This document shows, piece after piece, positions 1 to 64,000 of a stretch of DNA of 64,000 bases (positions are counted from its first letter, which is position 1; each line of letters opens with the position of its first letter). The position numbers and the translations under genes are program-made. Origin of the DNA: Heliorestis convoluta (GTDB taxonomy: Bacteria; Bacillota; Desulfitobacteriia; Heliobacteriales; Heliobacteriaceae). Below the pieces are notes generated by a model that saw nothing but the letters and a program-made list of their open reading frames with translations, was not told the DNA's origin and did no database searches. Where the stretch lies: assembly GCF_009649955.1 (NCBI RefSeq), contig NZ_CP045875.1, positions 2,027,501 through 2,091,500 on the forward strand, given 5' to 3'.

Positions 1-936
1 TCTACTACAGAAGCCTTAGGCGTAACAGCAGAACAAATACGATCGAACGTAGGCACCTACGGTATCCCTGAATTTGGAACTAAATTTGTTCGACAAATGC
101 TAGAAGATACAAGGCCAAAATCATTTTCTGAACTGGTGCGTATTTCCGGCTTTTCTCATGGTACAGACGTCTGGTTAAACAACGCCCAGGATTTGATCAA
201 AAGCGGTACTTGTCAAGTTAATGAAGCCATCTCAACACGTGATGACATCATGGTGTACTTAATCTATCAAGGTCTTCCACCGAAAAAAGCTTTCTCCATT
301 ATGGAAAGCGTACGTAAAGGAAAAGGCCTTAAGCCAGAAGATGAGGAATTGATGCGTCATCATCAAGTTCCGTCATGGTATATTGAATCTTGCAAAAAGA
401 TCAAATACATGTTTCCCAAAGCACATGCTGTCGCTTACGTGACGATGGCCTTTCGTATTGCCTATTTCAAGGTCTATTATCCTGAAGCCTTTTACGCTTC
501 TTTTTTCACAGTTAGAGCCGATGAATTTGATGGTGATATTATCTGCAACGGCGTTCATCCTGTGCGCATGAAAATTGAAGAAATAGAGAAAAAAGGACAC
601 GATGCTACTCAAAAAGAGAAAAACCTGATGACCATTTTAGAATTGGCATTAGAGATGTACGAAAGAGGCATCGCCATGCAAAAAGTGACTTTGCTACGCT
701 CCCATTCTACAAGATTCCTTATAGAGCGGGAGGGCTTACTGCCACCTTTTGCAGCCTTAGCAGGTCTTGGTGAGGCGGCCGCTCAAAATATTATGACGGC
801 TCGAGAAGAAGTACCTTTTACATCTATTGAAGACATACGCATTCGAGCTAGAGTAAGTAAAACGGTTATAGAAGTATTACAGAATCACGGTGCTTTAGAA
901 GGTCTATCAGAAACGAATCAAATCTGTCTCTTCTAA
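1..936 (+). CDS. polC: DNA polymerase III PolC-type alpha subunit, C-terminal part
   Basis: The frame is open from the first base, so this is the 3' end of a gene that starts outside the window. The encoded segment matches the end of Gram-positive PolC, the replicative polymerase with built-in 3'-5' exonuclease: it carries the conserved stretch with [19 protein letters not shown], then [14 protein letters not shown], the [27 protein letters not shown]-type block (residues visible around 415-510) and the usual short ending in a Phe. About 311 residues are present of a protein that is normally over 1400 long. No break is visible. PolC just upstream of rimP-nusA is the usual Firmicutes order. 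Confidence 0.96.
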
Positions 937-1082
937 AAGAAATAAAAAAGCTCTACCACAACTTGATAAGTAATGCTATAATTAGGATTGAACAGTATTA
1001 TCATTATACCCTCTAAGAAGTATAGCTGTGCTACAAAATAATTAATTAGTTTGAAATATAGAATTAAAGATTAAGATGCACA

Positions 1083-1127
1083 AAAGCCTGCTCCTCACTA
1101 CGTTTTGTTGAAGGAGAGGCTTTCTTT
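1083..1127 (+). terminator. Intrinsic terminator after polC
   Basis: AAAGCCTGCTCCT pairs with AGGAGAGGCTTT across a 16-base loop and is followed by TCTTT. It lies between polC and the histidine kinase. The rest of 937-1155 is AT-rich and I see no gene in it. Confidence 0.7.
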
Positions 1128-1155
1128 GTAACTAGGATAGAGGAGACGGTGTAGA

Positions 1156-3495
1156 ATGCGAGAAAAGATAAAAGGAATACTTAGAAAAATATATCCTCTT
1201 CCACTTACCAAAAGAGTGTACTTTTCTATCCTATTTTTGGTGCTTTTATACACTATCGGCATGACAGGTATCGTTCATCTAGGATTCATCAAAAAAGAGC
1301 GGTATGAGCGTAACTTCACACTTCATGAGATAACCTATGCCATGGCAGAGCGGATCGCGCATATCTATCAAGAACTTGCTCAAAAAGAAGAAAAAGTTGC
1401 TGAGACGAATTATGAAAGCCAGCTGAATGAAAGTATGCAGTTTTTCCTAGCAGAACTGGCCAGAAAATATCCTGGTGTCAACATGGCCTTTTACTACAAT
1501 GAAACGGGCCAATTAATCAATTATGAAGAAGACAAAAAAATCAACATTCAAGTTATTGATCGGATTTTTCCAGTTGATAATTTCCGATTCAAAGTTTCTG
1601 AAACAAACAAAGAAATAATCACGATTCTAGAGAAAGAATTACAAAAAGGATTAAGTCCAACAGAGCAAAGTATCAAATACTTCTCTTGGACTGACGATCC
1701 TTCTATTTACGTCATCCGTCCCGTTTATGCAGATGACAAACTAATTGGCTATTGCTGGGGAAGTATCAACAAAAATAAATTTCACGGCATCGTTAACTTG
1801 AGAACAGCAGAAGTCGCTTTTATTCAGATGTTTATCGCAGCACTATGCATTCTACTAGCTTGGCATATTTTCCGTCGCCTAAAAATAGAGATGGAAAGTT
1901 TTGGCGTAGCAGCCACACAAACCGATGAAGCCTTACTCCTACAAACCAGCTTTCCAGAGCTACGTCCATTGCTAGAAAAAATGAGTACGCACAGCCATGA
2001 AATCGAAATAGCCAATAATCAACTTGCCAAAGAAACCATAGAACGCATTCGAGCGCAACAAGAACTGATTCGATTTTTTGCTTTATCCTTAGATTTTCTT
2101 TGTATTATTGACTTTCAAGGACAGATAAAACGATGGAACCTAGCTTTTGAAAAAACGATTGCCCAAGATATTAAGGAGCTTCACGATAGACCCCTGCACC
2201 TTTTTATTCATCCTGAAGATCGACAGAGTTTTGAAGAAGCTATTGAATTAACGAAGAAAGGCGTTGCAGAAGCGAATCGAGAAGTACGCTTTTACTGTAG
2301 GTCAGGAGAGTATAAATGGATTAACTGGAACGCAGTACCTGTTGTGGAAGAAGGGTTGATCTACATAGCAGGACGAGATGTAACAGAGCAAAAAGAGATG
2401 ATGCGAAAGTTACACCTTTCAGAGGAACTTTTTTCAAAAGTTTTTCACGCCAATCCAAATCCTATGACCATTAATGAGCTAGAAACATGCAAATTTGTAG
2501 AAGTAAATGCTAGCTTTTTAGAGGTGACAGGGTTTACGAGAGAAGAAATAGTTGGAAAAATACCGGAAGAACGAAATCTGTGGACGATGGATCCATCGCT
2601 CTTTGATTCTAGCCATAAACAGCAAGGTACTTGTATCATGCGAAATGAAGAAAAAGAAGTGTCTGTTAGCAAAGGAGAGACAAGGAACTGGCTTATATCT
2701 ACAGAAGTTGTAGAGCTGAACAACCATTTATGTTATATAACAGCAGCCAATGATATTACAGAACGAAAAAAGTTCGAAAAAGAAATTGCTGCACTCGATC
2801 GATTGAATTTAGTCGCACAAATGGCAGCAGGCATTGGCCATGAGATACGCAATCCTATGACAACAGTTCGTGGTTATCTGCAAATCATAAGCAACAAAGA
2901 TATTTATAAAGCCGATAAGAAAAATTTTGATCTGATGATAGACGAATTAGATCGAGCGAATATGATCATAACGGAGTTCTTATCTTTGGCAAAGAATAAA
3001 GCAGAGAATCGCAAGAAAACGAATCTGAACAACATCCTACAGTACTTATATCCTTTAATTGAAGCAAACGCTATATTGGCGGAGAAAAAAATCATTCTAG
3101 AACAGCAAGATATTCCAGACCTTCTTCTCGATGAAAAAGAGATACGACAGCTTATACTTAACATAACACGCAACGGCTTAGAAGCGATGGAGCCTGGAGG
3201 AACTTTGCGTATTCAGACCTATTTAGACGAAGAAAAAGTAGTCATGGCTGTACAAGATGAAGGCAAAGGAATTGAAAAAGCCGTAGTTGATAAAATTGGC
3301 ACACCTTTCTTCACAACGAAAGAAAATGGTACAGGTCTAGGACTGGCTGTTTGCCAAAGTATTGTCAAGAGACACAATGCCACCTTGACATTTGATACCA
3401 GTCGAGAAGGAACCACTTTTATTACGGCCTTTCAACAGGAAGAAAGCAACGGGAGCAGCTCCGTCGATAAAAAGTCATTACCGAAGAATGGATGA
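1156..3495 (+). CDS. Membrane PAS-domain sensor histidine kinase (sporulation-kinase type)
   Basis: A 779-residue sensor kinase. A transmembrane segment near residues 20-43 and another near 223-241 bracket an extracytoplasmic region of about 180 residues. Two PAS domains follow (about 305-412 and 430-545). The phospho-acceptor box reads GIGHEIRNPMTTVRGYLQ with the His at residue 562, and the ATPase domain shows an N box (NITRNGLEAME), a DEGKGI box and a GTGLGLAV box. The GHEIRNPMTTVRG form is typical of KinA/KinB/KinE-like kinases that feed Spo0A, so a role in starting sporulation is a reasonable inference. It has no response regulator beside it, as is usual for orphan sporulation kinases. 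GAGGAG lies upstream of the ATG. Confidence 0.88.
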   Translation: MREKIKGILRKIYPLPLTKRVYFSILFLVLLYTIGMTGIVHLGFIKKERYERNFTLHEITYAMAERIAHIYQELAQKEEKVAETNYESQLNESMQFFLAELARKYPGVNMAFYYNETGQLINYEEDKKINIQVIDRIFPVDNFRFKVSETNKEIITILEKELQKGLSPTEQSIKYFSWTDDPSIYVIRPVYADDKLIGYCWGSINKNKFHGIVNLRTAEVAFIQMFIAALCILLAWHIFRRLKIEMESFGVAATQTDEALLLQTSFPELRPLLEKMSTHSHEIEIANNQLAKETIERIRAQQELIRFFALSLDFLCIIDFQGQIKRWNLAFEKTIAQDIKELHDRPLHLFIHPEDRQSFEEAIELTKKGVAEANREVRFYCRSGEYKWINWNAVPVVEEGLIYIAGRDVTEQKEMMRKLHLSEELFSKVFHANPNPMTINELETCKFVEVNASFLEVTGFTREEIVGKIPEERNLWTMDPSLFDSSHKQQGTCIMRNEEKEVSVSKGETRNWLISTEVVELNNHLCYITAANDITERKKFEKEIAALDRLNLVAQMAAGIGHEIRNPMTTVRGYLQIISNKDIYKADKKNFDLMIDELDRANMIITEFLSLAKNKAENRKKTNLNNILQYLYPLIEANAILAEKKIILEQQDIPDLLLDEKEIRQLILNITRNGLEAMEPGGTLRIQTYLDEEKVVMAVQDEGKGIEKAVVDKIGTPFFTTKENGTGLGLAVCQSIVKRHNATLTFDTSREGTTFITAFQQEESNGSSSVDKKSLPKNG

Positions 3496-3502
3496 AGAGG
3501 TG

Positions 3503-3531
3503 TTGCACCGGAAGTTGAGGTGTGTTATACT
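3503..3531 (+). promoter_or_regulatory. Sigma-A promoter of the rimP-nusA-infB operon
   Basis: TTGCAC at 3503-3508 and TATACT at 3526-3531 are 17 bp apart, and a TGT just before the -10 makes it an extended -10. It begins 8 bp after the kinase stop codon and would give a leader of about 240 nt before rimP. Confidence 0.75.
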
Positions 3532-3626
3532 ATTTTTGGTTTGTGTTGCTTTTTTTTAGATCTTGTAAAGCAACCTTTCCTATGCCGTTTTTCCGATAAA
3601 CACTGTTGATTTATCGATTTTGTAGT

Positions 3627-3653
3627 AGAGTGGGTACCTAACCCACTCTTTCC
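3627..3653 (+). terminator. Leader hairpin upstream of rimP, possible NusA-dependent attenuator
   Basis: AGAGTGGGT and ACCCACTCT form a perfect 9-bp stem with a 5-nt loop, followed by an interrupted U tract (TTCCATTTG). It sits about 90 nt inside the leader of the operon that encodes NusA, downstream of a strong promoter, so it cannot simply end an upstream gene. Interrupted U tracts are typical of terminators that need NusA. Autoregulation through such a leader is known for the Bacillus operon; here it is an inference. Confidence 0.6.
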
Positions 3654-3778
3654 ATTTGTCTATAAATGCGGTGTATCGGGTATGTCAATATTTCAATAAG
3701 GAAAAACTAAGACCTATGATCGAAACCCTACGATAATCTATTTGCTTTATTGGTTGTAGTAAGGAGGAATGAAGGTCT

Positions 3779-4237
3779 ATGAAAGAGCGCATAGAAGATA
3801 AGATCGCACAATGGGTCGAACCATTTGCGCAAGAATTAGGCCTAGAGCTTGTTGATGTAGAATGGGTCAAAGAAGGCGGACAATGGTACTTGAGGGTTTA
3901 TATAGATAAGGAAAAAGGGATTGAGCTAGAAGACTGTCAGAACCTGAGTCGTAAGATTGATGAACTTTTAGACAGGGAAGATCCTATCGTACACACCTAC
4001 TCACTAGAAGTATCATCACCAGGTATTGAACGGCCTTTGAAGAAAGTCAGTGATTTTGAGCGTTTCCAAGGAGAGATGATTCGAATCACCACCTTTGCCC
4101 CTGTTGAAGGTAGCAAGGAGCATATTGGTCAACTGATACAGCGTAGTGAAGAAGGCATAACTATAAAGGGAGATACACAAGAAGTCGTTATACCTCTTGA
4201 CAAAGTTTCATCAGTTCGGCTATACGTTCACTTTTAA
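3779..4237 (+). CDS. rimP: Ribosome maturation factor RimP
   Basis: A 152-residue protein of normal RimP length, needed for maturation of the 30S subunit. The N-terminal domain has the conserved LGLELVDVEW and GGQWYLRVYIDKEKGI blocks, the middle has VSSPGIERPLKK, and the C-terminal domain is the Sm-like fold region ending in VRLYVHF. It is the first gene of the operon and lies directly upstream of nusA, as in nearly all bacteria. GGAGG sits about 12 nt before the ATG. Confidence 0.96.
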   Translation: MKERIEDKIAQWVEPFAQELGLELVDVEWVKEGGQWYLRVYIDKEKGIELEDCQNLSRKIDELLDREDPIVHTYSLEVSSPGIERPLKKVSDFERFQGEMIRITTFAPVEGSKEHIGQLIQRSEEGITIKGDTQEVVIPLDKVSSVRLYVHF

Positions 4238-4278
4238 ATTATAGACAAGGTAAAAACAGAAAATAGGAGGTCATAACG

Positions 4279-5559
4279 ATGAACGTCGAATTTCTAGAGG
4301 CGCTTCAAGACCTCGAACGAGAAAAGAATATATCTAAAGAGATTCTAATCGAAGCTATCGAAGCAGCACTTATTTCAGCTTATAAGAAAAATTTTGGTTC
4401 TCTACAAAACGTTCGGGTTCATATCGATAGGGCCTCTGGAGAGTTTAAAGTCTATTCTCGCAAAAACGTTGTCGACAATGTAGTAGATTCACGTTTAGAA
4501 ATCTCTCTAGAGGAAGCCAAAACCATTGACCCACGCTATCAAATCGATGATATCATAGAGTTTGAAGTTACACCAAGGAACTTTGGTAGAATTGCAGCAC
4601 AAACAGCCAAGCAAGTGGTTGTACAACGCATTCGAGAAGCAGAGCGTGGCATGATCTATGAAGAATTTTCGAATCGAGAAGGCGACATCGTATCAGGCAT
4701 TGTTCAGCGTATGGAAAACAAAAATATTTTTGTAGATCTCGGCAGAGTAGAAGCTTTGTTAGCACCTTCTGAACAAATGACCGGGGAAAGTTATCGTCAT
4801 GGAGATCGAATTAAAGCATATATAGTCGAAGTGAAAAAAACAACCAAGGGGCCGCAAGTCATGATTTCTAGAACGCACCCTGGTCTGTTGAAAAGACTAT
4901 TTGAACTTGAAGTACCAGAAATTCATGACGGAACCGTTGAATTAAAAGCAGCTTCCCGCGAAGCAGGTGCCCGCTCCAAAATCGCTGTTTATTCCAGAGA
5001 TGAAAACGTTGATCCTGTTGGAGCCTGTGTAGGTCCTAAAGGGATGAGAGTGCAAGCCATTGTAACAGAACTGCGTGGAGAAAAGATAGATATTGTAAAG
5101 TGGAATGAAGATCCAGCCAGGTTTGTAGCCAATGCGCTAAGCCCAGCGAAAGTCATCTCTGTTGATATTATAGAAGATGAAAAAGTAGCTCGTGTTATCG
5201 TTCCTGATTATCAACTTTCATTGGCCATTGGCAAGGAAGGTCAAAATGCAAGACTTGCCGCGAAGCTTACGGGCTGGAAAATAGACATCAAAAGCGAAAG
5301 TCAAGCCAAGTCACTACAAATTTTACCTTCAACATATGATGAGCAAGGAAATTATGAAAACTACGAGCTAGACTATGAATATCCAGAGGATACCGTAGAA
5401 GAAGTTGAAAATTATGATGCAAGTTATGATGAAGACTACGATTACGACGCTGATTATGAAGAAGTAAATAGTGAATACGACGAAAATTACGACGAAAGCT
5501 ATGAAAAAACAAATGAGAACGATGCGGATTACGAAGCAGAGGATGATCAAAAAAGCTAA
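4279..5559 (+). CDS. nusA: Transcription termination/antitermination factor NusA
   Basis: NusA binds RNA polymerase and nascent RNA and modulates pausing and termination. The N-terminal polymerase-binding domain (residues 1-125), an S1 domain (about 135-200) and two KH domains (about 230-345, with GPKGMRVQAI and IGKEGQNARLAAKL) are in the normal order. Unusual is the tail: residues 353-426 are almost only Asp, Glu, Tyr, Asn and Ser with about 14 tyrosines, whereas most Firmicutes NusA proteins stop soon after KH2. GGAGG precedes the ATG. Confidence 0.96.
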   Translation: MNVEFLEALQDLEREKNISKEILIEAIEAALISAYKKNFGSLQNVRVHIDRASGEFKVYSRKNVVDNVVDSRLEISLEEAKTIDPRYQIDDIIEFEVTPRNFGRIAAQTAKQVVVQRIREAERGMIYEEFSNREGDIVSGIVQRMENKNIFVDLGRVEALLAPSEQMTGESYRHGDRIKAYIVEVKKTTKGPQVMISRTHPGLLKRLFELEVPEIHDGTVELKAASREAGARSKIAVYSRDENVDPVGACVGPKGMRVQAIVTELRGEKIDIVKWNEDPARFVANALSPAKVISVDIIEDEKVARVIVPDYQLSLAIGKEGQNARLAAKLTGWKIDIKSESQAKSLQILPSTYDEQGNYENYELDYEYPEDTVEEVENYDASYDEDYDYDADYEEVNSEYDENYDESYEKTNENDADYEAEDDQKS

Positions 5560-5584
5560 ACTGTGCTGATGCGGAGGAACAGCC

Positions 5585-5854
5585 ATGGTCCGTACGAAAA
5601 AAATTCCTCAACGAATTTGTGTTGGTTGCAATGAAAGAAAAGAGAAAAAAGCATTAATACGAGTCGTTCGAACACCAGAAAGCGAAATTGTCTTTGATCC
5701 AACAGGTAAAAAGTCAGGTAGAGGCGCCTACCTATGTATCTCACAAGAATGTCTAAGCAAAGCAATCAAAGCAAAGCGACTGGAAAAAGCATTAAAGCAA
5801 GCGATCTCACCCGATGTTATAGAGACCCTCAAGGTCCAATTAGGAGATGTCTGA
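5585..5854 (+). CDS. ylxR: YlxR family RNA-binding protein
   Basis: An 89-residue YlxR (DUF448) protein. The start carries the family signature RICVGCNERKEKKALIRVVR, followed by PTGKKSGRGAYLC. The family is a small basic nucleic-acid-binding fold encoded between nusA and infB throughout Firmicutes; Bacillus YlxR has been reported as a nucleoid-associated regulator. GGAGG lies 8 nt upstream of the ATG. The stop codon TGA overlaps the next ATG by one base, so translation of the two is probably coupled. Confidence 0.93.
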   Translation: MVRTKKIPQRICVGCNERKEKKALIRVVRTPESEIVFDPTGKKSGRGAYLCISQECLSKAIKAKRLEKALKQAISPDVIETLKVQLGDV

Positions 5855-6159
5855 TGGACTTAGAAAAATTGTATGCCCTGCTTGGTTTTGCTCGAAGAGC
5901 TAAGCAAATCGCCTCAGGCGAAACAGCTGTAGAAGCAAACCTTAAAAAAGGAAAAGTAGCTTTACTCATAATGGCTAACGATGGCTCACCTCATGCGATA
6001 GAAAAATATAATCTCTGGTGTCAAGATCTAGGGATTAAAACGATTCAAGTCGGTACAAAAGCATCCTTAGGAATCGCACTAGGACAGTCTCCCAGAACAA
6101 TTGTAGCTGTTCTTGACGAGGGATTTGCCCGGGCTATTGAGCAAGCGCAACAGAAATAA
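5854..6159 (+). CDS. ylxQ: YlxQ, L7Ae/L30e-family K-turn RNA-binding protein
   Basis: A 101-residue protein starting MDLEKLYALLGFARRAKQI, with the ribosomal L7Ae fold features GETAVEANLKKGKVALLIMANDGS. I chose the ATG at 5854 rather than an in-frame one 120 nt upstream because it has TAGGAG just before it and the length fits the family. Bacillus homologues bind kink-turn RNA, but their ribosomal role is not settled. It lies between ylxR and infB, as expected. Confidence 0.9.
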   Translation: MDLEKLYALLGFARRAKQIASGETAVEANLKKGKVALLIMANDGSPHAIEKYNLWCQDLGIKTIQVGTKASLGIALGQSPRTIVAVLDEGFARAIEQAQQK

Positions 6160-6184
6160 GAACAATATCATAGGGAGTGACAGT

Positions 6185-8988
6185 ATGGTCAAAAAACGAG
6201 TTTTTGAATTGGCCCGAGATTTGGGCGTTGAAAGCAAAGCGCTTGTCACAAAGCTCAACGATCTGGGTATTGATGTGAAAAATCATATGTGTACCTTAGA
6301 AGACGGAGATATTGAAAAAGTATTGCCCCATGTCAAAAGAGCAAGTGGACCGAATCAGGAAAGAGCGTCTCAAGAAGGACGTCCTTTTCGAGGCGGACAA
6401 AGTGGAGAACAAAGACAAGTTCGTCCAGAAGAACAACGGAATCGACCACCGCGCAATGATGGACGTCGACCCGAACATGCAGGTAGACCCGATGGCATGA
6501 GACAAGAAGGCGCTACGCCTGCTGGAGCAAGGATAGGTGCACCAAGAAATCAAGAAGGTGGCCCTCGTCCTCAAGGAACCGGTCCAAGACCTGGTGGTCC
6601 CGGCGGTCCTCGTCCTCAAGGCGTGGGACCAAGACCCGGCGGCCCAGGAGGACCTCGTCCTCAGGGAGCGGGCCCAAGACCCGGCGGTCCAGGAGGAACC
6701 TCGTCCTCAGGGAGCAGGCCCAAGACCTGGTGGTCCCGGCGGCCCTCGTCCTCAGGGAGCAGGTCCAAGACCCGGTGGTCCCGGCGGCCCTCGTCCTCAA
6801 GGAGCAGGCCCAAGACCCGGTGGTCCAGGTGGTCCTCGTCCTCAAGGAGCAGGTCCAAGACCCGGTGGTCCCGGCGGCCCCTCGTCCCCAAGGAGCGGGC
6901 CCAAGACCCGGCGGTCCAGGAGGCCCTCGTCCTCAAGGAGCAGGCCCAAGACCCGGTGGTCCAGCCGGTGCTGGAGGAAGACCGGGGCAAGGTCGAAAAC
7001 ATACAGGACCTGCCGGAGGTTCTAGACCCATTCCTAAGTCAGCCATTCCTAAGCCACCTGATATTGCTGAACCGCCAAAAAAAGATGGACGACAAAGACA
7101 TGCTAACAACAAACAAGCCCCAAAAGACAAAGATCATCGCTACGATGATAAATCAGATGTAAAACTCTTTCACCCTAGAGGTAGAGGAAAGAGTAAAAAC
7201 TTTCATCGAGAACAGGTGATTGCAGAGCGACCGAAACATATTGTTATCGATGAGAATGTAACGGTAGCAGAACTATCCCAGGCTATGGGAATACCTGTTA
7301 ACGAATTAATCAAAAAGTTAATGCATCTTGGCGTTATGGCAACCATTAACCAAGAAATCGATGCTGATACAGCGATGGTATTAGCAGCAGAGTGGGATAT
7401 CTCTGTTGATGTTACCAAGTCCTTCACAGCAGAAGAATTGTTGGCCGAAGATGCTGAAGATATTGAAGAAGACATGATCATTCGTCCACCTGTTGTTACC
7501 GTTATGGGTCACGTTGATCACGGAAAAACATCTTTGCTTGATTCTATTCGTCACACTGATGTTATTGCTTCCGAAGCAGGTGGTATTACCCAGCATATCG
7601 GTGCCTACCAGGTAGAAGTACAAGGTAAGAAAATAACCTTTCTAGATACACCAGGCCACGAAGCATTTACAGCCATGAGAGCTCGTGGTGCCAAAGTCAC
7701 AGACATTGCCATTCTAGTTGTTGCTGCTGACGACGGCGTTATGCCACAAACGATCGAAGCGATCAATCATGCGAAGGCAGCAGAGGTTCCTATCATTGTA
7801 GCCATCAATAAGATTGACAAGCCAGATGCAACGCCTGATCGTGTCAAGCAGGAGCTGACAGAACATGGTTTGGTCGTTGAAGAATGGGGCGGCGAAACCA
7901 TTGCCGTACCTGTTTCAGCAAAGACAGGACAGAACCTAGACCAATTATTGGAAATGGTCTTGCTTGTAGCAGAAGTACAAGATCTAAAAGCCAATCCCAA
8001 CCGTACAGCCCATGGAACGGTTATTGAAGCAAAGCTCGATAAAGGTCGTGGACCTGTAGCAACAGTCTTAGTAGCACGAGGAACACTCAATGTAGGCGAT
8101 GCGATTACGGCAGGAACTTCAAGTGGTAAAGTCCGCGCCATGATTGATGATCGAGGTCGTAGAGTGAAAAAAGCCGGCCCCTCGATGCCCGTAGAAGTAT
8201 TAGGGCTTTCCGATGTGCCACATGCAGGCGACACTTTCGCGGTCGTTGATGATGAAAAGCTATTTAAGCAAGTTATTGCAGAGCGTATGGCCAAGCGGAG
8301 AGAAGAAGACCATAGAAGAACATCAAAAGTATCACTTGATGATCTCTTTAAGCAAATTCAAGAAGGTCAAGTGAAAGACCTGAACCTTATCGTCAAGGCT
8401 GACGTACAAGGCTCCGTGGAGGCCATTCGAGGCGCACTAGAAAAGTTGTCAACAGACGAAGTAAGAGTGAAGTGTGTACATGATGGTGTCGGTGCTATTA
8501 AGGAAACCGATGTCATGCTGGCTGCGGCATCGAATGCTATCATCATTGGCTTTAATGTTCGACCCGACACAAACACTCGTAAAGCTGCAGAAGCGCAACA
8601 AGTTGATATTCGTTTGTACCGAGTAATCTATGATGCTATCGAAGATGTAAAAGCAGCTATGTCAGGCTTATTAGAGCCAGAACAAAGAGAAGTTGTTCTC
8701 GGTCGCGCTGAAGTAAGAGCAACATTTAAAGTGCCCAAAGCAGGCACTATTGCTGGTTGCTACGTACTTGAAGGCAAGATTGCAAGAAACGCTGAAGTTC
8801 GCTTAATTCGTGATGGCATTGTAATTCACGAAGGCAAGCTTGACTCTCTCAAACGATTCAAAGATGATGCCAAAGAAGTTAACGAAGGTTATGAATGTGG
8901 CGTAGGGATCGAAAAGTTTAATGACCTACGGGAAAATGACATCATCGAAGCTTTTATCTTCGAAGAAGTAAAGCGGAAAATTCAATAG
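6185..8988 (+). CDS. infB: Translation initiation factor IF-2, reading frame broken twice
   Basis: IF-2 is the essential GTPase that brings initiator tRNA to the 30S subunit. The start [20 protein letters not shown] is the normal IF2 N-domain. A Gly/Pro/Arg-rich linker (6560-6966) of nine 45-bp repeats follows, and the rest (from about 7180) has the IF2_N domain, the G domain ([18 protein letters not shown]), and domains II to IV. Two linker repeats carry one extra base each (an A at 6697/6698; a C within 6878-6881), so the frame changes twice and the N-terminus is not in frame with the GTPase as written. Corrected, it would encode about 933 residues. See findings. Confidence 0.9.
6560..6966 (+). 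repeat. Nine tandem 45-bp repeats inside infB
   Basis: Units begin at 6560, 6605, 6650, 6695, 6741, 6786, 6831, 6876 and 6922. Each encodes the 15-residue unit [15 protein letters not shown] with small changes. Seven units are 45 bp; the fourth (6695-6740) and the eighth (6876-6921) are 46 bp. Because the unit length is a multiple of three and has no stop, several frames on both strands stay open and produce false reading frames here. Confidence 0.95.
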
Positions 8989-9012
8989 AAGCGCTCAATA
9001 ATAATTGTACAT

Positions 9013-9041
9013 CAGAGAAAGTCTAGTAATCTCTTTCTCTG
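9013..9041 (+). other. Hairpin between infB and rbfA
   Basis: CAGAGAAAG and CTTTCTCTG form a perfect 9-bp stem with an 11-nt loop. No U tract follows, so it is more likely an RNA-processing or stability element than a terminator. Confidence 0.45.
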
Positions 9042-9060
9042 AACCTGGGGAGGTACCAAC

Positions 9061-9414
9061 ATGGCTGGTCATCGTTCGGCCCGTATGGCAGAAGAGATCA
9101 AACGAGAATTGGCTCGTTTGATTCGTGACGAAATGAAAGATCCTCGCCTGGGCTTTTTAAGTATCACTGATGTAGAAGTATCGAAAGATATTCGCCATGC
9201 AAAAATTTATGTAAGTGTGTTGGGCGACGAAGAGGTACGCAAAGCAACTTTAACGGCCTTAAAGCAAGCCACTGGGTTTTTACGCAGTGAACTCTCCAAC
9301 AAAATAAGAGTGCGCTTCATGCCGGAACTGGTTTTTCAATTTGATGACTCTATTGAAAAAGGAACGCGTATTAACGAATTGCTTATACAAGCGAAAAGAG
9401 AGACCGATGCATAG
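9061..9414 (+). CDS. rbfA: 30S ribosome-binding factor RbfA
   Basis: A 117-residue RbfA, which helps 16S rRNA 5'-end maturation and cold adaptation. It shows the family pattern HRSARMAEEIKRELARLIRDE, then DPRLGFLSITDVEVSKD and the KH-type core ending in PELVFQFDDSIEKGTRINELL. GGGGAGG lies 8 nt upstream. Its 3' end overlaps the start of the next gene by 8 bp. Its place after infB is the standard order. Confidence 0.95.
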   Translation: MAGHRSARMAEEIKRELARLIRDEMKDPRLGFLSITDVEVSKDIRHAKIYVSVLGDEEVRKATLTALKQATGFLRSELSNKIRVRFMPELVFQFDDSIEKGTRINELLIQAKRETDA

Positions 9415-10399
9415 AATTACAGGCCATGGTGACAAGGGAGCAGCCATTGTTGCTGCATTAAACCAAGCGAGAAGTGTACTGCTCTGTGTACATCAAATAC
9501 CTGACGGTGATGCTCTTGGTTCTTTAAGTGCCCTTTTGACAACATTACAAAAACAAGGCAAAACAGTGATAGCTTATTGTCGTGATGTGGTGCCACAAAT
9601 CTATCGCTTTTTGCCAGCTATGGAATTGGTACAACAAACTTTTCCCGAAGATGCTTCTTCTATTGATGTTGCTGTGGTTATGGACTGTGGTGATCTAGAG
9701 CGAGTCTGTACAAATCCTGACTTTCTGCAAAATGTTGCGATGCTCGTAAATCTTGATCACCACGTCGGCAACCCTCTTTTTGGTCACTTCAACTGGGTAG
9801 ATACAGAAGCAGCTGCAACGGGCGAAATAATCTACCAACTTCATGAAATGGCAGGATGGCCCATAACGGCTGATGTAGCTACAGCGTTATATACATCCTT
9901 AATGACAGATACAGGTTCCTTTCAATTTTCTAATACAACAGCTTATACCTTGCGTCTAGCTGCAGAGCTGAGAGAAAAGGGTGCCCGAATCGAAGAAATT
10001 CGAAGAGAAGTCTATGAAAGCAGGACCTTACGATCTCTGCGATTGCTTCAACAGGCTCTTTCTACGCTACAGCTATCTACAAACGGTAAAATCGCTTGGA
10101 TAGGAGTCTCACTTCAAGATAAAGAAAGAATTGGAGCCATTCATGAAGATTTTGAAGGCTTGATTTCCTATCCGCGAACTATCAAAGGCGTAGAGGTAGC
10201 ACTCTTGTTTAGAGAGATTGAAGCAGGAACAGTTAAAGTGGGGCTTCGCTCACAAAGCACCATTGATGTAGCAGCAATAGCACGTCATTGGGGTGGTGGT
10301 GGTCACCGAAGAGCTGCTGGTTGTACCATAAAAGGTACAATGGCGGAAGCAGAACAACAACTGCTTGCTGTGGTAAAGGAGTGTCTTGATGAAGATTAA
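9407..10399 (+). CDS. nrnA: Bifunctional oligoribonuclease/PAP phosphatase NrnA (DHH family)
   Basis: A 330-residue DHH/DHHA1 phosphoesterase that degrades nanoRNAs and dephosphorylates pAp. Metal-binding motifs are visible: HQIPDGDALGS near the start, VVMDCGD, NLDHHVGN, and the C-terminal substrate loop GGGGHRRAAGC. The start at 9407 (MHRITGHGDKGAAI) overlaps rbfA by 8 bp; a longer in-frame version would read into the rbfA coding region and has no ribosome site. The gene sits between rbfA and truB as in Bacillus-type operons. Confidence 0.92.
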   Translation: MHRITGHGDKGAAIVAALNQARSVLLCVHQIPDGDALGSLSALLTTLQKQGKTVIAYCRDVVPQIYRFLPAMELVQQTFPEDASSIDVAVVMDCGDLERVCTNPDFLQNVAMLVNLDHHVGNPLFGHFNWVDTEAAATGEIIYQLHEMAGWPITADVATALYTSLMTDTGSFQFSNTTAYTLRLAAELREKGARIEEIRREVYESRTLRSLRLLQQALSTLQLSTNGKIAWIGVSLQDKERIGAIHEDFEGLISYPRTIKGVEVALLFREIEAGTVKVGLRSQSTIDVAAIARHWGGGGHRRAAGCTIKGTMAEAEQQLLAVVKECLDED

Positions 10400-11297
10400 T
10401 GGCTTCGTCAATCTACTCAAAGCGCCCGGAATGACATCTCATGATGTGGTGGCCAGAGCACGAAAAATTTTACAAGAGAAGAGGATTGGCCATCTTGGTA
10501 CTTTAGATCCTGAAGCAGCCGGCGTACTGCCCATTGCTGTGGGACAAGCTACCAGATTGGTCCAATTCCTTAGCGGCTCTGATAAAATATATAGAGCTCA
10601 ACTTTGCTTAGGTAGCACTACAGAAAGTCAAGACTTTACAGGTGCGGTCCTAGCAGAGAAGCCTGTTCCTGCAATTTCTACTGAGGAACTTCAAAGAACT
10701 CTGAAGCATTTCGAAGGAACGATAGAACAGATACCACCTATGGTTTCTGCTGTATCCGTAAAAGGCAAAAGACTCTATGAATACGCACGAGAAGGCATTG
10801 AGGTAGAACGTTCTTCCAGGAAAGTGCAGATCTATCGGTTAGAAATTTTACAATTCGATCCAGAAAAACCGGAAGAGATCATTATAGAAGTGCATTGTTC
10901 TGGAGGTACCTATGTAAGAACGCTTTGTCATGATATAGGACAAGTTATTGGCTGTGGCGCTCATATGGGATGGCTAATTCGTACACAAAGCGGTCCCTTT
11001 CCCCTGTCTGAGAGCATACCGCTAGAAGCATTGACAAATGAAAAAGCAACAACAACAGCCCTATCACTATATCAGGCCATGGAAGAATTTCCGTCGTGGG
11101 AAGTACCAGAGCATCGACTTGAAGCGCTACAAAAAGGTCTATCTCAGTATATAAAAGGTTCATGGACAGAAGGGCAGTGGATCCGTCTCCATCATCGTGG
11201 TCAGCTTTTAGCAATGGGTCAAGTCTATCAACAAGGTGAACGCTGGAGCTGTCAACCGAAGAAAGTCTTTCACTGCTCTCAAAAAGTAACAAAGTAG
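10389..11297 (+). CDS. truB: tRNA pseudouridine(55) synthase TruB
   Basis: This enzyme makes pseudouridine 55 in the T-loop of tRNAs. The N-terminal motif GHLGTLDPEAAGVLPIAVGQATR contains the catalytic Asp of the TruB family, and HCSGGTYVRTLCHDIG and a C-terminal PUA-like part follow. It has 302 residues, normal length. The ATG at 10389 is preceded by AAAGGAG and overlaps nrnA by 11 bp; a TTG just before it is less likely. Confidence 0.94.
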   Translation: MKINGFVNLLKAPGMTSHDVVARARKILQEKRIGHLGTLDPEAAGVLPIAVGQATRLVQFLSGSDKIYRAQLCLGSTTESQDFTGAVLAEKPVPAISTEELQRTLKHFEGTIEQIPPMVSAVSVKGKRLYEYAREGIEVERSSRKVQIYRLEILQFDPEKPEEIIIEVHCSGGTYVRTLCHDIGQVIGCGAHMGWLIRTQSGPFPLSESIPLEALTNEKATTTALSLYQAMEEFPSWEVPEHRLEALQKGLSQYIKGSWTEGQWIRLHHRGQLLAMGQVYQQGERWSCQPKKVFHCSQKVTK

Positions 11298-11306
11298 GGA
11301 ATGGCC

Positions 11307-12296
11307 ATGAAGACCATCATCTACAAGGGATCTTTCGTTCATAACTACAAAGATGTACATGTAGCTCTTGGCAACTTTGATGGCGTTCATCAAGGCCATT
11401 GCCACATCATTGAAAAACTGGTTGAAAGTAGTCGACAACGACAAGGTACAGCGATTGTCGCAACTTTTGATCCTCATCCATTGCATGTCATAAGATCACA
11501 GAATCCACCGAAATTGCTTACACCGACCCCAGTGAAAATAGAATTAATGCGTCAATTAGGTGTTGATGCCCTGCTCTTATTGTCTTTTAACGAGCAATTG
11601 GCACAACTATCTCCAGATGAATTTGTTGATCAGATTTTACAAAATGATCTGCGCAGTCAAAAGGTGATGGTTGGATTTAACTATTCTTTTGGTCGCCAAG
11701 GAGTAGGAACTTCAGAATTGCTAGAAAAACTAGGCAAAGAAAAGGGCTTTGATGTAGAAATTATTGATGCTGTTATGATCGACGGAGAACCGGTCAGTTC
11801 GACGAGGATTCGGAATGCACTAGCAGAAGGTGATCTCGAAAAAGCATCACGACTGTTAGGGTATCGTCCTTTTATTGCAGGAAAAGTGATTTCAGGCGAA
11901 AAGCGAGGAAGGAAACTCGGCTTTCCAACGATGAATCTTCAGATTGATAGGAATCAGCTATTGCCTCGACGAGGCGTTTATATTGCTTTTTCCACTTTGC
12001 CTGGTTTTGATACGAAATTTGCAACACTTGTAAACATTGGTGTGAAACCTACCTTTGGAAACTATCTAGAAAGTGTGGAAGCACATATTTTAGATTTTTC
12101 TGGTCATGTCTATGGCCAGACAGTCATTGTCCACTTGCTCCATTTAATACGTCCCGAAATTGCTTTTGAACAAGTGAGCCAACTTGTTGAACAAATGGAA
12201 AAAGACAAAGCTTACACAAGGCAATATTTACAAAGGCAAAGCCAACATAGCATTTTAGAAAAAATCAGGGACGTCAAAATAACTTTTCTAGAATAG
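11307..12296 (+). CDS. ribF: Bifunctional riboflavin kinase/FAD synthetase RibF
   Basis: RibF turns riboflavin into FMN and then FAD. The N-terminal nucleotidyltransferase has ALGNFDGVHQGH and later SSTRIRNAL; the C-terminal riboflavin kinase has GRKLGFPTMNL and GVKPTFG. About 329 residues, normal length. Two ATGs are possible, 11301 and 11307; AGGGA lies directly against the first and 6 nt from the second, so I favour 11307. It follows truB, as is common. Confidence 0.93.
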   Translation: MKTIIYKGSFVHNYKDVHVALGNFDGVHQGHCHIIEKLVESSRQRQGTAIVATFDPHPLHVIRSQNPPKLLTPTPVKIELMRQLGVDALLLLSFNEQLAQLSPDEFVDQILQNDLRSQKVMVGFNYSFGRQGVGTSELLEKLGKEKGFDVEIIDAVMIDGEPVSSTRIRNALAEGDLEKASRLLGYRPFIAGKVISGEKRGRKLGFPTMNLQIDRNQLLPRRGVYIAFSTLPGFDTKFATLVNIGVKPTFGNYLESVEAHILDFSGHVYGQTVIVHLLHLIRPEIAFEQVSQLVEQMEKDKAYTRQYLQRQSQHSILEKIRDVKITFLE

Positions 12297-12306
12297 AATA
12301 AGAAAC

Positions 12307-12335
12307 TTTACTTGCCTTATAGGCTATGCTACAAT
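12307..12335 (+). promoter_or_regulatory. Promoter of rpsO
   Basis: TTTACT at 12307-12312 and TACAAT at 12330-12335 are 17 bp apart, with a TGC extended -10. It lies just after ribF and would start a leader of about 85 nt before rpsO. Confidence 0.6.
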
Positions 12336-12341
12336 GTTACA

Positions 12342-12426
12342 GGATTCCCAGACCATTGGCTCGGCTACCGACATCCTCCGACGGTAGGCTTGGCTTATGG
12401 AGAATAGTAAAGAGGAGGTGAATAGG
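12342..12426 (+). promoter_or_regulatory. Probable S15 autoregulatory leader of rpsO
   Basis: The leader folds around CTACCG (12365-12370) pairing with CGGTAG, enclosed by CCAT and ATGG, just before the GAGGAGG ribosome site. Structured leaders bound by free S15 are known in front of rpsO in several bacterial groups; that this one works in the same way is inferred from position and fold only. Confidence 0.45.
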
Positions 12427-12696
12427 ATGGTATTAGAAGGCACTCGTAAGCAAGAGTTGATTGCAAAGCACAAGCAACATGATCGTGATACTGGCTCCCC
12501 AGAAGTACAGATCGCCATCCTCACAGATCGGATTAACTACTTGACGAACCACTTAAGAACGCACAAGAAAGATCATCATTCTCGTCGTGGATTGCTTAAA
12601 ATGGTAGGTCAACGACGTAGTATGTTGCGTTATCTCAAGAACAAAGATATTGATCGCTACCGTAAGATTATTGGAGAACTCGGTTTGCGTCAATAA
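12427..12696 (+). CDS. rpsO: 30S ribosomal protein S15
   Basis: An 89-residue S15 of standard length, which binds the central domain of 16S rRNA. It has [19 protein letters not shown] and the [19 protein letters not shown] signature. I chose the ATG at 12427, preceded by GAGGAGG, over one 30 nt upstream that would add a non-conserved N-terminus. It is followed by a strong terminator and then pnp. Confidence 0.97.
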
Positions 12697-12704
12697 ATGT
12701 CAGA

Positions 12705-12731
12705 AAAGAACGGGTCTACCCGTTCTTTTTT
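12705..12731 (+). terminator. Intrinsic terminator after rpsO
   Basis: AAAGAACGGGT and ACCCGTTCTTT form an 11-bp stem with a 2-nt loop as drawn, followed directly by a T run. Confidence 0.9.
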
Positions 12732-12818
12732 CCTTTACCATGTGTTTTTTAGCTTATGGAAGGAAATACTAAACTACGCGTCGAAATAATAAGTGTTTTG
12801 GAAAGGAGGTCTTTCAAT

Positions 12819-14924
12819 TTGCAAATCTTTACAATGGAATTGGCTGGGCGCACATTAACCATAGAAACAGGTCGTGTTGCCAAACAAGCCAACGGATCTG
12901 TACTGGCCACATACGGTGATACGGTTGTTCTAGTAACAGCAACAGCTTCAAAAGAACCAAGACCAGGCATTGATTTCTTTCCTTTAACGGTTGACTATGA
13001 AGAAAGGCTTTATGCTGTAGGCAAAATTCCTGGTGGTTTTATCAAACGAGAAGGGCGACCTACAGAAAAAGCCATTTTATCTTCACGCCTCATTGATAGG
13101 CCGATTCGACCTTTATTCCCAAAAGGATATCGAAATGATGTACAAGTGGTTGCTACTGTAATGTCTGTGGACCAAGAATGTCAACCTGATATCGTGGCCA
13201 TGATTGGTGCTTCTTGCGCTCTGTCCCTCTCTGACATTCCTTTTGAAGGACCGATTGGTGGTGTCACTGTAGGTAGAGTGGATGGGGAATTTGTAATTAA
13301 CCCAGGGGTAGAAGCAACGGAGAAAAGTGATATTCACTTGGTCGTAGCTGGAACGAAAGACGCTGTTATGATGGTAGAAGCAGCATCTCATGAAGTACCT
13401 GAAGAGATTATGCTGGAAGCGATTATGTATGGGCATCAGGAAATTCAACGAATTGTCGAATTCCAAGAAAAGATGGTTAAAGAAGTAGGCAAAGATAAAA
13501 GAGAAGTTACACTGCAGAAAGTTGCTGAAGATATCGATAGTGCTGTCCGTAGCTTCGTAGGCAGTAAACTGGCGCAGGCCATTCGTAATTCTGACAAGCT
13601 TTCTCGAGAAGAAGATATACAAGCAGTCAAAGATGAAACAATGGCAGCACTGATTCAACAATACCCTGAACAAGAAAAAGATATTCAAGAAGTACTTTAC
13701 ACAATTGTAAAAGAAACGGTTCGTGCCATGATTACAGTAGATAAGATGCGTCCAGATGGCCGCAAGCCCGATGAGATTCGTCCTATCACTGTAGAGGTTG
13801 GCATCTTACCTAGAACACACGGTAGCGGCTTATTTACAAGAGGACAAACGCAAGTCTTGAACGTTTGTACCCTTGGCACGATAGGCGACTCTCAGATCTT
13901 AGATGGACTAGGTCTAGAAGAATCGAAACGCTATCTCCATCACTACAATTTCCCAGCTTTTAGTGTTGGTGAAGCTCGACCGATGAGAGGCCCTGGTCGT
14001 CGTGAGATTGGTCATGGCGCTTTGGCTGAAAGAGCGCTTGTTCCTGTTTTGCCTTCAGAAGATGAGTTTCCCTATACCATTCGATTGGTTTCAGAAGTTC
14101 TAGAATCCAATGGTTCTTCTTCGATGGCCAGCGTCTGTGGTTCCACTCTTTCTATGATGAATGCTGGTGTACCCATTAAAGCTCCTGTCGCAGGGATAGC
14201 CATGGGACTGATCAAAGATAGCAATGATTATGCTATCTTATCAGATATTCAGGGCATGGAAGATGCTTTGGGTGACATGGATTTTAAAGTAGCGGGAACA
14301 ACAAAAGGTGTTACAGCCTTACAAATGGACATTAAGATTCAAGGTGTTAATCGAGAGATTTTAACAGAAGCACTGGCACAAGCTTATAAAGGTCGATTGC
14401 ACATTCTTGATAAAATGACGGAAGTAATAGCGAAACCTTCCGAAACAATGTCTCCTTATGCACCTCGCATCATTGCTTTTGCCATTGACGCTGACAAGAT
14501 TCGCGAAGTCATTGGTCCTGGTGGAAAAACAATCAATAAGATCATTGCTGACACAGGCGTAAAGATTGATATTGAAGACGATGGACGCATTTTTATTGCT
14601 TCTACCGACGAAGAAAGTGCTCAAAAAGCATTGCGCATTATTCAAGATCTCGTAGCAGAAGTTGAAGTTGGTCAGATTTATACAGGAAAAGTTACCCGCA
14701 TCATGACTTTTGGCGCTTTTGTAGAGCTTTTACCTGGTAAAGAAGGACTTGTTCATATTAGTCAACTGGCCAATGAGCGCGTTGGAAAAGTAGAAGATGT
14801 TGTCAAGATTGGTGACGAAATCACAGTAAAAGTCATTGAAATCGATAAGCAAGGCCGTGTTAACCTATCAAGAAAAGAACTTCTCAAACCGAAAGTACCA
14901 ACTGGCGAACCTCAACTTGGATAA
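12819..14924 (+). CDS. pnp: Polynucleotide phosphorylase (PNPase)
   Basis: A 3'-5' phosphorolytic exoribonuclease acting in mRNA decay. It contains two RNase PH domains (about residues 10-210 and 310-545), a KH domain ([16 protein letters not shown]) and an S1 domain ([26 protein letters not shown]). The start is best placed at the TTG at 12819, 9 nt after GGAGG, giving [18 protein letters not shown], which matches family N-termini; an upstream ATG at 12756 would put the ribosome site inside the gene. About 701 residues. Confidence 0.96.
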
Positions 14925-14941
14925 GATAAAAGCAAAGACCG

Positions 14942-14979
14942 ATAAACCGAGATCTACAGGCTCGGTTTATTATTTTTTT
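14942..14979 (+). terminator. Intrinsic terminator after pnp
   Basis: ATAAACCGAG pairs with CTCGGTTTAT (10 bp, 9-nt loop), followed by a run of Ts. Confidence 0.88.
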
Positions 14980-15045
14980 ACCCCTTAGAGCATAAAGTTT
15001 TTATCAGGTCACCAGATAGAGGTGATCGAAAGGGGTAGAAGGACT

Positions 15046-15831
15046 ATGAAAATTTTTTTTATTTCTAAGAGAAAGGCGATTAACACTTTTCTTGTAGCTG
15101 TCACTGTTGTAATGGTATTTTTCTTGCTTACGAACATAGGGAACTTATCAGGAAGCAAAGACATAGAAGAACCGATATCAACGATTGGATCAGGCCGAGA
15201 AATACCGGGTGTGTTATACCAAGGACCGGCCAGTGATAAAATTGCACTGGCTATTAATGTTGATTGGGGAGAAGAATATATTCCACCCATACTGGAAATC
15301 CTTCAACAACATCAGGTCAAAGCAACATTCTTTTTTACAGGACGTTTTGCGGAAAAGCTACCAGATATCGTAAAAAAAGTGGCACAAGAAGGTCACGAGA
15401 TCGGCAACCATGGCTATTCACATCCCCATCCTACTCAGATATCAGGTGAAGCCAATCGTCGAGAAATACAACGAACTCATCAAGTGTTGGTCAAAGCAAC
15501 AGGGCAAGCACCCCGGTGGTTTGCCCCTCCCTATGGAGAATGCAATGCCCAGGTTGTAGAAATAGCCCGTCAAGAAGGTTATGGTACTGTTTTATGGACC
15601 GTTGATTCAGCGGATTGGATGAATCCTACACCACAAGCTTGGATGCAAAGAGTGCTGAAAGGAATTGAGCCAGGCGCGATCATATTAATGCATCCTACTA
15701 AATCAACGACAGAGGCCCTGCCAGAACTTCTAAAATATAGCAAGGAAAAATCGTGGAAAGCTGTTACAATGACAGAACTAACCATGGAACCTGCCAAAGA
15801 ACAAGGAAAAGAGATTGAAAAAGTACCATAA
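15046..15831 (+). CDS. Polysaccharide deacetylase, membrane-anchored (YlxY-like)
   Basis: A NodB-homology deacetylase of about 261 residues. A signal anchor covers residues 11-30. The catalytic core shows INVDWGEE (general base and metal Asp region), the zinc motif GHEIGNHGYSHPHP, and APPYGE. It stands between pnp and a DD-carboxypeptidase, the position held by ylxY in Bacillus, so a role in modifying cell-wall or spore peptidoglycan is likely. The ATG at 15046 follows AAAGGGG and AGAAGG; a GTG 24 nt upstream is an alternative. Confidence 0.88.
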   Translation: MKIFFISKRKAINTFLVAVTVVMVFFLLTNIGNLSGSKDIEEPISTIGSGREIPGVLYQGPASDKIALAINVDWGEEYIPPILEILQQHQVKATFFFTGRFAEKLPDIVKKVAQEGHEIGNHGYSHPHPTQISGEANRREIQRTHQVLVKATGQAPRWFAPPYGECNAQVVEIARQEGYGTVLWTVDSADWMNPTPQAWMQRVLKGIEPGAIILMHPTKSTTEALPELLKYSKEKSWKAVTMTELTMEPAKEQGKEIEKVP

Positions 15832-15885
15832 AAAATGCTTTATAGAGTCATAATAAGCCTGCACACTATAGCAGGGGGCTTAATT

Positions 15886-16695
15886 ATGACAAGTATACAA
15901 AAAAAAGTTCTACTATTTCTCTTTTTATTCCTATACTCTTTTCCTTCCAGTAGCGAGGCTTTACCTTCAGTAACGGCCGATGCAGTGATTTTAATAGATG
16001 CTGATACAGGCGAGATTCTTTACGAACGAGCTTCAATGGAACCACGACCACCTGCCTCAACTACGAAAATTGTAACAGCAATTTTGGGCTATGAAATGGG
16101 AGATCCAGAAGAAGAAACGATAGTAAGTCAAAGAGCAGGAACAACAGGAGAAGCATCGATTCATCTATTTCCTGGAGAAAAAGTTACCCTTGGAGATTTG
16201 CTTACAGGTGCTCTCATTCGTTCCGGAAATGATGCTTGTGTGGCCATAGCAGAACATCTAGCAGGCAGTGAAGAATTTTTTACGCTATGGATGACTACGA
16301 AAGCACGATTGCTAGGTGCTCGCTCTAGTCAGTTTTATAATCCGCATGGTCTTCCCCACAAAAAACATCACTCAAGCGCCTATGACTTGGCTGTAATCGC
16401 TTACTATGCCATACAGAATCCTTCTTTTGCAGCTACAGTAAAACAAAAGTATGGTCACTTAGATCATCGAGAAGGATGGCCTCGAGAGATTCGAAGTACC
16501 AATCGCTTGCTTTGGAACTATCCTTATGCTGATGGCATTAAGACAGGGACGACTCGAGCGGCAGGAGCTTGTCTTGTTGCCTCGGCAACCAAAGAAGATC
16601 GACATTTAATCGCTGTGGTCCTACACTCGGACGATCGAGTTGGCGACACCATGCGTTTATTTGAATACGGTTTTGCCTTAGAAGCAGGAAAATAG
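15886..16695 (+). CDS. D-alanyl-D-alanine carboxypeptidase (DacF-like, S11)
   Basis: A penicillin-binding protein that trims D-Ala from peptidoglycan stem peptides. An N-terminal signal peptide (about residues 5-25) is followed by the catalytic triad motifs: SxxK at residues 58-61 (STTK), SGN near 119, and KTGT near 224. About 269 residues, which is shorter than DacF/DacA proteins that carry an extra C-terminal domain. GGGGG precedes the ATG at 15886; an upstream ATG at 15835 has no ribosome site. It probably acts in vegetative or sporulating wall maturation. Confidence 0.88.
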   Translation: MTSIQKKVLLFLFLFLYSFPSSSEALPSVTADAVILIDADTGEILYERASMEPRPPASTTKIVTAILGYEMGDPEEETIVSQRAGTTGEASIHLFPGEKVTLGDLLTGALIRSGNDACVAIAEHLAGSEEFFTLWMTTKARLLGARSSQFYNPHGLPHKKHHSSAYDLAVIAYYAIQNPSFAATVKQKYGHLDHREGWPREIRSTNRLLWNYPYADGIKTGTTRAAGACLVASATKEDRHLIAVVLHSDDRVGDTMRLFEYGFALEAGK

Positions 16696-16779
16696 TTTTG
16701 GAGACGAGAAGAGAACAAATTACCATTTATAAATTCCCTTTATAAGAGTCATCCCAATTATCAAGGAGGCCACAAACGA

Positions 16780-18051
16780 ATGGTTTGCAAAGAAATATTT
16801 CCCAATGGAGTTCGCGTCGTTGCAGAAGCGATTCCGCATGTCCGTTCAGTGTCGATTGGTCTATGGGTTGCCACAGGCTCTCGAGATGAAGAGCCTGCTG
16901 TTGCTGGCGTTTCTCATTTTCTAGAACACCTATTGTTTAAAGGTACAGAAAAAAGAAGTGCCAAAGAACTAGCAGAAGTTCTTGAGGCTGTAGGTGGGCA
17001 GTTAAACGCCTTCACTTCCAAAGAATATACTTGTTACCATGCCAAGGTCCTTGATGAACATTTTGATCTAGCTCTTGATGTTTTGACAGATATGTTTTTT
17101 AATTCACGCTTTGATGAAGAAGATATCGAGCGAGAACGACGAGTCGTCCTAGAAGAAATCAAAATGTATGAAGATTCGCCTGATGAAGTCGTTCATGAGC
17201 TATTATCACAAACCATGTGGCCTACCAATTCGCTGGGCAAACCGATCCTAGGTACCTATTCATCCATAGAAAATCTGAACCGCTCTATGATTGTCGATCA
17301 CTTTACCCAGGAATATAGAACCGATCGAGTTGTTATATCAGTGGCTGGCTGCATCGATCCGGAGCAAGTCATTCAAAAAGTCAAAGGCTACTTTGAGACA
17401 ATGGATTCAATCAGTTCGAATATCGATCATACTCGTAAAGTACCAACAACAGAAACAACAATAGCCTTTGAACAAAAAGATGTGGAACAAGTTCAACTTT
17501 GCATCGGAGCGCCTGGACTATCACACAATGATAAAAATATTTATGCCCTCCATGTTTTGAATAACGTTCTTGGTGGGGGCGCTTCATCTCGTCTATTCCA
17601 AGAAATTCGGGAAAATCGTGGTCTTGCCTATTCCGTTTTTTCCTATCATTCATCTTTTTCGGACGCCGGTATCTTTAGTATCTATGCTGGAACGAGTCCG
17701 AAGTACCTGCAAGAAGTCTTAGAGATTTCATTCCAGGAAATGGTTCGAATGAAAACGGAAGGGATTACCGATCAAGAACTGAAGAGAGTACAAGATCAGA
17801 TTAAAGGCAATATGTACCTCGGCTTAGAAAGTGTTAATTCTAGAATGACGCGATTGGGACGTTCAGAAATTCTTTATAACCGCTATGTAACACCAGAAGA
17901 AGTTATTGAGAAGATTTATCAAGTCACCAAAGACGATGTGTTACAATTAGCACAAAGTCTATGGAAAAAAGATCAGATAGCGCTGGCCATTGTAGGTTCT
18001 CAAAAGCCAGAAATTGATATAGAAAAAATCAAAGAAGAAAAAGGACTATAG
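16780..18051 (+). CDS. mlpA: Zinc protease, M16 (pitrilysin/MPP) family
   Basis: A 423-residue M16 peptidase, equivalent to MlpA/YmxG encoded between ylxY and ymxH in Bacillus. The inverted zinc motif is HFLEH (His46, Glu49, His50), and the family sequence GVSHFLEHLLFKGT is intact, as is LGGGASSRLFQEIRENRGLAYSV in the second half. It is probably cytoplasmic, as no signal peptide is seen. AAGGAGG lies 10 nt before the ATG. Its substrate in this organism is unknown. Confidence 0.92.
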   Translation: MVCKEIFPNGVRVVAEAIPHVRSVSIGLWVATGSRDEEPAVAGVSHFLEHLLFKGTEKRSAKELAEVLEAVGGQLNAFTSKEYTCYHAKVLDEHFDLALDVLTDMFFNSRFDEEDIERERRVVLEEIKMYEDSPDEVVHELLSQTMWPTNSLGKPILGTYSSIENLNRSMIVDHFTQEYRTDRVVISVAGCIDPEQVIQKVKGYFETMDSISSNIDHTRKVPTTETTIAFEQKDVEQVQLCIGAPGLSHNDKNIYALHVLNNVLGGGASSRLFQEIRENRGLAYSVFSYHSSFSDAGIFSIYAGTSPKYLQEVLEISFQEMVRMKTEGITDQELKRVQDQIKGNMYLGLESVNSRMTRLGRSEILYNRYVTPEEVIEKIYQVTKDDVLQLAQSLWKKDQIALAIVGSQKPEIDIEKIKEEKGL

Positions 18052-18085
18052 AGGCACTGGAACAAATTTGAACTGGAGCGATATA

Positions 18086-18469
18086 ATGGAACGAGATGAA
18101 GAAGTCATAACTGCTGATCGATTGGCTCATATCTTTGCTTTACAAGCCGCATTCGATGCTGAGGTTATTCAGAAGCGAGGGCTAGAACAAATCACCCGAG
18201 AAGAATGGCTACAAAAAGAGACCCTAGCTATGATCTCAGAACTATCAGAGCTCCTTGATGAAGTGAACTTTAAGTGGTGGAAAAATGCAAAACCTATTGA
18301 TGAGGATGCAATTAAGGAAGAACTGGTTGATATAATGCATTTTTTTGTAAGCATGTGTCTAAAAGCAGGTTTTACCCCAGAGGAATTATACGAAAGATAT
18401 AAGAAAAAGAATCAAGAAAACTTTGATCGTCAAGCTGGTTTATCGAAGAAAGAAGGCTATTCGTTCTAA
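18086..18469 (+). CDS. dUTP diphosphatase, dimeric all-alpha type
   Basis: A 127-residue member of the dimeric dUTPase/MazG-like superfamily. The metal-binding pattern is visible: AMISELSELLDEVNFKWWK (ExxE) and EELVDIMHFFVSMCLKAG (ExxxD). Such enzymes remove dUTP and supply dUMP. GGAG lies 7 nt upstream of the ATG at 18086; a TTG 18 nt further up is possible. The spacing to mlpA is short, so the two could be co-transcribed. Confidence 0.82.
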   Translation: MERDEEVITADRLAHIFALQAAFDAEVIQKRGLEQITREEWLQKETLAMISELSELLDEVNFKWWKNAKPIDEDAIKEELVDIMHFFVSMCLKAGFTPEELYERYKKKNQENFDRQAGLSKKEGYSF

Positions 18470-18523
18470 ACAGTGCTCTTCCTTGTATAGTATTACTATA
18501 AGGGACGAGAGGGAGAGATGAAT

Positions 18524-18796
18524 ATGCGTCTAAGTGATCTAGTCGGCAAAGAGATTGTCAATATTACTTCAGGCGCTAGACTTGGGACAGTCGGGGACTC
18601 TGATTTGGTCATTGACGAAGTAACAGGTGAAATTGATGCAATTATTTTACCAGCCCGCAATAGCCTTGTAGGATTCTGGACAGATCGACAACATCTGCTT
18701 ATACCGTGGGATTCCATTGTGAAAATTGGAGCAGAAGTGGTTATTGTGGAACTTGACGATACATATCCTAATTACACCAGAAGATTTCCCTTTTAG
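18524..18796 (+). CDS. ymxH: YlmC/YmxH family sporulation-associated PRC-barrel protein
   Basis: About 90 residues with one PRC-barrel: MRLSDLVGKEIVNITSGARLG, then DEVTGEIDAIILP and IPWDSIVKIGAEVVIVEL. YlmC/YmxH proteins are typical of spore-formers and are encoded next to mlpA and the dpa genes; their exact role is not known. Two ATGs lie close together (18518, 18524); GGGAG fits the second. Confidence 0.88.
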   Translation: MRLSDLVGKEIVNITSGARLGTVGDSDLVIDEVTGEIDAIILPARNSLVGFWTDRQHLLIPWDSIVKIGAEVVIVELDDTYPNYTRRFPF

Positions 18797-18798
18797 CG

Positions 18799-18827
18799 TT
18801 GACGCTGACAATATAACATGGTAGTAT
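18799..18827 (+). promoter_or_regulatory. Promoter of the riboswitch-controlled dapB transcript
   Basis: TTGACG at 18799-18804 and TAGTAT at 18822-18827 are 17 bp apart. It starts 2 nt after the ymxH stop and is followed about 40 nt later by the lysine riboswitch. Confidence 0.55.
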
Positions 18828-18869
18828 CAAAGTCAACAAAGTTATATTTTTTGTACCTCATCCCAGTGG

Positions 18870-19042
18870 AGAGTTAGAGGCGCGGTTGATCATGAGTACT
18901 GCAAGTGAGTTTTGACGGAAAACGATGAACTTGTAGAAAAGGGACAGCCGCCGAAGTCTGAAGAGAACCGTTTATTTTCAGGCTGGGGCTGGGCAGAAGA
19001 TGCCTAGCACTGCCACCAGTGCTTTTTTGGTGGAGAGCTGCT
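18870..19042 (+). promoter_or_regulatory. Lysine riboswitch (L box)
   Basis: The conserved aptamer blocks appear in order: TTAGAGGCGC at 18874, AGTACTG, AAGGGACAGCCGCCGAAG around 18939-18956, GGCTGGGG, TAGCACTGCCACC around 19005, and GGTGGAGAGCTGC at 19029-19041. They match the lysine riboswitch consensus. A terminator follows, so lysine binding probably stops transcription of dapB and the downstream lysine/dipicolinate genes. Confidence 0.93.
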
Positions 19043-19093
19043 TTTTACGTACGGGTCGGTGGAAATTAGTACCCATCTTCTTTGATAATGGGG

Positions 19094-19125
19094 GCGACCG
19101 CTGAACTCCTTGCGGTCGCTTTTTT
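19094..19125 (+). terminator. Terminator of the lysine riboswitch expression platform
   Basis: GCGACCGC and GCGGTCGC form a perfect 8-bp stem with a 10-nt loop, then TTTTTT, ending 28 nt before the dapB start codon. It is the regulated OFF hairpin of the riboswitch. Confidence 0.88.
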
Positions 19126-19153
19126 GCATTCTTTTTTAGAGGTGAAGATAATT

Positions 19154-19957
19154 ATGTCCAAGAAAATTCGAGTCTTAGTCAATGGCGCTCGCGGAAGGAT
19201 GGGAAAGGAAGTTGTAAGAGCTGTCCTATCTGATCCAGCCTTACAGCTTGTCGGCACCGTGGATCCTGCCGGTACAGAAGAAGATGCTGCTGTTATAGCA
19301 GGGCTGCCTCCTTGCGGCATTTTATTAACAGGAGATCTAGCTACCACTCTTGAAGCGACAAAGCCTGAGGTTATGGTAGACTTTACAGTGCCTCAATCAG
19401 TGATGGAAAACATTCACATTGCTTTACAACATAAAGTCTCGCCTGTTGTAGGAACTACAGGCTTGAGTGAAAAAGATTTGCAAGAGATTAAAGAATGGAC
19501 AGCACGCTATGAAACGAGTTGCTTGATTGCGCCAAACTTTGCAATTGGCGCTCTCCTTATGATGCGCTTTGCATGCGAAGCTTCTCGTTTCTTCCCTCAT
19601 GTAGAAATTATGGAATATCATCATGATCAGAAGCTAGATGCACCATCTGGTACAGCAATCAAAACAGCAGAAGCAATCCAAGAAGAACGACAAAAAATTA
19701 AGCAGGGTCACCCTGATGAAGAAGAAATTATCGTAGGTTCAAGGGGCGGTGAATACGAAGGCATGCGTATTCATAGCATCCGCCTTCCAGGTCTAGTGGC
19801 ACACCAAGAAGTTCTTTTTGGTGGTCTCGGTCAGACATTGACGATTCGCCATGACTCCATCACAAGAGAATCTTTTATGCCCGGTGTTCTGGCAGCTGTG
19901 CATCGCATACGAAAAACTGAAGGTCTTGTTTATGGATTAGATAAGTTGATCTTTTAA
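19154..19957 (+). CDS. dapB: 4-hydroxy-tetrahydrodipicolinate reductase
   Basis: The NAD(P)H-dependent second step from aspartate semialdehyde towards lysine and diaminopimelate. It shows the Rossmann start VLVNGARGRMGKEVV, the VGTTGLSEKD region, the catalytic EYHHDQKLDAPSGTA motif and SRGGEYEGMRIHSIRLPGLVAHQ. 267 residues, normal length. The ATG at 19154 (MSKKIRVLVNG) follows AGAGGTGA. It is the first gene behind the lysine riboswitch. Its reaction is also close to the dipicolinate branch point. Confidence 0.96.
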   Translation: MSKKIRVLVNGARGRMGKEVVRAVLSDPALQLVGTVDPAGTEEDAAVIAGLPPCGILLTGDLATTLEATKPEVMVDFTVPQSVMENIHIALQHKVSPVVGTTGLSEKDLQEIKEWTARYETSCLIAPNFAIGALLMMRFACEASRFFPHVEIMEYHHDQKLDAPSGTAIKTAEAIQEERQKIKQGHPDEEEIIVGSRGGEYEGMRIHSIRLPGLVAHQEVLFGGLGQTLTIRHDSITRESFMPGVLAAVHRIRKTEGLVYGLDKLIF

Positions 19958-19995
19958 GAATAGAACAAATGTAACGACAAAGCTAAAACCTGTTC

Positions 19996-20023
19996 ACCTC
20001 TTATGAACTTTCCTCATAGTATG
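19996..20023 (+). promoter_or_regulatory. Candidate sigma-K promoter of dpaAB
   Basis: ACC at 19996-19998 and CATAGTATG at 20015-20023 are 16 bp apart, one base away from the mother-cell sigma-K consensus (AC, 16-17 bp, CATAnnnTA). It lies about 45 nt before dpaA. Bacillus dpaAB (spoVF) is transcribed by sigma-K. Confidence 0.5.
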
Positions 20024-20066
20024 TGATGAGTTTTTATTGCACCGCTGTGAGGAGGTCAGAGGCATC

Positions 20067-20960
20067 ATGTCAGACCTACAGGGAATTTCATTGGCTGTTG
20101 TCGGGGGTGACAAAAGAGACCAGATTCTAATACAGCGCCTCATTGAACTGGGCGCTAAAATCAATGTTATTGGATTACCTGTCGATGACTGCGAACAAAT
20201 ATCTATTAAAAACCATCTATCCCACGCTCTTACCAATGCAGCAGCTCTTCTTTTGCCAATGCCAGGCATTGATCCACAAGGAAAAGTATACGCACCCCTT
20301 TATGATAAAAAACTCTATCTTAATGATGAGGAGCTTCAAACACTACCGACAGGTGCACCCATTTTTGTTGGCGTAGCTCGACCCAAACTGCGACAAATGG
20401 CAGAAAAAAGAGGAGCACCAATCATTGAAGTTGCTGAAATGGATGAATTTGCAATTCTTAACTCCGTGCCTTCTGCAGAAGGGGCCATACAAATGGCCAT
20501 GGAAGGATTGCCAATAACAATCCATGGCAGTCATTCTGTCATCATAGGATTTGGAAGATTGGCTGTAACACTGACCCGTATGCTCATGGGACTCGGGTCA
20601 AAAGTAACGGTCGTAGCTAGAGATCCTGTGGCTAGAGCACGAGTCTGGGAAATGGGGGCACAACCTTTACCACTGGAAAGGCTGACGGAAGCACTTGCAC
20701 AAGGTGATTTTATTTACAACACTGTTCCATTCATGGTTTTAGATCAAGAGAAAATAGAGGCGATGAATCCCGAAGGAATGATTATTGATCTGGCCACTGC
20801 ACCAGGCGGTACTGACTTTGAGGCTGCCCGACAAAAAGGTGTTAAAGCAGAACTAGCACCAGGACTTCCGGGTAAGGTTGCAGCAAAGACGGCTGGTATG
20901 CTCGTAGCAAGAGTATACCCTGGTCTGATCCGGAAGCATCTACTTGGCACCGATAGGTAG
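20067..20960 (+). CDS. dpaA: Dipicolinate synthase subunit A
   Basis: The NAD(P)-binding subunit of dipicolinate synthase, which makes the spore-core chelator dipicolinic acid in the mother cell. The N-terminal part starts LQGISLAVVGGDKRDQILIQRLIE, and the central dinucleotide fold reads HSVIIGFGRLAVTLTRMLMGLGSKVTVVARDP. 297 residues, as in the family. GGAGG lies 11 nt before the ATG at 20067. It is followed by dpaB after 19 nt. Confidence 0.95.
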   Translation: MSDLQGISLAVVGGDKRDQILIQRLIELGAKINVIGLPVDDCEQISIKNHLSHALTNAAALLLPMPGIDPQGKVYAPLYDKKLYLNDEELQTLPTGAPIFVGVARPKLRQMAEKRGAPIIEVAEMDEFAILNSVPSAEGAIQMAMEGLPITIHGSHSVIIGFGRLAVTLTRMLMGLGSKVTVVARDPVARARVWEMGAQPLPLERLTEALAQGDFIYNTVPFMVLDQEKIEAMNPEGMIIDLATAPGGTDFEAARQKGVKAELAPGLPGKVAAKTAGMLVARVYPGLIRKHLLGTDR

Positions 20961-20979
20961 CCCTTCGGAGGTGTACAGT

Positions 20980-21576
20980 ATGCGTCTACAAGGCAAACAA
21001 ATTGGCTTTGCCGTAACAGGGTCACACTGCACCATTGCAGAAGTCATTCCTATCGTTAGAGCACTGATTGAAAAAGAAGGTGCAGAAGTCATTCCGATTT
21101 TTTCTGAAAGTGTACTCACAACAGATACTAGATTTGGCAAAGCAGCGAACTGGAAAAAAGACTTTGAAGAAATAACGGGTCACAAAGTTATTACTTCAAT
21201 CAGCGAAGCGGAGCCCATTGGCCCACAAAAAAAGCTCGATGTTATAGTTGTTGCTCCTTGCACAGGTAACACCATAGCAAAGATGGCCAATAGCATTACC
21301 GATACAACCGTTCTTATGGCTGCAAAGGCACAATTGCGCAACTTAAAACCTGTTGTATTGGCCATATCGACGAATGACGGTCTTTCAGGAAACTTAAAAA
21401 ATCTTGGTATCGTCATGAATGCAAAGAATATTTTTATGGTTCCCTTTGGTCAAGACAGTCCCCACGGCAAAGCCAACTCTATTGTTGCCAAAATGGAATT
21501 AATTCCTGATACGATAGTGGCTGCTCTAGAGAATCGCCAAATACAGCCACTATTAATTAACAAAGCAAGTTCCTAA
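20980..21576 (+). CDS. dpaB: Dipicolinate synthase subunit B
   Basis: The flavoprotein-like partner of DpaA. It begins MRLQGKQIGFAVTGSHCTIAE and has the phosphopantothenoylcysteine-decarboxylase-type fold with VVAPCTGNTIAKMANSITDT and NIFMVPFGQDSPHGKANSI. 198 residues, normal. GGAGG lies 8 nt upstream of the ATG at 20980. With dpaA it shows that the organism forms calcium-dipicolinate-containing spores. Confidence 0.95.
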   Translation: MRLQGKQIGFAVTGSHCTIAEVIPIVRALIEKEGAEVIPIFSESVLTTDTRFGKAANWKKDFEEITGHKVITSISEAEPIGPQKKLDVIVVAPCTGNTIAKMANSITDTTVLMAAKAQLRNLKPVVLAISTNDGLSGNLKNLGIVMNAKNIFMVPFGQDSPHGKANSIVAKMELIPDTIVAALENRQIQPLLINKASS

Positions 21577-21618
21577 AAAATCCAATTCAATCAAGCAAAA
21601 CCAAGGAGGCCATGTTAG

Positions 21619-22629
21619 GTGAAAAAATACAACGTAGCGATTGTAGGAGCCACTGGTGCAGTTGGGCAAGAATTACTAAAAGTGTTAGCAGAGAGAAATT
21701 TTCCTATTGGTGAATTGCGATTGTTGGCCAGTCCTCGCTCAGCTGGTAAAAAAATGGAATACCAAGGTCAAGAATACACCATTGGACTCACTGATGAAAA
21801 TGCCTTTGCGGGAATGGATATAGCACTTTTTGCCGGTGGTTCTGCATCGACAACTTATGCACAAGCCGCCATTGATGCAGGTGCCGTTGTAATCGATAAT
21901 TCATCAGCTTTTCGCTTAAGAGATGACGTACCTCTTGTTGTACCAGAAGTAAACCCTGAAGATGTTGACTGGCATCAAGGCATCATTGCCAATCCCAATT
22001 GTTCTACCATCATTATGGCTGTTGCACTAAAGCCCTTGCATGATGCAGCTACCATCCGTCGTGTTGTTGTATCGACCTACCAGGCCGTCTCAGGCGCTGG
22101 CAAAGAAGGCATAGAAGAACTAACAGAACAGATAGGGCAAGTACTTCGCGGTGAAAAGGTAGATCCATCCGTTTTTGCCCACCCCATTGCCTTTAATTTA
22201 ATTCCTCATATTGATGTTTTCCAAGAAGGTGATTACACCAAAGAGGAATGGAAGATGATCAAAGAGACACGAAAAATTATGCATGAACCGAACATGGCCA
22301 TAACAGCGACTACAGTAAGAGTACCTGTCTATAGAAGCCATTCTGAATCTATCAACATTGAGTTAGAAAAAAAGATAACAGCTGAGGAAGCACGGGCACT
22401 CTTTGCTTCGGCACCCGGTGTTGTCGTTTTAGATGACACTATGCAAAAAGAGTATCCCATGCCTTTATATACATCTGATAAAGATGAAGTATTTATTGGA
22501 CGGATTCGTGAAGACCTATCGACCGAAAAAGGATTGAACATCTGGGTCGTATCAGACCAAATCCGTAAAGGTGCAGCAACGAATGCCATTCAAATTGCAG
22601 AGACACTGATTCAACGGAATAAAATCTAA
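21619..22629 (+). CDS. asd: Aspartate-semialdehyde dehydrogenase
   Basis: Reduces aspartyl phosphate to aspartate semialdehyde, at the root of lysine, threonine, methionine and dipicolinate synthesis. It has GATGAVGQELLKVL, the catalytic-cysteine motif NPNCSTIIM, and the RVPVYRSHSESINIE motif. The GTG start at 21619 is 9 nt after GGAGG. 336 residues. The dpaAB-asd-dapG-dapA order matches the Bacillus spoVF region. Confidence 0.95.
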   Translation: MKKYNVAIVGATGAVGQELLKVLAERNFPIGELRLLASPRSAGKKMEYQGQEYTIGLTDENAFAGMDIALFAGGSASTTYAQAAIDAGAVVIDNSSAFRLRDDVPLVVPEVNPEDVDWHQGIIANPNCSTIIMAVALKPLHDAATIRRVVVSTYQAVSGAGKEGIEELTEQIGQVLRGEKVDPSVFAHPIAFNLIPHIDVFQEGDYTKEEWKMIKETRKIMHEPNMAITATTVRVPVYRSHSESINIELEKKITAEEARALFASAPGVVVLDDTMQKEYPMPLYTSDKDEVFIGRIREDLSTEKGLNIWVVSDQIRKGAATNAIQIAETLIQRNKI

Positions 22630-22670
22630 CTCTTCCTGCCATGGCCAGCACTCATAAGGAGTGAGGCTAT

Positions 22671-23882
22671 TTGAAAATTGTTGTCCAGAAGTTTGGTGGT
22701 ACCTCTGTTGCAACGGAAGAGATACGACAACAAGCGATTGAACGTATTCTAGAGGCTCGCAAAAAAGGCTATCATGTCGTTGTTGTTGTTTCAGCGATGG
22801 GGCGCTTTGGCGAGCCCTATGCCACCGATACCCTTCTTTCCTTAACTCAATCCATGGATCCCGACTTGCCAACAAGAGAAAAAGACTTACTCATGGCCTG
22901 TGGAGAAATCATCTCCGGCGTCGTTATGACAGCACAATTGCGCAGAAGCGGTATAGATGCTCTTTTTTTGACAGGCTGGCAAGCCGGAATCCTAACAACA
23001 GATCATTATGGAGAAGCACGCATTCTTAGTGTAAAACCACAAAGAATTTTCGGTGAGCTCAAAGAAGGAAAAGTTGTCATTGTTGCAGGCTTTCAAGGTT
23101 CTAATGAACAGAAAGAAATCACGACGTTAGGTCGAGGTGGTAGTGATACAACCGCTGTAGCCATCGGAGCCGCTATGAAAGCAGAGCTTGTCGATATTTT
23201 TACGGATGTAGCTGGTGTGATGACAGCCGATCCAAGGCTTGTGCAACGAGCCAGATTTCTCAACCGCCTTTCTTACCAAGAAGTCTGCCAACTCGCCCAA
23301 GAAGGCGCCAAAATTATTCACCCAAGAGCGGTTGATCTAGCTATGCAGCGTCATTTGACTTTGCGTGTTCGCAGTACCAGCTCATCGGCTGCAGGCACTT
23401 TGATTTGTGATAAAGATGATGAGGGTAACTTTCCCCCGCAACGTCTTATCACAGGGATTGCGCATCGATCACAAATAACACAGTTTAAGCTTGACATTGC
23501 CCAGGCTTTAAATCCATCAGAAATTGAACTTACTGTATTCAAAGCATTGGCAGAAGCGGGCATTAGTGTCGATTTTATTAACGTAAGCCCTCGAATTATC
23601 ATTTTCACCGTTGATGATGCCGTAGCACCGAAAGTAATGGAAATAATGAGAAGCAAAAATCTCGAACCCGATGTAATATCTCACTGTGCGAAAGTAGCTG
23701 TCGTCGGTATGAACATGATGGGTGTTCCCGGTGTCATGGCTCGCGTTGTAGAAGCCTTGACAAAAAACGGAATCACGATCCTTCAATCAGCCGACTCGTA
23801 CACAACTATCTGGTGTCTTATAGAAGAAAAAAATCTAGTAAAAGCAGCCAATGCGCTTCATCAACAATTTTGTCTTGATTAG
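22671..23882 (+). CDS. dapG: Aspartate kinase (DapG-like)
   Basis: Phosphorylates aspartate. The kinase domain has KFGGTSVA at the N-terminus, VVVVSAMGR, and GRGGSDTTAVAIGAA; two ACT domains fill residues from about 270 on (EIELTVFKALAEAGISVDFINVSP and MMGVPGVMARVVEALTKNGI), so feedback control by an amino acid is likely. By position after asd it corresponds to Bacillus DapG. The start is TTG at 22671 with AAGGAG upstream. 403 residues. Confidence 0.93.
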   Translation: MKIVVQKFGGTSVATEEIRQQAIERILEARKKGYHVVVVVSAMGRFGEPYATDTLLSLTQSMDPDLPTREKDLLMACGEIISGVVMTAQLRRSGIDALFLTGWQAGILTTDHYGEARILSVKPQRIFGELKEGKVVIVAGFQGSNEQKEITTLGRGGSDTTAVAIGAAMKAELVDIFTDVAGVMTADPRLVQRARFLNRLSYQEVCQLAQEGAKIIHPRAVDLAMQRHLTLRVRSTSSSAAGTLICDKDDEGNFPPQRLITGIAHRSQITQFKLDIAQALNPSEIELTVFKALAEAGISVDFINVSPRIIIFTVDDAVAPKVMEIMRSKNLEPDVISHCAKVAVVGMNMMGVPGVMARVVEALTKNGITILQSADSYTTIWCLIEEKNLVKAANALHQQFCLD

Positions 23883-23918
23883 TTAGAAAATTCAATTTTA
23901 GAAGGAGCGAAGAGACAT

Positions 23919-24824
23919 ATGAATTTTGGTAGACTGGTAACAGCAATGGTAACGCCATTTAATGAGCGTTTAGAAGTAGATTATAATCGAGCCAAAGAAT
24001 TGGCCCAATATTTAGTCTCCACAGGTTCTGATGGTCTAGTAATTGCAGGAACGACGGGTGAATCACCGACACTCACCAAAGAAGAAAAAATCAAACTTTT
24101 CGCAGCGGTTGTAGATGCTGTTGGTGATCAAGTACCGATCATTGCTGGAACTGGTTCTAACGATACATCTTCTACCATTGCTCTTTCTAAAGAAGCAGAA
24201 GCAGTTGGTGTCAGTGGTTTATTGCTCGTAGGTCCCTACTACAACAAACCAAGTCAGCAAGGATACTATCAACATTTTAGTGCCATTGCGAAAGCAACGT
24301 CCTTGCCGATAATGCTTTACAATATTCCAAGTCGCACAGGTTCGAATATTCAACCAGATACGGTGGCTTCTTTGGCCCAAATTGATAACATCGTGGCGAC
24401 GAAAGAAGCAGCAGGCTCTATGGACCAAGTTAGCGAACTTATTCAAAAGGTACCAAGGGATTTTCGAATTTACTCCGGTGATGACGGACTAACTTTACCT
24501 ATGATGGCTCTCGGTAGTTACGGTGTCGTCAGCGTCTCTGGACATCTTGTAGGTCAAGAGATCCAGAGAATGATCCAATCTTTTATAGCTGGCAAAAACG
24601 AGGAAGCGGCAGCCATTCATCGCCAATTATTTGGTCTTTTTAAAGGTCTCTTTGTTGCAACGAATCCCATTGCTGTGAAAGCGGCTCTAAAGCTTATCGG
24701 TCAGCCTGTTGGTGGACTACGCTTGCCCCTGATCGACGCATCACCAGAAGAAATAGAATTTTTGAAAAAATTATTGAAAAAGCATGGCCTTTTAGAGTGT
24801 AACTGCAACTGTAAATGCAGCTAA
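23919..24824 (+). CDS. dapA: 4-hydroxy-tetrahydrodipicolinate synthase, with Cys-rich tail
   Basis: Condenses pyruvate with aspartate semialdehyde. It has GTTGESPTLTKEEK, the tyrosine motif YNIPSRTG, and the Schiff-base lysine Lys162 in VATKEAAG. 301 residues; GGAG precedes the ATG. The last residues, ECNCNCKCS, are an unusual cluster of four cysteines beyond the normal end of the enzyme and could bind metal or form disulfides. A terminator follows. Confidence 0.95.
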   Translation: MNFGRLVTAMVTPFNERLEVDYNRAKELAQYLVSTGSDGLVIAGTTGESPTLTKEEKIKLFAAVVDAVGDQVPIIAGTGSNDTSSTIALSKEAEAVGVSGLLLVGPYYNKPSQQGYYQHFSAIAKATSLPIMLYNIPSRTGSNIQPDTVASLAQIDNIVATKEAAGSMDQVSELIQKVPRDFRIYSGDDGLTLPMMALGSYGVVSVSGHLVGQEIQRMIQSFIAGKNEEAAAIHRQLFGLFKGLFVATNPIAVKAALKLIGQPVGGLRLPLIDASPEEIEFLKKLLKKHGLLECNCNCKCS

Positions 24825-24841
24825 TTATTAAGAAATATTGG

Positions 24842-24876
24842 AAAAAGCCTCTCCTGAATTTAGGGAGAGGCTTTTT
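24842..24876 (+). terminator. Intrinsic terminator after dapA
   Basis: AAAAAGCCTCTCC pairs with GGAGAGGCTTTTT (13 bp), with the T run as part of the stem. It ends the lysine/dipicolinate cluster. Confidence 0.9.
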
Positions 24877-24889
24877 CAATTTCCTGAAC

Positions 24890-24918
24890 TTGTATCTCGA
24901 AGAAAGAGCTTGTATAAT
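24890..24918 (+). promoter_or_regulatory. Promoter of rnjB
   Basis: TTGTAT at 24890-24895 and TATAAT at 24913-24918 are 17 bp apart with an extended TGT. It gives a leader of about 165 nt. Confidence 0.65.
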
Positions 24919-25016
24919 AAAACAGAGCGGTTTGTTCGGGGTAGCCTGACTGTGTTTATTTAGAACTACAAGAGGCGGCGGGGCCAGATACAAAAAACTT
25001 GACTAGAAGGTCAAAG

Positions 25017-25046
25017 CACCCTTCCCTGGTTGGGAGGGTGTTTGTT
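25017..25046 (+). terminator. Leader hairpin upstream of rnjB
   Basis: CACCCTTCCC and GGGAGGGTG pair around a 5-nt loop and are followed by TTTGTT. It lies between the promoter and the start of rnjB, with a smaller hairpin (TTGAC/GGTCAA) just before it, so it may be an attenuator rather than an end of transcript. Confidence 0.5.
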
Positions 25047-25092
25047 ATGGTTACGGCGTCTGGTATATTTTTTATGAAGAAGGAGGGGTGTT

Positions 25093-26753
25093 ATGGTAAT
25101 ACATGATAAGGTTAGCATTATACCTTTAGGTGGTCTCGGTGAAGTCGGAAAAAATATGACGGTAATCAAAGTAAATCAAGATTTACTTATCATAGATTGT
25201 GGTCTTATGTTCCCAGAAGATGAAATGTTGGGTATTGATGCTGTTATACCCGATATAACCTACCTGGTGGAAAACAAGAATTTTATTAAAGGAATCGTCT
25301 TAACCCATGGTCATGAAGATCACATTGGTGCTTTACCCTATATCTTAAAAGAATTACCCCTGCCAGTATTTGGAACGCCCTTGACCATAGCATTGGCCCA
25401 AAATAAACTAAAGGAACAAGCCATTCAAAGCAATGCTACATTTCATACGTTAAAACCTCGTGAAATCGCAAAGATTGGTTCTTTTCGCGTAGAACTGATT
25501 CGACTTTGTCACAGCATTCCTGATTCTACTGCTGTTGCGATTCATACGGCAGCAGGAACGGTTTTCTATACAGGTGACTTTAAGTTTGATCAGACACCTG
25601 TTGATGGACAATTATCGGACTACTATCGCCTTGCACAACTGGGCGAAAAAGGTGTCCTCGCCTTACTATCCGATTCAACCGGTGCGGAAAGAAGGGGCTT
25701 TACACCATCAGAAAGAGCTGTATACGGTAAATTAGAAGAAATATTTCGACTTTCCAAAGGTCGAATTATAATTACGACTTTCGCGACCAGCCTTTATCGC
25801 ATTCAGCAATCTTTCTGGGTGGCTGCTATGTATAAGCGAAAAATAGCTATCGTCAGTAAGTCCATGAGAAGTGTGCTTGAAGTCGCTCAGCAGCAGGGAT
25901 ATCTGGACGTACCAGCAGGCCTTTTGGTTGATCCCGATCAATGGCATCAATGGCCCAATGAACAAATTGTTTTATTGACAACAGGCCATCAAGGAGAACC
26001 TTTATCAGCATTAACGCGTGGGACTCTTGGTGATGGTCGACTATCAAGTTATCAAAGAGGAGATACCGTCATTATCTCTTCGAGCCCCCATGCGGGTAAC
26101 CAAAAATTAATTGGTCGCACCATTGATGCTTTGGCCCGACTGGGCGCAGATGTTTATCATGAATCAGCTTCCGTTCATATCTCAGGGCATGCCAGTCAAG
26201 AAGAATTAAAGATGATGTTGAACTTGATCAAGCCAAAGTATTTTATTCCTATTCAAGGTGAATATCGTATGCTTGTCTTGCATGCCAAACTAGCTAGAGA
26301 AGTGGCCGTACCAGAAGAAATATTTTTGTTTTAGAAAACGGACAAGTCTTAGAGATTTCCCAGCAAAAAGCAACGCGAGTTGCCAAAGTAACAGCCGGTC
26401 GAATCCTTGTTGATGGTCTCGGTGTGGGCGATGTAGGTAATATTGTTTTACGAGATCGGCGCCAACTGTCACAAGATGGTATTCTCATTGTTGTATTGAC
26501 AATTAGCAAAGAGACAGGACAAGTTGTTGCAGGTCCAGATATGGTTTCTAGAGGTTTTGTCTATGTTAGAGAAGCGGAAGAACTTATGGAAGAAGCAAAA
26601 GGAAAAGTAAAGCAAGCCCTTGAAAAAACAGGAGAAGGAAAAGCAACAGAGTGGGCAGCAATAAAAACAAATGTGCGGGATGTGCTGTCAAAGTTTCTAT
26701 ACGAAAAAACGCGTCGTAGACCAATGATTCTGCCGATTATAATGGAAGTATAA
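25093..26753 (+). CDS. rnjB: Ribonuclease J, reading frame broken near the 3' end
   Basis: A metallo-beta-lactamase/beta-CASP ribonuclease acting in mRNA and rRNA processing. Zinc ligands are in LTHGHEDHIGALPY, then DSTGAE, FATSLYRIQQ, SSSPHAGN and HISGHASQEELKMM. The first 413 codons are in one frame and stop at 26334; the expected continuation (ENGQVLEIS... to KFLYEKTRRRPMILPII) is in another frame up to 26753. Adding one A in the AAA at 26318-26320 joins them into about 553 residues, the normal RNase J length. By position it matches Bacillus rnjB (ymfA), but J1 and J2 cannot be told apart here. Confidence 0.88.
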
Positions 26754-26813
26754 GTCCTTCCAAAAGAGTAGAGACTATAAAAAAGTGTCTCTGAAGGAGG
26801 ACTTTCAAGGATT

Positions 26814-27542
26814 ATGGTCGAACAAAATTTTGAAACACAGACTCCGAACCAAGATGAAAAGGGTCAAAAATCGAAAGCCATAGAGCCAATCAAGGAACTA
26901 GGCGAAACATCTGTACCAGAAGCAAAAAGCAATATTCATTGCATCACAATTGTTGGTCAAGTCGAAGGACACATGATTTTACCACCACAAAACAAGACAA
27001 CAAAATATGAGCATATTATTCCGCAACTTGTCGCCATTGAGCAGAACAAAGATATTGAAGGTGTGCTCATCATCTTAAATACCGTTGGTGGTGATGTGGA
27101 GGCAGGACTTGCCATCGCAGAAATGATTGTAAGCCTTTCTAAACCAACCGTATCTCTTGTCTTAGGCGGTGGACACTCCATTGGTGTGCCGATTGCTGTA
27201 TCGGCCGACCACGCTATGATTGCTTCAACGGCTACGATGACCATTCATCCCATTCGATTAACAGGTTTGGTAATCGGTGTACCTGCAACTTTTGAATACT
27301 TAGAAAAGATGCAAGATCGAGTCGTAGCTTTCGTAACCTCTAATTCCTCGGTAACATCGGAGAAATTCAAAGAACTCATGTTTCGAACCGGCGAGTTAAC
27401 AAGGGATATTGGAACAGTTGTTGTAGGAAGAGAAGCTGTAGAATATGGACTGATTGACTCTGTAGGCGGAATCTCAGAAGCAGTCAAAATACTAGACCAG
27501 TTAATTGAAGAGCGGAAAAAGAGCGGAGGGATGATTCAGTGA
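26814..27542 (+). CDS. tepA: ClpP-like protease TepA family
   Basis: A 242-residue SDH/ClpP-class protein like Bacillus TepA (translocation-enhancing protein). After a charged N-terminus of about 40 residues it shows [19 protein letters not shown], the nucleophile-type [15 protein letters not shown] and [15 protein letters not shown]. It probably acts in the cytoplasm. GGAGG lies 13 nt upstream of the ATG. It overlaps ylzJ by 4 bp, and both lie before spoIIIE as in Bacillus. Confidence 0.88.
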
Positions 27543-27751
27543 TCATCTACACGCCTTTACCAGCAGAAATGGTCTTACAGGGCTTAGAACCAGATCTTCC
27601 TAAGATGTCCAACATCATTTATCAAGGAAGATCTGTGATGGGGTACAAACAGGAAGATGGTCATTATGAACTAGCTCGAATTATTAGTACTGATCCGCAA
27701 GATTTTTTAAATCCCGACTTTCAACCAGGAAGAAAGGTGCTTCCTGACTAA
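27539..27751 (+). CDS. YlzJ-like family protein
   Basis: A 70-residue protein starting GTG (27539) within GTGA, so it is translationally coupled to tepA; GGAGG is 9 nt upstream. The pattern [14 protein letters not shown] and a C-terminus with [15 protein letters not shown] fit the small YlzJ family found between tepA and spoIIIE in spore-formers. Function unknown. Confidence 0.82.
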
Positions 27752-27773
27752 ATGAGGGGTAAACAAAGTAGAG

Positions 27774-27803
27774 AGCCAGCCCAGGTGGGATGGCTTTCCT
27801 TTG
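27774..27803 (+). terminator. Probable terminator between ylzJ and spoIIIE
   Basis: AGCCA-CCC pairs with GGG-TGGCT around AGGT with one mismatch, followed by TTCCTTTG. The U tract is poor, so readthrough into spoIIIE is likely. Confidence 0.5.
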
Positions 27804-27841
27804 TTCCGGTATACCTTTTGTAACAGTAGTAAGGTGATGGC

Positions 27842-30298
27842 ATGGGTAATGTGTTTCAACAACTAAAAGAAGACCTAAAGTACGAGATAGTAGGGCTACT
27901 TATCCTAGCATTTGCAGTTTTTTCAATTATAAGCTTATTTACCGTATCAACAGACCCTCTATTTGTACCCTCTGCCGGCTCAGGGGCTGTTGGTCAATTT
28001 ATTGTAGCTATGCTAAGCGTCGTAGCAGGAAATGGAAAAATACTAATTCCTCTTTTTCTCGCCTACGCAGGTGTCAAAGTGATGCTTGAGAGGGCGAGAG
28101 CTAATATTATTAATAAAAGAACGATTGCTTTTAGCATTGCTTATGTAATGTTATTGACCTTTTTACACCTTCAAATTTCCGGAGGATTATCAGATTGGCA
28201 GGCCGCTTTGCAAGGACAAGGCGGAGGAATTATTGGAGCCTCTGTCGTAATCATACTTAAGACGCTTTTTGGAACCTTAGGAACATATGTAGTCTTAACA
28301 ACATTGATTCTTGCATCGATTCTTCTAGCATTTGATCTCTCCCTCGTTCGGATTATTAAAAAGATGCTCCTTAGAATTAATAAGAGCTTTCGTAATTCTA
28401 AAGGATCTTTAAGCAAATTTCTATTTACCGTCGTAGAGGAAGAAGAAAAGTTACCGAGAAATAGAAGTAAGAAGAAAAGCCGTCGAAAAACAATAGAGGA
28501 ACAAGAAAAAAAAGAAGAGCACGAACCTGAAAAAAGCTTGATTATTATTGATCATAGGGATCAAGAAAAAGCTTGGCGTGAAGAAGCTACAGGCTTAACG
28601 AGTAGCATAACAGGGAGAAACGAACCAAAGAACACAGATGTAGAAGCTTACTCTTCAGAAGATACTTCGTGGCGTGAGCCGTTGCCTCTTTTCGATCATA
28701 GAGAAACGGAACAGTTAGCTTTAGGACTTCCTGATGAAAGTGATCTACTGCAAGATAAGATAGAAGAAAAGCAAGAAAAAAGACAAGAAGAGACTCTACG
28801 TACAGTGGATGTCCTTTCTGTAGAGAGAGAAGACAGGATTGAAGCAGCGCCTGCATACCAATTGCCACCCTTAACATTGTTAAACCGAGCATTGCGCTTA
28901 AAAAGTTCTCGCCTGAACCAGGATATTACAGAAAAGGTGCGCGTCTTAGAAGAAACACTGGAGAACTTTGGAGTGCGAGTTAAAGTTACACAAGTTAGTC
29001 GAGGCCCTTCAATTACTCGTTATGAGATTCAACCGGCACCGGGTATAAAAGTATCAAAAATTATGAATTTAGCCGATGATATTGCCCTTTCAATGGCTTC
29101 TGGATCGGTCCGAATCGAAGCTCCTATTCCTGGTAAAGCAGCTGTCGGTATTGAAGTACCTAACAAAGAGATTAGTCCAGTAACATTTCGAGAAGTATTG
29201 GAAGGTGGAGAATATCAACAATCTTCTTCGAAGCTAACCATAGCTCTCGGCAAAGATATTGCGGGCACTCCCATCGTATCAGAATTGAATCGAATGCCGC
29301 ACTTGCTCATTGCCGGCGCTACAGGAGCTGGCAAGAGCGTCTGTATGAACAGCTTAATCTGTAGCATTCTTTTCAAAGCAAAGCCAACAGAAGTTAAGTT
29401 TCTGATGGTCGATCCCAAGATGGTAGAACTTACACAATATAATGGAATTCCTCATCTTATTGCCCCAGTTGTGACAGATGCCAAAAAAGCAGCAAGCACG
29501 CTTAAGTGGATCGTCAATGAGATGGAAAACCGTTATGAACTTTTTGCCAGTACGGGTGTAAAAGAAATTTCTCGATACAACCAGATGAAAGCTTTAGAAA
29601 ATCCTGATTCTACGCAACCCGCTTTGCCCTATATCGTTGTATTGATTGATGAACTTGCAGACTTGATGATGGTAGCGGCTGTTGACGTAGAAGATGCCAT
29701 TTGTCGATTGGCACAGATGGCAAGAGCAGCAGGGATTCACTTGGTTGTAGCTACGCAAAGACCTTCTGTTGACGTCATAACAGGAATTATTAAAGCCAAC
29801 ATTCCATCTAGAATTGCTTTTGCAGTTTCTTCTCAGACAGACTCGCGAACAATCTTGGATCAGGCTGGAGCGGAAAAGCTTTTAGGGCGTGGTGATATGC
29901 TTTTTAGCCCTGTCGGTGCGAACAAGCCAATGCGAGTACAAGGATGTTATGTATCAGACAAAGAAGTGGAAGATCTGGTAGAATACTTAAAAAAACAGGG
30001 CCTTCCTGAGTATCAGGAAGGTATCATAAAAGTACAAGAACAGCAAGAGTCGATAGTAGAAGAAGAAGATGAACTTTTTCTGCAAGCAGTGCAAGTTCTA
30101 TTAGAAAATGGACAAGCATCCATATCGATGCTGCAACGGAGGTTGCGAATAGGCTACGCGAGAGCAGCTCGTTTAATCGATATGATGGAACAACAGGGGA
30201 TTGTAGGTGGTTATGAAGGAAGCAAACCACGAGAAATATTAATTAGCAAAGCACAATTTGAATCACGATATGGCATTTCACAGAACAAGGTTACCTAG
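27842..30298 (+). CDS. spoIIIE: DNA translocase FtsK/SpoIIIE
   Basis: A membrane-anchored hexameric DNA pump that moves chromosome through the septum, notably into the forespore. Four to five membrane segments lie in residues 15-180, a charged linker covers about 190-340, and the motor follows with GATGAGKS (Walker A), [12 protein letters not shown] (Walker B) and [12 protein letters not shown]. The C-terminal winged-helix gamma domain reads [17 protein letters not shown]. 818 residues. AAGGTG precedes the ATG. Context (tepA-ylzJ upstream) points to SpoIIIE. Confidence 0.94.
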
Positions 30299-30330
30299 GC
30301 TAGGCTCACTGGGTAAGAAAGGGGGAAAAG

Positions 30331-30882
30331 ATGAAAAAGTTGCGATTCATTCTAATAAAGTTTTTGGTATTATCTATCCTTTTATCAATACTTCTAATGG
30401 GCTGTAAAGATAGGGAAGCATTTGAGCAGATAGAGCCAGAATCACCGATGGTAAGCACCTTACCCAATCTACTGGGTGCAGTCATTGCCCCAGAAGATTC
30501 ACCCTATGGCCAGTTTAACTCTGTTGTTCGAGAAGCCCTACAAAGGATTGGTCATAGGCAAGGCATGCAAGTTACCATTATTGAACCATCGGACTTTTTA
30601 GAAAAAGAAGATACCATCCACTATTTTGGGCAAAATGGAGCTTCTTATGTATTCATTATTGACCCTGCCTATGAGGAAGTGGTAAAAGCCTATGAGGAAG
30701 CCTATGTAGAAAGTTCTTTTGTTAAGTTTTATGAAATATTGCCGCCACCTCTTATAGAAATAGAGATTGAAGAGGAACCTAGTAGCCATCTCGCAGAGAC
30801 TGTAGATGAAGACTCTTTCTCTGATAGAGAAGAGCCTGCAATAGATATTGAAGAGCAGATTGAAAGGATTATTAGTAGCTAA
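30331..30882 (+). CDS. Lipoprotein of unknown function
   Basis: A 183-residue protein with a lipoprotein signal: basic start, hydrophobic core and LLMGC lipobox (Cys at residue 25). The middle (about 45-140) reads GAVIAPEDSPYGQFNSVVREAL and YVFIIDPAYEEVVKAYEE, which faintly resembles half of a Med/BMP-type substrate-binding fold, but I cannot confirm this. The C-terminal 45 residues are very acidic. GGGGG precedes the ATG. It lies between spoIIIE and the rodZ-like gene. Confidence 0.72.
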   Translation: MKKLRFILIKFLVLSILLSILLMGCKDREAFEQIEPESPMVSTLPNLLGAVIAPEDSPYGQFNSVVREALQRIGHRQGMQVTIIEPSDFLEKEDTIHYFGQNGASYVFIIDPAYEEVVKAYEEAYVESSFVKFYEILPPPLIEIEIEEEPSSHLAETVDEDSFSDREEPAIDIEEQIERIISS

Positions 30883-30913
30883 TCCATAGATTTAATTAAG
30901 TAACTCTCAGCTT

Positions 30914-30943
30914 TTGACAGAGCCTTCAAAATAATGATATACT
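30914..30943 (+). promoter_or_regulatory. Sigma-A promoter upstream of the rodZ-like gene
   Basis: A perfect TTGACA (30914-30919) and TATACT (30938-30943) are 18 bp apart. The leader of about 160 nt contains a 7-bp hairpin (AGCATAG/CTATGCT near 30974-31006). Confidence 0.7.
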
Positions 30944-31110
30944 TCAATTAATGTCGAAGTAAGGCGAAAAAAGCATAGCCAGACAATTCCAAAATTAACT
31001 ATGCTAAAATTGAGATAGGGAACAATAGATTCGGAAAGACTTGATATGCGCTTGGGAACTAATGAAATTACTTTAATTTTTATCATATCATTGAAAGGGG
31101 GCATCCTTTC

Positions 31111-31905
31111 ATGAGCGCGATGAGATCAATCTTGAAAGAAACAAGAGAACGCAAAGGGATCTCGTTAGAGCAAGCAGAAAGAGATACAAATATTCGAAAA
31201 CCATATTTGATAGGTCTAGAAGAAGGAGATTATGATCAGCTTCCGGGTCGTGTATACACAATTGGCTTTTTACGGTCTTATGGTAAATATCTTGGTCTTG
31301 ATCCAGAACCTTTGATCCAGGAGTTTAAGCATAATAACACGACTGAACTTGCAGAGACCGTAGAAATAGAGTCTCATAGCAAAGAAACGGAAAAAACGGT
31401 AGAAGCAGAGAAAAGAAGCGTATCAAGAGTACAAATGATAGGCTACGGCCTGGCCGTTCTAACACTGGTTGGTTTATTTTACATTTCAACCCATTTGTCC
31501 AGTTCACCTGATATGAATGGTATATCTACAGAGAGAAGTGCTTCTGTTACAGGGGAACAAAATAACCAGATAAACGAAAGCCAGCAGGATGAACCTGCTG
31601 CTATTGTGCAGAATGCAAATGATGAAGAAGTACCTGTAGAAGAGGCGTCTGTAGTGCAAGAAGAAGGCGTCAATATTACAATTCATGTCCGGCAAGATCG
31701 CAGTTGGGTCGCAGTGACACAAGACGGGGTTCCTCAATATCAGGGGATTTTATACGCTGGTGAAACAATGACTTTCAAAGGAAAAGAAAAAGTTCTACTT
31801 CACGTTGGCAATGCTGGTGCTGTTGAGGTTATCTATAATGGTGAAAATCTCGGACCAATGGGCCGACTCAATGATGTAGAGAAGAAAGAATTTGTTCGTT
31901 CTTGA
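31111..31905 (+). CDS. RodZ-like helix-turn-helix membrane protein
   Basis: 264 residues. An N-terminal HTH_25 domain (LKETRERKGISLEQAERDTNI and PYLIGLEEGDYDQLPGRVYTIGFLRSY) is followed by a charged linker, one transmembrane helix (about residues 113-130) and an extracytoplasmic beta-type domain with RQDRSWVAVTQDG and a GNAGAVEVIYNG core (DUF4115). This is the RodZ/YmfM layout: a cytoskeleton-linked cell-shape protein. Its location near spoIIIE matches Bacillus ymfM. GGGGG lies upstream of the ATG. Confidence 0.86.
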   Translation: MSAMRSILKETRERKGISLEQAERDTNIRKPYLIGLEEGDYDQLPGRVYTIGFLRSYGKYLGLDPEPLIQEFKHNNTTELAETVEIESHSKETEKTVEAEKRSVSRVQMIGYGLAVLTLVGLFYISTHLSSSPDMNGISTERSASVTGEQNNQINESQQDEPAAIVQNANDEEVPVEEASVVQEEGVNITIHVRQDRSWVAVTQDGVPQYQGILYAGETMTFKGKEKVLLHVGNAGAVEVIYNGENLGPMGRLNDVEKKEFVRS

Positions 31906-31926
31906 TACCAAGGAGGCGGATGATGG

Positions 31927-32421
31927 TTGGCAAAGGACGCTAGTTTTGATATCGTTTCTCAAATAGATGAGCAAGAAGTAACAAATGCTATAAATCAAGC
32001 CGTTCGTGAAATGGAACAGCGTTTTGATTTTAAAGGAAGTAAAAGTAAAATCACCAAAGAAAAAGATAAAATTATCTTAATCTCTGATGATGAATTTAAG
32101 CTCAAAAACGTAGTTGACATTGTAGAAAGTAAAATGGTCAAGAGAGGCATATCTTTACGGGCCTTACAATACGGTAAAGTCGAAGATAGTGCCGGTAATA
32201 CAGTAAAGCAACAAGTGGATCTTCAACAAGGTATTTCTAAAGAAAAAGCAAAAGAAATTATCAAGTTAATAAAAGATAGTAAAATCAAAGTTCAGGTTCA
32301 AGTACAAGACGACCAATTGCGTGTAAGCGGCAAAAAACGGGATGACTTACAAAATGTAATTTCCTTACTCAAAAGTGCCGATTTGGCTATAGAGCTACAA
32401 TTTATTAACTTTCGATCGTAG
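31927..32421 (+). CDS. YajQ family nucleotide-binding protein
   Basis: A 164-residue UPF0234/YajQ protein starting [20 protein letters not shown], with [11 protein letters not shown] and [26 protein letters not shown]. Proteins of the family bind nucleotides (cyclic di-GMP in some species). The start is TTG at 31927, 10 nt after GGAGG. Confidence 0.94.
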
Positions 32422-32441
32422 AGATACTGGTAAAGTATAGA

Positions 32442-33480
32442 TCAGGTAAAATACTCAATCGTAGCATCTGGAAAGATAGAGAGAATTTTAGCTTTTAGTT
32501 TTTCTTCTATTTCTTCTGCAACATCATCGGTATAGACATACTTTCCTCTACCGTATTTGCCGTATTTGTATTTACGCTTTTTTTCTTCGAGATCTAAGAG
32601 ACTCTGGGGAAATCTCTCTAGTATCACTTTTTTTTGCTTTACTTGTGAAGCGATGCTGTATTAGTTCAAAAGAAAGCGGTACAGAAAAGGTCTTGACTTT
32701 ATCAAGGCCTTTTTCTAATTCTTCAATGACTCGCCCATAGTCCTCGTACCAACCTGGGTATACCATAATAGGTGCAATAATAAAACCAAGAGGATAACCA
32801 GCTTTGGCTACTTTTACGGCTGCTTCTATTCTTTCCTGAACCGATGGTGTTCGATGCTCAAATTGCTGAACGACTTTATCGCTATTTAACGAAAAACGAA
32901 ACCGACAGTGGCCATTATGCTCTAGGGGCAATAAAGAATCAACATAAGTAAACTTGGTGACAAAGCGCAAACGCCCCTGGGGCAATTGCCCAAAAAATGT
33001 GATGGTCCTAGCTAAGGAACCTGTTAAATGCTCGATGCTAAGAGGATCTCCTGAACTCGCTATTTCAAAAGTTGTGATTGAGGGACTTTGCTTATGGGTA
33101 TAAGCGGCCGCTTCTTTCAGAAGTTCTTCAATGTTGACATAGACTCGTAAATAAGGGCGTTGCCCTAGTGTTGTTTGCAAATAACAGTATTCACAATGAC
33201 CAGGACAACTCGTCATCAGAGGGAATTGATAATCGGCAGAGGGTCGGCAACTTTGGAAGCGCAGATCTTTTTTCAGACCAACAACAAGAGTTTTTTTTGC
33301 TTGGCTATACTTTTGCTGTGCCGTTTCTCCGGGTAAGCCTGTTACGCGGTTGTGTGCCGGAATCATTCGGTAGGGAATATTATTTTTCTGAGCGAAATCT
33401 TGTATATTTTGGCCTATGGGATACTCTAATGCTTCTTGTTCAAAAAGAATTCGACTGGGCATATACAGTTTCAATCTCAA
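32442..33480 (-). CDS. splB: Spore photoproduct lyase, frameshifted near the C-terminus
   Basis: A radical-SAM enzyme that repairs the UV-induced spore photoproduct in DNA during germination. The cluster motif is CPGHCEYCYL, preceded by the EYPIGQN N-terminus typical of SplB. As written, the frame leaves the family sequence after FTSKAKK at an A8 run (T8 on the plus strand, 32628-32635); removing one base restores VILERFPQSLLDLEEKKRKYKYGKYG and the normal end at 32442. The start is TTG at 33480 with AAAGGAG upstream. The second gene of the Bacillus pair (splA) is not seen. Confidence 0.88.
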
Positions 33481-33558
33481 TGGGCTCCTTTCTAGAAGAA
33501 GCGTGGTTCGTGTATATTTTTTCTGAAATAAATTACATAGATAGAGATTAAAAGTAGG

Positions 33559-33585
33559 AAAGAGCTCTTAATAGTAGAGCTCTTT
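33559..33585 (-). terminator. Hairpin after the small HTH gene
   Basis: AAAGAGCTCT and AGAGCTCTTT form a perfect 10-bp stem with a 7-nt loop, in the gap between the minus-strand gene at 33603 and splB. The U tract on the minus strand is poor. Confidence 0.55.
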
Positions 33586-33602
33586 GGAAAAAATGGATTT
33601 AT

Positions 33603-33968
33603 CTAATCTTGACCCTGAATATCATTGATGCCGTAGCGCCAAAAGTGGTTTTTCAGATGACCAATTGTTTTTGCGTTAACACCGAGCTCTTCAGCCATTT
33701 CGGTATCACTACGATCTTTGGCAATACCATCAATAAATTTGTCGAAATCAATACCCACTTCATGGGTCATATCGACTAAACTAGGACGTATGCCCCAAGG
33801 AGCACCACGAGTTGAGTATTGTGTTGTTTCAGGGGCACCTAGATCACGGGGTTTTACACCCTCTTTTGTAACGAATCCCTCTAGCTCAGAACGACCATCA
33901 AGAGCAACTCTTGTGGCAGATCCCAAATCTTCTGAAACAAACTTATCTGGCAACGGTCTTTGACTCAT
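33603..33968 (-). CDS. Conserved small protein with C-terminal helix-turn-helix
   Basis: A 121-residue protein starting MSQRPLPDKFVSEDLGSATR, with GGAGG well placed on the minus strand. The last 45 residues (IDGIAKDRSDTEMAEELGVN and AKTIGHLKNHFWRYGI) look like a DNA-binding helix-turn-helix. The N-terminal half, with APWGIRPSLVDMTHEVG, is not a domain I recognise. Its place next to splB suggests but does not prove a spore-related role. Confidence 0.75.
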   Translation of the reverse strand: MSQRPLPDKFVSEDLGSATRVALDGRSELEGFVTKEGVKPRDLGAPETTQYSTRGAPWGIRPSLVDMTHEVGIDFDKFIDGIAKDRSDTEMAEELGVNAKTIGHLKNHFWRYGINDIQGQD

Positions 33969-34126
33969 CCTTCCCCCTCCTTTGCTGGAAATCTGCTTCC
34001 AGGAGCGAATTTAGCGTAACTGCATAGAAGAGACCTATCCATAATCTTTCACTGCTTTTACGAGCTTATCCATCAGATTAGGGGATTTTTTTTACATCAA
34101 TAATGTTTTTAAGAAAGGGCAAGATA

Positions 34127-35083
34127 ATGTCACAAGAAATCTCAGAAGGGGTTGGTGACAGCAGCTTGCGCTTTGATACAATTATTATAGGAGCAGGACC
34201 GGCAGGGCTTTCTACATCCATTCAACTGGCTCGCTACAACTACTCTGTTTTAGTTTTTGATGGTGGTGACGGAAGAGCAGCCTGGGTCCCTAAATTCCAT
34301 AATTACCTTGGTTTTCCTCAAGGTGTCTCTGGAAAAGACATCTTACGGTTGGGTCGTGAACAAGCTCAAAAGTACGGTGCTGAAATTGTTAAAAGTCAGG
34401 TCGTCAAAGTAGAAAAAAAGAGCAATGATGAATTTGTTGTTACCACTCGTAGTGCCGAATACCAAAGTAAGAGATTGGTATTCGCGACAGGTATGCAAGA
34501 TATTCAGCCAGAAATAGCAAACCGATATGATTTTGCAGGACGATCCCTCTTCTATTGTTTAGATTGCAACAGTTACGAATTTACAGGACAGAAATCTGTT
34601 GTCTTAGGCCACAATGAAAAAACCATTGCGAATGCACTGGCTTTATTAGACTTTACGCATCAGATCTATATCGCTACAAACGGCCTAGAATTAGAAGGTA
34701 TAGATAAATACAAAAGCCTTCTAGAAGAATACAATATAGATGTTATTACGGAGCCAATCGAACGATTTGTAGGACAAAAAGGTGTAAAAGGAAAACTAGA
34801 AGCAATAGAATTCAAAAACGGTGAAAACAGAGCTACAGAAATGGCCTTATCTACCTATGGTCATCATGTCAATAATGAACTAGCCCAAAGTCTAAATATT
34901 GCCATGAACGAGAGTGGTCATATCGAAGTTGGTAAATTCATGGAAACCAATATTGAGAATATTTACGCCGTTGGTGATATTGTCAATCGTACGCAGATGC
35001 TGGTATTGGCAGTTAGCGAAGGCATAAAAGCAGGCTTGGCCATTCATCGCTCCTTACAAACAGAAAGAAAAGCGACTCCGTGA
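34127..35083 (+). CDS. Thioredoxin-reductase-like flavoprotein without NADPH motifs
   Basis: 318 residues. The N-terminal FAD motif is IIIGAGPAGLSTSIQLARY, a CxxC redox pair (CLDC, Cys144 and Cys147) is at the place of the thioredoxin reductase active site, and the C-terminal FAD motif reads NIYAVGDIVNR. The NADPH-binding GxGxxA motif is replaced by VLGHNEKTIANAL and no HRRxxxR motif follows, so NADPH may not be the donor; ferredoxin-linked TrxR-like enzymes of Clostridia share this loss. The ATG at 34127 follows AAAGGGC; a longer start at 34103 has no ribosome site. Confidence 0.85.
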   Translation: MSQEISEGVGDSSLRFDTIIIGAGPAGLSTSIQLARYNYSVLVFDGGDGRAAWVPKFHNYLGFPQGVSGKDILRLGREQAQKYGAEIVKSQVVKVEKKSNDEFVVTTRSAEYQSKRLVFATGMQDIQPEIANRYDFAGRSLFYCLDCNSYEFTGQKSVVLGHNEKTIANALALLDFTHQIYIATNGLELEGIDKYKSLLEEYNIDVITEPIERFVGQKGVKGKLEAIEFKNGENRATEMALSTYGHHVNNELAQSLNIAMNESGHIEVGKFMETNIENIYAVGDIVNRTQMLVLAVSEGIKAGLAIHRSLQTERKATP

Positions 35084-35117
35084 AACAGCGTATTTAGTTA
35101 CGCTGTTTCGCTTTTTT
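35082..35117 (+). terminator. Intrinsic terminator after the TrxR-like gene
   Basis: GAAACAGCGTA pairs with TACGCTGTTTC (11 bp), followed by GCTTTTTT. It overlaps the stop codon of the preceding gene. Confidence 0.9.
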
Positions 35118-35167
35118 AGCCTCATTACTTCATATGTAAAAAAAAATAAAATATTCGGAAAAAAGAC

Positions 35168-35196
35168 TTTTCATTCAAGGAATTATATCTTATAAT
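35168..35196 (+). promoter_or_regulatory. Promoter of mecA
   Basis: TTTTCA at 35168-35173 and TATAAT at 35191-35196 are 17 bp apart, about 80 nt before the mecA start. Confidence 0.6.
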
Positions 35197-35277
35197 GATA
35201 ACTACATAAAAAGACGTAGATTTGTCTAACAATTCTCAAAATTCTTTGAACGAGACAGGGAAAGGGGAAGAGGAGAT

Positions 35278-35862
35278 ATGAAAATCGAGAAAATCAGTCA
35301 GGAACGATTGCAGCTCCTTGTCTCAGCCGGTGATCTTGCCAGTTATGGAATCGACATCAAAGATCTCTGGCAAAACACACCAGGGGCCCAGAAGTTTTTT
35401 TCATCTATCATTAAGCAACTTCTTGATAAGAATGACCTGAGAATTCAGAATCAGAGACAAGCAAGCTTTACTGTAGAAGCCATCGGCTTAATACCAGAAG
35501 GTGTTATTGTCATTCTTCATCCCTGTGAATACAGTGAATATCAAGCCAATCAAGACATAGAAGAAAGAGCCTCTAACGTAGACGATGATAGAGAACTCTG
35601 CTATACTTTTAATAACTTTGAAGATCTTTACGAGCTATGTACTCGTCTTATAAACATAGGTCAAAAGGAAGGTTCCATCTATCACATGGACGGTCATTTC
35701 TATTTCTTGTTCGAATCCGAAAAATCATCGTCACAGCTTCTGGCCTTGCTTAGCGAATATGGGGAGAAGAGCGGGAAGAAAGCTTGTTTCTTAAAAGAAC
35801 ATGGAAAGGTACTAGAAGCACTAGAAGGACCTCGCTTTATCAGCCAACTATTTGAAGCATGA
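35278..35862 (+). CDS. mecA: MecA-family ClpC adaptor protein
   Basis: A 194-residue NegRegMecA protein that delivers substrates to the ClpCP protease. It begins MKIEKISQERLQLLVSAGDLASYGIDIKDL and has the typical helix FFSSIIKQLLDKNDL, an acidic centre, and the C-terminal ClpC-binding domain (FNNFEDLYELCTRLINIG, GSIYHMDGHFYFLFE, EYGEKSGKKACFLKEHGK). GAGGAG precedes the ATG by 2-3 nt and GGGGAAG is further up. Confidence 0.88.
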   Translation: MKIEKISQERLQLLVSAGDLASYGIDIKDLWQNTPGAQKFFSSIIKQLLDKNDLRIQNQRQASFTVEAIGLIPEGVIVILHPCEYSEYQANQDIEERASNVDDDRELCYTFNNFEDLYELCTRLINIGQKEGSIYHMDGHFYFLFESEKSSSQLLALLSEYGEKSGKKACFLKEHGKVLEALEGPRFISQLFEA

Positions 35863-35903
35863 TGAAGAAGTAAAATAAATTACCAAAATTTTAATTTTAC
35901 CCC

Positions 35904-35933
35904 TTGTCAAGGTAAGCTAGAGTCATATATAAT
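35904..35933 (+). promoter_or_regulatory. Promoter of glnA
   Basis: TTGTCA at 35904-35909 and TATAAT at 35928-35933 are 18 bp apart. Transcription would begin near 35940, just before the first regulatory hairpin. Confidence 0.65.
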
Positions 35934-35951
35934 ATCATCAGGAAAAAGAAC

Positions 35952-35993
35952 TGGTCACATTGCAGTGACCAATAACTAAGGCAAAGACGCCTT
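35952..35993 (+). promoter_or_regulatory. ANTAR-responsive dual hexaloop antitermination motif
   Basis: P1 is TGGTCAC-ATTGCA-GTGACCA (35952-35971) and P2 is AAGGC-AAAGAC-GCCTT (35978-35993), joined by 6 nt. Both loops have six bases with A at position 1 and G at position 4, which is the known binding signature of ANTAR antiterminator proteins. The 3' strand of P2 is also part of the terminator that follows, so holding P2 would prevent termination. No ANTAR gene is seen in this window. Confidence 0.8.
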
Positions 35994-36030
35994 CACAATC
36001 TCCTTTTAGAGGGATGTGAAGGTGTTTTTT
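35987..36030 (+). terminator. Regulated terminator in the glnA leader
   Basis: CGCCTTCACA (35988-35997) pairs with TGTGAAGGTG (36015-36024) and is followed by TTTTTT. It is 34 nt before the glnA start and shares GCCTT with the P2 hairpin of the ANTAR motif. Confidence 0.88.
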
Positions 36031-36063
36031 ATTGAAAAATATTATTTAAGGGGGTTTTTTACA

Positions 36064-37392
36064 ATGGGTCTCACCAAAGAAGATGTTCTTCGTTTATCGC
36101 GTGAAATGGATGTTAAGTTTATTCGGTTACAGTTTACGGATATCTTTGGCGTCCTAAAAAATCTAGCCATTCCTGTAGAGCAATTGGAAAAAGCTCTTGA
36201 TGGCGAGCTAATGTTTGATGGTTCATCAATTGATGGTTTTGTACGTATCGAAGAATCAGACATGTATCTTCGTCCCGATCCCAACACATTTGTCGTTTTT
36301 CCCTGGCGTCCTCAGGATGGTGCTGTAGCTCGTCTTATTTGTGACGTCTATACACCTGATGGGAATCCTTTTATTGGCGATCCTCGCAATGTACTTAAAA
36401 ACGTTTTAGCAGAAGCGTCTGAGATGGGATACACTATGAATGTAGGTCCAGAGCTAGAGTTTTTCCTTTTCTTAACAGATAGCGAAGGCAAAGCTACTAC
36501 TAAAACACATGATAAAGCAGGCTACTTCGACTTAACGCCTGTAGACCTCGGGGAAAACGCACGTCGTGATATGGTTCTTACTTTAGAGCGTATGGGCTTT
36601 GAGATCGAAGCGTCGCACCATGAAGTCGCAGCAGGTCAACACGAGATTGACTTTAAGTATTCCGATGCTCTAGATGTAGCAGACAAAATTGTTACTTTCA
36701 AGTTTGTCGTACGTACCATTGCGCAGCGACATGGCCTCCACGCCACGTTTATGCCAAAGCCAATTTTCGGGATTAACGGATCTGGCATGCATACCAATAT
36801 GTCCCTCTTCAAAGATGGGGAGAACGCCTTCTACGATCCTTCTACACCGGATCAATTAAGTGAAACAGCAAAATATTACATCGGTGGATTACTCAAGCAT
36901 GTACGCTCTTTTGCTGCCGTAACCAATCCCACTGTTAACTCCTATAAGCGTCTTGTTCCTGGTTACGAAGCGCCTTGCTACGTAGCTTGGTCCTGCCGCA
37001 ACCGCAGTCCTTTGATTCGCATCCCTGCGAAAAGAGGCAATTCTACAAGGGTAGAACTGCGCAGTCCCGACCCATCTTGCAACCCCTACCTATCCTTAGC
37101 TGTTTGCCTCAAAGCAGGCTTAGACGGCATCAAAAACAAAATTACTCCACCACCATCGGTAGATGAAAATATTTATCACATGAGCTTAGGCCGTCGTAAT
37201 GAACTGGGCATTTCCAGCCTACCTGCGAACCTCTGCGAAGCTGTTGACGAGCTAGAAAAGAACGAAGTTATTAAAGCAGCTTTAGGACCTCATGTATCAG
37301 AAAGATTTGTAGAAGCAAAGCGTGATGAGTGGGATTCCTTCCGCATCACAGTACATCCATGGGAAGTTGAAGAATATCTAACCAAGTATTAA
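36064..37392 (+). CDS. glnA: Glutamine synthetase, type I
   Basis: Makes glutamine from glutamate and ammonia with ATP. It has the beta-grasp start [36 protein letters not shown], the metal/glutamate motifs GPELEFFLF and [30 protein letters not shown] and [15 protein letters not shown]. 442 residues, a short type I-alpha enzyme without the adenylylation loop sequence of the beta type. The ATG at 36064 ([11 protein letters not shown]) follows AAGGGGG. Expression is probably controlled by the ANTAR leader. Confidence 0.96.
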
Positions 37393-37410
37393 TATCATAA
37401 CTTGTAGTAC

Positions 37411-37462
37411 AAAAGCGCATCCTTTCCAATATTAATTGGAAAGGATGCGCTTTTCCTTTTTT
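37411..37462 (+). terminator. Long terminator hairpin after glnA
   Basis: A perfect 20-bp stem (37411-37430 with 37435-37454) closes on a 4-nt loop and is followed by CCTTTTTT. The remaining 250 nt up to the next gene are AT-rich and hold an inverted repeat and a promoter. Confidence 0.9.
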
Positions 37463-37563
37463 GATGTTTTCTTTATATTTTAGAGAAAAGGCTCATTATT
37501 AAATTATTTTTTCTTTTAAAAATTCACCAAAAGATGCTACTATATTTGTAGAAAAAGATTAAA

Positions 37564-37612
37564 CTATGCTATTGTATATCACAATGTACATGTTATATAG
37601 TATCTAGCATAG
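37564..37612 (+). repeat. Inverted repeat upstream of the LCP gene
   Basis: CTATGCTA (37564-37571) and TAGCATAG (37605-37612) flank a 33-nt AT-rich centre with a smaller dyad (ATTGT/ACAAT). It is 40-90 bp upstream of the promoter and might be an operator; no regulator can be named. Confidence 0.35.
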
Positions 37613-37650
37613 AATAATCTAATTATTCTGGTTCCAATTCCTACATTTTC

Positions 37651-37679
37651 TTGCTTTGATTCGAGCAACGTTTTATAAT
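37651..37679 (+). promoter_or_regulatory. Promoter of the LCP gene
   Basis: TTGCTT at 37651-37656 and TATAAT at 37674-37679 are 17 bp apart, 35 nt before the start codon. Confidence 0.65.
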
Positions 37680-37713
37680 GGCTAGGGAACCTTACATAAA
37701 GAGGTGACAGACC

Positions 37714-39036
37714 ATGGAGAACAAAAAAGAGATGAATCCAAAAGTCATTCTGGGAATTGCCATGTTTTTCCTATTTTTTCTATCTGCAGGAATAACATAT
37801 GGTCTCCTTGATAAAAACTACGGTATTACTGTCGATGAAAGCCAAGCAGAAGACCTAGACGAAAGAGCAAATGATGCAGCCATTTTGAAGAAAGACCGTA
37901 TCAATGTATTGTTACTTGCTCTTGATGCAAGACCGGGTGAAGACGAAGAAGCTCGCACGGACTCTATTATCTTTGCCAGTATAGATAGAAATGAAAAGAT
38001 TGTTTCCATTATGTCCATACCAAGAGATACGAGGGTACAGCTCAAAGGGCATGGCCAGGATAAAATTAACAATGCCCATGTCTATGGTGGTGTAGAGCTG
38101 GTTCAAAAAACGGTAGAAGATTTACTTGGCGTCACCATTGACTATCATGTAAAGACAAACTTTGAAGGTTTTCGTGATATAATCGACACATTGGGCGGCG
38201 TTGAAATCGATGTAGAGCGTAGAATGTATTACTACCAAGGTGATCCTTATGACCGCATTGATCTCCAAAAAGGCTTTCAAAGGCTAAATGGTGACAAAGC
38301 ATTACAGTATGTAAGATTCCGTTCTGATGCCCTTGGTGATATCAGTCGGACGCAGAGGCAACAGAACTTCTTACAGGCTCTGGCTAAAGAAATGATGCAA
38401 ATGAATACCCTTTGGAAAATACCGACTTTGATTCCTCAGATCTCCAAAGCAATAGAGACTAACATGGGTCTTAGTGATATGTTAGCCTTAGCGTTGACAG
38501 CCAAAGACTGGCAAACTGTTGAAATTGTTTCCCATACCTTACCGGGTAACTTTTTAGACTTAAACGGCATCAGCTATTGGCAAGTCGATCCTGCTGTGGC
38601 CAAAAGAGCAACAAGAGACTTATTAAATGGTGAAGTTAATACCTCCGTAGTAGAAGGTCGAACGATTGTCTTAAATGATCGCCCTGTTAAAATAACTACA
38701 ACCGAAGACAATGCAATGGTTGTAGATGAAGAAGATAAAATAGAAGAGAAAGACAACAATCGTGATATAGATTTGAAGCCAACAGCACCAACTTCACCGA
38801 ATAAACCAACAAGACCAACGGTGCCAATGCAACCAGATTCTTCACAGACGAAAGAACCAAAAGAACCGATAGAGCCGAAGAAAGAAGAGAAGTCTACTCA
38901 AAAAGAGGATCCTACAATATCGGTTCCAATTATTGATAGAGCGCCGGCTGTGCCTTCTGGTGTAGAACCTTTGTACCCTGCAACGCCCACTGATCACTCA
39001 ATCCAATATCATAGTGGCATTGATGAAAATATTTAG
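37714..39036 (+). CDS. LytR-CpsA-Psr family cell-wall protein
   Basis: 440 residues. One transmembrane anchor (about 12-32) is followed by the LCP catalytic domain, with NVLLLALDARPGEDEEARTDS, ISIPRDTRV-like MSIPRDTRVQL, KINNAHVYGG, DYHVKTNFEGF, and YVRFRSDALGDISRTQRQQ. LCP enzymes attach teichoic acids or other glycopolymers to peptidoglycan outside the membrane. The last 110 residues are a Pro/Thr/Lys/Glu-rich low-complexity tail that may cross the wall. GAGGTGAC precedes the ATG. Confidence 0.92.
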   Translation: MENKKEMNPKVILGIAMFFLFFLSAGITYGLLDKNYGITVDESQAEDLDERANDAAILKKDRINVLLLALDARPGEDEEARTDSIIFASIDRNEKIVSIMSIPRDTRVQLKGHGQDKINNAHVYGGVELVQKTVEDLLGVTIDYHVKTNFEGFRDIIDTLGGVEIDVERRMYYYQGDPYDRIDLQKGFQRLNGDKALQYVRFRSDALGDISRTQRQQNFLQALAKEMMQMNTLWKIPTLIPQISKAIETNMGLSDMLALALTAKDWQTVEIVSHTLPGNFLDLNGISYWQVDPAVAKRATRDLLNGEVNTSVVEGRTIVLNDRPVKITTTEDNAMVVDEEDKIEEKDNNRDIDLKPTAPTSPNKPTRPTVPMQPDSSQTKEPKEPIEPKKEEKSTQKEDPTISVPIIDRAPAVPSGVEPLYPATPTDHSIQYHSGIDENI

Positions 39037-39048
39037 GAGGTAACACTT

Positions 39049-40296
39049 GTGGACTCTATGATTCGTGATATCCAGTTAGCACCTTCGGGCCAGTTAAAAA
39101 TTGATTGGGTAGAACAGCATATGCCCATTCTTAGCCAATTAAAAAGAGAATTTTCCGAGCGGAAACCTCTAGCTGGTAAAAAAGCCGTTATATGTCTTCA
39201 CCTAGAAGCTAAGACCGCTTATCTTGCTCTTACAGTACAAGCTGCAGGCGCTGAAGTAGCAGTGTGTGCTTCTAATCCTCTGTCAACGCAAGATGATGTG
39301 GTCGCGGCTCTTGTGCAAAATGGTGTAACAGCTTTTGCTCGATATGGAGCCAGTGATGAAGAATATAAGCTTCATTTGAACAAAGCTTTAGACTTTGATC
39401 CCGACATCTTAATTGATGATGGTGGCGATCTGGTATCACTTCTTCATTCAGAAAGAAAAGAACAAGCTCAAAAAATTATCGGCGGTGCTGAAGAAACAAC
39501 AACAGGAATTTTGCGTCTTCGTGCTCTTGCTCGCGAAGGTCTTCTGCAATTCCCTATGATGGCTGTAAATGATGCACAGATGAAATATCTCTTTGATAAT
39601 CGCTATGGCACAGGCCAATCCGTTTGGGACGCCATAATGAGAACAACCAACCTCGTTGTCTGTGGCAAAGTGGTTGTTGTAGGTGGTTATGGCTGGTGTG
39701 GCAAAGGTGTAGCAGCTCGAGCGAGTGGTTTAAATGCGAGAGTCGTTGTTACGGAAATTGATCCTATCAAAGCCAACGAAGCTTTAATGGATGGCTATGA
39801 GGTCATGCCCATGATCGAAGCGGCCAAAATTGGAGATATCTTTATCACTGTCACGGGCAACCGCGATATTGTACGCAAAGAACATTTTGAAGTGATTAAA
39901 GACAAAGCCATTTTATCGAATGCAGGTCACTTTGACGTAGAAGTTAATAAAGAAGATTTGAAAGAACTGTCTACGTCTGTCAAAGTAGTTCGTAATAATA
40001 TTGAAGAATATACCTTTGCTGATGGTCGGAAAGTCTATCTTTTAGGTGAAGGTCGCTTGGTCAACTTAGCAGCAGGAGATGGCCACCCTGCTGAAGTTAT
40101 GGATTTAACGTTTGCTTTACAAGCTCTTTCCCTTGAATACCTTATCAACGAACGGGATAACTTACGTGCGGAAGTTTATTCTGTACCCGAAGAAATCGAT
40201 CGCAAAGTCGCTACGTTGCGCTTAGGTGCTTTAGGCATTGAAGTTGACGAGTTAACAGAAAAACAAAAGCAATACTTAAGCAGCTGGCAGGAATAG
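39049..40296 (+). CDS. ahcY: S-adenosylhomocysteinase
   Basis: NAD-dependent hydrolysis of S-adenosylhomocysteine to homocysteine and adenosine. It has the substrate region LEAKTAYLALTVQAAGAEV and DDGGDLVSLLHSERK, the NAD-binding motif VVVVGGYGWCGKGVAARASG, and the family end block HPAEVMDLTFALQALSLEYL. 415 residues, the short bacterial form. GTG start at 39049, 8 nt after GGAGG; it lies 12 nt after the LCP gene, so both may be on one transcript. Confidence 0.95.
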   Translation: MDSMIRDIQLAPSGQLKIDWVEQHMPILSQLKREFSERKPLAGKKAVICLHLEAKTAYLALTVQAAGAEVAVCASNPLSTQDDVVAALVQNGVTAFARYGASDEEYKLHLNKALDFDPDILIDDGGDLVSLLHSERKEQAQKIIGGAEETTTGILRLRALAREGLLQFPMMAVNDAQMKYLFDNRYGTGQSVWDAIMRTTNLVVCGKVVVVGGYGWCGKGVAARASGLNARVVVTEIDPIKANEALMDGYEVMPMIEAAKIGDIFITVTGNRDIVRKEHFEVIKDKAILSNAGHFDVEVNKEDLKELSTSVKVVRNNIEEYTFADGRKVYLLGEGRLVNLAAGDGHPAEVMDLTFALQALSLEYLINERDNLRAEVYSVPEEIDRKVATLRLGALGIEVDELTEKQKQYLSSWQE

Positions 40297-40312
40297 CGCA
40301 GTCGCTTTCATA

Positions 40313-40338
40313 AAAAAGGCCGTCTCAAGACGGCCTTT
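40313..40338 (+). terminator. Probable terminator after ahcY
   Basis: AAAGGCCGTCT pairs with AGACGGCCTTT. The T run is only three long and then CCC follows, so termination may be partial. Confidence 0.6.
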
Positions 40339-40392
40339 CCCACTATCACTAGGAAGGAAAGCAGACACAAAGAATTAGATCGAAAACAACGG

Positions 40393-40716
40393 ATGAAAAA
40401 AATGAAAAAAAAAGAATTATGGCGTAAAAAAGAATATCCTTTACTAACTTTTCAATCAACGCAAGAAGCAATGGCTGCAGAAAAGCTTTTTGAACAAGAA
40501 AGTATAGTCTGCCTGATTGTGCCGACACCTCGTGAGCTCAGTGAAGGTTGTGGACTTTCTTTACGAATCGATGGTCAGTCTATTCCTAAGGCGATGGAAA
40601 AGATAAATGCAAGGAGAATGAATGTAGCTATATTTCTTTGGGAAAAATCTCAAAGGACATGGAAAAAATGGACCCTTGAAGAATCGAAAGGATACCTTTT
40701 AACCACTCAAGAATAA
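40393..40716 (+). CDS. DUF3343 protein (putative Se/S carrier-like)
   Basis: A 107-residue protein with the DUF3343 pattern: PLLTFQSTQEAMAAEKLFEQ, then IVPTPRELSEGCGLSLRI. The family contains a conserved Cys-Gly pair (here GCGLS) and has been linked to selenium/sulfur carrier function; the actual role is unproven. The N-terminus is very basic. No strong ribosome site is visible before the ATG at 40393, so the start may instead be the ATG at 40402. Confidence 0.75.
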   Translation: MKKMKKKELWRKKEYPLLTFQSTQEAMAAEKLFEQESIVCLIVPTPRELSEGCGLSLRIDGQSIPKAMEKINARRMNVAIFLWEKSQRTWKKWTLEESKGYLLTTQE

Positions 40717-40781
40717 TGTTAAAATACTTTATATATCGTTGGCTTATCTGCCATGGAAGTGTAAACCACGGAGGTTACGAG

Positions 40782-41291
40782 ATGAATCATAAGGTGGTCA
40801 TTCCTAACGCTTTTACTTTGGCCAATTTATTATTAGGGATTTTATCCCTTGTCTACACCATGGATGGAAACTTTCGTTTGGCCGCCGTCATGATTCTTTT
40901 ATCCATGGTATTAGATGGTATGGACGGAAAAGTAGCACGAAAGCTTGATGTTGCATCTCCTTTTGGAAAAGAACTAGATTCTTTATCCGATCTAGTGTCA
41001 TTTGGCGTTGCTCCTGCAATTTTAGTTTATGCCGCTCAGATGTATGAACCCTATGGTATCGTTGGACTGATCATTGCTTTAATATTTGCCTTATGTGGTG
41101 CTGTTCGACTTGCTCGGTTTAATATATTAAATATTAGCACTCACTTTTTGGGAATTCCGATTACAGTAGCTGGGCCACTTATGGCTATCTTTACACTGGT
41201 TAGTGATCACTTGCCAACGCTTTTCTTCCCCGTATCTATGCTACTACTAGCCGGTTTCATGATTTCTAACATTAAAATTCCAAAAATATGA
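40782..41291 (+). CDS. pssA: CDP-diacylglycerol-serine O-phosphatidyltransferase
   Basis: A 169-residue CDP-alcohol phosphatidyltransferase with five or so membrane helices. The catalytic signature DGxxGxxAR...G...D...D is complete (DGMDGKVARKL, SPFGKELDSLSD). The start MNHKVVIPNAFTLANLLLG and the length fit PssA rather than PgsA. GGAGG lies 7 nt before the ATG at 40782. No decarboxylase gene (psd) is next to it. Confidence 0.88.
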   Translation: MNHKVVIPNAFTLANLLLGILSLVYTMDGNFRLAAVMILLSMVLDGMDGKVARKLDVASPFGKELDSLSDLVSFGVAPAILVYAAQMYEPYGIVGLIIALIFALCGAVRLARFNILNISTHFLGIPITVAGPLMAIFTLVSDHLPTLFFPVSMLLLAGFMISNIKIPKI

Positions 41292-41308
41292 AAAATATGA
41301 TATTATAA

Positions 41309-41338
41309 AAAAGAAACCCCTTTAAGGGGTTTCTTTTT
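41309..41338 (+). terminator. Intrinsic terminator after pssA
   Basis: AAGAAACCCC and GGGGTTTCTT form a 10-bp stem with a 5-nt loop, ending in a T run. Confidence 0.9.
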
Positions 41339-41517
41339 CAACAAAGATAAAAGGCTAGAAGTAGAGCCATGTCTTTTGTAACTTCTCTAGAGACACAAGA
41401 AGAGGAAGTCCTCTTCGCTGGTTAGGCTAGCCAATAAGGGACCATCTTACTGGCAGGGAACTTCCTCACACCTAGTATAACCATCATAAGGTCTCCTATA
41501 CATTGGAGGTGAGATTC

Positions 41518-41724
41518 TTGCAAATTCCTTTCTGTGAAAACTGCGGAATCAAAAATACGCAGGGAGCTGTATGCGGACATTGTGACACCATGTATTGTTA
41601 TGACTGCATCGATAAGAAGCAGATTAACATGAGGGTCTGCAAAGACTGTGGAAGATTTATTTGTGCTGCCTGTAGAACAGGGATGGATCGGTGTACGCAA
41701 GTTCCAACAGGTATAGAGAGATAA
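41518..41724 (+). CDS. Small multi-CxxC zinc-ribbon protein
   Basis: 68 residues with eleven cysteines: FCENCG, VCGHCD, YCYDC, VCKDCG, ICAACR and a single Cys near the end. They could bind two or three zinc ions in a B-box or ribbon-like fold. The start is best at TTG 41518, 8 nt after GGAGG. I do not recognise a named family. Its neighbour downstream is a PlsY-like membrane protein. Confidence 0.65.
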   Translation: MQIPFCENCGIKNTQGAVCGHCDTMYCYDCIDKKQINMRVCKDCGRFICAACRTGMDRCTQVPTGIER

Positions 41725-41827
41725 ATTGGGACAAAAGAAAAAGGCAAGCAATAATTGCTAAAAAAGGGCATAGTTGTCAAGATGGAGACATAGACATTAC
41801 TACCTCAAAACAGGGAGGTATCATGTC

Positions 41828-42403
41828 ATGTTTGACATCTTGGCTTTTTTTTTCTGTGCTTACGGAATTGGGATGCTACCCCTTAGCTACTGGTATGGCA
41901 AATATCGTTATAATCAAGAAATTGAAGACTATGGACCGGGTTCTATAGGCCCCATAAAGCTTTTACGGATAGTAGGACCCCAAGGAATGATAATCGCAGG
42001 CACGGCCGAAGGGGCTAAAGGATTTCTCGTTGCTTTTATTGGATATTTACTACATATAGAAGCGCTATACCTTTGGTGTGCTCTTTTACTCCTCATGATT
42101 GGACATGGCTGGTCACCACTGTTACAGGGTCGAGGAGGAAATAGTTGGCTCCCTTTTAGCGGATATCTATTTCTTATAGAGCCTTCACTGGCTCAACTAT
42201 CTCTTGCATTAGCCCTATCTATCTTACTTCTTACGCGCTTACCTAGCCTGGGAGCCACTATTTCAGTCTTCTTAACAAGTCTAATTGTACCTTTTTGGTC
42301 TATTGGACTGGAGCTTATACTCATCTTATGGATAGCCACAATGATTTTGCTTTTGCAAAATTGGCTCGTCTACAATCACCGACTTGACAGTTCAAAAATA
42401 TAA
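41828..42403 (+). CDS. PlsY-like membrane protein with diverged motifs
   Basis: 191 residues with about five membrane helices. The general plan follows glycerol-3-phosphate acyltransferase PlsY: YGPGSIGPIKLLRIVGPQG sits where GNPGATN-like motif 1 belongs, and GHGWSPLLQGRGGNSWLP where GHxFPxFLxFKGGKG belongs. Several otherwise invariant residues differ (no Asn in the first motif and no KGGKG), so it may be an inactive or changed paralogue. GGAGG lies 9 nt upstream of the ATG at 41828. Confidence 0.6.
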   Translation: MFDILAFFFCAYGIGMLPLSYWYGKYRYNQEIEDYGPGSIGPIKLLRIVGPQGMIIAGTAEGAKGFLVAFIGYLLHIEALYLWCALLLLMIGHGWSPLLQGRGGNSWLPFSGYLFLIEPSLAQLSLALALSILLLTRLPSLGATISVFLTSLIVPFWSIGLELILILWIATMILLLQNWLVYNHRLDSSKI

Positions 42404-42448
42404 TGGGATGGATACAAAAGGTAGCGTGATAAGAAAGGGTGAAAGTTG

Positions 42449-42514
42449 ATGAAAATTTATTTCATTAAATTACCAAATTTTTTGCGGTCACTACTATTGA
42501 AAGTTTGGCGTTAA
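42449..42514 (+). CDS. spoVM: Stage V sporulation peptide SpoVM
   Basis: A 21-residue peptide beginning MKIYFIKLPNFL and ending in VWR. Bacillus SpoVM begins MKFYTIKLPKFLGG; the pattern MKxYxIKLPxFL, including Pro9, matches at most positions, and the rest is an amphipathic basic helix. SpoVM marks the convex outer forespore membrane and recruits the coat ATPase SpoIVA. AAAGGGTG lies 7 nt before the ATG. It is followed by a strong terminator. The peptide is a few residues shorter than the Bacillus one. Confidence 0.82.
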   Translation: MKIYFIKLPNFLRSLLLKVWR

Positions 42515-42534
42515 AAAAAGAAAAGATAAGAAAT

Positions 42535-42577
42535 AAAGCCAACGGGAAAGGAGTAAGTAAAGACCCGTTGGCTTTTT
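42535..42577 (+). terminator. Terminator between spoVM and the convergent gene
   Basis: AAAGCCAACGGG pairs with CCCGTTGGCTTT (12 bp, 17-nt loop) followed by TT. A-rich sequence on the other side means it can also stop the minus-strand gene at 42614. Confidence 0.85.
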
Positions 42578-42613
42578 ATTCGCAACTATGCTATCATATG
42601 GTACAAGAAAGAT

Positions 42614-43003
42614 TTACTTTTTCAAAGCTACACCTACAACACCACCAGACATGCCGCCTAAGAGAGCGTAGGCTATTTTTTTCCACCACTCTGTTACGGG
42701 AAAAGTTACTTCTGGGAGGAAATATCCTACCAGGGATGTAATCAGGAAGAAAGCTAGGCCAGCTAAAGAACCGTATATTAGACCTCTAGACCCAGCTCGG
42801 CGAGCTGTAACCAATCCTGCCCAGAACGCAGAAAGGGCAAAAGCTCCCTGTACAAAAGGAGCTACGTATAACTCCGATAGAGTTGTGAAGAAAATTGTTG
42901 TCACAATAATAAGAGACAATAGCAGTGACAAAACCAAAGCCTGCCCCGTTCCTACTACCAAGGGCATTACAGAAACCGTCTTTTTTTCGCTTTTTTCTTC
43001 CAT
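42614..43003 (-). CDS. TIGR04086 family membrane protein
   Basis: 129 residues with four predicted membrane helices: ALVLSLLLSLIIVTTIFF, a second near 50-68 (FALSAFWAGLVTAR), a third (LAGLAFFLITSLVGYF) and a last glycine-rich one (YALLGGMSGGVVGVAL). The layout and the ARRAGSRGLIYG loop fit the TIGR04086/YrzE membrane family of Firmicutes, of unknown function. GGAGG lies 9 nt before the ATG on the minus strand. Confidence 0.78.
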   Translation of the reverse strand: MEEKSEKKTVSVMPLVVGTGQALVLSLLLSLIIVTTIFFTTLSELYVAPFVQGAFALSAFWAGLVTARRAGSRGLIYGSLAGLAFFLITSLVGYFLPEVTFPVTEWWKKIAYALLGGMSGGVVGVALKK

Positions 43004-43085
43004 TTCATTCCCACCTCCTTGCCTACACTTTATTCACCAAAGTATTTCTTTAGGACGAGATTTCTCTATAGGACGGTGAGGTTCT

Positions 43086-43232
43086 ATGTTACATAGCAGG
43101 GCTAATAAAGTTGTAGCCCTCTTCTATGCATTTATTTTATGTATCGCTTTTTTTCTATCTTCGAATCATGCACCGTCATCACTTTTTCTTGATACAGCTT
43201 CAGCAACGCAAGAGGCTTATGAAGACAGATGA
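43086..43232 (+). CDS. Possible small exported or membrane peptide
   Basis: A 48-residue reading frame: a basic start (MLHSRANK), one hydrophobic helix (VVALFYAFILCIAFFLSS) and a polar tail ending in EDR. GAGG lies 5 nt before the ATG. It fills most of the gap between the TIGR04086 gene and fur. I know no family for it, and short hydrophobic frames can occur by chance. Confidence 0.4.
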   Translation: MLHSRANKVVALFYAFILCIAFFLSSNHAPSSLFLDTASATQEAYEDR

Positions 43233-43256
43233 AAAGATAAACCTCAATGACGAGGT

Positions 43257-43286
43257 TTGACACGATTTATCTGCAAAACGTATAAT
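43257..43286 (+). promoter_or_regulatory. Sigma-A promoter of the fur-family gene
   Basis: Consensus TTGACA (43257-43262) and TATAAT (43281-43286) with an 18-bp spacer. Confidence 0.8.
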
Positions 43287-43295
43287 ATGGTAGAT

Positions 43296-43309
43296 AATAA
43301 ATATTTATT
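43296..43309 (+). promoter_or_regulatory. Candidate operator of the fur-family gene
   Basis: AATAAATATTTATT is a perfect 14-bp palindrome just after the expected transcription start. Fur-family regulators bind AT-rich palindromes of this sort and often repress themselves. The exact metal specificity cannot be told from it. Confidence 0.5.
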
Positions 43310-43328
43310 GACAGGGGGCGGCCCCAAC

Positions 43329-43775
43329 ATGGATCGATTCCAGGACATATGTGCCAAGATTCACAAAAAAGAATACAAGCTCACACCACAGAGACAAATC
43401 ATTCTACGGGCTCTGCTGGCCAACGATGAAGAGCATTTAAGTGCAGAGGATGTTTATGGTATTGTAAAGCAGAAACATCCTGAAATTGGATTGGCTACAG
43501 TATACCGTACTTTAGAACTACTTGCTGAGCTCGACGTACTATTGAAAATGGACTTTGGTGATGGAAGATTGCGCTATGAATTTGCTGACCTTGATGGCAC
43601 TCATCATCATCACCACTTGATCTGTAACAACTGTGGCAAAGTCCAGGAATTTGAAGACGACTTGTTAGAGGGGCTAGAACAAACAATCCAAAAGAATAGC
43701 AATTTTAAAATTCTTGATCACCAATTAAAATTTTTTGGCCTTTGCGCAGAATGTCAAAAAGAAGCCAAGGACTAA
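43329..43775 (+). CDS. Fur family metal-dependent transcription regulator
   Basis: A 148-residue Fur protein. The winged helix has LTPQRQIILRALLANDEEHLSAEDVY and GLATVYRTLELLAELDVL; the metal region has the His cluster GTHHHHHLICNNCGKV, and the end has CAECQ. FEDDLLEGLEQTIQK and DHQLKFFGLC are like true Fur (iron) rather than PerR or Zur, but this is not certain. The ATG at 43329 follows a GGGGG-type site; the upstream in-frame ATG lies at the promoter and is unlikely. Confidence 0.9.
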   Translation: MDRFQDICAKIHKKEYKLTPQRQIILRALLANDEEHLSAEDVYGIVKQKHPEIGLATVYRTLELLAELDVLLKMDFGDGRLRYEFADLDGTHHHHHLICNNCGKVQEFEDDLLEGLEQTIQKNSNFKILDHQLKFFGLCAECQKEAKD

Positions 43776-43792
43776 ACCCTTGGCTTCTTTTT
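43761..43792 (+). terminator. Intrinsic terminator after fur
   Basis: GAAGCCAAGG and CCTTGGCTTC form a 10-bp stem with a 7-nt loop, followed by TTTTT. Confidence 0.9.
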
Positions 43793-43793
43793 C

Positions 43794-44034
43794 TTATAAC
43801 TCTTTTTTTGAGAGACCGTCTTTCATGACTTTAAGAAAAAATTGACTTAACTCTTCTTCACTCGAAAAGCCATCTATGGAAGGATAGGCTTCCATAGCCG
43901 CATCAAGTAGAGCACGAAGAACAGCTTCTCTTTCCATAAAAACTTTCGCTTCTCGATAGGGTGTATGGGCGATCTCTTTTAGCCATTGAACTTGTTCTTC
44001 ATAGAGCGTTGTTGTTAAGCGAACTCTAGCGCCT
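43794..44034 (-). pseudogene. Ribbon-helix-helix-like region without its own start
   Basis: On the minus strand an open frame encodes RGARVRLTTTLYEEQVQWL, then KEIAHTPYREAKVFMEREAVL and ending in KDGLSKKEL. The first part looks like a ribbon-helix-helix DNA-binding unit. No ATG, GTG or TTG occurs before it in frame: the frame runs back through an A9 and an A7 run into the end of the DUF2225 gene. Deleting one A from either run joins it in frame to that gene. So it is a fused domain split by an indel, or a broken gene. Confidence 0.55.
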
Positions 44035-44835
44035 CTAGTTTTTTTTTGCTTTTTTTACTGGAGGTACTATTGGAGGGTCCTTTTTCTTCTTGTCCGGGCT
44101 TGTTATCGCAACTTGAGGGATTGCACTTGCTTTCGGATTATCTGATTGTGCTTCAGCTTTGAATTCTTCTTTCGCTAAAGACCATTGTTGTCGAGCCAAC
44201 CGCTCAATTTCAGGCTCTTTTTTTATTTGCTTGCTATTTTCTGATATAGATCTAGAGAACCAGCGTATAGCAACATCGTAATTTCCCACTTGACGATGAA
44301 GTTCACCGATTAAATAAGACAAAGCAGTACTCGTCATTTTTCCAACACAATGTTCTGATTCATAGGCTTTCTCATACAAAGGAATTGCTTCTTTAATATA
44401 AAAATAAACCATTGCCTCATCGTCCATCTCACGAGCTATCCAGGCGCTTTTTAAGCATAGAGAAGCTATGACGCTAGCGGGCTCTAAGCATAGCTGTGCA
44501 GTCTGTATGGCAAGCTCATAAGAACGCAATACAACAGGCAATGAACGAAGACCTTGAAAGGAAGGCTCTTTCTTACGAAGGGTAACTAGAGCCCGGGTCA
44601 ACTTTCTAGGATCACCACCAGGGCTATCGAAAGAATTATCCTGCGCCGCATAAGAACAACTGGGGCAGACAAAAATCTGATAATGAAGAGGATTCACGCC
44701 TTCATAAAGTAACATAAAGTCAGCCTTACGCTCTTTAACACGAATATAAGAGCTACGCACTCTGGTAACAAAGAAAATCTGGCTGCAGATGGGGCAAGTT
44801 TTTTCTTTGGTAAAAAAGGCATTATCTAGAGACAT
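44035..44835 (-). CDS. DUF2225 protein with two CxxC pairs
   Basis: 266 residues from the ATG at 44835 (MSLDNAFFTKEKTCPICSQ, GGAG upstream on the minus strand). CPIC and CPSC pairs near residues 14 and 57 probably bind zinc. A helical, TPR-like region follows (SALCLKSAWIARE-type, YLIGELHRQVGNYDVAIRWF). This is the DUF2225 family. The last 35 residues are Lys/Pro-rich linker sequence, longer than usual, and the stop follows an A9 run after which a ribbon-helix-helix-like frame continues (see 43794-44034). Confidence 0.8.
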   Translation of the reverse strand: MSLDNAFFTKEKTCPICSQIFFVTRVRSSYIRVKERKADFMLLYEGVNPLHYQIFVCPSCSYAAQDNSFDSPGGDPRKLTRALVTLRKKEPSFQGLRSLPVVLRSYELAIQTAQLCLEPASVIASLCLKSAWIAREMDDEAMVYFYIKEAIPLYEKAYESEHCVGKMTSTALSYLIGELHRQVGNYDVAIRWFSRSISENSKQIKKEPEIERLARQQWSLAKEEFKAEAQSDNPKASAIPQVAITSPDKKKKDPPIVPPVKKAKKN

Positions 44836-44929
44836 AAAGGATACACTCCTTACGTTGATTTTCTCTTTCAACGTGATACAATGAAGCAATGGTAGTTAGG
44901 AACTAGCCTGTAAAAAGGAGGAAGATATA

Positions 44930-45508
44930 GTGGTCCAGCAGCGATTCATAGAAGACAGTATAAGATACGATGGAAGTCAATTATCTTCCCTATGGGCATA
45001 CCGTTCTTATGGAATACAAGGCGATAGTATCGTATCTTTCTGTGGGCCTTGTCAAGTTAGTTTTGATAAAATGGTTGATCTCGAAGATGTTATCCAGGGA
45101 GAAACAATTTATAGCCAAGGTATGTTACACTTTATTATAGAACATTTTGAACTTGATTTGGAGAAAACTGTTCTACGACAGCGCTTGTTCATGACAATAA
45201 TTAAAGAAGAAATCGAAAGCAAGGGTCAGTACCGATTACAAAGAAAGGGTGACGATTTATACTGGATTGATAATGAACAACAGAAACGGCAGAAGCTTTC
45301 TGTGTCTATTGCTACTCTTTCGCCCGTTTCTACAATGATTCATACAGGCCTTAATCTTCAAACAGAAGGCACACCAGTACCTACCGTTGCGCTTGCTCAA
45401 ATTGGAGTAAAAGATCCCGAAGAATTTGCTCGTCGAATTATGGAAAAATACAGTGCAGAAATGAAAGATATCTATGCGGCTCGATGTAAAGTTCGAGGAG
45501 TTGAATAA
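44930..45508 (+). CDS. DUF366 family protein
   Basis: 192 residues; the start SIRYDGSQLSSLWAYRSYGI followed by GDSIVSFCGPCQVSFDKMVDLEDV matches DUF366, a family common in archaea and some Clostridia, whose function I do not know. The start is GTG at 44930, 9 nt after GGAGG. It ends just before queE and both are probably co-transcribed with folE, so a role near queuosine or pterin synthesis is possible. Confidence 0.8.
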   Translation: MVQQRFIEDSIRYDGSQLSSLWAYRSYGIQGDSIVSFCGPCQVSFDKMVDLEDVIQGETIYSQGMLHFIIEHFELDLEKTVLRQRLFMTIIKEEIESKGQYRLQRKGDDLYWIDNEQQKRQKLSVSIATLSPVSTMIHTGLNLQTEGTPVPTVALAQIGVKDPEEFARRIMEKYSAEMKDIYAARCKVRGVE

Positions 45509-45515
45509 CCTATTG

Positions 45516-46259
45516 ATGGAAGCAAATGCCCCCATTGTTGAAATTATGGAATCAGTACAAGGAGAAGGCCCTTATGTAGGGTGTCGGCAAATTTTTATCC
45601 GATTTGCTGGTTGTAACCTCAATTGTAGTTATTGTGATACCATAGGAAGTAAAGAAGCAGATCTACAGCTTTGTCGCATAGAAGAGCCTTGGGGAAGTCA
45701 ACGGTTTCAGTATTGCTCCAATCCGATTACAGTTAGCGAGATTATTACAAAACTTCATAAAAGGTCTCAAAATATTCACTCTTTAAGTCTCACCGGCGGT
45801 GAACCGCTACTTTCTGCCAATTTTATCATAGAATTGGCACAAGCTTGGGGTTCAAACCGACCTCCTTTTTACTTGGAAACCAATGGCACCCTTGTTACAG
45901 CCATGGAAAAAGTGCATCACTGCATAGACTATGTAAGTATGGATATTAAGTTACCGACCCTTACGGGACATTGTTGCTGGGAAGAACATGGGCAGTTTCT
46001 TGAATGCATTCACAATAAGAAAGGGTATGTAAAAGTGGTCGTAGGTCAAGAAACAACAATGGAAGAAATATCCATAGCCAGTTCATTGATTCAGCAGAAA
46101 GCACCAACTTTTCCGTTAGTACTTCAGCCGATTAGTGACAGCTTAGGAAAAACAAATTTATCAGCGCAACAATTATATCAGTATCAATCTTGGGCTTTAC
46201 AAGAACATGACGATGTACGTATTGTGCCACAGATACATCGGCTTTTATCGTTTTTATAA
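45516..46259 (+). CDS. queE: 7-carboxy-7-deazaguanine synthase QueE
   Basis: A radical-SAM enzyme that makes the deazapurine ring of queuosine. It begins IVEIMESVQGEGPYVGCRQIFIRF and has the cluster motif CNLNCSYCDT (CxxxCxxC) and SLTGGEPLL. About 247 residues. The start is uncertain: ATG 45516 gives the family N-terminus, with GGAG 15 nt upstream; TTGs at 45501 and 45513 are alternatives. Confidence 0.9.
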   Translation: MEANAPIVEIMESVQGEGPYVGCRQIFIRFAGCNLNCSYCDTIGSKEADLQLCRIEEPWGSQRFQYCSNPITVSEIITKLHKRSQNIHSLSLTGGEPLLSANFIIELAQAWGSNRPPFYLETNGTLVTAMEKVHHCIDYVSMDIKLPTLTGHCCWEEHGQFLECIHNKKGYVKVVVGQETTMEEISIASSLIQQKAPTFPLVLQPISDSLGKTNLSAQQLYQYQSWALQEHDDVRIVPQIHRLLSFL

Positions 46260-46364
46260 GCTAGCATCTTGAGCAGAGAAGCCACAAATCAACACAGTTT
46301 CCTTTATAAAGTCAATTTAGAGATGAATAGAAAGTATATTCAAAAAAAGGAGTGCTTATATTCT

Positions 46365-46931
46365 ATGGATTTGCAAAAAATAGAATTGGCAGTACGAATG
46401 ATGTTAGAAGCGATGGGTGAAGATCCCGAACGAGAAGGTTTGGTAGACACGCCACGTCGCGTAGCCCGTATGTATAATGAAATATTGAGTGGCTTAGAAG
46501 AAGATCCGCAAAGGCACCTAGAAGTACTTTTTAATGAAGAACACGAAGAAATGGTTCTCGTGAAAGATATTCCCATTTACTCCCTTTGTGAACACCATCT
46601 TCTTCCCTTCTATGGTTTAGCACACATCGCTTACATTCCCCAGGGAGGGCGTATCACCGGTCTTAGCAAGTTAGCGCGTGTCGTTGAAGGTTTTGCCAAA
46701 CGTCCGCAACTTCAAGAGAGGCTTACATCACAAGTGGCTGACTCTATCATGAAGAAGCTAGATCCTCAGGGCGTGCTCGTTGTGGTTGAAGCAGAACACA
46801 TGTGTATGACCATGCGAGGTGTGAAAAAGCCTGGCTCAAGAACTCTAACATCGGCAGTTCGAGGGATTTTTCAGAAAAACCAAGCGACAAGAAGTGAAGC
46901 TTTTGCATTGATTCGAAATAGTTCTTCCTAG
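46365..46931 (+). CDS. folE: GTP cyclohydrolase I
   Basis: Converts GTP to dihydroneopterin triphosphate, the shared entry to folate and queuosine. It has [22 protein letters not shown], the zinc motif [35 protein letters not shown] and [17 protein letters not shown], so it is the zinc-type FolE1. 188 residues. The ATG at 46365 has AAAGGAG 12 nt upstream. Being next to queE suggests use for queuosine. Confidence 0.95.
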
Positions 46932-46965
46932 AAGGAAAGTGGGAATGGACGAAAGGAGAGAAGGG

Positions 46966-47319
46966 ATGAATCACTCTCTCTTTACCTATGGGACTTTAAT
47001 GGTAAGAAAAATGATGCAAGATCTACTACAGAAAGAACTAGCAGAGCCCCAACAAGCACTTTTACGGGGTTATCGAAAATATCCTTCTTCCTATGGTTAT
47101 CCCTTTATCATTGCTGATAACAGTTCAGACGTGAAGGGGATCCTTTGGGGAGGGCTTACCGATCATGATTTGAAAATATTAGATGATTATGAAGGAATAT
47201 TCGACAGTCCGCCGCTTTATTTTCGCCAGTTCGAGGAAGTGTACATAAGTCAAAAATGTCAAAAAGAGATAAAAGCATGGATCTATGTGGGGAATCCAAT
47301 CTTTTTTGGCAAAGCTTAA
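46966..47319 (+). CDS. Gamma-glutamylcyclotransferase-like (AIG2) protein
   Basis: A 117-residue protein starting MNHSLFTYGTLMVRKMMQDLL, the YGTLM motif that forms the substrate loop of this fold. The usual catalytic Glu is present in ILDDYEGIF, followed by YFRQFEEVY. The substrate is unknown; bacterial members act on gamma-glutamyl amines or similar compounds. GGAG lies 8 nt before the ATG at 46966. Confidence 0.82.
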   Translation: MNHSLFTYGTLMVRKMMQDLLQKELAEPQQALLRGYRKYPSSYGYPFIIADNSSDVKGILWGGLTDHDLKILDDYEGIFDSPPLYFRQFEEVYISQKCQKEIKAWIYVGNPIFFGKA

Positions 47320-47391
47320 CCTTTTTTGTTGATATGTATAAAATAAACCATAAGGCATACCATTTTCTGGTACAACGTGGAGGCAGGTATA

Positions 47392-47586
47392 ATGGAAACA
47401 ATCAACTTTTGTCTACATTGTTACCTTGATTTAGAAGGTTATCAATGGGACATCATAGTATCCAAAAGACCGATACGAGTCCTGCGTTGCCCACGTTGTC
47501 GAACGTTCCACTCTTGTTCTACAAGAAATCAAAGCTTGAATGATCCCAATCGACTATGGCACTCGCGGCGTTCGAATCACCTATAA
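47392..47586 (+). CDS. Small zinc-ribbon-like hypothetical protein
   Basis: 64 residues with two Cys pairs (FCLHC near residue 6 and RCPRC near 35) that could form one zinc ribbon. The C-terminal 25 residues are polar and basic. GGAGG is 8 nt upstream of the ATG at 47392. I recognise no family. It lies 12 nt before surE. Confidence 0.6.
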   Translation: METINFCLHCYLDLEGYQWDIIVSKRPIRVLRCPRCRTFHSCSTRNQSLNDPNRLWHSRRSNHL

Positions 47587-47598
47587 GGATGGAGGTTC

Positions 47599-48366
47599 AT
47601 GGTGCGTATCTTATTAACAAATGATGACGGAATCCATGCACCGGGGATTCACGCTCTTTGGAATGTTTTCGATGGCTGGGCTGACTTATTTGTTGTAGCA
47701 CCGGAAGGGGAAAGAAGTGCTACCGGACATGGTATTACTGTTCACGAACCAATTCGAGTAGAAAAGTTACAGTTTTCCAATCCTCATTTTCATGGTTGGG
47801 CTGTAAAGGGTACACCGGCTGATTGTGTTAAGCTCGCTCTTGAAGAATTAATGCAAGAGCCTCCTGATATTGTGATTTCAGGAATCAATCGCGGACCTAA
47901 CTTAGCAACTGATGTTCTTTATTCTGGTACAGTATCCGCCGCCATGGAAGGCATGATCTATGGATTTCCGTCTATGGCTGTTTCTATAGCGAGCTGGAAA
48001 GATTGTGATTATGATTACGCTGCAAAAGTTACCAAAGAAATTTGTATAAAAATCACAGAAAAAGGACTCACACCCGATACATTGCTCAATGTCAACATTC
48101 CCGATTTGCCAGAAGAGAAAATCCAAGGCATCAAAGTTACAAAATTAGGAAACCGTCGATATCAGAATATTTTTGACAAGCGAGTCGATCCTCGTGGTCG
48201 AACCTACTACTGGATGGCCGGGGAAGTTAAAGATATCGATTATAGCGAGGGAACGGATATTGGTGCTATTAAAGAAGGGTATATCTCAGTTACGCCAATT
48301 CACTTCGATCTTACCAATTACCCAATCTTAGAAGGCGTTCGTGGCTGGTTCAACAAATCAGAATAA
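47599..48366 (+). CDS. surE: 5'/3'-nucleotidase SurE
   Basis: A survival-protein phosphatase acting on nucleoside monophosphates. It has LLTNDDGIHAPGI (metal-binding Asp pair), GERSATGHGITVHEPIR, VKGTPADCVKLAL and SGINRGPNLATDVLYSGTVSAA. 255 residues. Two starts are close: ATG 47599 and GTG 47602; GGAGG is 3 and 6 nt away, so the GTG may be the real one. Confidence 0.94.
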   Translation: MVRILLTNDDGIHAPGIHALWNVFDGWADLFVVAPEGERSATGHGITVHEPIRVEKLQFSNPHFHGWAVKGTPADCVKLALEELMQEPPDIVISGINRGPNLATDVLYSGTVSAAMEGMIYGFPSMAVSIASWKDCDYDYAAKVTKEICIKITEKGLTPDTLLNVNIPDLPEEKIQGIKVTKLGNRRYQNIFDKRVDPRGRTYYWMAGEVKDIDYSEGTDIGAIKEGYISVTPIHFDLTNYPILEGVRGWFNKSE

Positions 48367-48401
48367 GAAAATGAGGAAGGCATATCACCTTCCTCATTTT
48401 C
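48367..48401 (+). terminator. Bidirectional terminator between surE and the SASP gene
   Basis: A perfect 14-bp stem, GAAAATGAGGAAGG with CCTTCCTCATTTTC, with a 7-nt loop. It starts right after the surE stop and overlaps the stop of the convergent SASP gene. Confidence 0.85.
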
Positions 48402-48639
48402 CCGACCTTGTTCGTGCTTGCTCTTCTTGAACTAAAACTTCTTCAGCTCTTCGAATCATAGCTTTTACCATAGAGCCACCAATACGACCCCCGACGCGAC
48501 CGCAATCTTTTGCTGACAAAGCGCCCCAATAATCGTGATGAATTTTTGGTGTTAATCCGAGCTCTTCAGCGACTTCATACTTGAACTCATCGCGTACCGA
48601 TTGAGGAAAAATTTTCTTTTCAGGAAAGAACTGAGCCAT
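48394..48639 (-). CDS. Small acid-soluble spore protein, alpha/beta type
   Basis: An 81-residue alpha/beta SASP, which coats DNA in the dormant spore. The family pattern is present: KYEVAEELGL in the N-terminal half and DYWGALSAKDCGRVGGRIGG near the middle, with GSMVKAMIRRAEE after it. A germination-protease site would be expected in the KYEVAEEL region. The GGGGGG ribosome site on the minus strand is strong. I could not find a clear sigma-G promoter upstream. Confidence 0.9.
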   Translation of the reverse strand: MAQFFPEKKIFPQSVRDEFKYEVAEELGLTPKIHHDYWGALSAKDCGRVGGRIGGSMVKAMIRRAEEVLVQEEQARTRSGK

Positions 48640-48723
48640 AGGTTTACTTTCCCCCCTTCAGTTTTTTTGCAGTCGCTTTAGTTTGTGTCGCTTTCAAGGG
48701 GGCAAGTCTATGAAGATGATGGT

Positions 48724-48771
48724 GCAGCAGCAAAAAAATCACGCCAAATCGGTGTGATTTTTTGCTGCTGC
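48724..48771 (-). terminator. Long hairpin terminator after spoVB
   Basis: GCAGCAGCAAAAAAATCAC pairs with GTGATTTTTTGCTGCTGC with one unpaired base. It begins directly after the spoVB stop on the minus strand. Confidence 0.75.
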
Positions 48772-50340
48772 TTATTTTCGCCTTAACCATCGCAAACCTG
48801 GTAAAGAAGAAAGATCATCCTTTGTAAGACAACCAAGAAGAGGCAATGAAACCAAGTAAAGCAAAGTAGAAGGGACAGACGCTAGCATCAATCTCATCAA
48901 AAGAGAGTGATCTTCCGCCATGGCACCAAAGAGGTAATAAAAAGATAGCATCATCAAAATAGCACCAAGAGCAGGTCGAAAAAGAAACATCCATTGATGA
49001 ACAGAAATATTCAAATAATGGTAAAACCAGGCAAGGTGAAAGAGAGCTGTTATAAAGTTACTAATACTATAGGCCCAGGCGACACCTTCTAAGCCTAGGT
49101 CAGGAGAAGAGGCGAGGTAGATAAAAGCAAAGGCACGTACAGCAGAAGCAATAACGGTGACAATGAGAGGGAAAACAACTTGCCCCATCCCTTGCAAAAT
49201 ACTCGTTGTTGTCTGATGGATATAAAGAAACAAAGCGCCCACTGCCAGAATACGTAGAGAAGGTCCCAAGCCTTCTAAATCAAAGAGTAAGTTGGCGATA
49301 TCGCCTCCAGCGAGAAAAAGAATGGCCACAATAGGCCAACTGACAAGGGCGGTAAAACGTAAAGCTTTTACCGTGCGATAGCGAACCGTCTCTCGTTGCT
49401 GCAAAGCCCAACTTTCAGCAATACCAGGAATTAAACTAATAGAAAGTGGGATGGTAAAAACCGTAGGAATGGTAACGAGTGGTGCAGCACCGCCATTAAA
49501 ACTTCCAAAAGCAGCTGTAGCCTCAGCCATTGACATACCGGACTCTTGTAGAGTTCGTGGAATAAGGTAGGCATCAACCGAAAGCATAAGGCAAGTAATA
49601 ATACGAGATATGGCAATGGGATAGGCAAGAGGCCACAGCGAGAAAAAAGCTTGTCGTAAAGAGAGGGTAGAGGGCATATGGATATGAGACCAAAATGTTT
49701 TTAATCGTCGAAAAAGAAAAGGACCGGACAAAAAGGAAAGGCTTAATAAACCAAAAAGTTCACCAAGTGTTATGCCAAGAGCCACACCAGCAGCAGCCCA
49801 TTCAAGTCCTTTCGGTAGTAATAGGAGAGCAGCTGTCAATCCTGTAACAATACGAATCACTTGTTCAACAAATGAAGCAATCGCCGTTGGTTCCATCGAC
49901 TGTAGTCCCTGACAAAAAGAACGAAGTACAGAAGAAATCGCAATTAACAAAATGCTAGGCAATAATACGAGATAGGCTGTTTCTGCACGTACATCAGCAA
50001 CGACTTCCGTAAAAAGAAAAGAAGGTAGAAAAAAAGCAATTATAGTAACAAAAGTACCCATAAAAACAGTGCTAACAAGAGCTGCAATTACATATGTACG
50101 AACATTGCCCCATTGGCCTTTTGCCGCTTCTTCAGCCGCTTTCTTAGTGAGTGCCACCGGAATTCCAGCTGTGGCTAGAACGAGCAATAAAATATAAATT
50201 GGAAATATCATTTGAAACAAACCAACTGTTTCAGGGCCAATGTATTTCATTAAGACGATCTGATTAAAAAAAGCGAGAATACGGTTTGCCACTGTCGCGA
50301 CAAACAAGACTAAAGCACCGTAGGTGAGAAGGGTCACCAT
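48772..50340 (-). CDS. spoVB: Polysaccharide flippase-like SpoVB/MurJ-family membrane protein
   Basis: 522 residues with about 14 membrane helices, MVF/MATE-like. The start MVTLLTYGALVLFVATVANR and the block YIGPETVGLFQMIFPIYILLLVLATAGIPVALTK are like SpoVB, which is thought to move lipid-linked peptidoglycan precursors for spore cortex. I chose the ATG at 50340, with GGAG 8 nt upstream on the minus strand, not the longer frame from 50406. It might instead be a related vegetative flippase. Confidence 0.85.
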   Translation of the reverse strand: MVTLLTYGALVLFVATVANRILAFFNQIVLMKYIGPETVGLFQMIFPIYILLLVLATAGIPVALTKKAAEEAAKGQWGNVRTYVIAALVSTVFMGTFVTIIAFFLPSFLFTEVVADVRAETAYLVLLPSILLIAISSVLRSFCQGLQSMEPTAIASFVEQVIRIVTGLTAALLLLPKGLEWAAAGVALGITLGELFGLLSLSFLSGPFLFRRLKTFWSHIHMPSTLSLRQAFFSLWPLAYPIAISRIITCLMLSVDAYLIPRTLQESGMSMAEATAAFGSFNGGAAPLVTIPTVFTIPLSISLIPGIAESWALQQRETVRYRTVKALRFTALVSWPIVAILFLAGGDIANLLFDLEGLGPSLRILAVGALFLYIHQTTTSILQGMGQVVFPLIVTVIASAVRAFAFIYLASSPDLGLEGVAWAYSISNFITALFHLAWFYHYLNISVHQWMFLFRPALGAILMMLSFYYLFGAMAEDHSLLMRLMLASVPSTLLYLVSLPLLGCLTKDDLSSLPGLRWLRRK

Positions 50341-50559
50341 AGAGCTATCTCCTTGCGCAAAAATAGGCCTGTATCTAAGTTCTAAGATATGCGAGCTCTT
50401 TGGCAAGAAGAAGTAAATTCATTTCTAATGACTTTTTTCGTTAAAAAAAAGGTTTTTCATCCCTCCGTAGGGAATAAAATAAGGCGATTCTCTCACTTAA
50501 AGTTGTTTTCAGATAGTCTTTTTCATGGCGATATTTAATGAAGTAGGGGAATTAAATAG

Positions 50560-51411
50560 ATGAAAATTGATTTACATCTCCACACCACTGCTTCAGATGG
50601 TCAATATTCGCCCCAAGAAATGGTACAGAAGGTCATTGAGGCAGGTATAGACGTCTTTTCTTTTACTGACCACGAATCGATGGAAGGGTACAGAGAAGTG
50701 GTTCGTGAAGCGAAAGTGAAAGGCTTACATTTTATTGCAGGTGTAGAACTGCTTGTTCATTATAAAGGCGAAGAAATACACTTGCTGGGCTACGGCATGG
50801 AACTATCTGGTACACCCTTTCTTGAAGCGCTAGAGAAATTAAAAGAAGAGAGAAATGCTGTAGCGAAAGCGACAGTAGAAAAGCTACAGCAACTCGGTTT
50901 TGCCTTATCTTGGTCTGATGTCAAAGCATTGGGTCATCGGCGCGGTACGATTAGCAAGGGTCATATTGTGCATGCCCTCCACCGATGCGGACTTTTGCCC
51001 TGTACAGGTATGGAGTTTATCAAACGCTATCTTGAACCAAAAGGTTTGGCTTATGTACAATACAAAGCTAGCACCTATGATGAAGCTGTGGAGCTAATTC
51101 GATCGGCTGGTGGCGTACCTGTCATCGCTCATCCTGGCTTGATTACAGAGCAATCATTGCTTCCGGAATTGATTGCCCGTCACCCTGTAGGCATTGAGGT
51201 TTTCTATGCTTATTACGGCACCAAACGACAGAAGTGGATTCAACAGTACTACGAGCTAGCTCAATCAAAAAACTTGCTCATGACAGGTGGCAGTGACTAT
51301 CACGGCTCCTTCGGTCCTGTGCGCATTGGAGAAGAAGAAGTTCCAGAATGGGTATTTTTTAAACTTAACGAAGCGATTGCCAAAGCGCACCACCAGAAAG
51401 CAATCTATTAA
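50560..51411 (+). CDS. PHP-domain phosphoesterase
   Basis: 283 residues with the PHP metal-binding motifs in order: MKIDLHLHTTASDGQYSP, FSFTDHESM, AGVELLVHYKGEEIHLLGYG, VPVIAHPG and TGGSDYHG. This subfamily (YciV/TrpH-like) includes a 5'-3' exoribonuclease/nucleoside bisphosphate phosphatase, so an RNA- or nucleotide-phosphate role is likely. The gene stands alone, after a 150-nt gap with no other feature that I can support. Confidence 0.86.
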   Translation: MKIDLHLHTTASDGQYSPQEMVQKVIEAGIDVFSFTDHESMEGYREVVREAKVKGLHFIAGVELLVHYKGEEIHLLGYGMELSGTPFLEALEKLKEERNAVAKATVEKLQQLGFALSWSDVKALGHRRGTISKGHIVHALHRCGLLPCTGMEFIKRYLEPKGLAYVQYKASTYDEAVELIRSAGGVPVIAHPGLITEQSLLPELIARHPVGIEVFYAYYGTKRQKWIQQYYELAQSKNLLMTGGSDYHGSFGPVRIGEEEVPEWVFFKLNEAIAKAHHQKAIY

Positions 51412-51473
51412 AATTTTCAATAGATTTTTCATAAAAAATACGATAGAAGTTCTTGCAATGAGGAGCGTGTAAC

Positions 51474-52778
51474 ATGATCTGGAATCGACCTATGGAGACA
51501 ATGCCTAGAGAGGCTTTGTCGACCTTACAACTTGAGCGTTTACAGAAAACTGTAGAAAGAGTCTATCACAATGTACCAGCATACCGTGAAAAGATGCAAG
51601 CCGCTTCAGTAAGTCCTCAGGACATACGAACTTTGGAAGATTTGAAGCGTTTGCCTTTTACTTATAAACAGGACTTGCGAGACAACTACCCTTATGGACT
51701 TTTTGCAGCTCCTATGAAAGAGATTGTTCGAGTCCATGCATCTTCAGGTACGACCGGGAACCCTACTGTGGTCGGTTATACGCGCCGCGATATTGATAAC
51801 TGGTCAGAGTTAACAGCTCGTACGCTCTCCTGTGCTGGCGCCAATGCTGATTCAGTTGTGCAGATTGGCTATGGTTATGGTCTCTTTACAGGGGGTCTAG
51901 GCGTTCATTATGGCGCTGAGAAAATTGGTGCTACAGTCGTACCCATTTCTGGCGGCAATACAAAACGTCAAATTAAGCTTATGCAAGATTTCGGCACATC
52001 CATTTTGGCTTGTACGCCTTCCTATGCTCTCTATCTCGCTGAGACAATTGCAGAAATGGGCATACCGAGGGAACAGTTGAAGTTGACAGCCGGTATTTTT
52101 GGTGCTGAGCCCTGGACAGAAGAAATGAGACGAGAGTTAGAACAACGTCTACAGATCTTAGCGATTGATATCTATGGACTGAGCGAAGTTATGGGACCTG
52201 GCGTTGCAAGTGAATGCTCTATGAAAAAGGGCTTGCACATATTTGAAGATCACTTTATTCCTGAGATTATCGATCCCGAATCAGGAGAACCGCTACCTTA
52301 CGGAGAACAAGGAGAACTTGTGTTCACTTCTTTAACGAAAGAAGGTTTTCCTGTCATACGCTATCGAACTCGCGATATTTCTGTTTTATATGAAGAGCCT
52401 TGTGAATGTGGTCGTAGCCATGTCAGAATGGGAAAAGTGAGTGGACGGACCGATGATATGGTTATTATTCGAGGTGTTAACGTATTTCCTTCTCAGGTAG
52501 AGAGCGTCCTACTCAATCTAGGTTTAACAGAGCCACACTATTTGCTTGTAATTGACCGTGAAGGTCTTTTAGACACGCTGGAAGTCTGGGTTGAAGTATC
52601 AGACAAAGTTTTCTCTGATAAAGTTCGCACCCTAGAAAAAGTAGAACGGAAAATACAGCGTGAATTAGAAAGTTTGCTTGGTGTAACTGCGAAAGTAAAG
52701 CTTGTTGAACCCAAGACAATCGAGCGTTCTGAAGGCAAAGCAAAGCGGGTTATAGACCGCAGAAAAAGGTCTTCTTAG
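51474..52778 (+). CDS. paaK: Phenylacetate-CoA ligase
   Basis: An adenylate-forming enzyme of 434 residues. It has [28 protein letters not shown], the P-loop [35 protein letters not shown], and RYRTRDIS with the C-terminal hinge region. Together with the ACT protein after it, this is the pair common in anaerobes that ferment or build aromatic amino acids through indolepyruvate ferredoxin oxidoreductase; those subunits are not in this window. Confidence 0.92.
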
Positions 52779-52843
52779 GACACTTTTCTTTCGTAATAAA
52801 TAAAAAGGATCTAAAATAATAGATAGAAGAAAGGGGCGCTGAT

Positions 52844-53278
52844 TTGGTGAAAGTTCAGCAAATATCCATATTTTTAGAGAACAAAACAGGGCGCCTGGCC
52901 CAAATGACCAGCACTCTGGCGCAAGAAAATATTAATATTCGAGCTCTTTCCATTGCTGATACAACAGACTTTGGGATCTTACGCCTCATTGTAGATCGAC
53001 CCACAGAAGCCTATGAAGCTCTAAAAAAGGCAGGCTTCACAGTGACTGAAACATCAGTCATTGCGCTAGAAGTACCGGATCATCCCGGTGGTTTGGCTAG
53101 TATTATGGAAATCATGGCCCGTGAGAGCATCAACATTGAATATCTCTATGCTTTACCAGAAAAAACAAAAGATACTGCACTGGTCATCTTCCGCGTCGAA
53201 AAAATAGACAATGCGATAGAGGTTTTGAAGGAACAAGGTATCGTAGTTTTGTCTGGCGATAAGGTCTATGGTTTATAG
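52844..53278 (+). CDS. Double ACT-domain protein
   Basis: A 144-residue protein made of two ACT domains: QISIFLENKTGRLAQMTSTLA with ENINIRALSIADTTDFGILR, then VIALEVPDHPGGLASIMEIM and ESINIEYLYA. Such proteins usually follow paaK and probably sense an amino acid. The start is TTG 52844 or GTG 52847 after AAGGGG. Confidence 0.9.
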   Translation: MVKVQQISIFLENKTGRLAQMTSTLAQENINIRALSIADTTDFGILRLIVDRPTEAYEALKKAGFTVTETSVIALEVPDHPGGLASIMEIMARESINIEYLYALPEKTKDTALVIFRVEKIDNAIEVLKEQGIVVLSGDKVYGL

Positions 53279-53394
53279 ACCTTAGACTATAGTCTTGCTG
53301 CGACCCTCTTTTATCGTCGGGTGGTTTCGAATACTTTTCTTTAGGATGAATTGTAAATTCTACTTTTTTAATCTGCTTTTTATGAGGGTACGTA

Positions 53395-53434
53395 GGGTAC
53401 GACTTTTTGCATGCATGTAAAAAGCTTCGTACCC
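53395..53434 (+). repeat. Hairpin before the UPF0182 gene
   Basis: GGGTACGA (53395-53402) pairs with TCGTACCC (53427-53434), and inside CTTTTT pairs with AAAAAG, around a GCATGCATG centre. An additional GGGTACG direct copy lies just upstream at 53386. No T run follows. It may be an operator or a 5'-UTR element. Confidence 0.45.
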
Positions 53435-53475
53435 TCCTTGATTGCATAGCCTAAAAACTTCTTGTGGAGGTTGAT

Positions 53476-56244
53476 ATGAGTAATTTAAACCGGAGAAATC
53501 TAAGCATTCTAGGAATTGTTCTAGTAGTCGCTCTTGTAATACCTTTTTTCAAATCACTGCTAGGTCTTTATGTTGATTTTCAATGGTTTCGAGCAGAAGG
53601 TTACCAGGAAGTATGGGTGACCCAGTGGATTACTAGTTTGCTTTTGCATCTAGGAGTTGGACTTTTTGCTTTTGCTTTTATCTATATTAACTTGAGCTTG
53701 ACTCGAACTGTCGTTGAAAAGGCTCTACGATATAACGCCAATGCTGTGAATGAGCCCAAAGTGGTTGACTTGACCAATTATGTCAATCCGAATCATTTGA
53801 ATAAAATCTTTTTTGGTATCAGCTTTTTCTTAGCTTTTCTTATCTCTCAGACCATGTCGGGTCAATGGTCTAAAGTATTGCTTGCACTACAGAGCCAAGA
53901 ATTCGCCATTGCTGATCCTCTTTTGAATAAAGATGTGAGCTTTTACCTATTCCAACTGCCTGCTCTTGAATTGTTATATTTTGTTATCTCAACCATTATT
54001 GTCTTAACGGCCTTGCTTCTTTTTGCAGTCTATCAAGGGGCCAACACCCTTGGTTTTGGTAAGATTTCTTGGAGCGATTTGCCACGGGCTCGTTATCACC
54101 TAGCTGCTCTTGGTGCGTTCTTCTTTTTGCTTAAGGCTTTTGGTTATCAACTTGACATTTATAACCTTGTCTATTCACCGCGAGGCGTTGTCTTTGGTGC
54201 TAGCTATACCGATGTCCACGCCCAACTCCCAGCTTTTCAGATCTTAACAGTCCTAGCCGTACTCACTGCTTTGATCTTAGTCTTATCTCTGGTCTTAAAA
54301 AGAATTCGCTGGGCCCTCTATAGTGTAGGTGTCTTGCTCCTCGCTTCTCTACTCATAGGGCAAATTTATCCGAATATGATTCAACGTTTTCGCGTGGAGC
54401 CCAATGAGTTTGTTATGGAAAAACCTTATATTGATATGAATATAGAGTTTACACGACTCGCCTATGGTCTCAACAATATAGAGCAAGTTCCTTTTTCTGC
54501 GACAAACAACTTAACAGCGAATGATATTCTTGCGAACAAAGATACGATTAATAATATTCGTTTATGGGATTGGAGACCTCTTCAGCAAACCTACAGTCAA
54601 ATGCAAGAGATTCGTCTCTACTATAAATTGAGAGAGATAGATATTGATCGTTATATGATCAATGGCGAACTGCGCCAAGTTATGTTAGCGGCTCGAGAGC
54701 TTGACACATCGGCTTTACCCACAACAGCACAGACCTGGATCAACCGCCATTTGATCTACACGCATGGTTATGGTGTTGCCATGAGCCCTGTTAATGAAGT
54801 AACTTCAGAAGGCTTACCTACCTTTTTCCTCAAAGACATTCCACCAAGAGCAGAAGCAGATACTGTAGAAATTACTAGACCAGAAATCTATTTTGGAGAA
54901 GCAACCAATGACTATGTCATTGTTAAGACTGCTACGAAAGAGTTTGACTATCCTTCTGGCAATGACAACGTCTTTACCACCTACCAAGCTGATGCGGGTG
55001 TTCCCATTGGTTCTCTCTGGCAGCGTCTTGTCTTTGCTCTTTACTATGGTGATGCACGCATTGTTCTGTCCAAAGAAATCTTACCGGAAAGCCAGTTGCT
55101 TATGAACCGCAATATTTCTGAGCGACTGGAAAAGGTAGCACCCTTTTTGCGCTTTGATCGCGATCCCTATCTCGTTATTCATGACGGTCGCCTTGTTTGG
55201 ATAGCCGATGCTTATACAACGTCATCCCAATATCCCTTTTCACAGCCCACTCGAGGTGTAGGCAACTATATACGTAACGCTGTAAAAGCAACTGTCGATG
55301 CTTATACAGGCGAAATCACCTTCTATATCAGTGATGCATCAGATCCAATCATTCAGAGCTATCAGTCGATTTTCCCCAACGCTTTCCGTTCCCTAGATGA
55401 GATGCCGGAGACAATGCGAAGCCATATTCGCTATCCAGAAGATATGTTTAATGTTCAGTCAAGTATCTATGCCACCTATCACATGCAAGACGCTGGTATT
55501 TTTTATAACCGAGAAGATGAGTGGAATTTGCCGCGTCTCGCTTCCGGTGGGGACAGCAACCTATGGATGGAACCCTATTATACTTTGATGACCTTGCCTG
55601 GGGAAGATGAGCCAGAATTTATTCTGATGACACCTTTTACACCGGCGAAGCGTGATAACATGATTGCTTGGATGGCAGCTCGTTCTGATGGGGAGAATTA
55701 TGGCAAACTTATCGTCTATACCTTCCCGAAACAAGAGCTTATTTATGGTCCTGCCCAGATTGAAGCGCGGATTAACCAGGATTCCTATATTGCTCAGAAC
55801 ATGGCACTCTGGAACCAGCGTTCCTCTTCCGTCATCCGTGGTAATTTGCTCGTATTGCCTATCAATGAATCTTTGCTCTATGTACAACCGCTTTTCTTGC
55901 AAGCAGAGCAAGGAAGATTGCCTGCCCTACGCCGTGTCATCGTTGTGTACGGCGAACGTGTTGTTATGGAAGAAACCCTCGATCAGGCTTTACAAAAAAT
56001 CTTTGGTCAAAGCGGTCTTACCGGCACCGGAGCAACAGCACCAACAGGAGAATCAACCGGCGCAACGCAAGAAATGGGAGAAACTTCTCTCGTAGAAGCG
56101 ACGGTTTCACAACTGGCTTCAGAAGCCCGTAAGCTATATGATGAGGCCAATGAAAGACTGAAAGCAGGAGACTGGAACGGCTATGGTTTGAAACTGCAAG
56201 AATTAGAGCGCATACTGCTAGAATTAGAAAGAAAAGCGCCCTAA
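53476..56244 (+). CDS. UPF0182 family membrane protein
   Basis: About 922 residues. The N-terminal 300 residues contain seven predicted membrane helices (first NLSILGIVLVVALVIPFFKS), the rest is a large extracytoplasmic region containing RLWDWRPLQQTYSQMQEIR, YPEDMFNVQSSIYATYHM and LPGEDEPEFILMTPFTPAKR, all typical of UPF0182. Near the C-terminus is a Gly/Thr/Ala-rich linker and a helical end. Function is unknown. The ATG at 53476 is 5 nt after GGAGG. Confidence 0.92.
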   Translation: MSNLNRRNLSILGIVLVVALVIPFFKSLLGLYVDFQWFRAEGYQEVWVTQWITSLLLHLGVGLFAFAFIYINLSLTRTVVEKALRYNANAVNEPKVVDLTNYVNPNHLNKIFFGISFFLAFLISQTMSGQWSKVLLALQSQEFAIADPLLNKDVSFYLFQLPALELLYFVISTIIVLTALLLFAVYQGANTLGFGKISWSDLPRARYHLAALGAFFFLLKAFGYQLDIYNLVYSPRGVVFGASYTDVHAQLPAFQILTVLAVLTALILVLSLVLKRIRWALYSVGVLLLASLLIGQIYPNMIQRFRVEPNEFVMEKPYIDMNIEFTRLAYGLNNIEQVPFSATNNLTANDILANKDTINNIRLWDWRPLQQTYSQMQEIRLYYKLREIDIDRYMINGELRQVMLAARELDTSALPTTAQTWINRHLIYTHGYGVAMSPVNEVTSEGLPTFFLKDIPPRAEADTVEITRPEIYFGEATNDYVIVKTATKEFDYPSGNDNVFTTYQADAGVPIGSLWQRLVFALYYGDARIVLSKEILPESQLLMNRNISERLEKVAPFLRFDRDPYLVIHDGRLVWIADAYTTSSQYPFSQPTRGVGNYIRNAVKATVDAYTGEITFYISDASDPIIQSYQSIFPNAFRSLDEMPETMRSHIRYPEDMFNVQSSIYATYHMQDAGIFYNREDEWNLPRLASGGDSNLWMEPYYTLMTLPGEDEPEFILMTPFTPAKRDNMIAWMAARSDGENYGKLIVYTFPKQELIYGPAQIEARINQDSYIAQNMALWNQRSSSVIRGNLLVLPINESLLYVQPLFLQAEQGRLPALRRVIVVYGERVVMEETLDQALQKIFGQSGLTGTGATAPTGESTGATQEMGETSLVEATVSQLASEARKLYDEANERLKAGDWNGYGLKLQELERILLELERKAP

Positions 56245-56300
56245 GAGCAGCTTTTTTAGCGAATTACCATATCATTACCAGTGCACCGAAAAAATGAACG

Positions 56301-56309
56301 TGTTATAAT
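56301..56309 (+). promoter_or_regulatory. Extended -10 promoter of the 6S-like RNA
   Basis: TGTTATAAT gives a perfect -10 (56304-56309) with an extended TG; the -35 region (GTGCAC at 56281) is weak. The promoter is in a 345-nt gap without coding sequence. Confidence 0.55.
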
Positions 56310-56339
56310 TACGACAAGGAATGGTTAAGAATAAATTAA

Positions 56340-56520
56340 AAGACTGCCTGCTGTGTACGTCAGCCGCTTTGTGTTTTAACCTACATGATTGAAACGGGAG
56401 CCAATATCTAGTTGTTACTGTCACGCCTGCTACGCGTAGGAAGACAAAAGCATCTGTGAGGCGCCCACCTGCGAGACGCAGGTCTAAAACCTTGGAGGCA
56501 ACGGCATGGTGGGTATCTTA
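56340..56520 (+). ncRNA. ssrS: Probable 6S RNA
   Basis: The gap between UPF0182 and the aas-like gene holds a structured RNA. Segments that match the 6S pattern in order are: CCTGCTGTGTACGTCAGCC at the 5' side, GGGAGCCAATATCT, and on the 3' side GCCCACCTGCGAGACGCAGG (a 7-bp hairpin) then TCTAAAACC and GGAGGCAACGGCATGG. A promoter lies upstream and a terminator downstream. 6S RNA binds the sigma-A polymerase in stationary phase. Ends are approximate. Confidence 0.72.
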
Positions 56521-56553
56521 TCTTTGATTTTGTAATTAATTTATGAGTCTAAT

Positions 56554-56591
56554 AAAAAGAGTGGCGACTTTATGGGTCGCCACTCTTTTTT
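56554..56591. terminator. Bidirectional terminator, 6S-like RNA and aas-like gene
   Basis: AAAAAGAGTGGCGAC pairs with GTCGCCACTCTTTTT (15 bp, 7-nt loop). T runs are present on both strands, and the minus-strand gene stops at its edge. Confidence 0.9.
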
Positions 56592-58695
56592 AGATTCCAT
56601 CGGCATATAGACTTTTTAGAGTTACATAGTCTGTTTTACCGCTGCCCAAGAGCGGCATTTGTTCTATATAGCGAATGTGAGAGGGAACGAGCAGAGGTGT
56701 ATGGCCAGATGCTACGATAAAATCACGAAGTGTTGCTTTAGACGCTTGCTGATCGGTCGTGAAAAGTAGCAGTTCTTCTCCTTTACGACCACCGCTTACA
56801 CTAATCGCGGCCACCTCTGTTGTACCAAAGCATTGTCCAGCCAGCTCTTCTAAAAGATTTAAGGAGACCATTTCACCACCGAGCTTGGCAAAACGTTTGA
56901 CTCGCGAAAGAATGGAGATAAAGCCTTCTTCATCGATATCGACAAGATCGCCACAGTCGTACCACTCTTCTACAGGTATAAAGCCTTTTCCATGAATCAA
57001 ATAACCCTCCATCACATTGGGGCCTTTGACTAATAACTTACCACCGCGAGCGATGCCTTCAATTGGCTCTAAACGATGTTCAATCGCAGGCAGGAAAAAA
57101 CCGACGGTGCCCGCTTTGTAATGCATGGGCCGATTGATACTAATAAAAGGAGAGGCTTCTGTACAACCATAGCCTTCTAAAGGACGAAGTCCGTACTTAT
57201 CAAGGCTCAGTCGACGGGTTTCTTCTTTTAATTTTTCTCCTCCTACGATCAAATAGCGCATGGCCTGAAAGTCGTAGGAATGACCGTTTTGAAGATAACC
57301 ATGGAGAAATGTAGATGTAGCAAAAAGCAAAGTGGCACCAATGTTATAAGCAATTTCTGGGATGGCCTTATAATGAAGAGGCGTAGGATAGAGGTAGAGA
57401 TTGATACCTGTAAACAAAGGAAGAAAGGCTCCTTGCAAGCCAAAGCTATGGAACATGGGTAAAGGATTGAGTAACTTATCTTTGGCTGTTAGATCAACGA
57501 CACCAACAGCTTGAAGAAGGTTGGCTCGAATGTTCTCATGACGTAAAAGTACGCCTTTGGGCTTGTTTTCACTACCGGACGTAAAGAGAATCAATTGATT
57601 CTTACCAGGTAAGGCTTTGCGTTTTTGAACAAAAGAAGTGAGTGCTTTCAGTTTATCGGTGGAGGTTAAAGATTTTTTTATATCTTCTAGATAGACAATC
57701 GATACTTTTTCTGAAAGTTTCGCTATTAAATGATTCAGTTCTGCTTTTTCAATAAAAAGGCGAGATGTAAGAAGGGTTTTTATCTCTGCTGATTCACAAC
57801 AATCGATCAAACCTTGGGGACCTGTCGTGAAGTTTAAAATGGCAGGCGTTATATTTTGACGAAAAAGTGCCAACAGCGTAACAAGATGACCTATTGAATT
57901 GGGCAATAAGATAGCGACACGCTCTTGCTCTCTAAGTTCTTTTTTTAATTTGTCACCTAGGGCATAGGCACCGAGAAGGAGATCTTTATAGGTCGCCTTT
58001 TGGCTCATATCTTCTACGATTTGCCGCTTCCAACCGTATATTTTTGCTGTTTTTATTAATTCATCAAAAAGATTAATATTTTCGCGGTGACGAGCATAGA
58101 AAAGAGCTTGCTGTAACGCTTGTACCATTTGGTTGGCTACAAGCGTTTTTTCGTTTTTGGAACTCTTTCGGTCTTCAGAAAATAATGAAAAAGGTTTATC
58201 GACATAGACGGTAACCTCGGGAAAATCTCGGATGGGTAGCGTATCGCTTAATGTACTAAAAGGTGAAAATTGTGTACCTTCAATTCCAATGGGATAGATG
58301 GTCGCACCTGACTTCATGGCAATGTAAGCATAGGGTTCATATACCTTTAAGATACCATTGGTCATGGTGGGACGATCTTCAGGAAATATGATGACTTTTG
58401 TACCTTTTTTAATGCTGTTAATGACTTCGCGCAAAGAAGCAGGATTTTCCATATCAAAAGTTATATATTTACGCAGGCGAAAAGCTTCTTGAAAAGAATC
58501 CTTTTTATTTTTGTTCACGAGAAAAACATATTCTGGTGGAAGATACAAAGCTAAAATCAGAGCGTCCAAAGAAGAGACATAATTAGACATAACAATGGTC
58601 GGTCCACTATCATTTTTGATTCGATCGAAATGAAGTAACTTGAGCTTATATAACTTCTGAAATAGTGTGCGATAAAGAGAATGATGCCAGTTCAC
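56590..58695 (-). CDS. Bifunctional PlsC-type acyltransferase/acyl-ACP synthetase (Aas-like)
   Basis: 701 residues. The N-terminal 200 residues are a PlsC-like acyltransferase (FPEDRPTMTNGILKVYEPYA, KSGATIYPIGIEGTQ) and the rest an AMP-binding ligase (ILFTSGSENKPKGVLLRHENI, EGYGCTEASPFISINRP, DCGDLVDIDEEGFISILSRVKR). E. coli Aas has this layout and repairs lysophospholipids. Odd: the catalytic HxxxxD motif reads NYVSSLD with Tyr39 in place of His, and the substrate motif FPEGR is FPEDR, so transferase activity is in doubt. No LplT-like transporter is attached. Confidence 0.86.
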   Translation of the reverse strand: MNWHHSLYRTLFQKLYKLKLLHFDRIKNDSGPTIVMSNYVSSLDALILALYLPPEYVFLVNKNKKDSFQEAFRLRKYITFDMENPASLREVINSIKKGTKVIIFPEDRPTMTNGILKVYEPYAYIAMKSGATIYPIGIEGTQFSPFSTLSDTLPIRDFPEVTVYVDKPFSLFSEDRKSSKNEKTLVANQMVQALQQALFYARHRENINLFDELIKTAKIYGWKRQIVEDMSQKATYKDLLLGAYALGDKLKKELREQERVAILLPNSIGHLVTLLALFRQNITPAILNFTTGPQGLIDCCESAEIKTLLTSRLFIEKAELNHLIAKLSEKVSIVYLEDIKKSLTSTDKLKALTSFVQKRKALPGKNQLILFTSGSENKPKGVLLRHENIRANLLQAVGVVDLTAKDKLLNPLPMFHSFGLQGAFLPLFTGINLYLYPTPLHYKAIPEIAYNIGATLLFATSTFLHGYLQNGHSYDFQAMRYLIVGGEKLKEETRRLSLDKYGLRPLEGYGCTEASPFISINRPMHYKAGTVGFFLPAIEHRLEPIEGIARGGKLLVKGPNVMEGYLIHGKGFIPVEEWYDCGDLVDIDEEGFISILSRVKRFAKLGGEMVSLNLLEELAGQCFGTTEVAAISVSGGRKGEELLLFTTDQQASKATLRDFIVASGHTPLLVPSHIRYIEQMPLLGSGKTDYVTLKSLYADGI

Positions 58696-58842
58696 ATTGA
58701 AAAGCCCCTTTCCTGCCTAATAATCTAAGTATAGCAAAAATAAAGGGACTAAGAATTATTAATTATTGTTTTTAAAGGCTCCTTGTAACAAATAGAGTAG
58801 GTGTAAAGTAACAATTCCTTTCGGTATTACTATAGATTTTTT

Positions 58843-58862
58843 ATTGTGACAGATGTCACAAT
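58843..58862 (+). promoter_or_regulatory. CRP/FNR-family binding site before the respiratory operon
   Basis: A perfect palindrome, ATTGTGAC-AGAT-GTCACAAT, of the form TGTGA-N6-TCACA. It lies 115 bp before the Tat Fe-S gene. Proteins of the CRP/FNR superfamily, such as HcpR in anaerobes, use such sites. A second dyad (CAACTT/AAGTTG, 58879-58896) follows. The rest of 58696-58976 is AT-rich without other features. Confidence 0.7.
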
Positions 58863-58976
58863 AAAAAAGTGTTATGTGCAACTTATCACAAAGTTGTGTG
58901 ATCCCTCATAATAAAAGCAAGAAAAAGTAGAATTACATTTGTGATTTAAGATCTATAGCAGAAAGGACGTGAAAGA

Positions 58977-59678
58977 ATGAAAAACCCCAATAATCGTCGT
59001 AAAATGCTCAAAGCAAGCCTCTTAACAGGTCTAGGTGTTGCCCTTGCTACGCTGGAAGGAAGCCTGCCTAGTAAAATCATGAGCAACCAGGCGATGGCTG
59101 CAGGAAATAAAGAAGAAGGTAAGCAGATTGGTTTTCTCTTTGATCAGAACCGATGCACGGGTTGTCAACTGTGCGTACGATCTTGTAAGCGAGGAAATAC
59201 CTGGGAAGAGGATGTAGTCTGGCGCAGAGTGATCCAAGATCCTACGACAAAAAATGCTTCCCTGCCACGGGACAAGGCTTTGCTTTCCCTAAGCTGTAAC
59301 CATTGTGAAAGGCCTGCTTGTGCAACTGTTTGTCCTGTAAAAGCCTACACCAAAAGAAATCGTGACGGCATCGTCATACAGCAACAAGAAAAGTGCGTTG
59401 GCTGTAAGTATTGTCTCTATGCCTGTCCCTACCAGGCCCTCTCTTATGGCAAAAGTACAGGCACTGTGAGCAAGTGTCACTTCTGTTTTCTAAGGCAAGA
59501 TGAAGGAGAGCTACCTCTTTGTGTTGATAAATGTCCTACCGGTGCTTTATCGATAGGAGAAATGAGCTTCTTGAAAAGAAGAGCCGGTACGATTCAGCAA
59601 ATCGGCAATTTGCCCAACCCGGCGATGGTCGGTGAACCCTCTATTATCATTGTACCGAAGCGAAATCATCCCACATAA
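58977..59678 (+). CDS. Tat-exported 4Fe-4S ferredoxin-type protein (NrfC-like)
   Basis: 233 residues. The twin-arginine signal is NRRKMLKASLLTGLG, with cleavage likely near AMAAG. Four cysteine clusters follow: CTGCQLCVRSCK, CNHCERPACATVCP, CVGCKYCLYACP and CHFCFLRQ...CVDKCPTGAL, as in NrfC/DmsB-type subunits carrying four [4Fe-4S] clusters. It probably passes electrons between the NrfD-like quinol subunit and the cytochrome downstream, outside the membrane. No catalytic molybdopterin subunit is present. Confidence 0.9.
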   Translation: MKNPNNRRKMLKASLLTGLGVALATLEGSLPSKIMSNQAMAAGNKEEGKQIGFLFDQNRCTGCQLCVRSCKRGNTWEEDVVWRRVIQDPTTKNASLPRDKALLSLSCNHCERPACATVCPVKAYTKRNRDGIVIQQQEKCVGCKYCLYACPYQALSYGKSTGTVSKCHFCFLRQDEGELPLCVDKCPTGALSIGEMSFLKRRAGTIQQIGNLPNPAMVGEPSIIIVPKRNHPT

Positions 59679-59693
59679 AAAGGAGGTGCATCC

Positions 59694-60575
59694 ATGGAAC
59701 AAGCAGCACCATGGGGAATGCTCGTCGTTGTATATCTTTTTCTGGGGGGACTTGGTGCCGGTGCTTTCCTAACTTCCTATGGCGCCGAAAAAGGCTATCT
59801 AGGAAACATAGCAGGATTAACCAAAGCAGGCTATTTAATTGCCGCGCCGGCTGTTGCCATTGGTTGTGTATTGCTTCTATTTGATTTAGGACAAGGCCTG
59901 ATCAAACCATGGCTTATCCTGGGAATGCTCACCAATTTTAGCTCTGTGATGACCTGGGGCTTTTATATTCTTTCGCTTTTTGTTCTAGTCGCCATAGCTC
60001 GCCTGTATTTCCAATGGAAGAATATAGAGGCACCTTCTCTCTTGTTATCAGCAGGCGCCATCTTAGCGATTGCCACAGCCATCTATACAGGCTTTCTTCT
60101 ATCGGTCGTCAAAGCCGTACCGATTTGGAACAATCATATCATTCCATTTATCTTCTTAGCGTCTGCCTTATCGACAGGCCTTTCAGCTACCATGCTTCTA
60201 GCTCATGGTATAACAAAAACAGTAGCAGAGACATCGAAAGTGGATAAAGCCCACTTTTATATTATTGCTGCAGAAGCAGTGCTCCTTTTCGTTTATATTA
60301 CGATGGCCATCAGTGGCCTACAAGGTCTTGTAGCACAACAATCGGCTCAAATGATCCTCTTTGGATCCTTAGCACCGCTATTCTGGGGACTTTTTATGAT
60401 AGCAGGCATTGTCGTACCGCTCGCCATTTTTGCGCATAACAGCTTTCGGCACCAAAAACTATCCCATAACTGGGTATTGTCAGGTGATGTGGCTGTCATT
60501 GTAGGCGGTTTTGCTCTTCGTTACTTAATCATTGCAGCAGCTCTACCAGCCTGGTCGGGCACTTTACTGATGTAG
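59694..60575 (+). CDS. NrfD/PsrC-type integral membrane quinone subunit
   Basis: 293 residues with eight or so membrane helices. The first ones read WGMLVVVYLFLGGLGAGAFLTSYG and LIAAPAVAIGCVLLLFDLG; the GGLGAGAF stretch is typical of the NrfD family. It would oxidise or reduce menaquinone. It starts 15 nt after the Fe-S gene (AAAGGAGG upstream), so the two are one operon. Confidence 0.9.
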   Translation: MEQAAPWGMLVVVYLFLGGLGAGAFLTSYGAEKGYLGNIAGLTKAGYLIAAPAVAIGCVLLLFDLGQGLIKPWLILGMLTNFSSVMTWGFYILSLFVLVAIARLYFQWKNIEAPSLLLSAGAILAIATAIYTGFLLSVVKAVPIWNNHIIPFIFLASALSTGLSATMLLAHGITKTVAETSKVDKAHFYIIAAEAVLLFVYITMAISGLQGLVAQQSAQMILFGSLAPLFWGLFMIAGIVVPLAIFAHNSFRHQKLSHNWVLSGDVAVIVGGFALRYLIIAAALPAWSGTLLM

Positions 60576-60599
60576 AAGCTACAGAAAGGGGGAACTATA

Positions 60600-61775
60600 A
60601 TGAACAATAAAGGCAAGAAAATCATAGTATTCGCCTTTATCATCACTGCATTCGCTCTTGTTCTTTCCGCCTGCGGCATCGGTTCTTTGGCTTCCACTAC
60701 GACTATAGGAAAAATCGACATGGGTGAGGTTCACGGCATGCCTCTCGCTATGAAGGGCAAAGAAGGCTTTGTCGGTCCCGATGAATGCATTGTCTGTCAC
60801 GTCAATGAACATAAGAACTGGGAAAAGTCCTGGCATACGCAAAAAGCCATGTGGGGTCCTTCTTTTGAAGATGCCTATGAAAATGATATCTACGACTGGG
60901 TACTTCAAGAGTGGGATAACTTAGAAACTTACATGATCTTAGACAAAAAAGATAACAACACCAACTATGTAGCCGTAGAAAAAGTACAATGGCAAGATGT
61001 AGACTTCATTATCGGCAAAACGTACAAGCAACGTTACATGACTTATTACAATGGAGAACCAAGACAAGCCTATCTGCAGATAACAGAAGATGGCGGTATT
61101 TCCTGGACCATTGATAAGTCTGTGGTCGTTGAATACGAAGGCAATAAAGAGAGAGCAGGCTATAAATTTTTAGCCATTGAAACGAAGCCCAAAGAAGGGG
61201 ATCTGAACAAGAACAATTACGGAGAATTTCGCTCCTGGCAAGAACGCTGTATTAGCTGTCACACCACGGGCTTTGATCCCGATGCCTGGAACGAGGCCAA
61301 AGCTAACTTTGTCGCAGGGGAGCGAGAAGATTTACGAGACATTTTCGTTGCCGATATTCGCGTTTCTTGTGAAAGTTGTCATGGTCCTGGCGCTACGCAC
61401 GTGAATGATCCCACTATCAATAACATTATTAATCCCCGAACGCTAACCAATGTAGAGCAACGTCTCCTTGTTTGCCAGCAATGCCATACCAGAACGAGTG
61501 AAAACACCATGTATGGCAATGGTGCTAACGACAACCGTCGTTTTGTTCTCGGAGAACATACCTATGAAGATGTTATGAATTATGTTCGACCGGCTTGGGG
61601 CACCGGTAACCGCAACGTGTCCCCTGATGGCAAAGCTCGTCGTGGTCACCAGCAAGATATGGATATTATGCTCAGCCAGTACATCAAAGGACCGCGAAGC
61701 AATCACGCTCGTTTATCCTGTGCAGTTGCGTATACATCGCAGAAAGTTGCGCAAAGCAATGTCAACGGAAAGTAA
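60600..61775 (+). CDS. Multiheme cytochrome c lipoprotein, C-terminus probably damaged
   Basis: 391 residues. A lipoprotein signal with VLSACGIGS is present. Four CxxCH heme sites are seen at about residues 63 (CIVCH), 217 (CISCH), 257 (CESCH) and 292 (CQQCH). Near the end, Cys374 begins CAVAY where a fifth CxxCH is expected, and the protein stops 14 residues later, 20 bp before a 115-bp palindromic element. It is probably the extracytoplasmic terminal component of the operon. The substrate is unknown. GGGGG lies 7 nt upstream of the ATG. Confidence 0.85.
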   Translation: MNNKGKKIIVFAFIITAFALVLSACGIGSLASTTTIGKIDMGEVHGMPLAMKGKEGFVGPDECIVCHVNEHKNWEKSWHTQKAMWGPSFEDAYENDIYDWVLQEWDNLETYMILDKKDNNTNYVAVEKVQWQDVDFIIGKTYKQRYMTYYNGEPRQAYLQITEDGGISWTIDKSVVVEYEGNKERAGYKFLAIETKPKEGDLNKNNYGEFRSWQERCISCHTTGFDPDAWNEAKANFVAGEREDLRDIFVADIRVSCESCHGPGATHVNDPTINNIINPRTLTNVEQRLLVCQQCHTRTSENTMYGNGANDNRRFVLGEHTYEDVMNYVRPAWGTGNRNVSPDGKARRGHQQDMDIMLSQYIKGPRSNHARLSCAVAYTSQKVAQSNVNGK

Positions 61776-61795
61776 CAATCAGCAAAAAGTCCTCT

Positions 61796-61910
61796 GGGTC
61801 TGGTCATCACGCTTTCCGTAGCGGGACTTGGGACCTCAGCTGTCGCCAGCTTGCTGGCGGTAACAGCGTGGGACCAGTCCAGAGCGGAGGAAAGCGTGAT
61901 GACCAGACCC
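61796..61910. repeat. 115-bp palindromic element with possible target duplication
   Basis: Perfect 22-bp inverted arms lie at 61796-61817 and 61889-61910. The inside is also partly self-complementary down to a perfect 7-bp hairpin, CGCCAGC-TT-GCTGGCG (61844-61859). CTCT flanks it on both sides (61792-61795, 61911-61914). It has no coding capacity that I can support. It could be a MITE- or REP-like element or a very long hairpin. Nothing like it was noticed elsewhere in the window. Confidence 0.75.
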
Positions 61911-61984
61911 CTCTATGAAGTAACCCCAACGTAATCAGGAAAAGTTATTTTCATCAGTGGTTGTGCCCGACCGGGCATAGGGAG

Positions 61985-62765
61985 TTAATAGGGAAAAAAG
62001 CCTTCTACTTTTGTTCCACCTTCCGGCGGAGATGCTATGGTTAGCGTGCCCCCAATACGAGATGCTCGTTCTATCATCGAGGCAATCCCAAAACCACCTT
62101 TATTTAAAGTGCTTATCCCAATTCCGTTGTCATGGATAGACAAGTGCATGCCTTGAGCCTTATAAATAAGCATAATCTGGACTTTGGTGGAGCGAGCGTG
62201 ACGAATCGCATTGGTAAGGGATTCATTGATAATAAGCAATAGATCTTCTTTTAACTGTGTTGCCAGTTCTTCCGGTTCTTCACCTTGAATAGAAAAATCG
62301 ATTAGAAGAGAAGAGGCTCGACGAAGAAAATGAAGGCGCTCTTGTATCACGTCTGATAAAAGTCCTTTTTCAATTCGAAGAGGTCGGAGATCGTGAACAT
62401 AGAGACGAATTTCTAGGATGATCGAATTAAGGTGAGTCATAACACGATCTAGATTTTCCTGTACCTCTGTTTCTTTATTTTTTTCTTTTACTAGAAAGCG
62501 AGTATTCTCCAATTCCAGACCAATTCCATAAAGATTTTGAATCACACCATCGTGAAGGTTCTGGGAAATTCGCTCTCGTTCTGCCGAAAGGGTTTGCTGT
62601 ACCATGAACAAGACCAAACAAACCAAGCCAGACCATAGGTCCAGCCAAAGTAAGGCGACTAAATCGCAGTCGTAAAGCAAAAATAATTAAGCCCATGGAG
62701 AAAAAAGACAGGCCATAGACGAAATAGACAAGAATGACTGTTAGCAATGGAAAGATATCGTGCAT
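61985..62765 (-). pseudogene. NarL-type sensor histidine kinase, broken by a frame change/internal deletion
   Basis: The N-terminal part (MHDIFPLLTVILVYFVYGLS, two membrane helices, ending LFGLVHG) is in one frame from 62765, and the kinase part is in another. The latter has the HisKA_3 box ERERISQNLHDGVIQNLYGIG and an ATPase domain with INESLTNAIRHA, DNGIGI and GGFGIASM. The two parts abut near 62600 with a one-base frame change and no linker domain, so some sequence seems lost. No response regulator is nearby. Confidence 0.7.
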
Positions 62766-62864
62766 ACAGAAGGCTCCTTCGTTACACTTAATCATAGCAT
62801 GTCCACGATAGAAGCAATTCTGTACGATTCTTTTCTGGACAAATCTACCTGCCTATGCTAACCT

Positions 62865-63278
62865 CTATGACTGCAAGCCTTCTACTTGCACGACGACGCG
62901 ACGATGTCTTGGGCCGTCAAACTCAGCTAGATAAAGACTTTGCCAAGTACCTAGGAGTAACTTTCCTCGATGAATAAGCAAAGTTTCAGAAGCACCCGTT
63001 AAGGTCGTCATCATATGAGCATCAGAATTGCCTTCACCATGGCGATAGCCCTTTTGATATGGAACAAGGCGTTGGAAAATGGTCTCTAGATCATGGACGA
63101 CATCGGGATCAGCATTTTCATTGATCGTGACAGCTGCTGTTGTATGAGGAACAAAAACGACAACTTTGCCTTGACCGATGCCACTTTCTCGAACAATGGC
63201 AGAGACCTCTGCTGTAATATCGGTAAAACAGAGACGCTTTGACGTTTTGACTTGAAATTCTCGAAGATGGTATAGCAA
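62865..63278 (-). CDS. YjbQ family protein (UPF0047)
   Basis: A 137-residue YjbQ protein. It has VVVFVPHTTAAVTINENADPDV, a GEGNSDAHM loop (conserved His) and LGTWQSLYLAEFDGPRHRRV. E. coli YjbQ shows weak thiamine phosphate synthase activity; the real role is unclear. The start is TTG at 63278, 8 nt after GGAGG on the minus strand. Confidence 0.9.
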   Translation of the reverse strand: MLYHLREFQVKTSKRLCFTDITAEVSAIVRESGIGQGKVVVFVPHTTAAVTINENADPDVVHDLETIFQRLVPYQKGYRHGEGNSDAHMMTTLTGASETLLIHRGKLLLGTWQSLYLAEFDGPRHRRVVVQVEGLQS

Positions 63279-63408
63279 GATAAAGTCCTCCTATATATAC
63301 TACTTATATCGCTATTGTACCAGCCTTCGAAGAGTCTGTGAATGATTGACTCAAGGGCGAAAAGAGCCTCGCCATTCCTAGTGATATCTATTTTTGAGGA
63401 GGTAAAAA

Positions 63409-63957
63409 ATGATCATTGGTGTTGACATTTGCAATACCATTGCTAGAGTAAATGAAGCTCTGGCCCTCCACTTCCTTGGTACTTATACGATACCAGAATC
63501 TTTACAAAAGCAAAGGCGCTGGGATCTTCCAGGCTTGACCCCTGACTTTTTTCGTTCTCCAACTGGAATGATCTTTTTAAGTCAGGTGCAACCTTACAAT
63601 GGCGCTGCCGAAGTATTGAGCAGCTTTGTTCGTAGCGGCCATAAAGTCATCTATATTACAGCAAGACCGCAAGAAACAGAACTAGTTACGCGGCGTTGGT
63701 TAAAAGAACATCACTTTCCTTGCGACGAAGTAATTCATAGCGAAGAAAAAGGCCTTGTCTGTATCGAAAAAGAGGTCGACGTTATGATCGAAGATGATCC
63801 CTTCTATGCCCAACAGATTAAAGAAGCAGGTGTCTCGCTTTTTCTTGTAAAGCAACGATATAACGCTACTTTTCCAGCACCCAAAATGGACTGGAAAATG
63901 GCTAGGCTGATATTACCAAAAGCGGTAGGAAAAAATATAAAAAGCGAAAGGAACTAA
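63409..63957 (+). CDS. 5'(3')-deoxyribonucleotidase-like HAD phosphatase
   Basis: 182 residues of the HAD superfamily, NT5C type: the nucleophile motif is GVDICNTIARV (Asp-x-Cys rather than the common Asp-x-Asp), motif II is VIYITARPQ, a Lys is in EEKGLVC, and motif IV is VMIEDDPFY. Such proteins dephosphorylate nucleotides or sugar phosphates. The Cys at the second position of DxD may alter activity. AGGAGG lies 7 nt upstream. Confidence 0.8.
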   Translation: MIIGVDICNTIARVNEALALHFLGTYTIPESLQKQRRWDLPGLTPDFFRSPTGMIFLSQVQPYNGAAEVLSSFVRSGHKVIYITARPQETELVTRRWLKEHHFPCDEVIHSEEKGLVCIEKEVDVMIEDDPFYAQQIKEAGVSLFLVKQRYNATFPAPKMDWKMARLILPKAVGKNIKSERN

Positions 63958-63959
63958 GA

Positions 63960-64000
63960 ATGGATATCAAAGACTATCATTATCAACTAGATTTTCAAGT
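63960..64000 (+). CDS. Start of an unidentified protein, cut by the window end
   Basis: The ATG at 63960 comes 2 nt after the previous stop, with AAAGGA upstream, and encodes MDIKDYHYQLDFQV before the window ends. Too short to identify. Confidence 0.5.
   Translation, partial: MDIKDYHYQLDFQ

Follow-up and report, generated by a model that had tools for sequence, protein, structure and literature searches.

A composite hairpin repeat of Heliorestis and Heliobacterium at a deletion breakpoint beside a truncated multiheme cytochrome gene

Within the 64,000-nt stretch of Heliorestis convoluta DNA analyzed here (the window), a long palindrome stands between a multiheme cytochrome gene that ends early and a broken histidine kinase gene, which raises the question of what the palindrome is and whether it had a part in the damage on either side. 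An earlier note, made from the letters alone, had proposed a 115-bp non-autonomous mobile element of the REP or MITE kind, flanked by CTCT, lying 20 bp beyond the early cytochrome stop and possibly responsible for a rearrangement of the region. The palindrome itself is as that note described it: its perfect 22-bp arms are spaced by 71 nt (Table 1), and its predicted RNA fold reaches -81.7 kcal/mol vs. -48.9 kcal/mol for shuffled sequences (z = -7.7), with none of 200 shuffles as low. A second match to the 22-nt arm was not found in the 64-kb window, nor would one be expected by chance. The CTCT tetramers, too, are present on both sides (61792-61795 and 61911-61914).

Table 1. Features of the palindrome and its surroundings, in positions of the window.
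Feature	Position	Strand	Remarks
Multiheme cytochrome gene, native part, 3' end lost	60600..61721	+	From comparison with the H. acidaminivorans ortholog
5'-truncated repeat copy	61724..61978	+	Unit positions 218-467: linker end, P2, tail and the larger part of the right-hand R module
Hairpin P2	61796..61910	-	Variable outer stem and conserved head
Left outer arm, 22 nt	61796..61817	+	
Conserved head, between the arms	61818..61888	-	Sense strand TCCGCTCTGGACTGGTCCCACGCTGTTACCGCCAGCAAGCTGGCGACAGCTGAGGTCCCAAGTCCCGCTAC; basis: four-species consensus and covariation
Right outer arm, 22 nt	61889..61910	+	Perfect complement of left arm
Right part of R module	61947..61990	+	Separate 54-bp repeat, palindrome TGCCCGACCGGGCA
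Histidine kinase remnant, frame-broken	61985..62795	-	

Comparison with further copies in the H. convoluta genome overturns both the boundaries proposed for the element and the meaning given to the tetramers. A search of that genome with a 146-bp query returned at least 40 near full-length matches with identities of at least 92%, and homology among these copies extends outside the CTCT sites. The tetramer next to P2 varies by copy, being TTCT or CTCT on the left and CTCT or CTGC on the right. CTCT is thus part of a repeat consensus, variable between copies and followed by further homology, and we reject it as a target-site duplication. Rather than ending at the tetramers, the repeat runs well past the palindrome. 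Its unit measures ~477 bp (reference copy L008:1233-1709) and comprises a hairpin in forward orientation, P1, and a reversed one, P2, with an inner head common to both. The palindrome of the window is the right half, P2, of this two-hairpin inverted repeat and belongs to a truncated copy that blastn aligns to the reference unit with 90% identity (E = 1.6e-93).

The single hairpin module is ~115-125 nt long and carries a conserved head of ~80 nt on a variable stem; the P1 and P2 halves are only ~70-75% alike, each being a hairpin by itself. Covariance model R1 gives the window hairpin 124.9 bits on the minus strand, which corresponds to the sense orientation of the family, vs. 44.8 on the plus strand. 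Arms that pair without a break over 22 bp, as here, are the exception (8 of 71 P2 copies), and 50 of the 71 have only 13 uninterrupted pairs. The doublets lie inside a further module, R (TTAACACGAAAATAGCATTTTCATC..GGTTGTGCCCGACCGGGCATG, 54 bp), between GAAAATAGC and ATTTTCATC. R is found in at least 70 places in the genome, and 8 of 70 copies among the matches listed have no hairpin within 400 bp. At a few loci R stands in tandem without a doublet, and R tandem arrays occur among loci L124-L192 (e.g., L143, L147, L164, and L192); at L147, around 950-1130, a ~107-bp tandem duplication holds a terminator-like hairpin together with part of R. In several places a third module, the short S (GTGTCACGGGGACGTTTCGTTTG...), is nested beside R. 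The repeat is therefore a mosaic of R, S, P1, and P2.

The earlier note had held that a single copy at a conserved position would point to a terminator or an RNA. The hairpin is instead multicopy, and most of its sites are empty in Heliorestis acidaminivorans. Covariance model R1 gave at least 150 matches over the H. convoluta genome, of which 149 were used, at ~89 loci; the total is approximate and possibly slightly low, 150 candidates having been scored. These 149 hairpins form 60 inward-facing inverted pairs and 29 singles. In all but one of the 60 pairs the starts lie 232-256 bp apart (P1-P2 ~240 bp), so that we are dealing with inverted extragenic doublets at fixed spacing, and with each pair counted as 477 bp the family would occupy approximately 1-1.1% of the genome. 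Only one unit lies within a long open frame. A replichore bias in doublet orientation was not seen, on a genome whose origin position is not established.

Doublets are more frequent in convergent than in divergent gene gaps (23 vs. 9, p = 0.02), as might be expected of a bidirectional terminator, copied for its usefulness, with P1 and P2 pointing inwards in the gap between two genes. T-runs also follow many sense-strand hairpins (e.g., TAGGTACTTTTTTTTT in L082), namely behind P2-type stems and some H. acidaminivorans stems. However, no T-run stands behind P1 stems, single hairpins are not aligned with the upstream gene (tandem contexts in H. acidaminivorans are 6 against and 4 with), and an ordinary terminator-like hairpin already precedes the repeat at some loci (e.g., L170 and L174). 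A consensus scan likewise found no terminator at the window hairpin, which is weak evidence owing to the loop limit of the scan. Altogether we consider a terminator function as the reason for the copying highly improbable.

Comparison with H. acidaminivorans bears more directly on mobility. Flanks were compared with 1.29 Mb of that genome (three whole or partial contigs and smaller pieces), a site being counted as comparable where the sequences flanking an H. convoluta copy are neighbors in H. acidaminivorans. The hairpin is absent at 21 of the 24 comparable sites; gaps of 553 and 568 bp in H. convoluta, for example, correspond to gaps of 63 and 76 bp. At the remaining three (L136, L150, and L158) a hairpin occupies the same intergenic gap in both species, and some positions may therefore be old, although the one at L158 differs in orientation and place and so looks independent. 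The earlier note had proposed a search for empty sites with one CTCT; most sites are indeed empty, and CTCT is part of the repeat consensus. Around the intergenic copies, no target-site duplication was found, the flanks being too diverged and R and S being nested around many copies; exact insertion ends are unreadable because of that divergence.

Copying might also proceed without a dedicated transposase, through recombination and gene conversion among intergenic repeats, with the arms changing by template switching within the palindrome. The mosaic of R, S, P1, and P2, together with the tandem arrays and internal deletions that occur among the copies, fits such a route, as do the extended flanks that L138 and L163 have in common and the paired changes of the P1 stem, which show few one-sided intermediates. 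Most copies, however, have no flanking homology past the modules, so that simple flank conversion fails to explain about 60 dispersed doublets, and we regard this route as very unlikely.

What the copies have kept in common is a head and a pattern of pairing. Among 30 distinct hairpins from four species, standard pairs fill 92% of pair cells, a percentage that is raised by the fitting of the alignment to the model. Of the 44 stem pairs, 31 have changed on both sides; cells changed on both sides number 264 vs. 80 in shuffles, and the covariation score is 0.504 but no higher than 0.13 with slid partners, a large contrast. Conserved positions cluster around TCCCACG / CTGAGGTC, a bulged A and a bulged C among them, and the bulges and internal loop (CCCACG / CTGAGGTC) are invariant across the four species. 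Selection on an RNA, selection on single-stranded DNA in its folded form, or a correction process internal to the palindrome could each keep the stem paired. An RNA strand bias, sought in the ratio of G-U to A-C, was not consistent (1:4, 15:4, 7:13) and does not decide among the three.

The family is restricted to Heliorestis and Heliobacterium. No hairpin was found in five other Heliobacteriaceae genomes or in further searched members of the class, and an exact pattern run against 84,980 genomes and viral contigs, strict enough that diverged copies may be missed, matched only these two genera. The 477-bp unit had no match among phages and plasmids, and a phage, plasmid, or viral origin was rejected. 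The hairpins of H. acidaminivorans number about 13, none of them paired, and their heads are conserved while their stems differ; one of them lies close to an OLE RNA gene (Rfam RF01071, L104:1844-2458). Heliobacterium chlorum and H. mobile have five hairpins each, at the 3' flank of the 23S rRNA: 8 of the 10, all oriented alike, follow shortly after a recognized 23S 3' end, one (L100) adjoins what by eye is a short remnant of a 23S 3' end, and one (L087) lies beside rRNA-flank sequence without a 23S end. Such confinement looks like vertical inheritance rather than transposition. As these copies sit where 5S rRNA is often found, a divergent 5S rRNA was considered; it was rejected, the real 5S genes lying elsewhere in the Heliobacterium genomes and the fold being a single hairpin. 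We found no literature on repeats of this kind in heliobacteria, and the published analysis of the H. convoluta genome mentions repeats solely in the context of CRISPR (PMC7143216).

The rRNA genes of H. convoluta itself are unusual in several respects. There is one complete 23S rRNA gene (C1 778368-781287), and two 5S rRNA genes lie upstream, not downstream, of it (L117, C1 781576-782074). At least five truncated 23S 3' fragments (C1 3427-4544, 505731-505992, 1534624-1535010, 2322932-2323460, and 3215535-3215923), some of them adjoining tRNA genes, look like remnants of lost rRNA operons, and one truncated 23S fragment (L122) has its boundary right at an R module.

The invariant bulges and internal loop, the covarying stems in four species, and the eight Heliobacterium copies set alike behind 23S would all suit a functional structured RNA, whether an sRNA or an RNA-protein site, that would act in the rRNA transcript in Heliobacterium, e.g., in processing after 23S, and for which dispersal is secondary. 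We nevertheless judge this reading unlikely. A known RNA family was rejected, as Rfam 15 matched neither the window hairpin nor those of the relatives. The hairpin is missing from one H. mobile rRNA operon (L111), from H. convoluta's own 23S gene, and from the five other Heliobacteriaceae genomes, and is therefore dispensable. In the rRNA operons it is oriented opposite to the family sense strand, neither strand has a consistent excess of G-U over A-C, and single hairpins have no orientation preference toward neighboring genes.

Among known repeat systems, the closest likeness is to REPINs and BIMEs. REPINs are described as inverted pairs with singlets as remnants and with compensatory stem changes (PMC3116915), and their mobilization in trans is ascribed to RAYTs. 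A GTAG tag, small size, and a RAYT are the defining features of REPs and REPINs (PMC8266576, PMC3733652). The heliobacterial repeat is likewise extragenic, with two related inverted palindromes at fixed spacing, tandem clusters, singlets that are likely remnants, and compensatory stem changes, and lies mainly in tandem and convergent gaps. Its palindrome, however, measures ~115-125 nt with a complex head, where REPs have 20-50 nt; the doublet is ~477 bp long; its base bears no GTAG tag; and no RAYT, with or without repeats beside it, was found in the H. convoluta genome. The 5' flanks of single hairpins read TGTGG, TACAG, GCCTG, TGCAG, and others, with no conserved GTAG 5' of the palindrome, while in many copies CTAG or CTGG abuts the stem on the opposite strand, which we note as a lead only. 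Lacking the tag, the small size, and the resident RAYT, the repeat works like a REPIN and is not filed as one.

With MITEs it shares shortness, a non-coding nature, many copies, and unoccupied sites in a relative, and its two halves are inverted homologs in the manner of long terminal inverted repeats. Neither a target-site duplication, sought in strongly diverged flanks, nor an autonomous parent with the same ends, sought between and beside the copies examined, was found, and it differs in that its halves are so dissimilar and each itself a hairpin. ERIC, the 127-bp palindromic intergenic repeat of enterobacteria, is by description similar in size, palindromic, intergenic, and non-autonomous; to our knowledge, it has no comparable arrangement of head and variable stem. 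IS200/IS605 elements are recognized through subterminal hairpins with unpaired bases, a feature that the heliobacterial hairpin shares.

The earlier note had also suggested looking for a transposase with matching ends. None was found between or beside the copies examined, and the genes between neighboring copies are ordinary, without a transposase, in six gaps examined. A Y1 transposase gave a single match in the H. convoluta genome, an IS605-type TnpA beside a TnpB-like frame. The end hairpins of this TnpA/TnpB locus are unrelated to the repeat hairpin and do not match its model, and kinship with the resident element was rejected. H. acidaminivorans has three RAYT-like Y1 transposase genes (L285, L286, and L287; open frames of 240-308 aa), with no hairpin near any of the three.

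Taking together the ~149 dispersed hairpins, the 21 empty sites, the ordinary genes between neighboring copies, the covarying stems, the excess of doublets in convergent gaps, their near absence from long frames, and the truncations with an edge at the repeat (window locus) or at an R module (L122), we favor, with a probability of roughly 0.7, a non-autonomous interspersed repeat of Heliorestis and Heliobacterium, REPIN- or MITE-like in character and mobilized in trans by a putative enzyme. The earlier note was right in kind, if wrong on the boundaries and on the CTCT duplication. The base module would be a single hairpin of ~125 nt whose head is invariant. The P1/P2 doublet of H. convoluta may have arisen when two diverged modules became joined in inverted orientation, and would then have been amplified to about 60 copies, presumably by transposition; the singles may be older elements or remnants. 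The enzyme would recognize a single strand once it is folded, through the head together with the paired stem, and the most likely candidate is an HUH/Y1-type transposase that recognizes hairpins. Under such recognition the stem sequence could vary freely as long as pairing is maintained. The head might alternatively be the recognition site of an undescribed mobilizing system, a new hairpin-specific or RNA-acting enzyme that tolerates any paired stem and whose site in Heliobacterium is the 23S rRNA 3' flank, a variant that we think quite unlikely.

An interspersed repeat of this kind may double as a point of breakage and recombination, and the window offers an example. In H. acidaminivorans the counterpart of the locus is intact, the order being cytochrome (502 aa), LuxR-type response regulator, and histidine kinase (481 aa), with the kinase/regulator pair at L224:6712-8776. 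The H. convoluta cytochrome is 85% identical to its ortholog over residues 4-374, where the ortholog continues to 502 aa. At the nucleotide level the two align as far as 61720, and the repeat begins at 61721-61724, which is unit position 218, in the P1-P2 linker. Accordingly, the last cytochrome codons, from ~61722 to the stop at 61775, are encoded by the repeat itself, and the early stop that had been placed 20 bp before the element lies inside it. Both the C-terminal part of the cytochrome and the gene for the response regulator have been lost, and the edge of the repeat is the deletion breakpoint, which upholds the suspected rearrangement. On the simplest reading, the repeat was inserted downstream of the cytochrome gene and was later hit by a deletion that ended inside it, an order that we infer; this deletion would have extended from within the cytochrome gene as far as the P1-P2 linker, taking the cytochrome C-terminus and the response regulator with it.

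Locally, then, the repeat accounts for the broken cytochrome and the lost two-component regulator of this H. convoluta strain. More broadly, it extends REPIN-like repeats beyond their customary REP/RAYT context: its hairpins are far larger, and an invariant head is clearly set apart from a stem preserved only as pairing. With ~150 copies in one complete genome, single hairpins in the sister species, and rRNA-linked relatives in the sister genus, both the spread of the family and the maintenance of its stems are directly testable.
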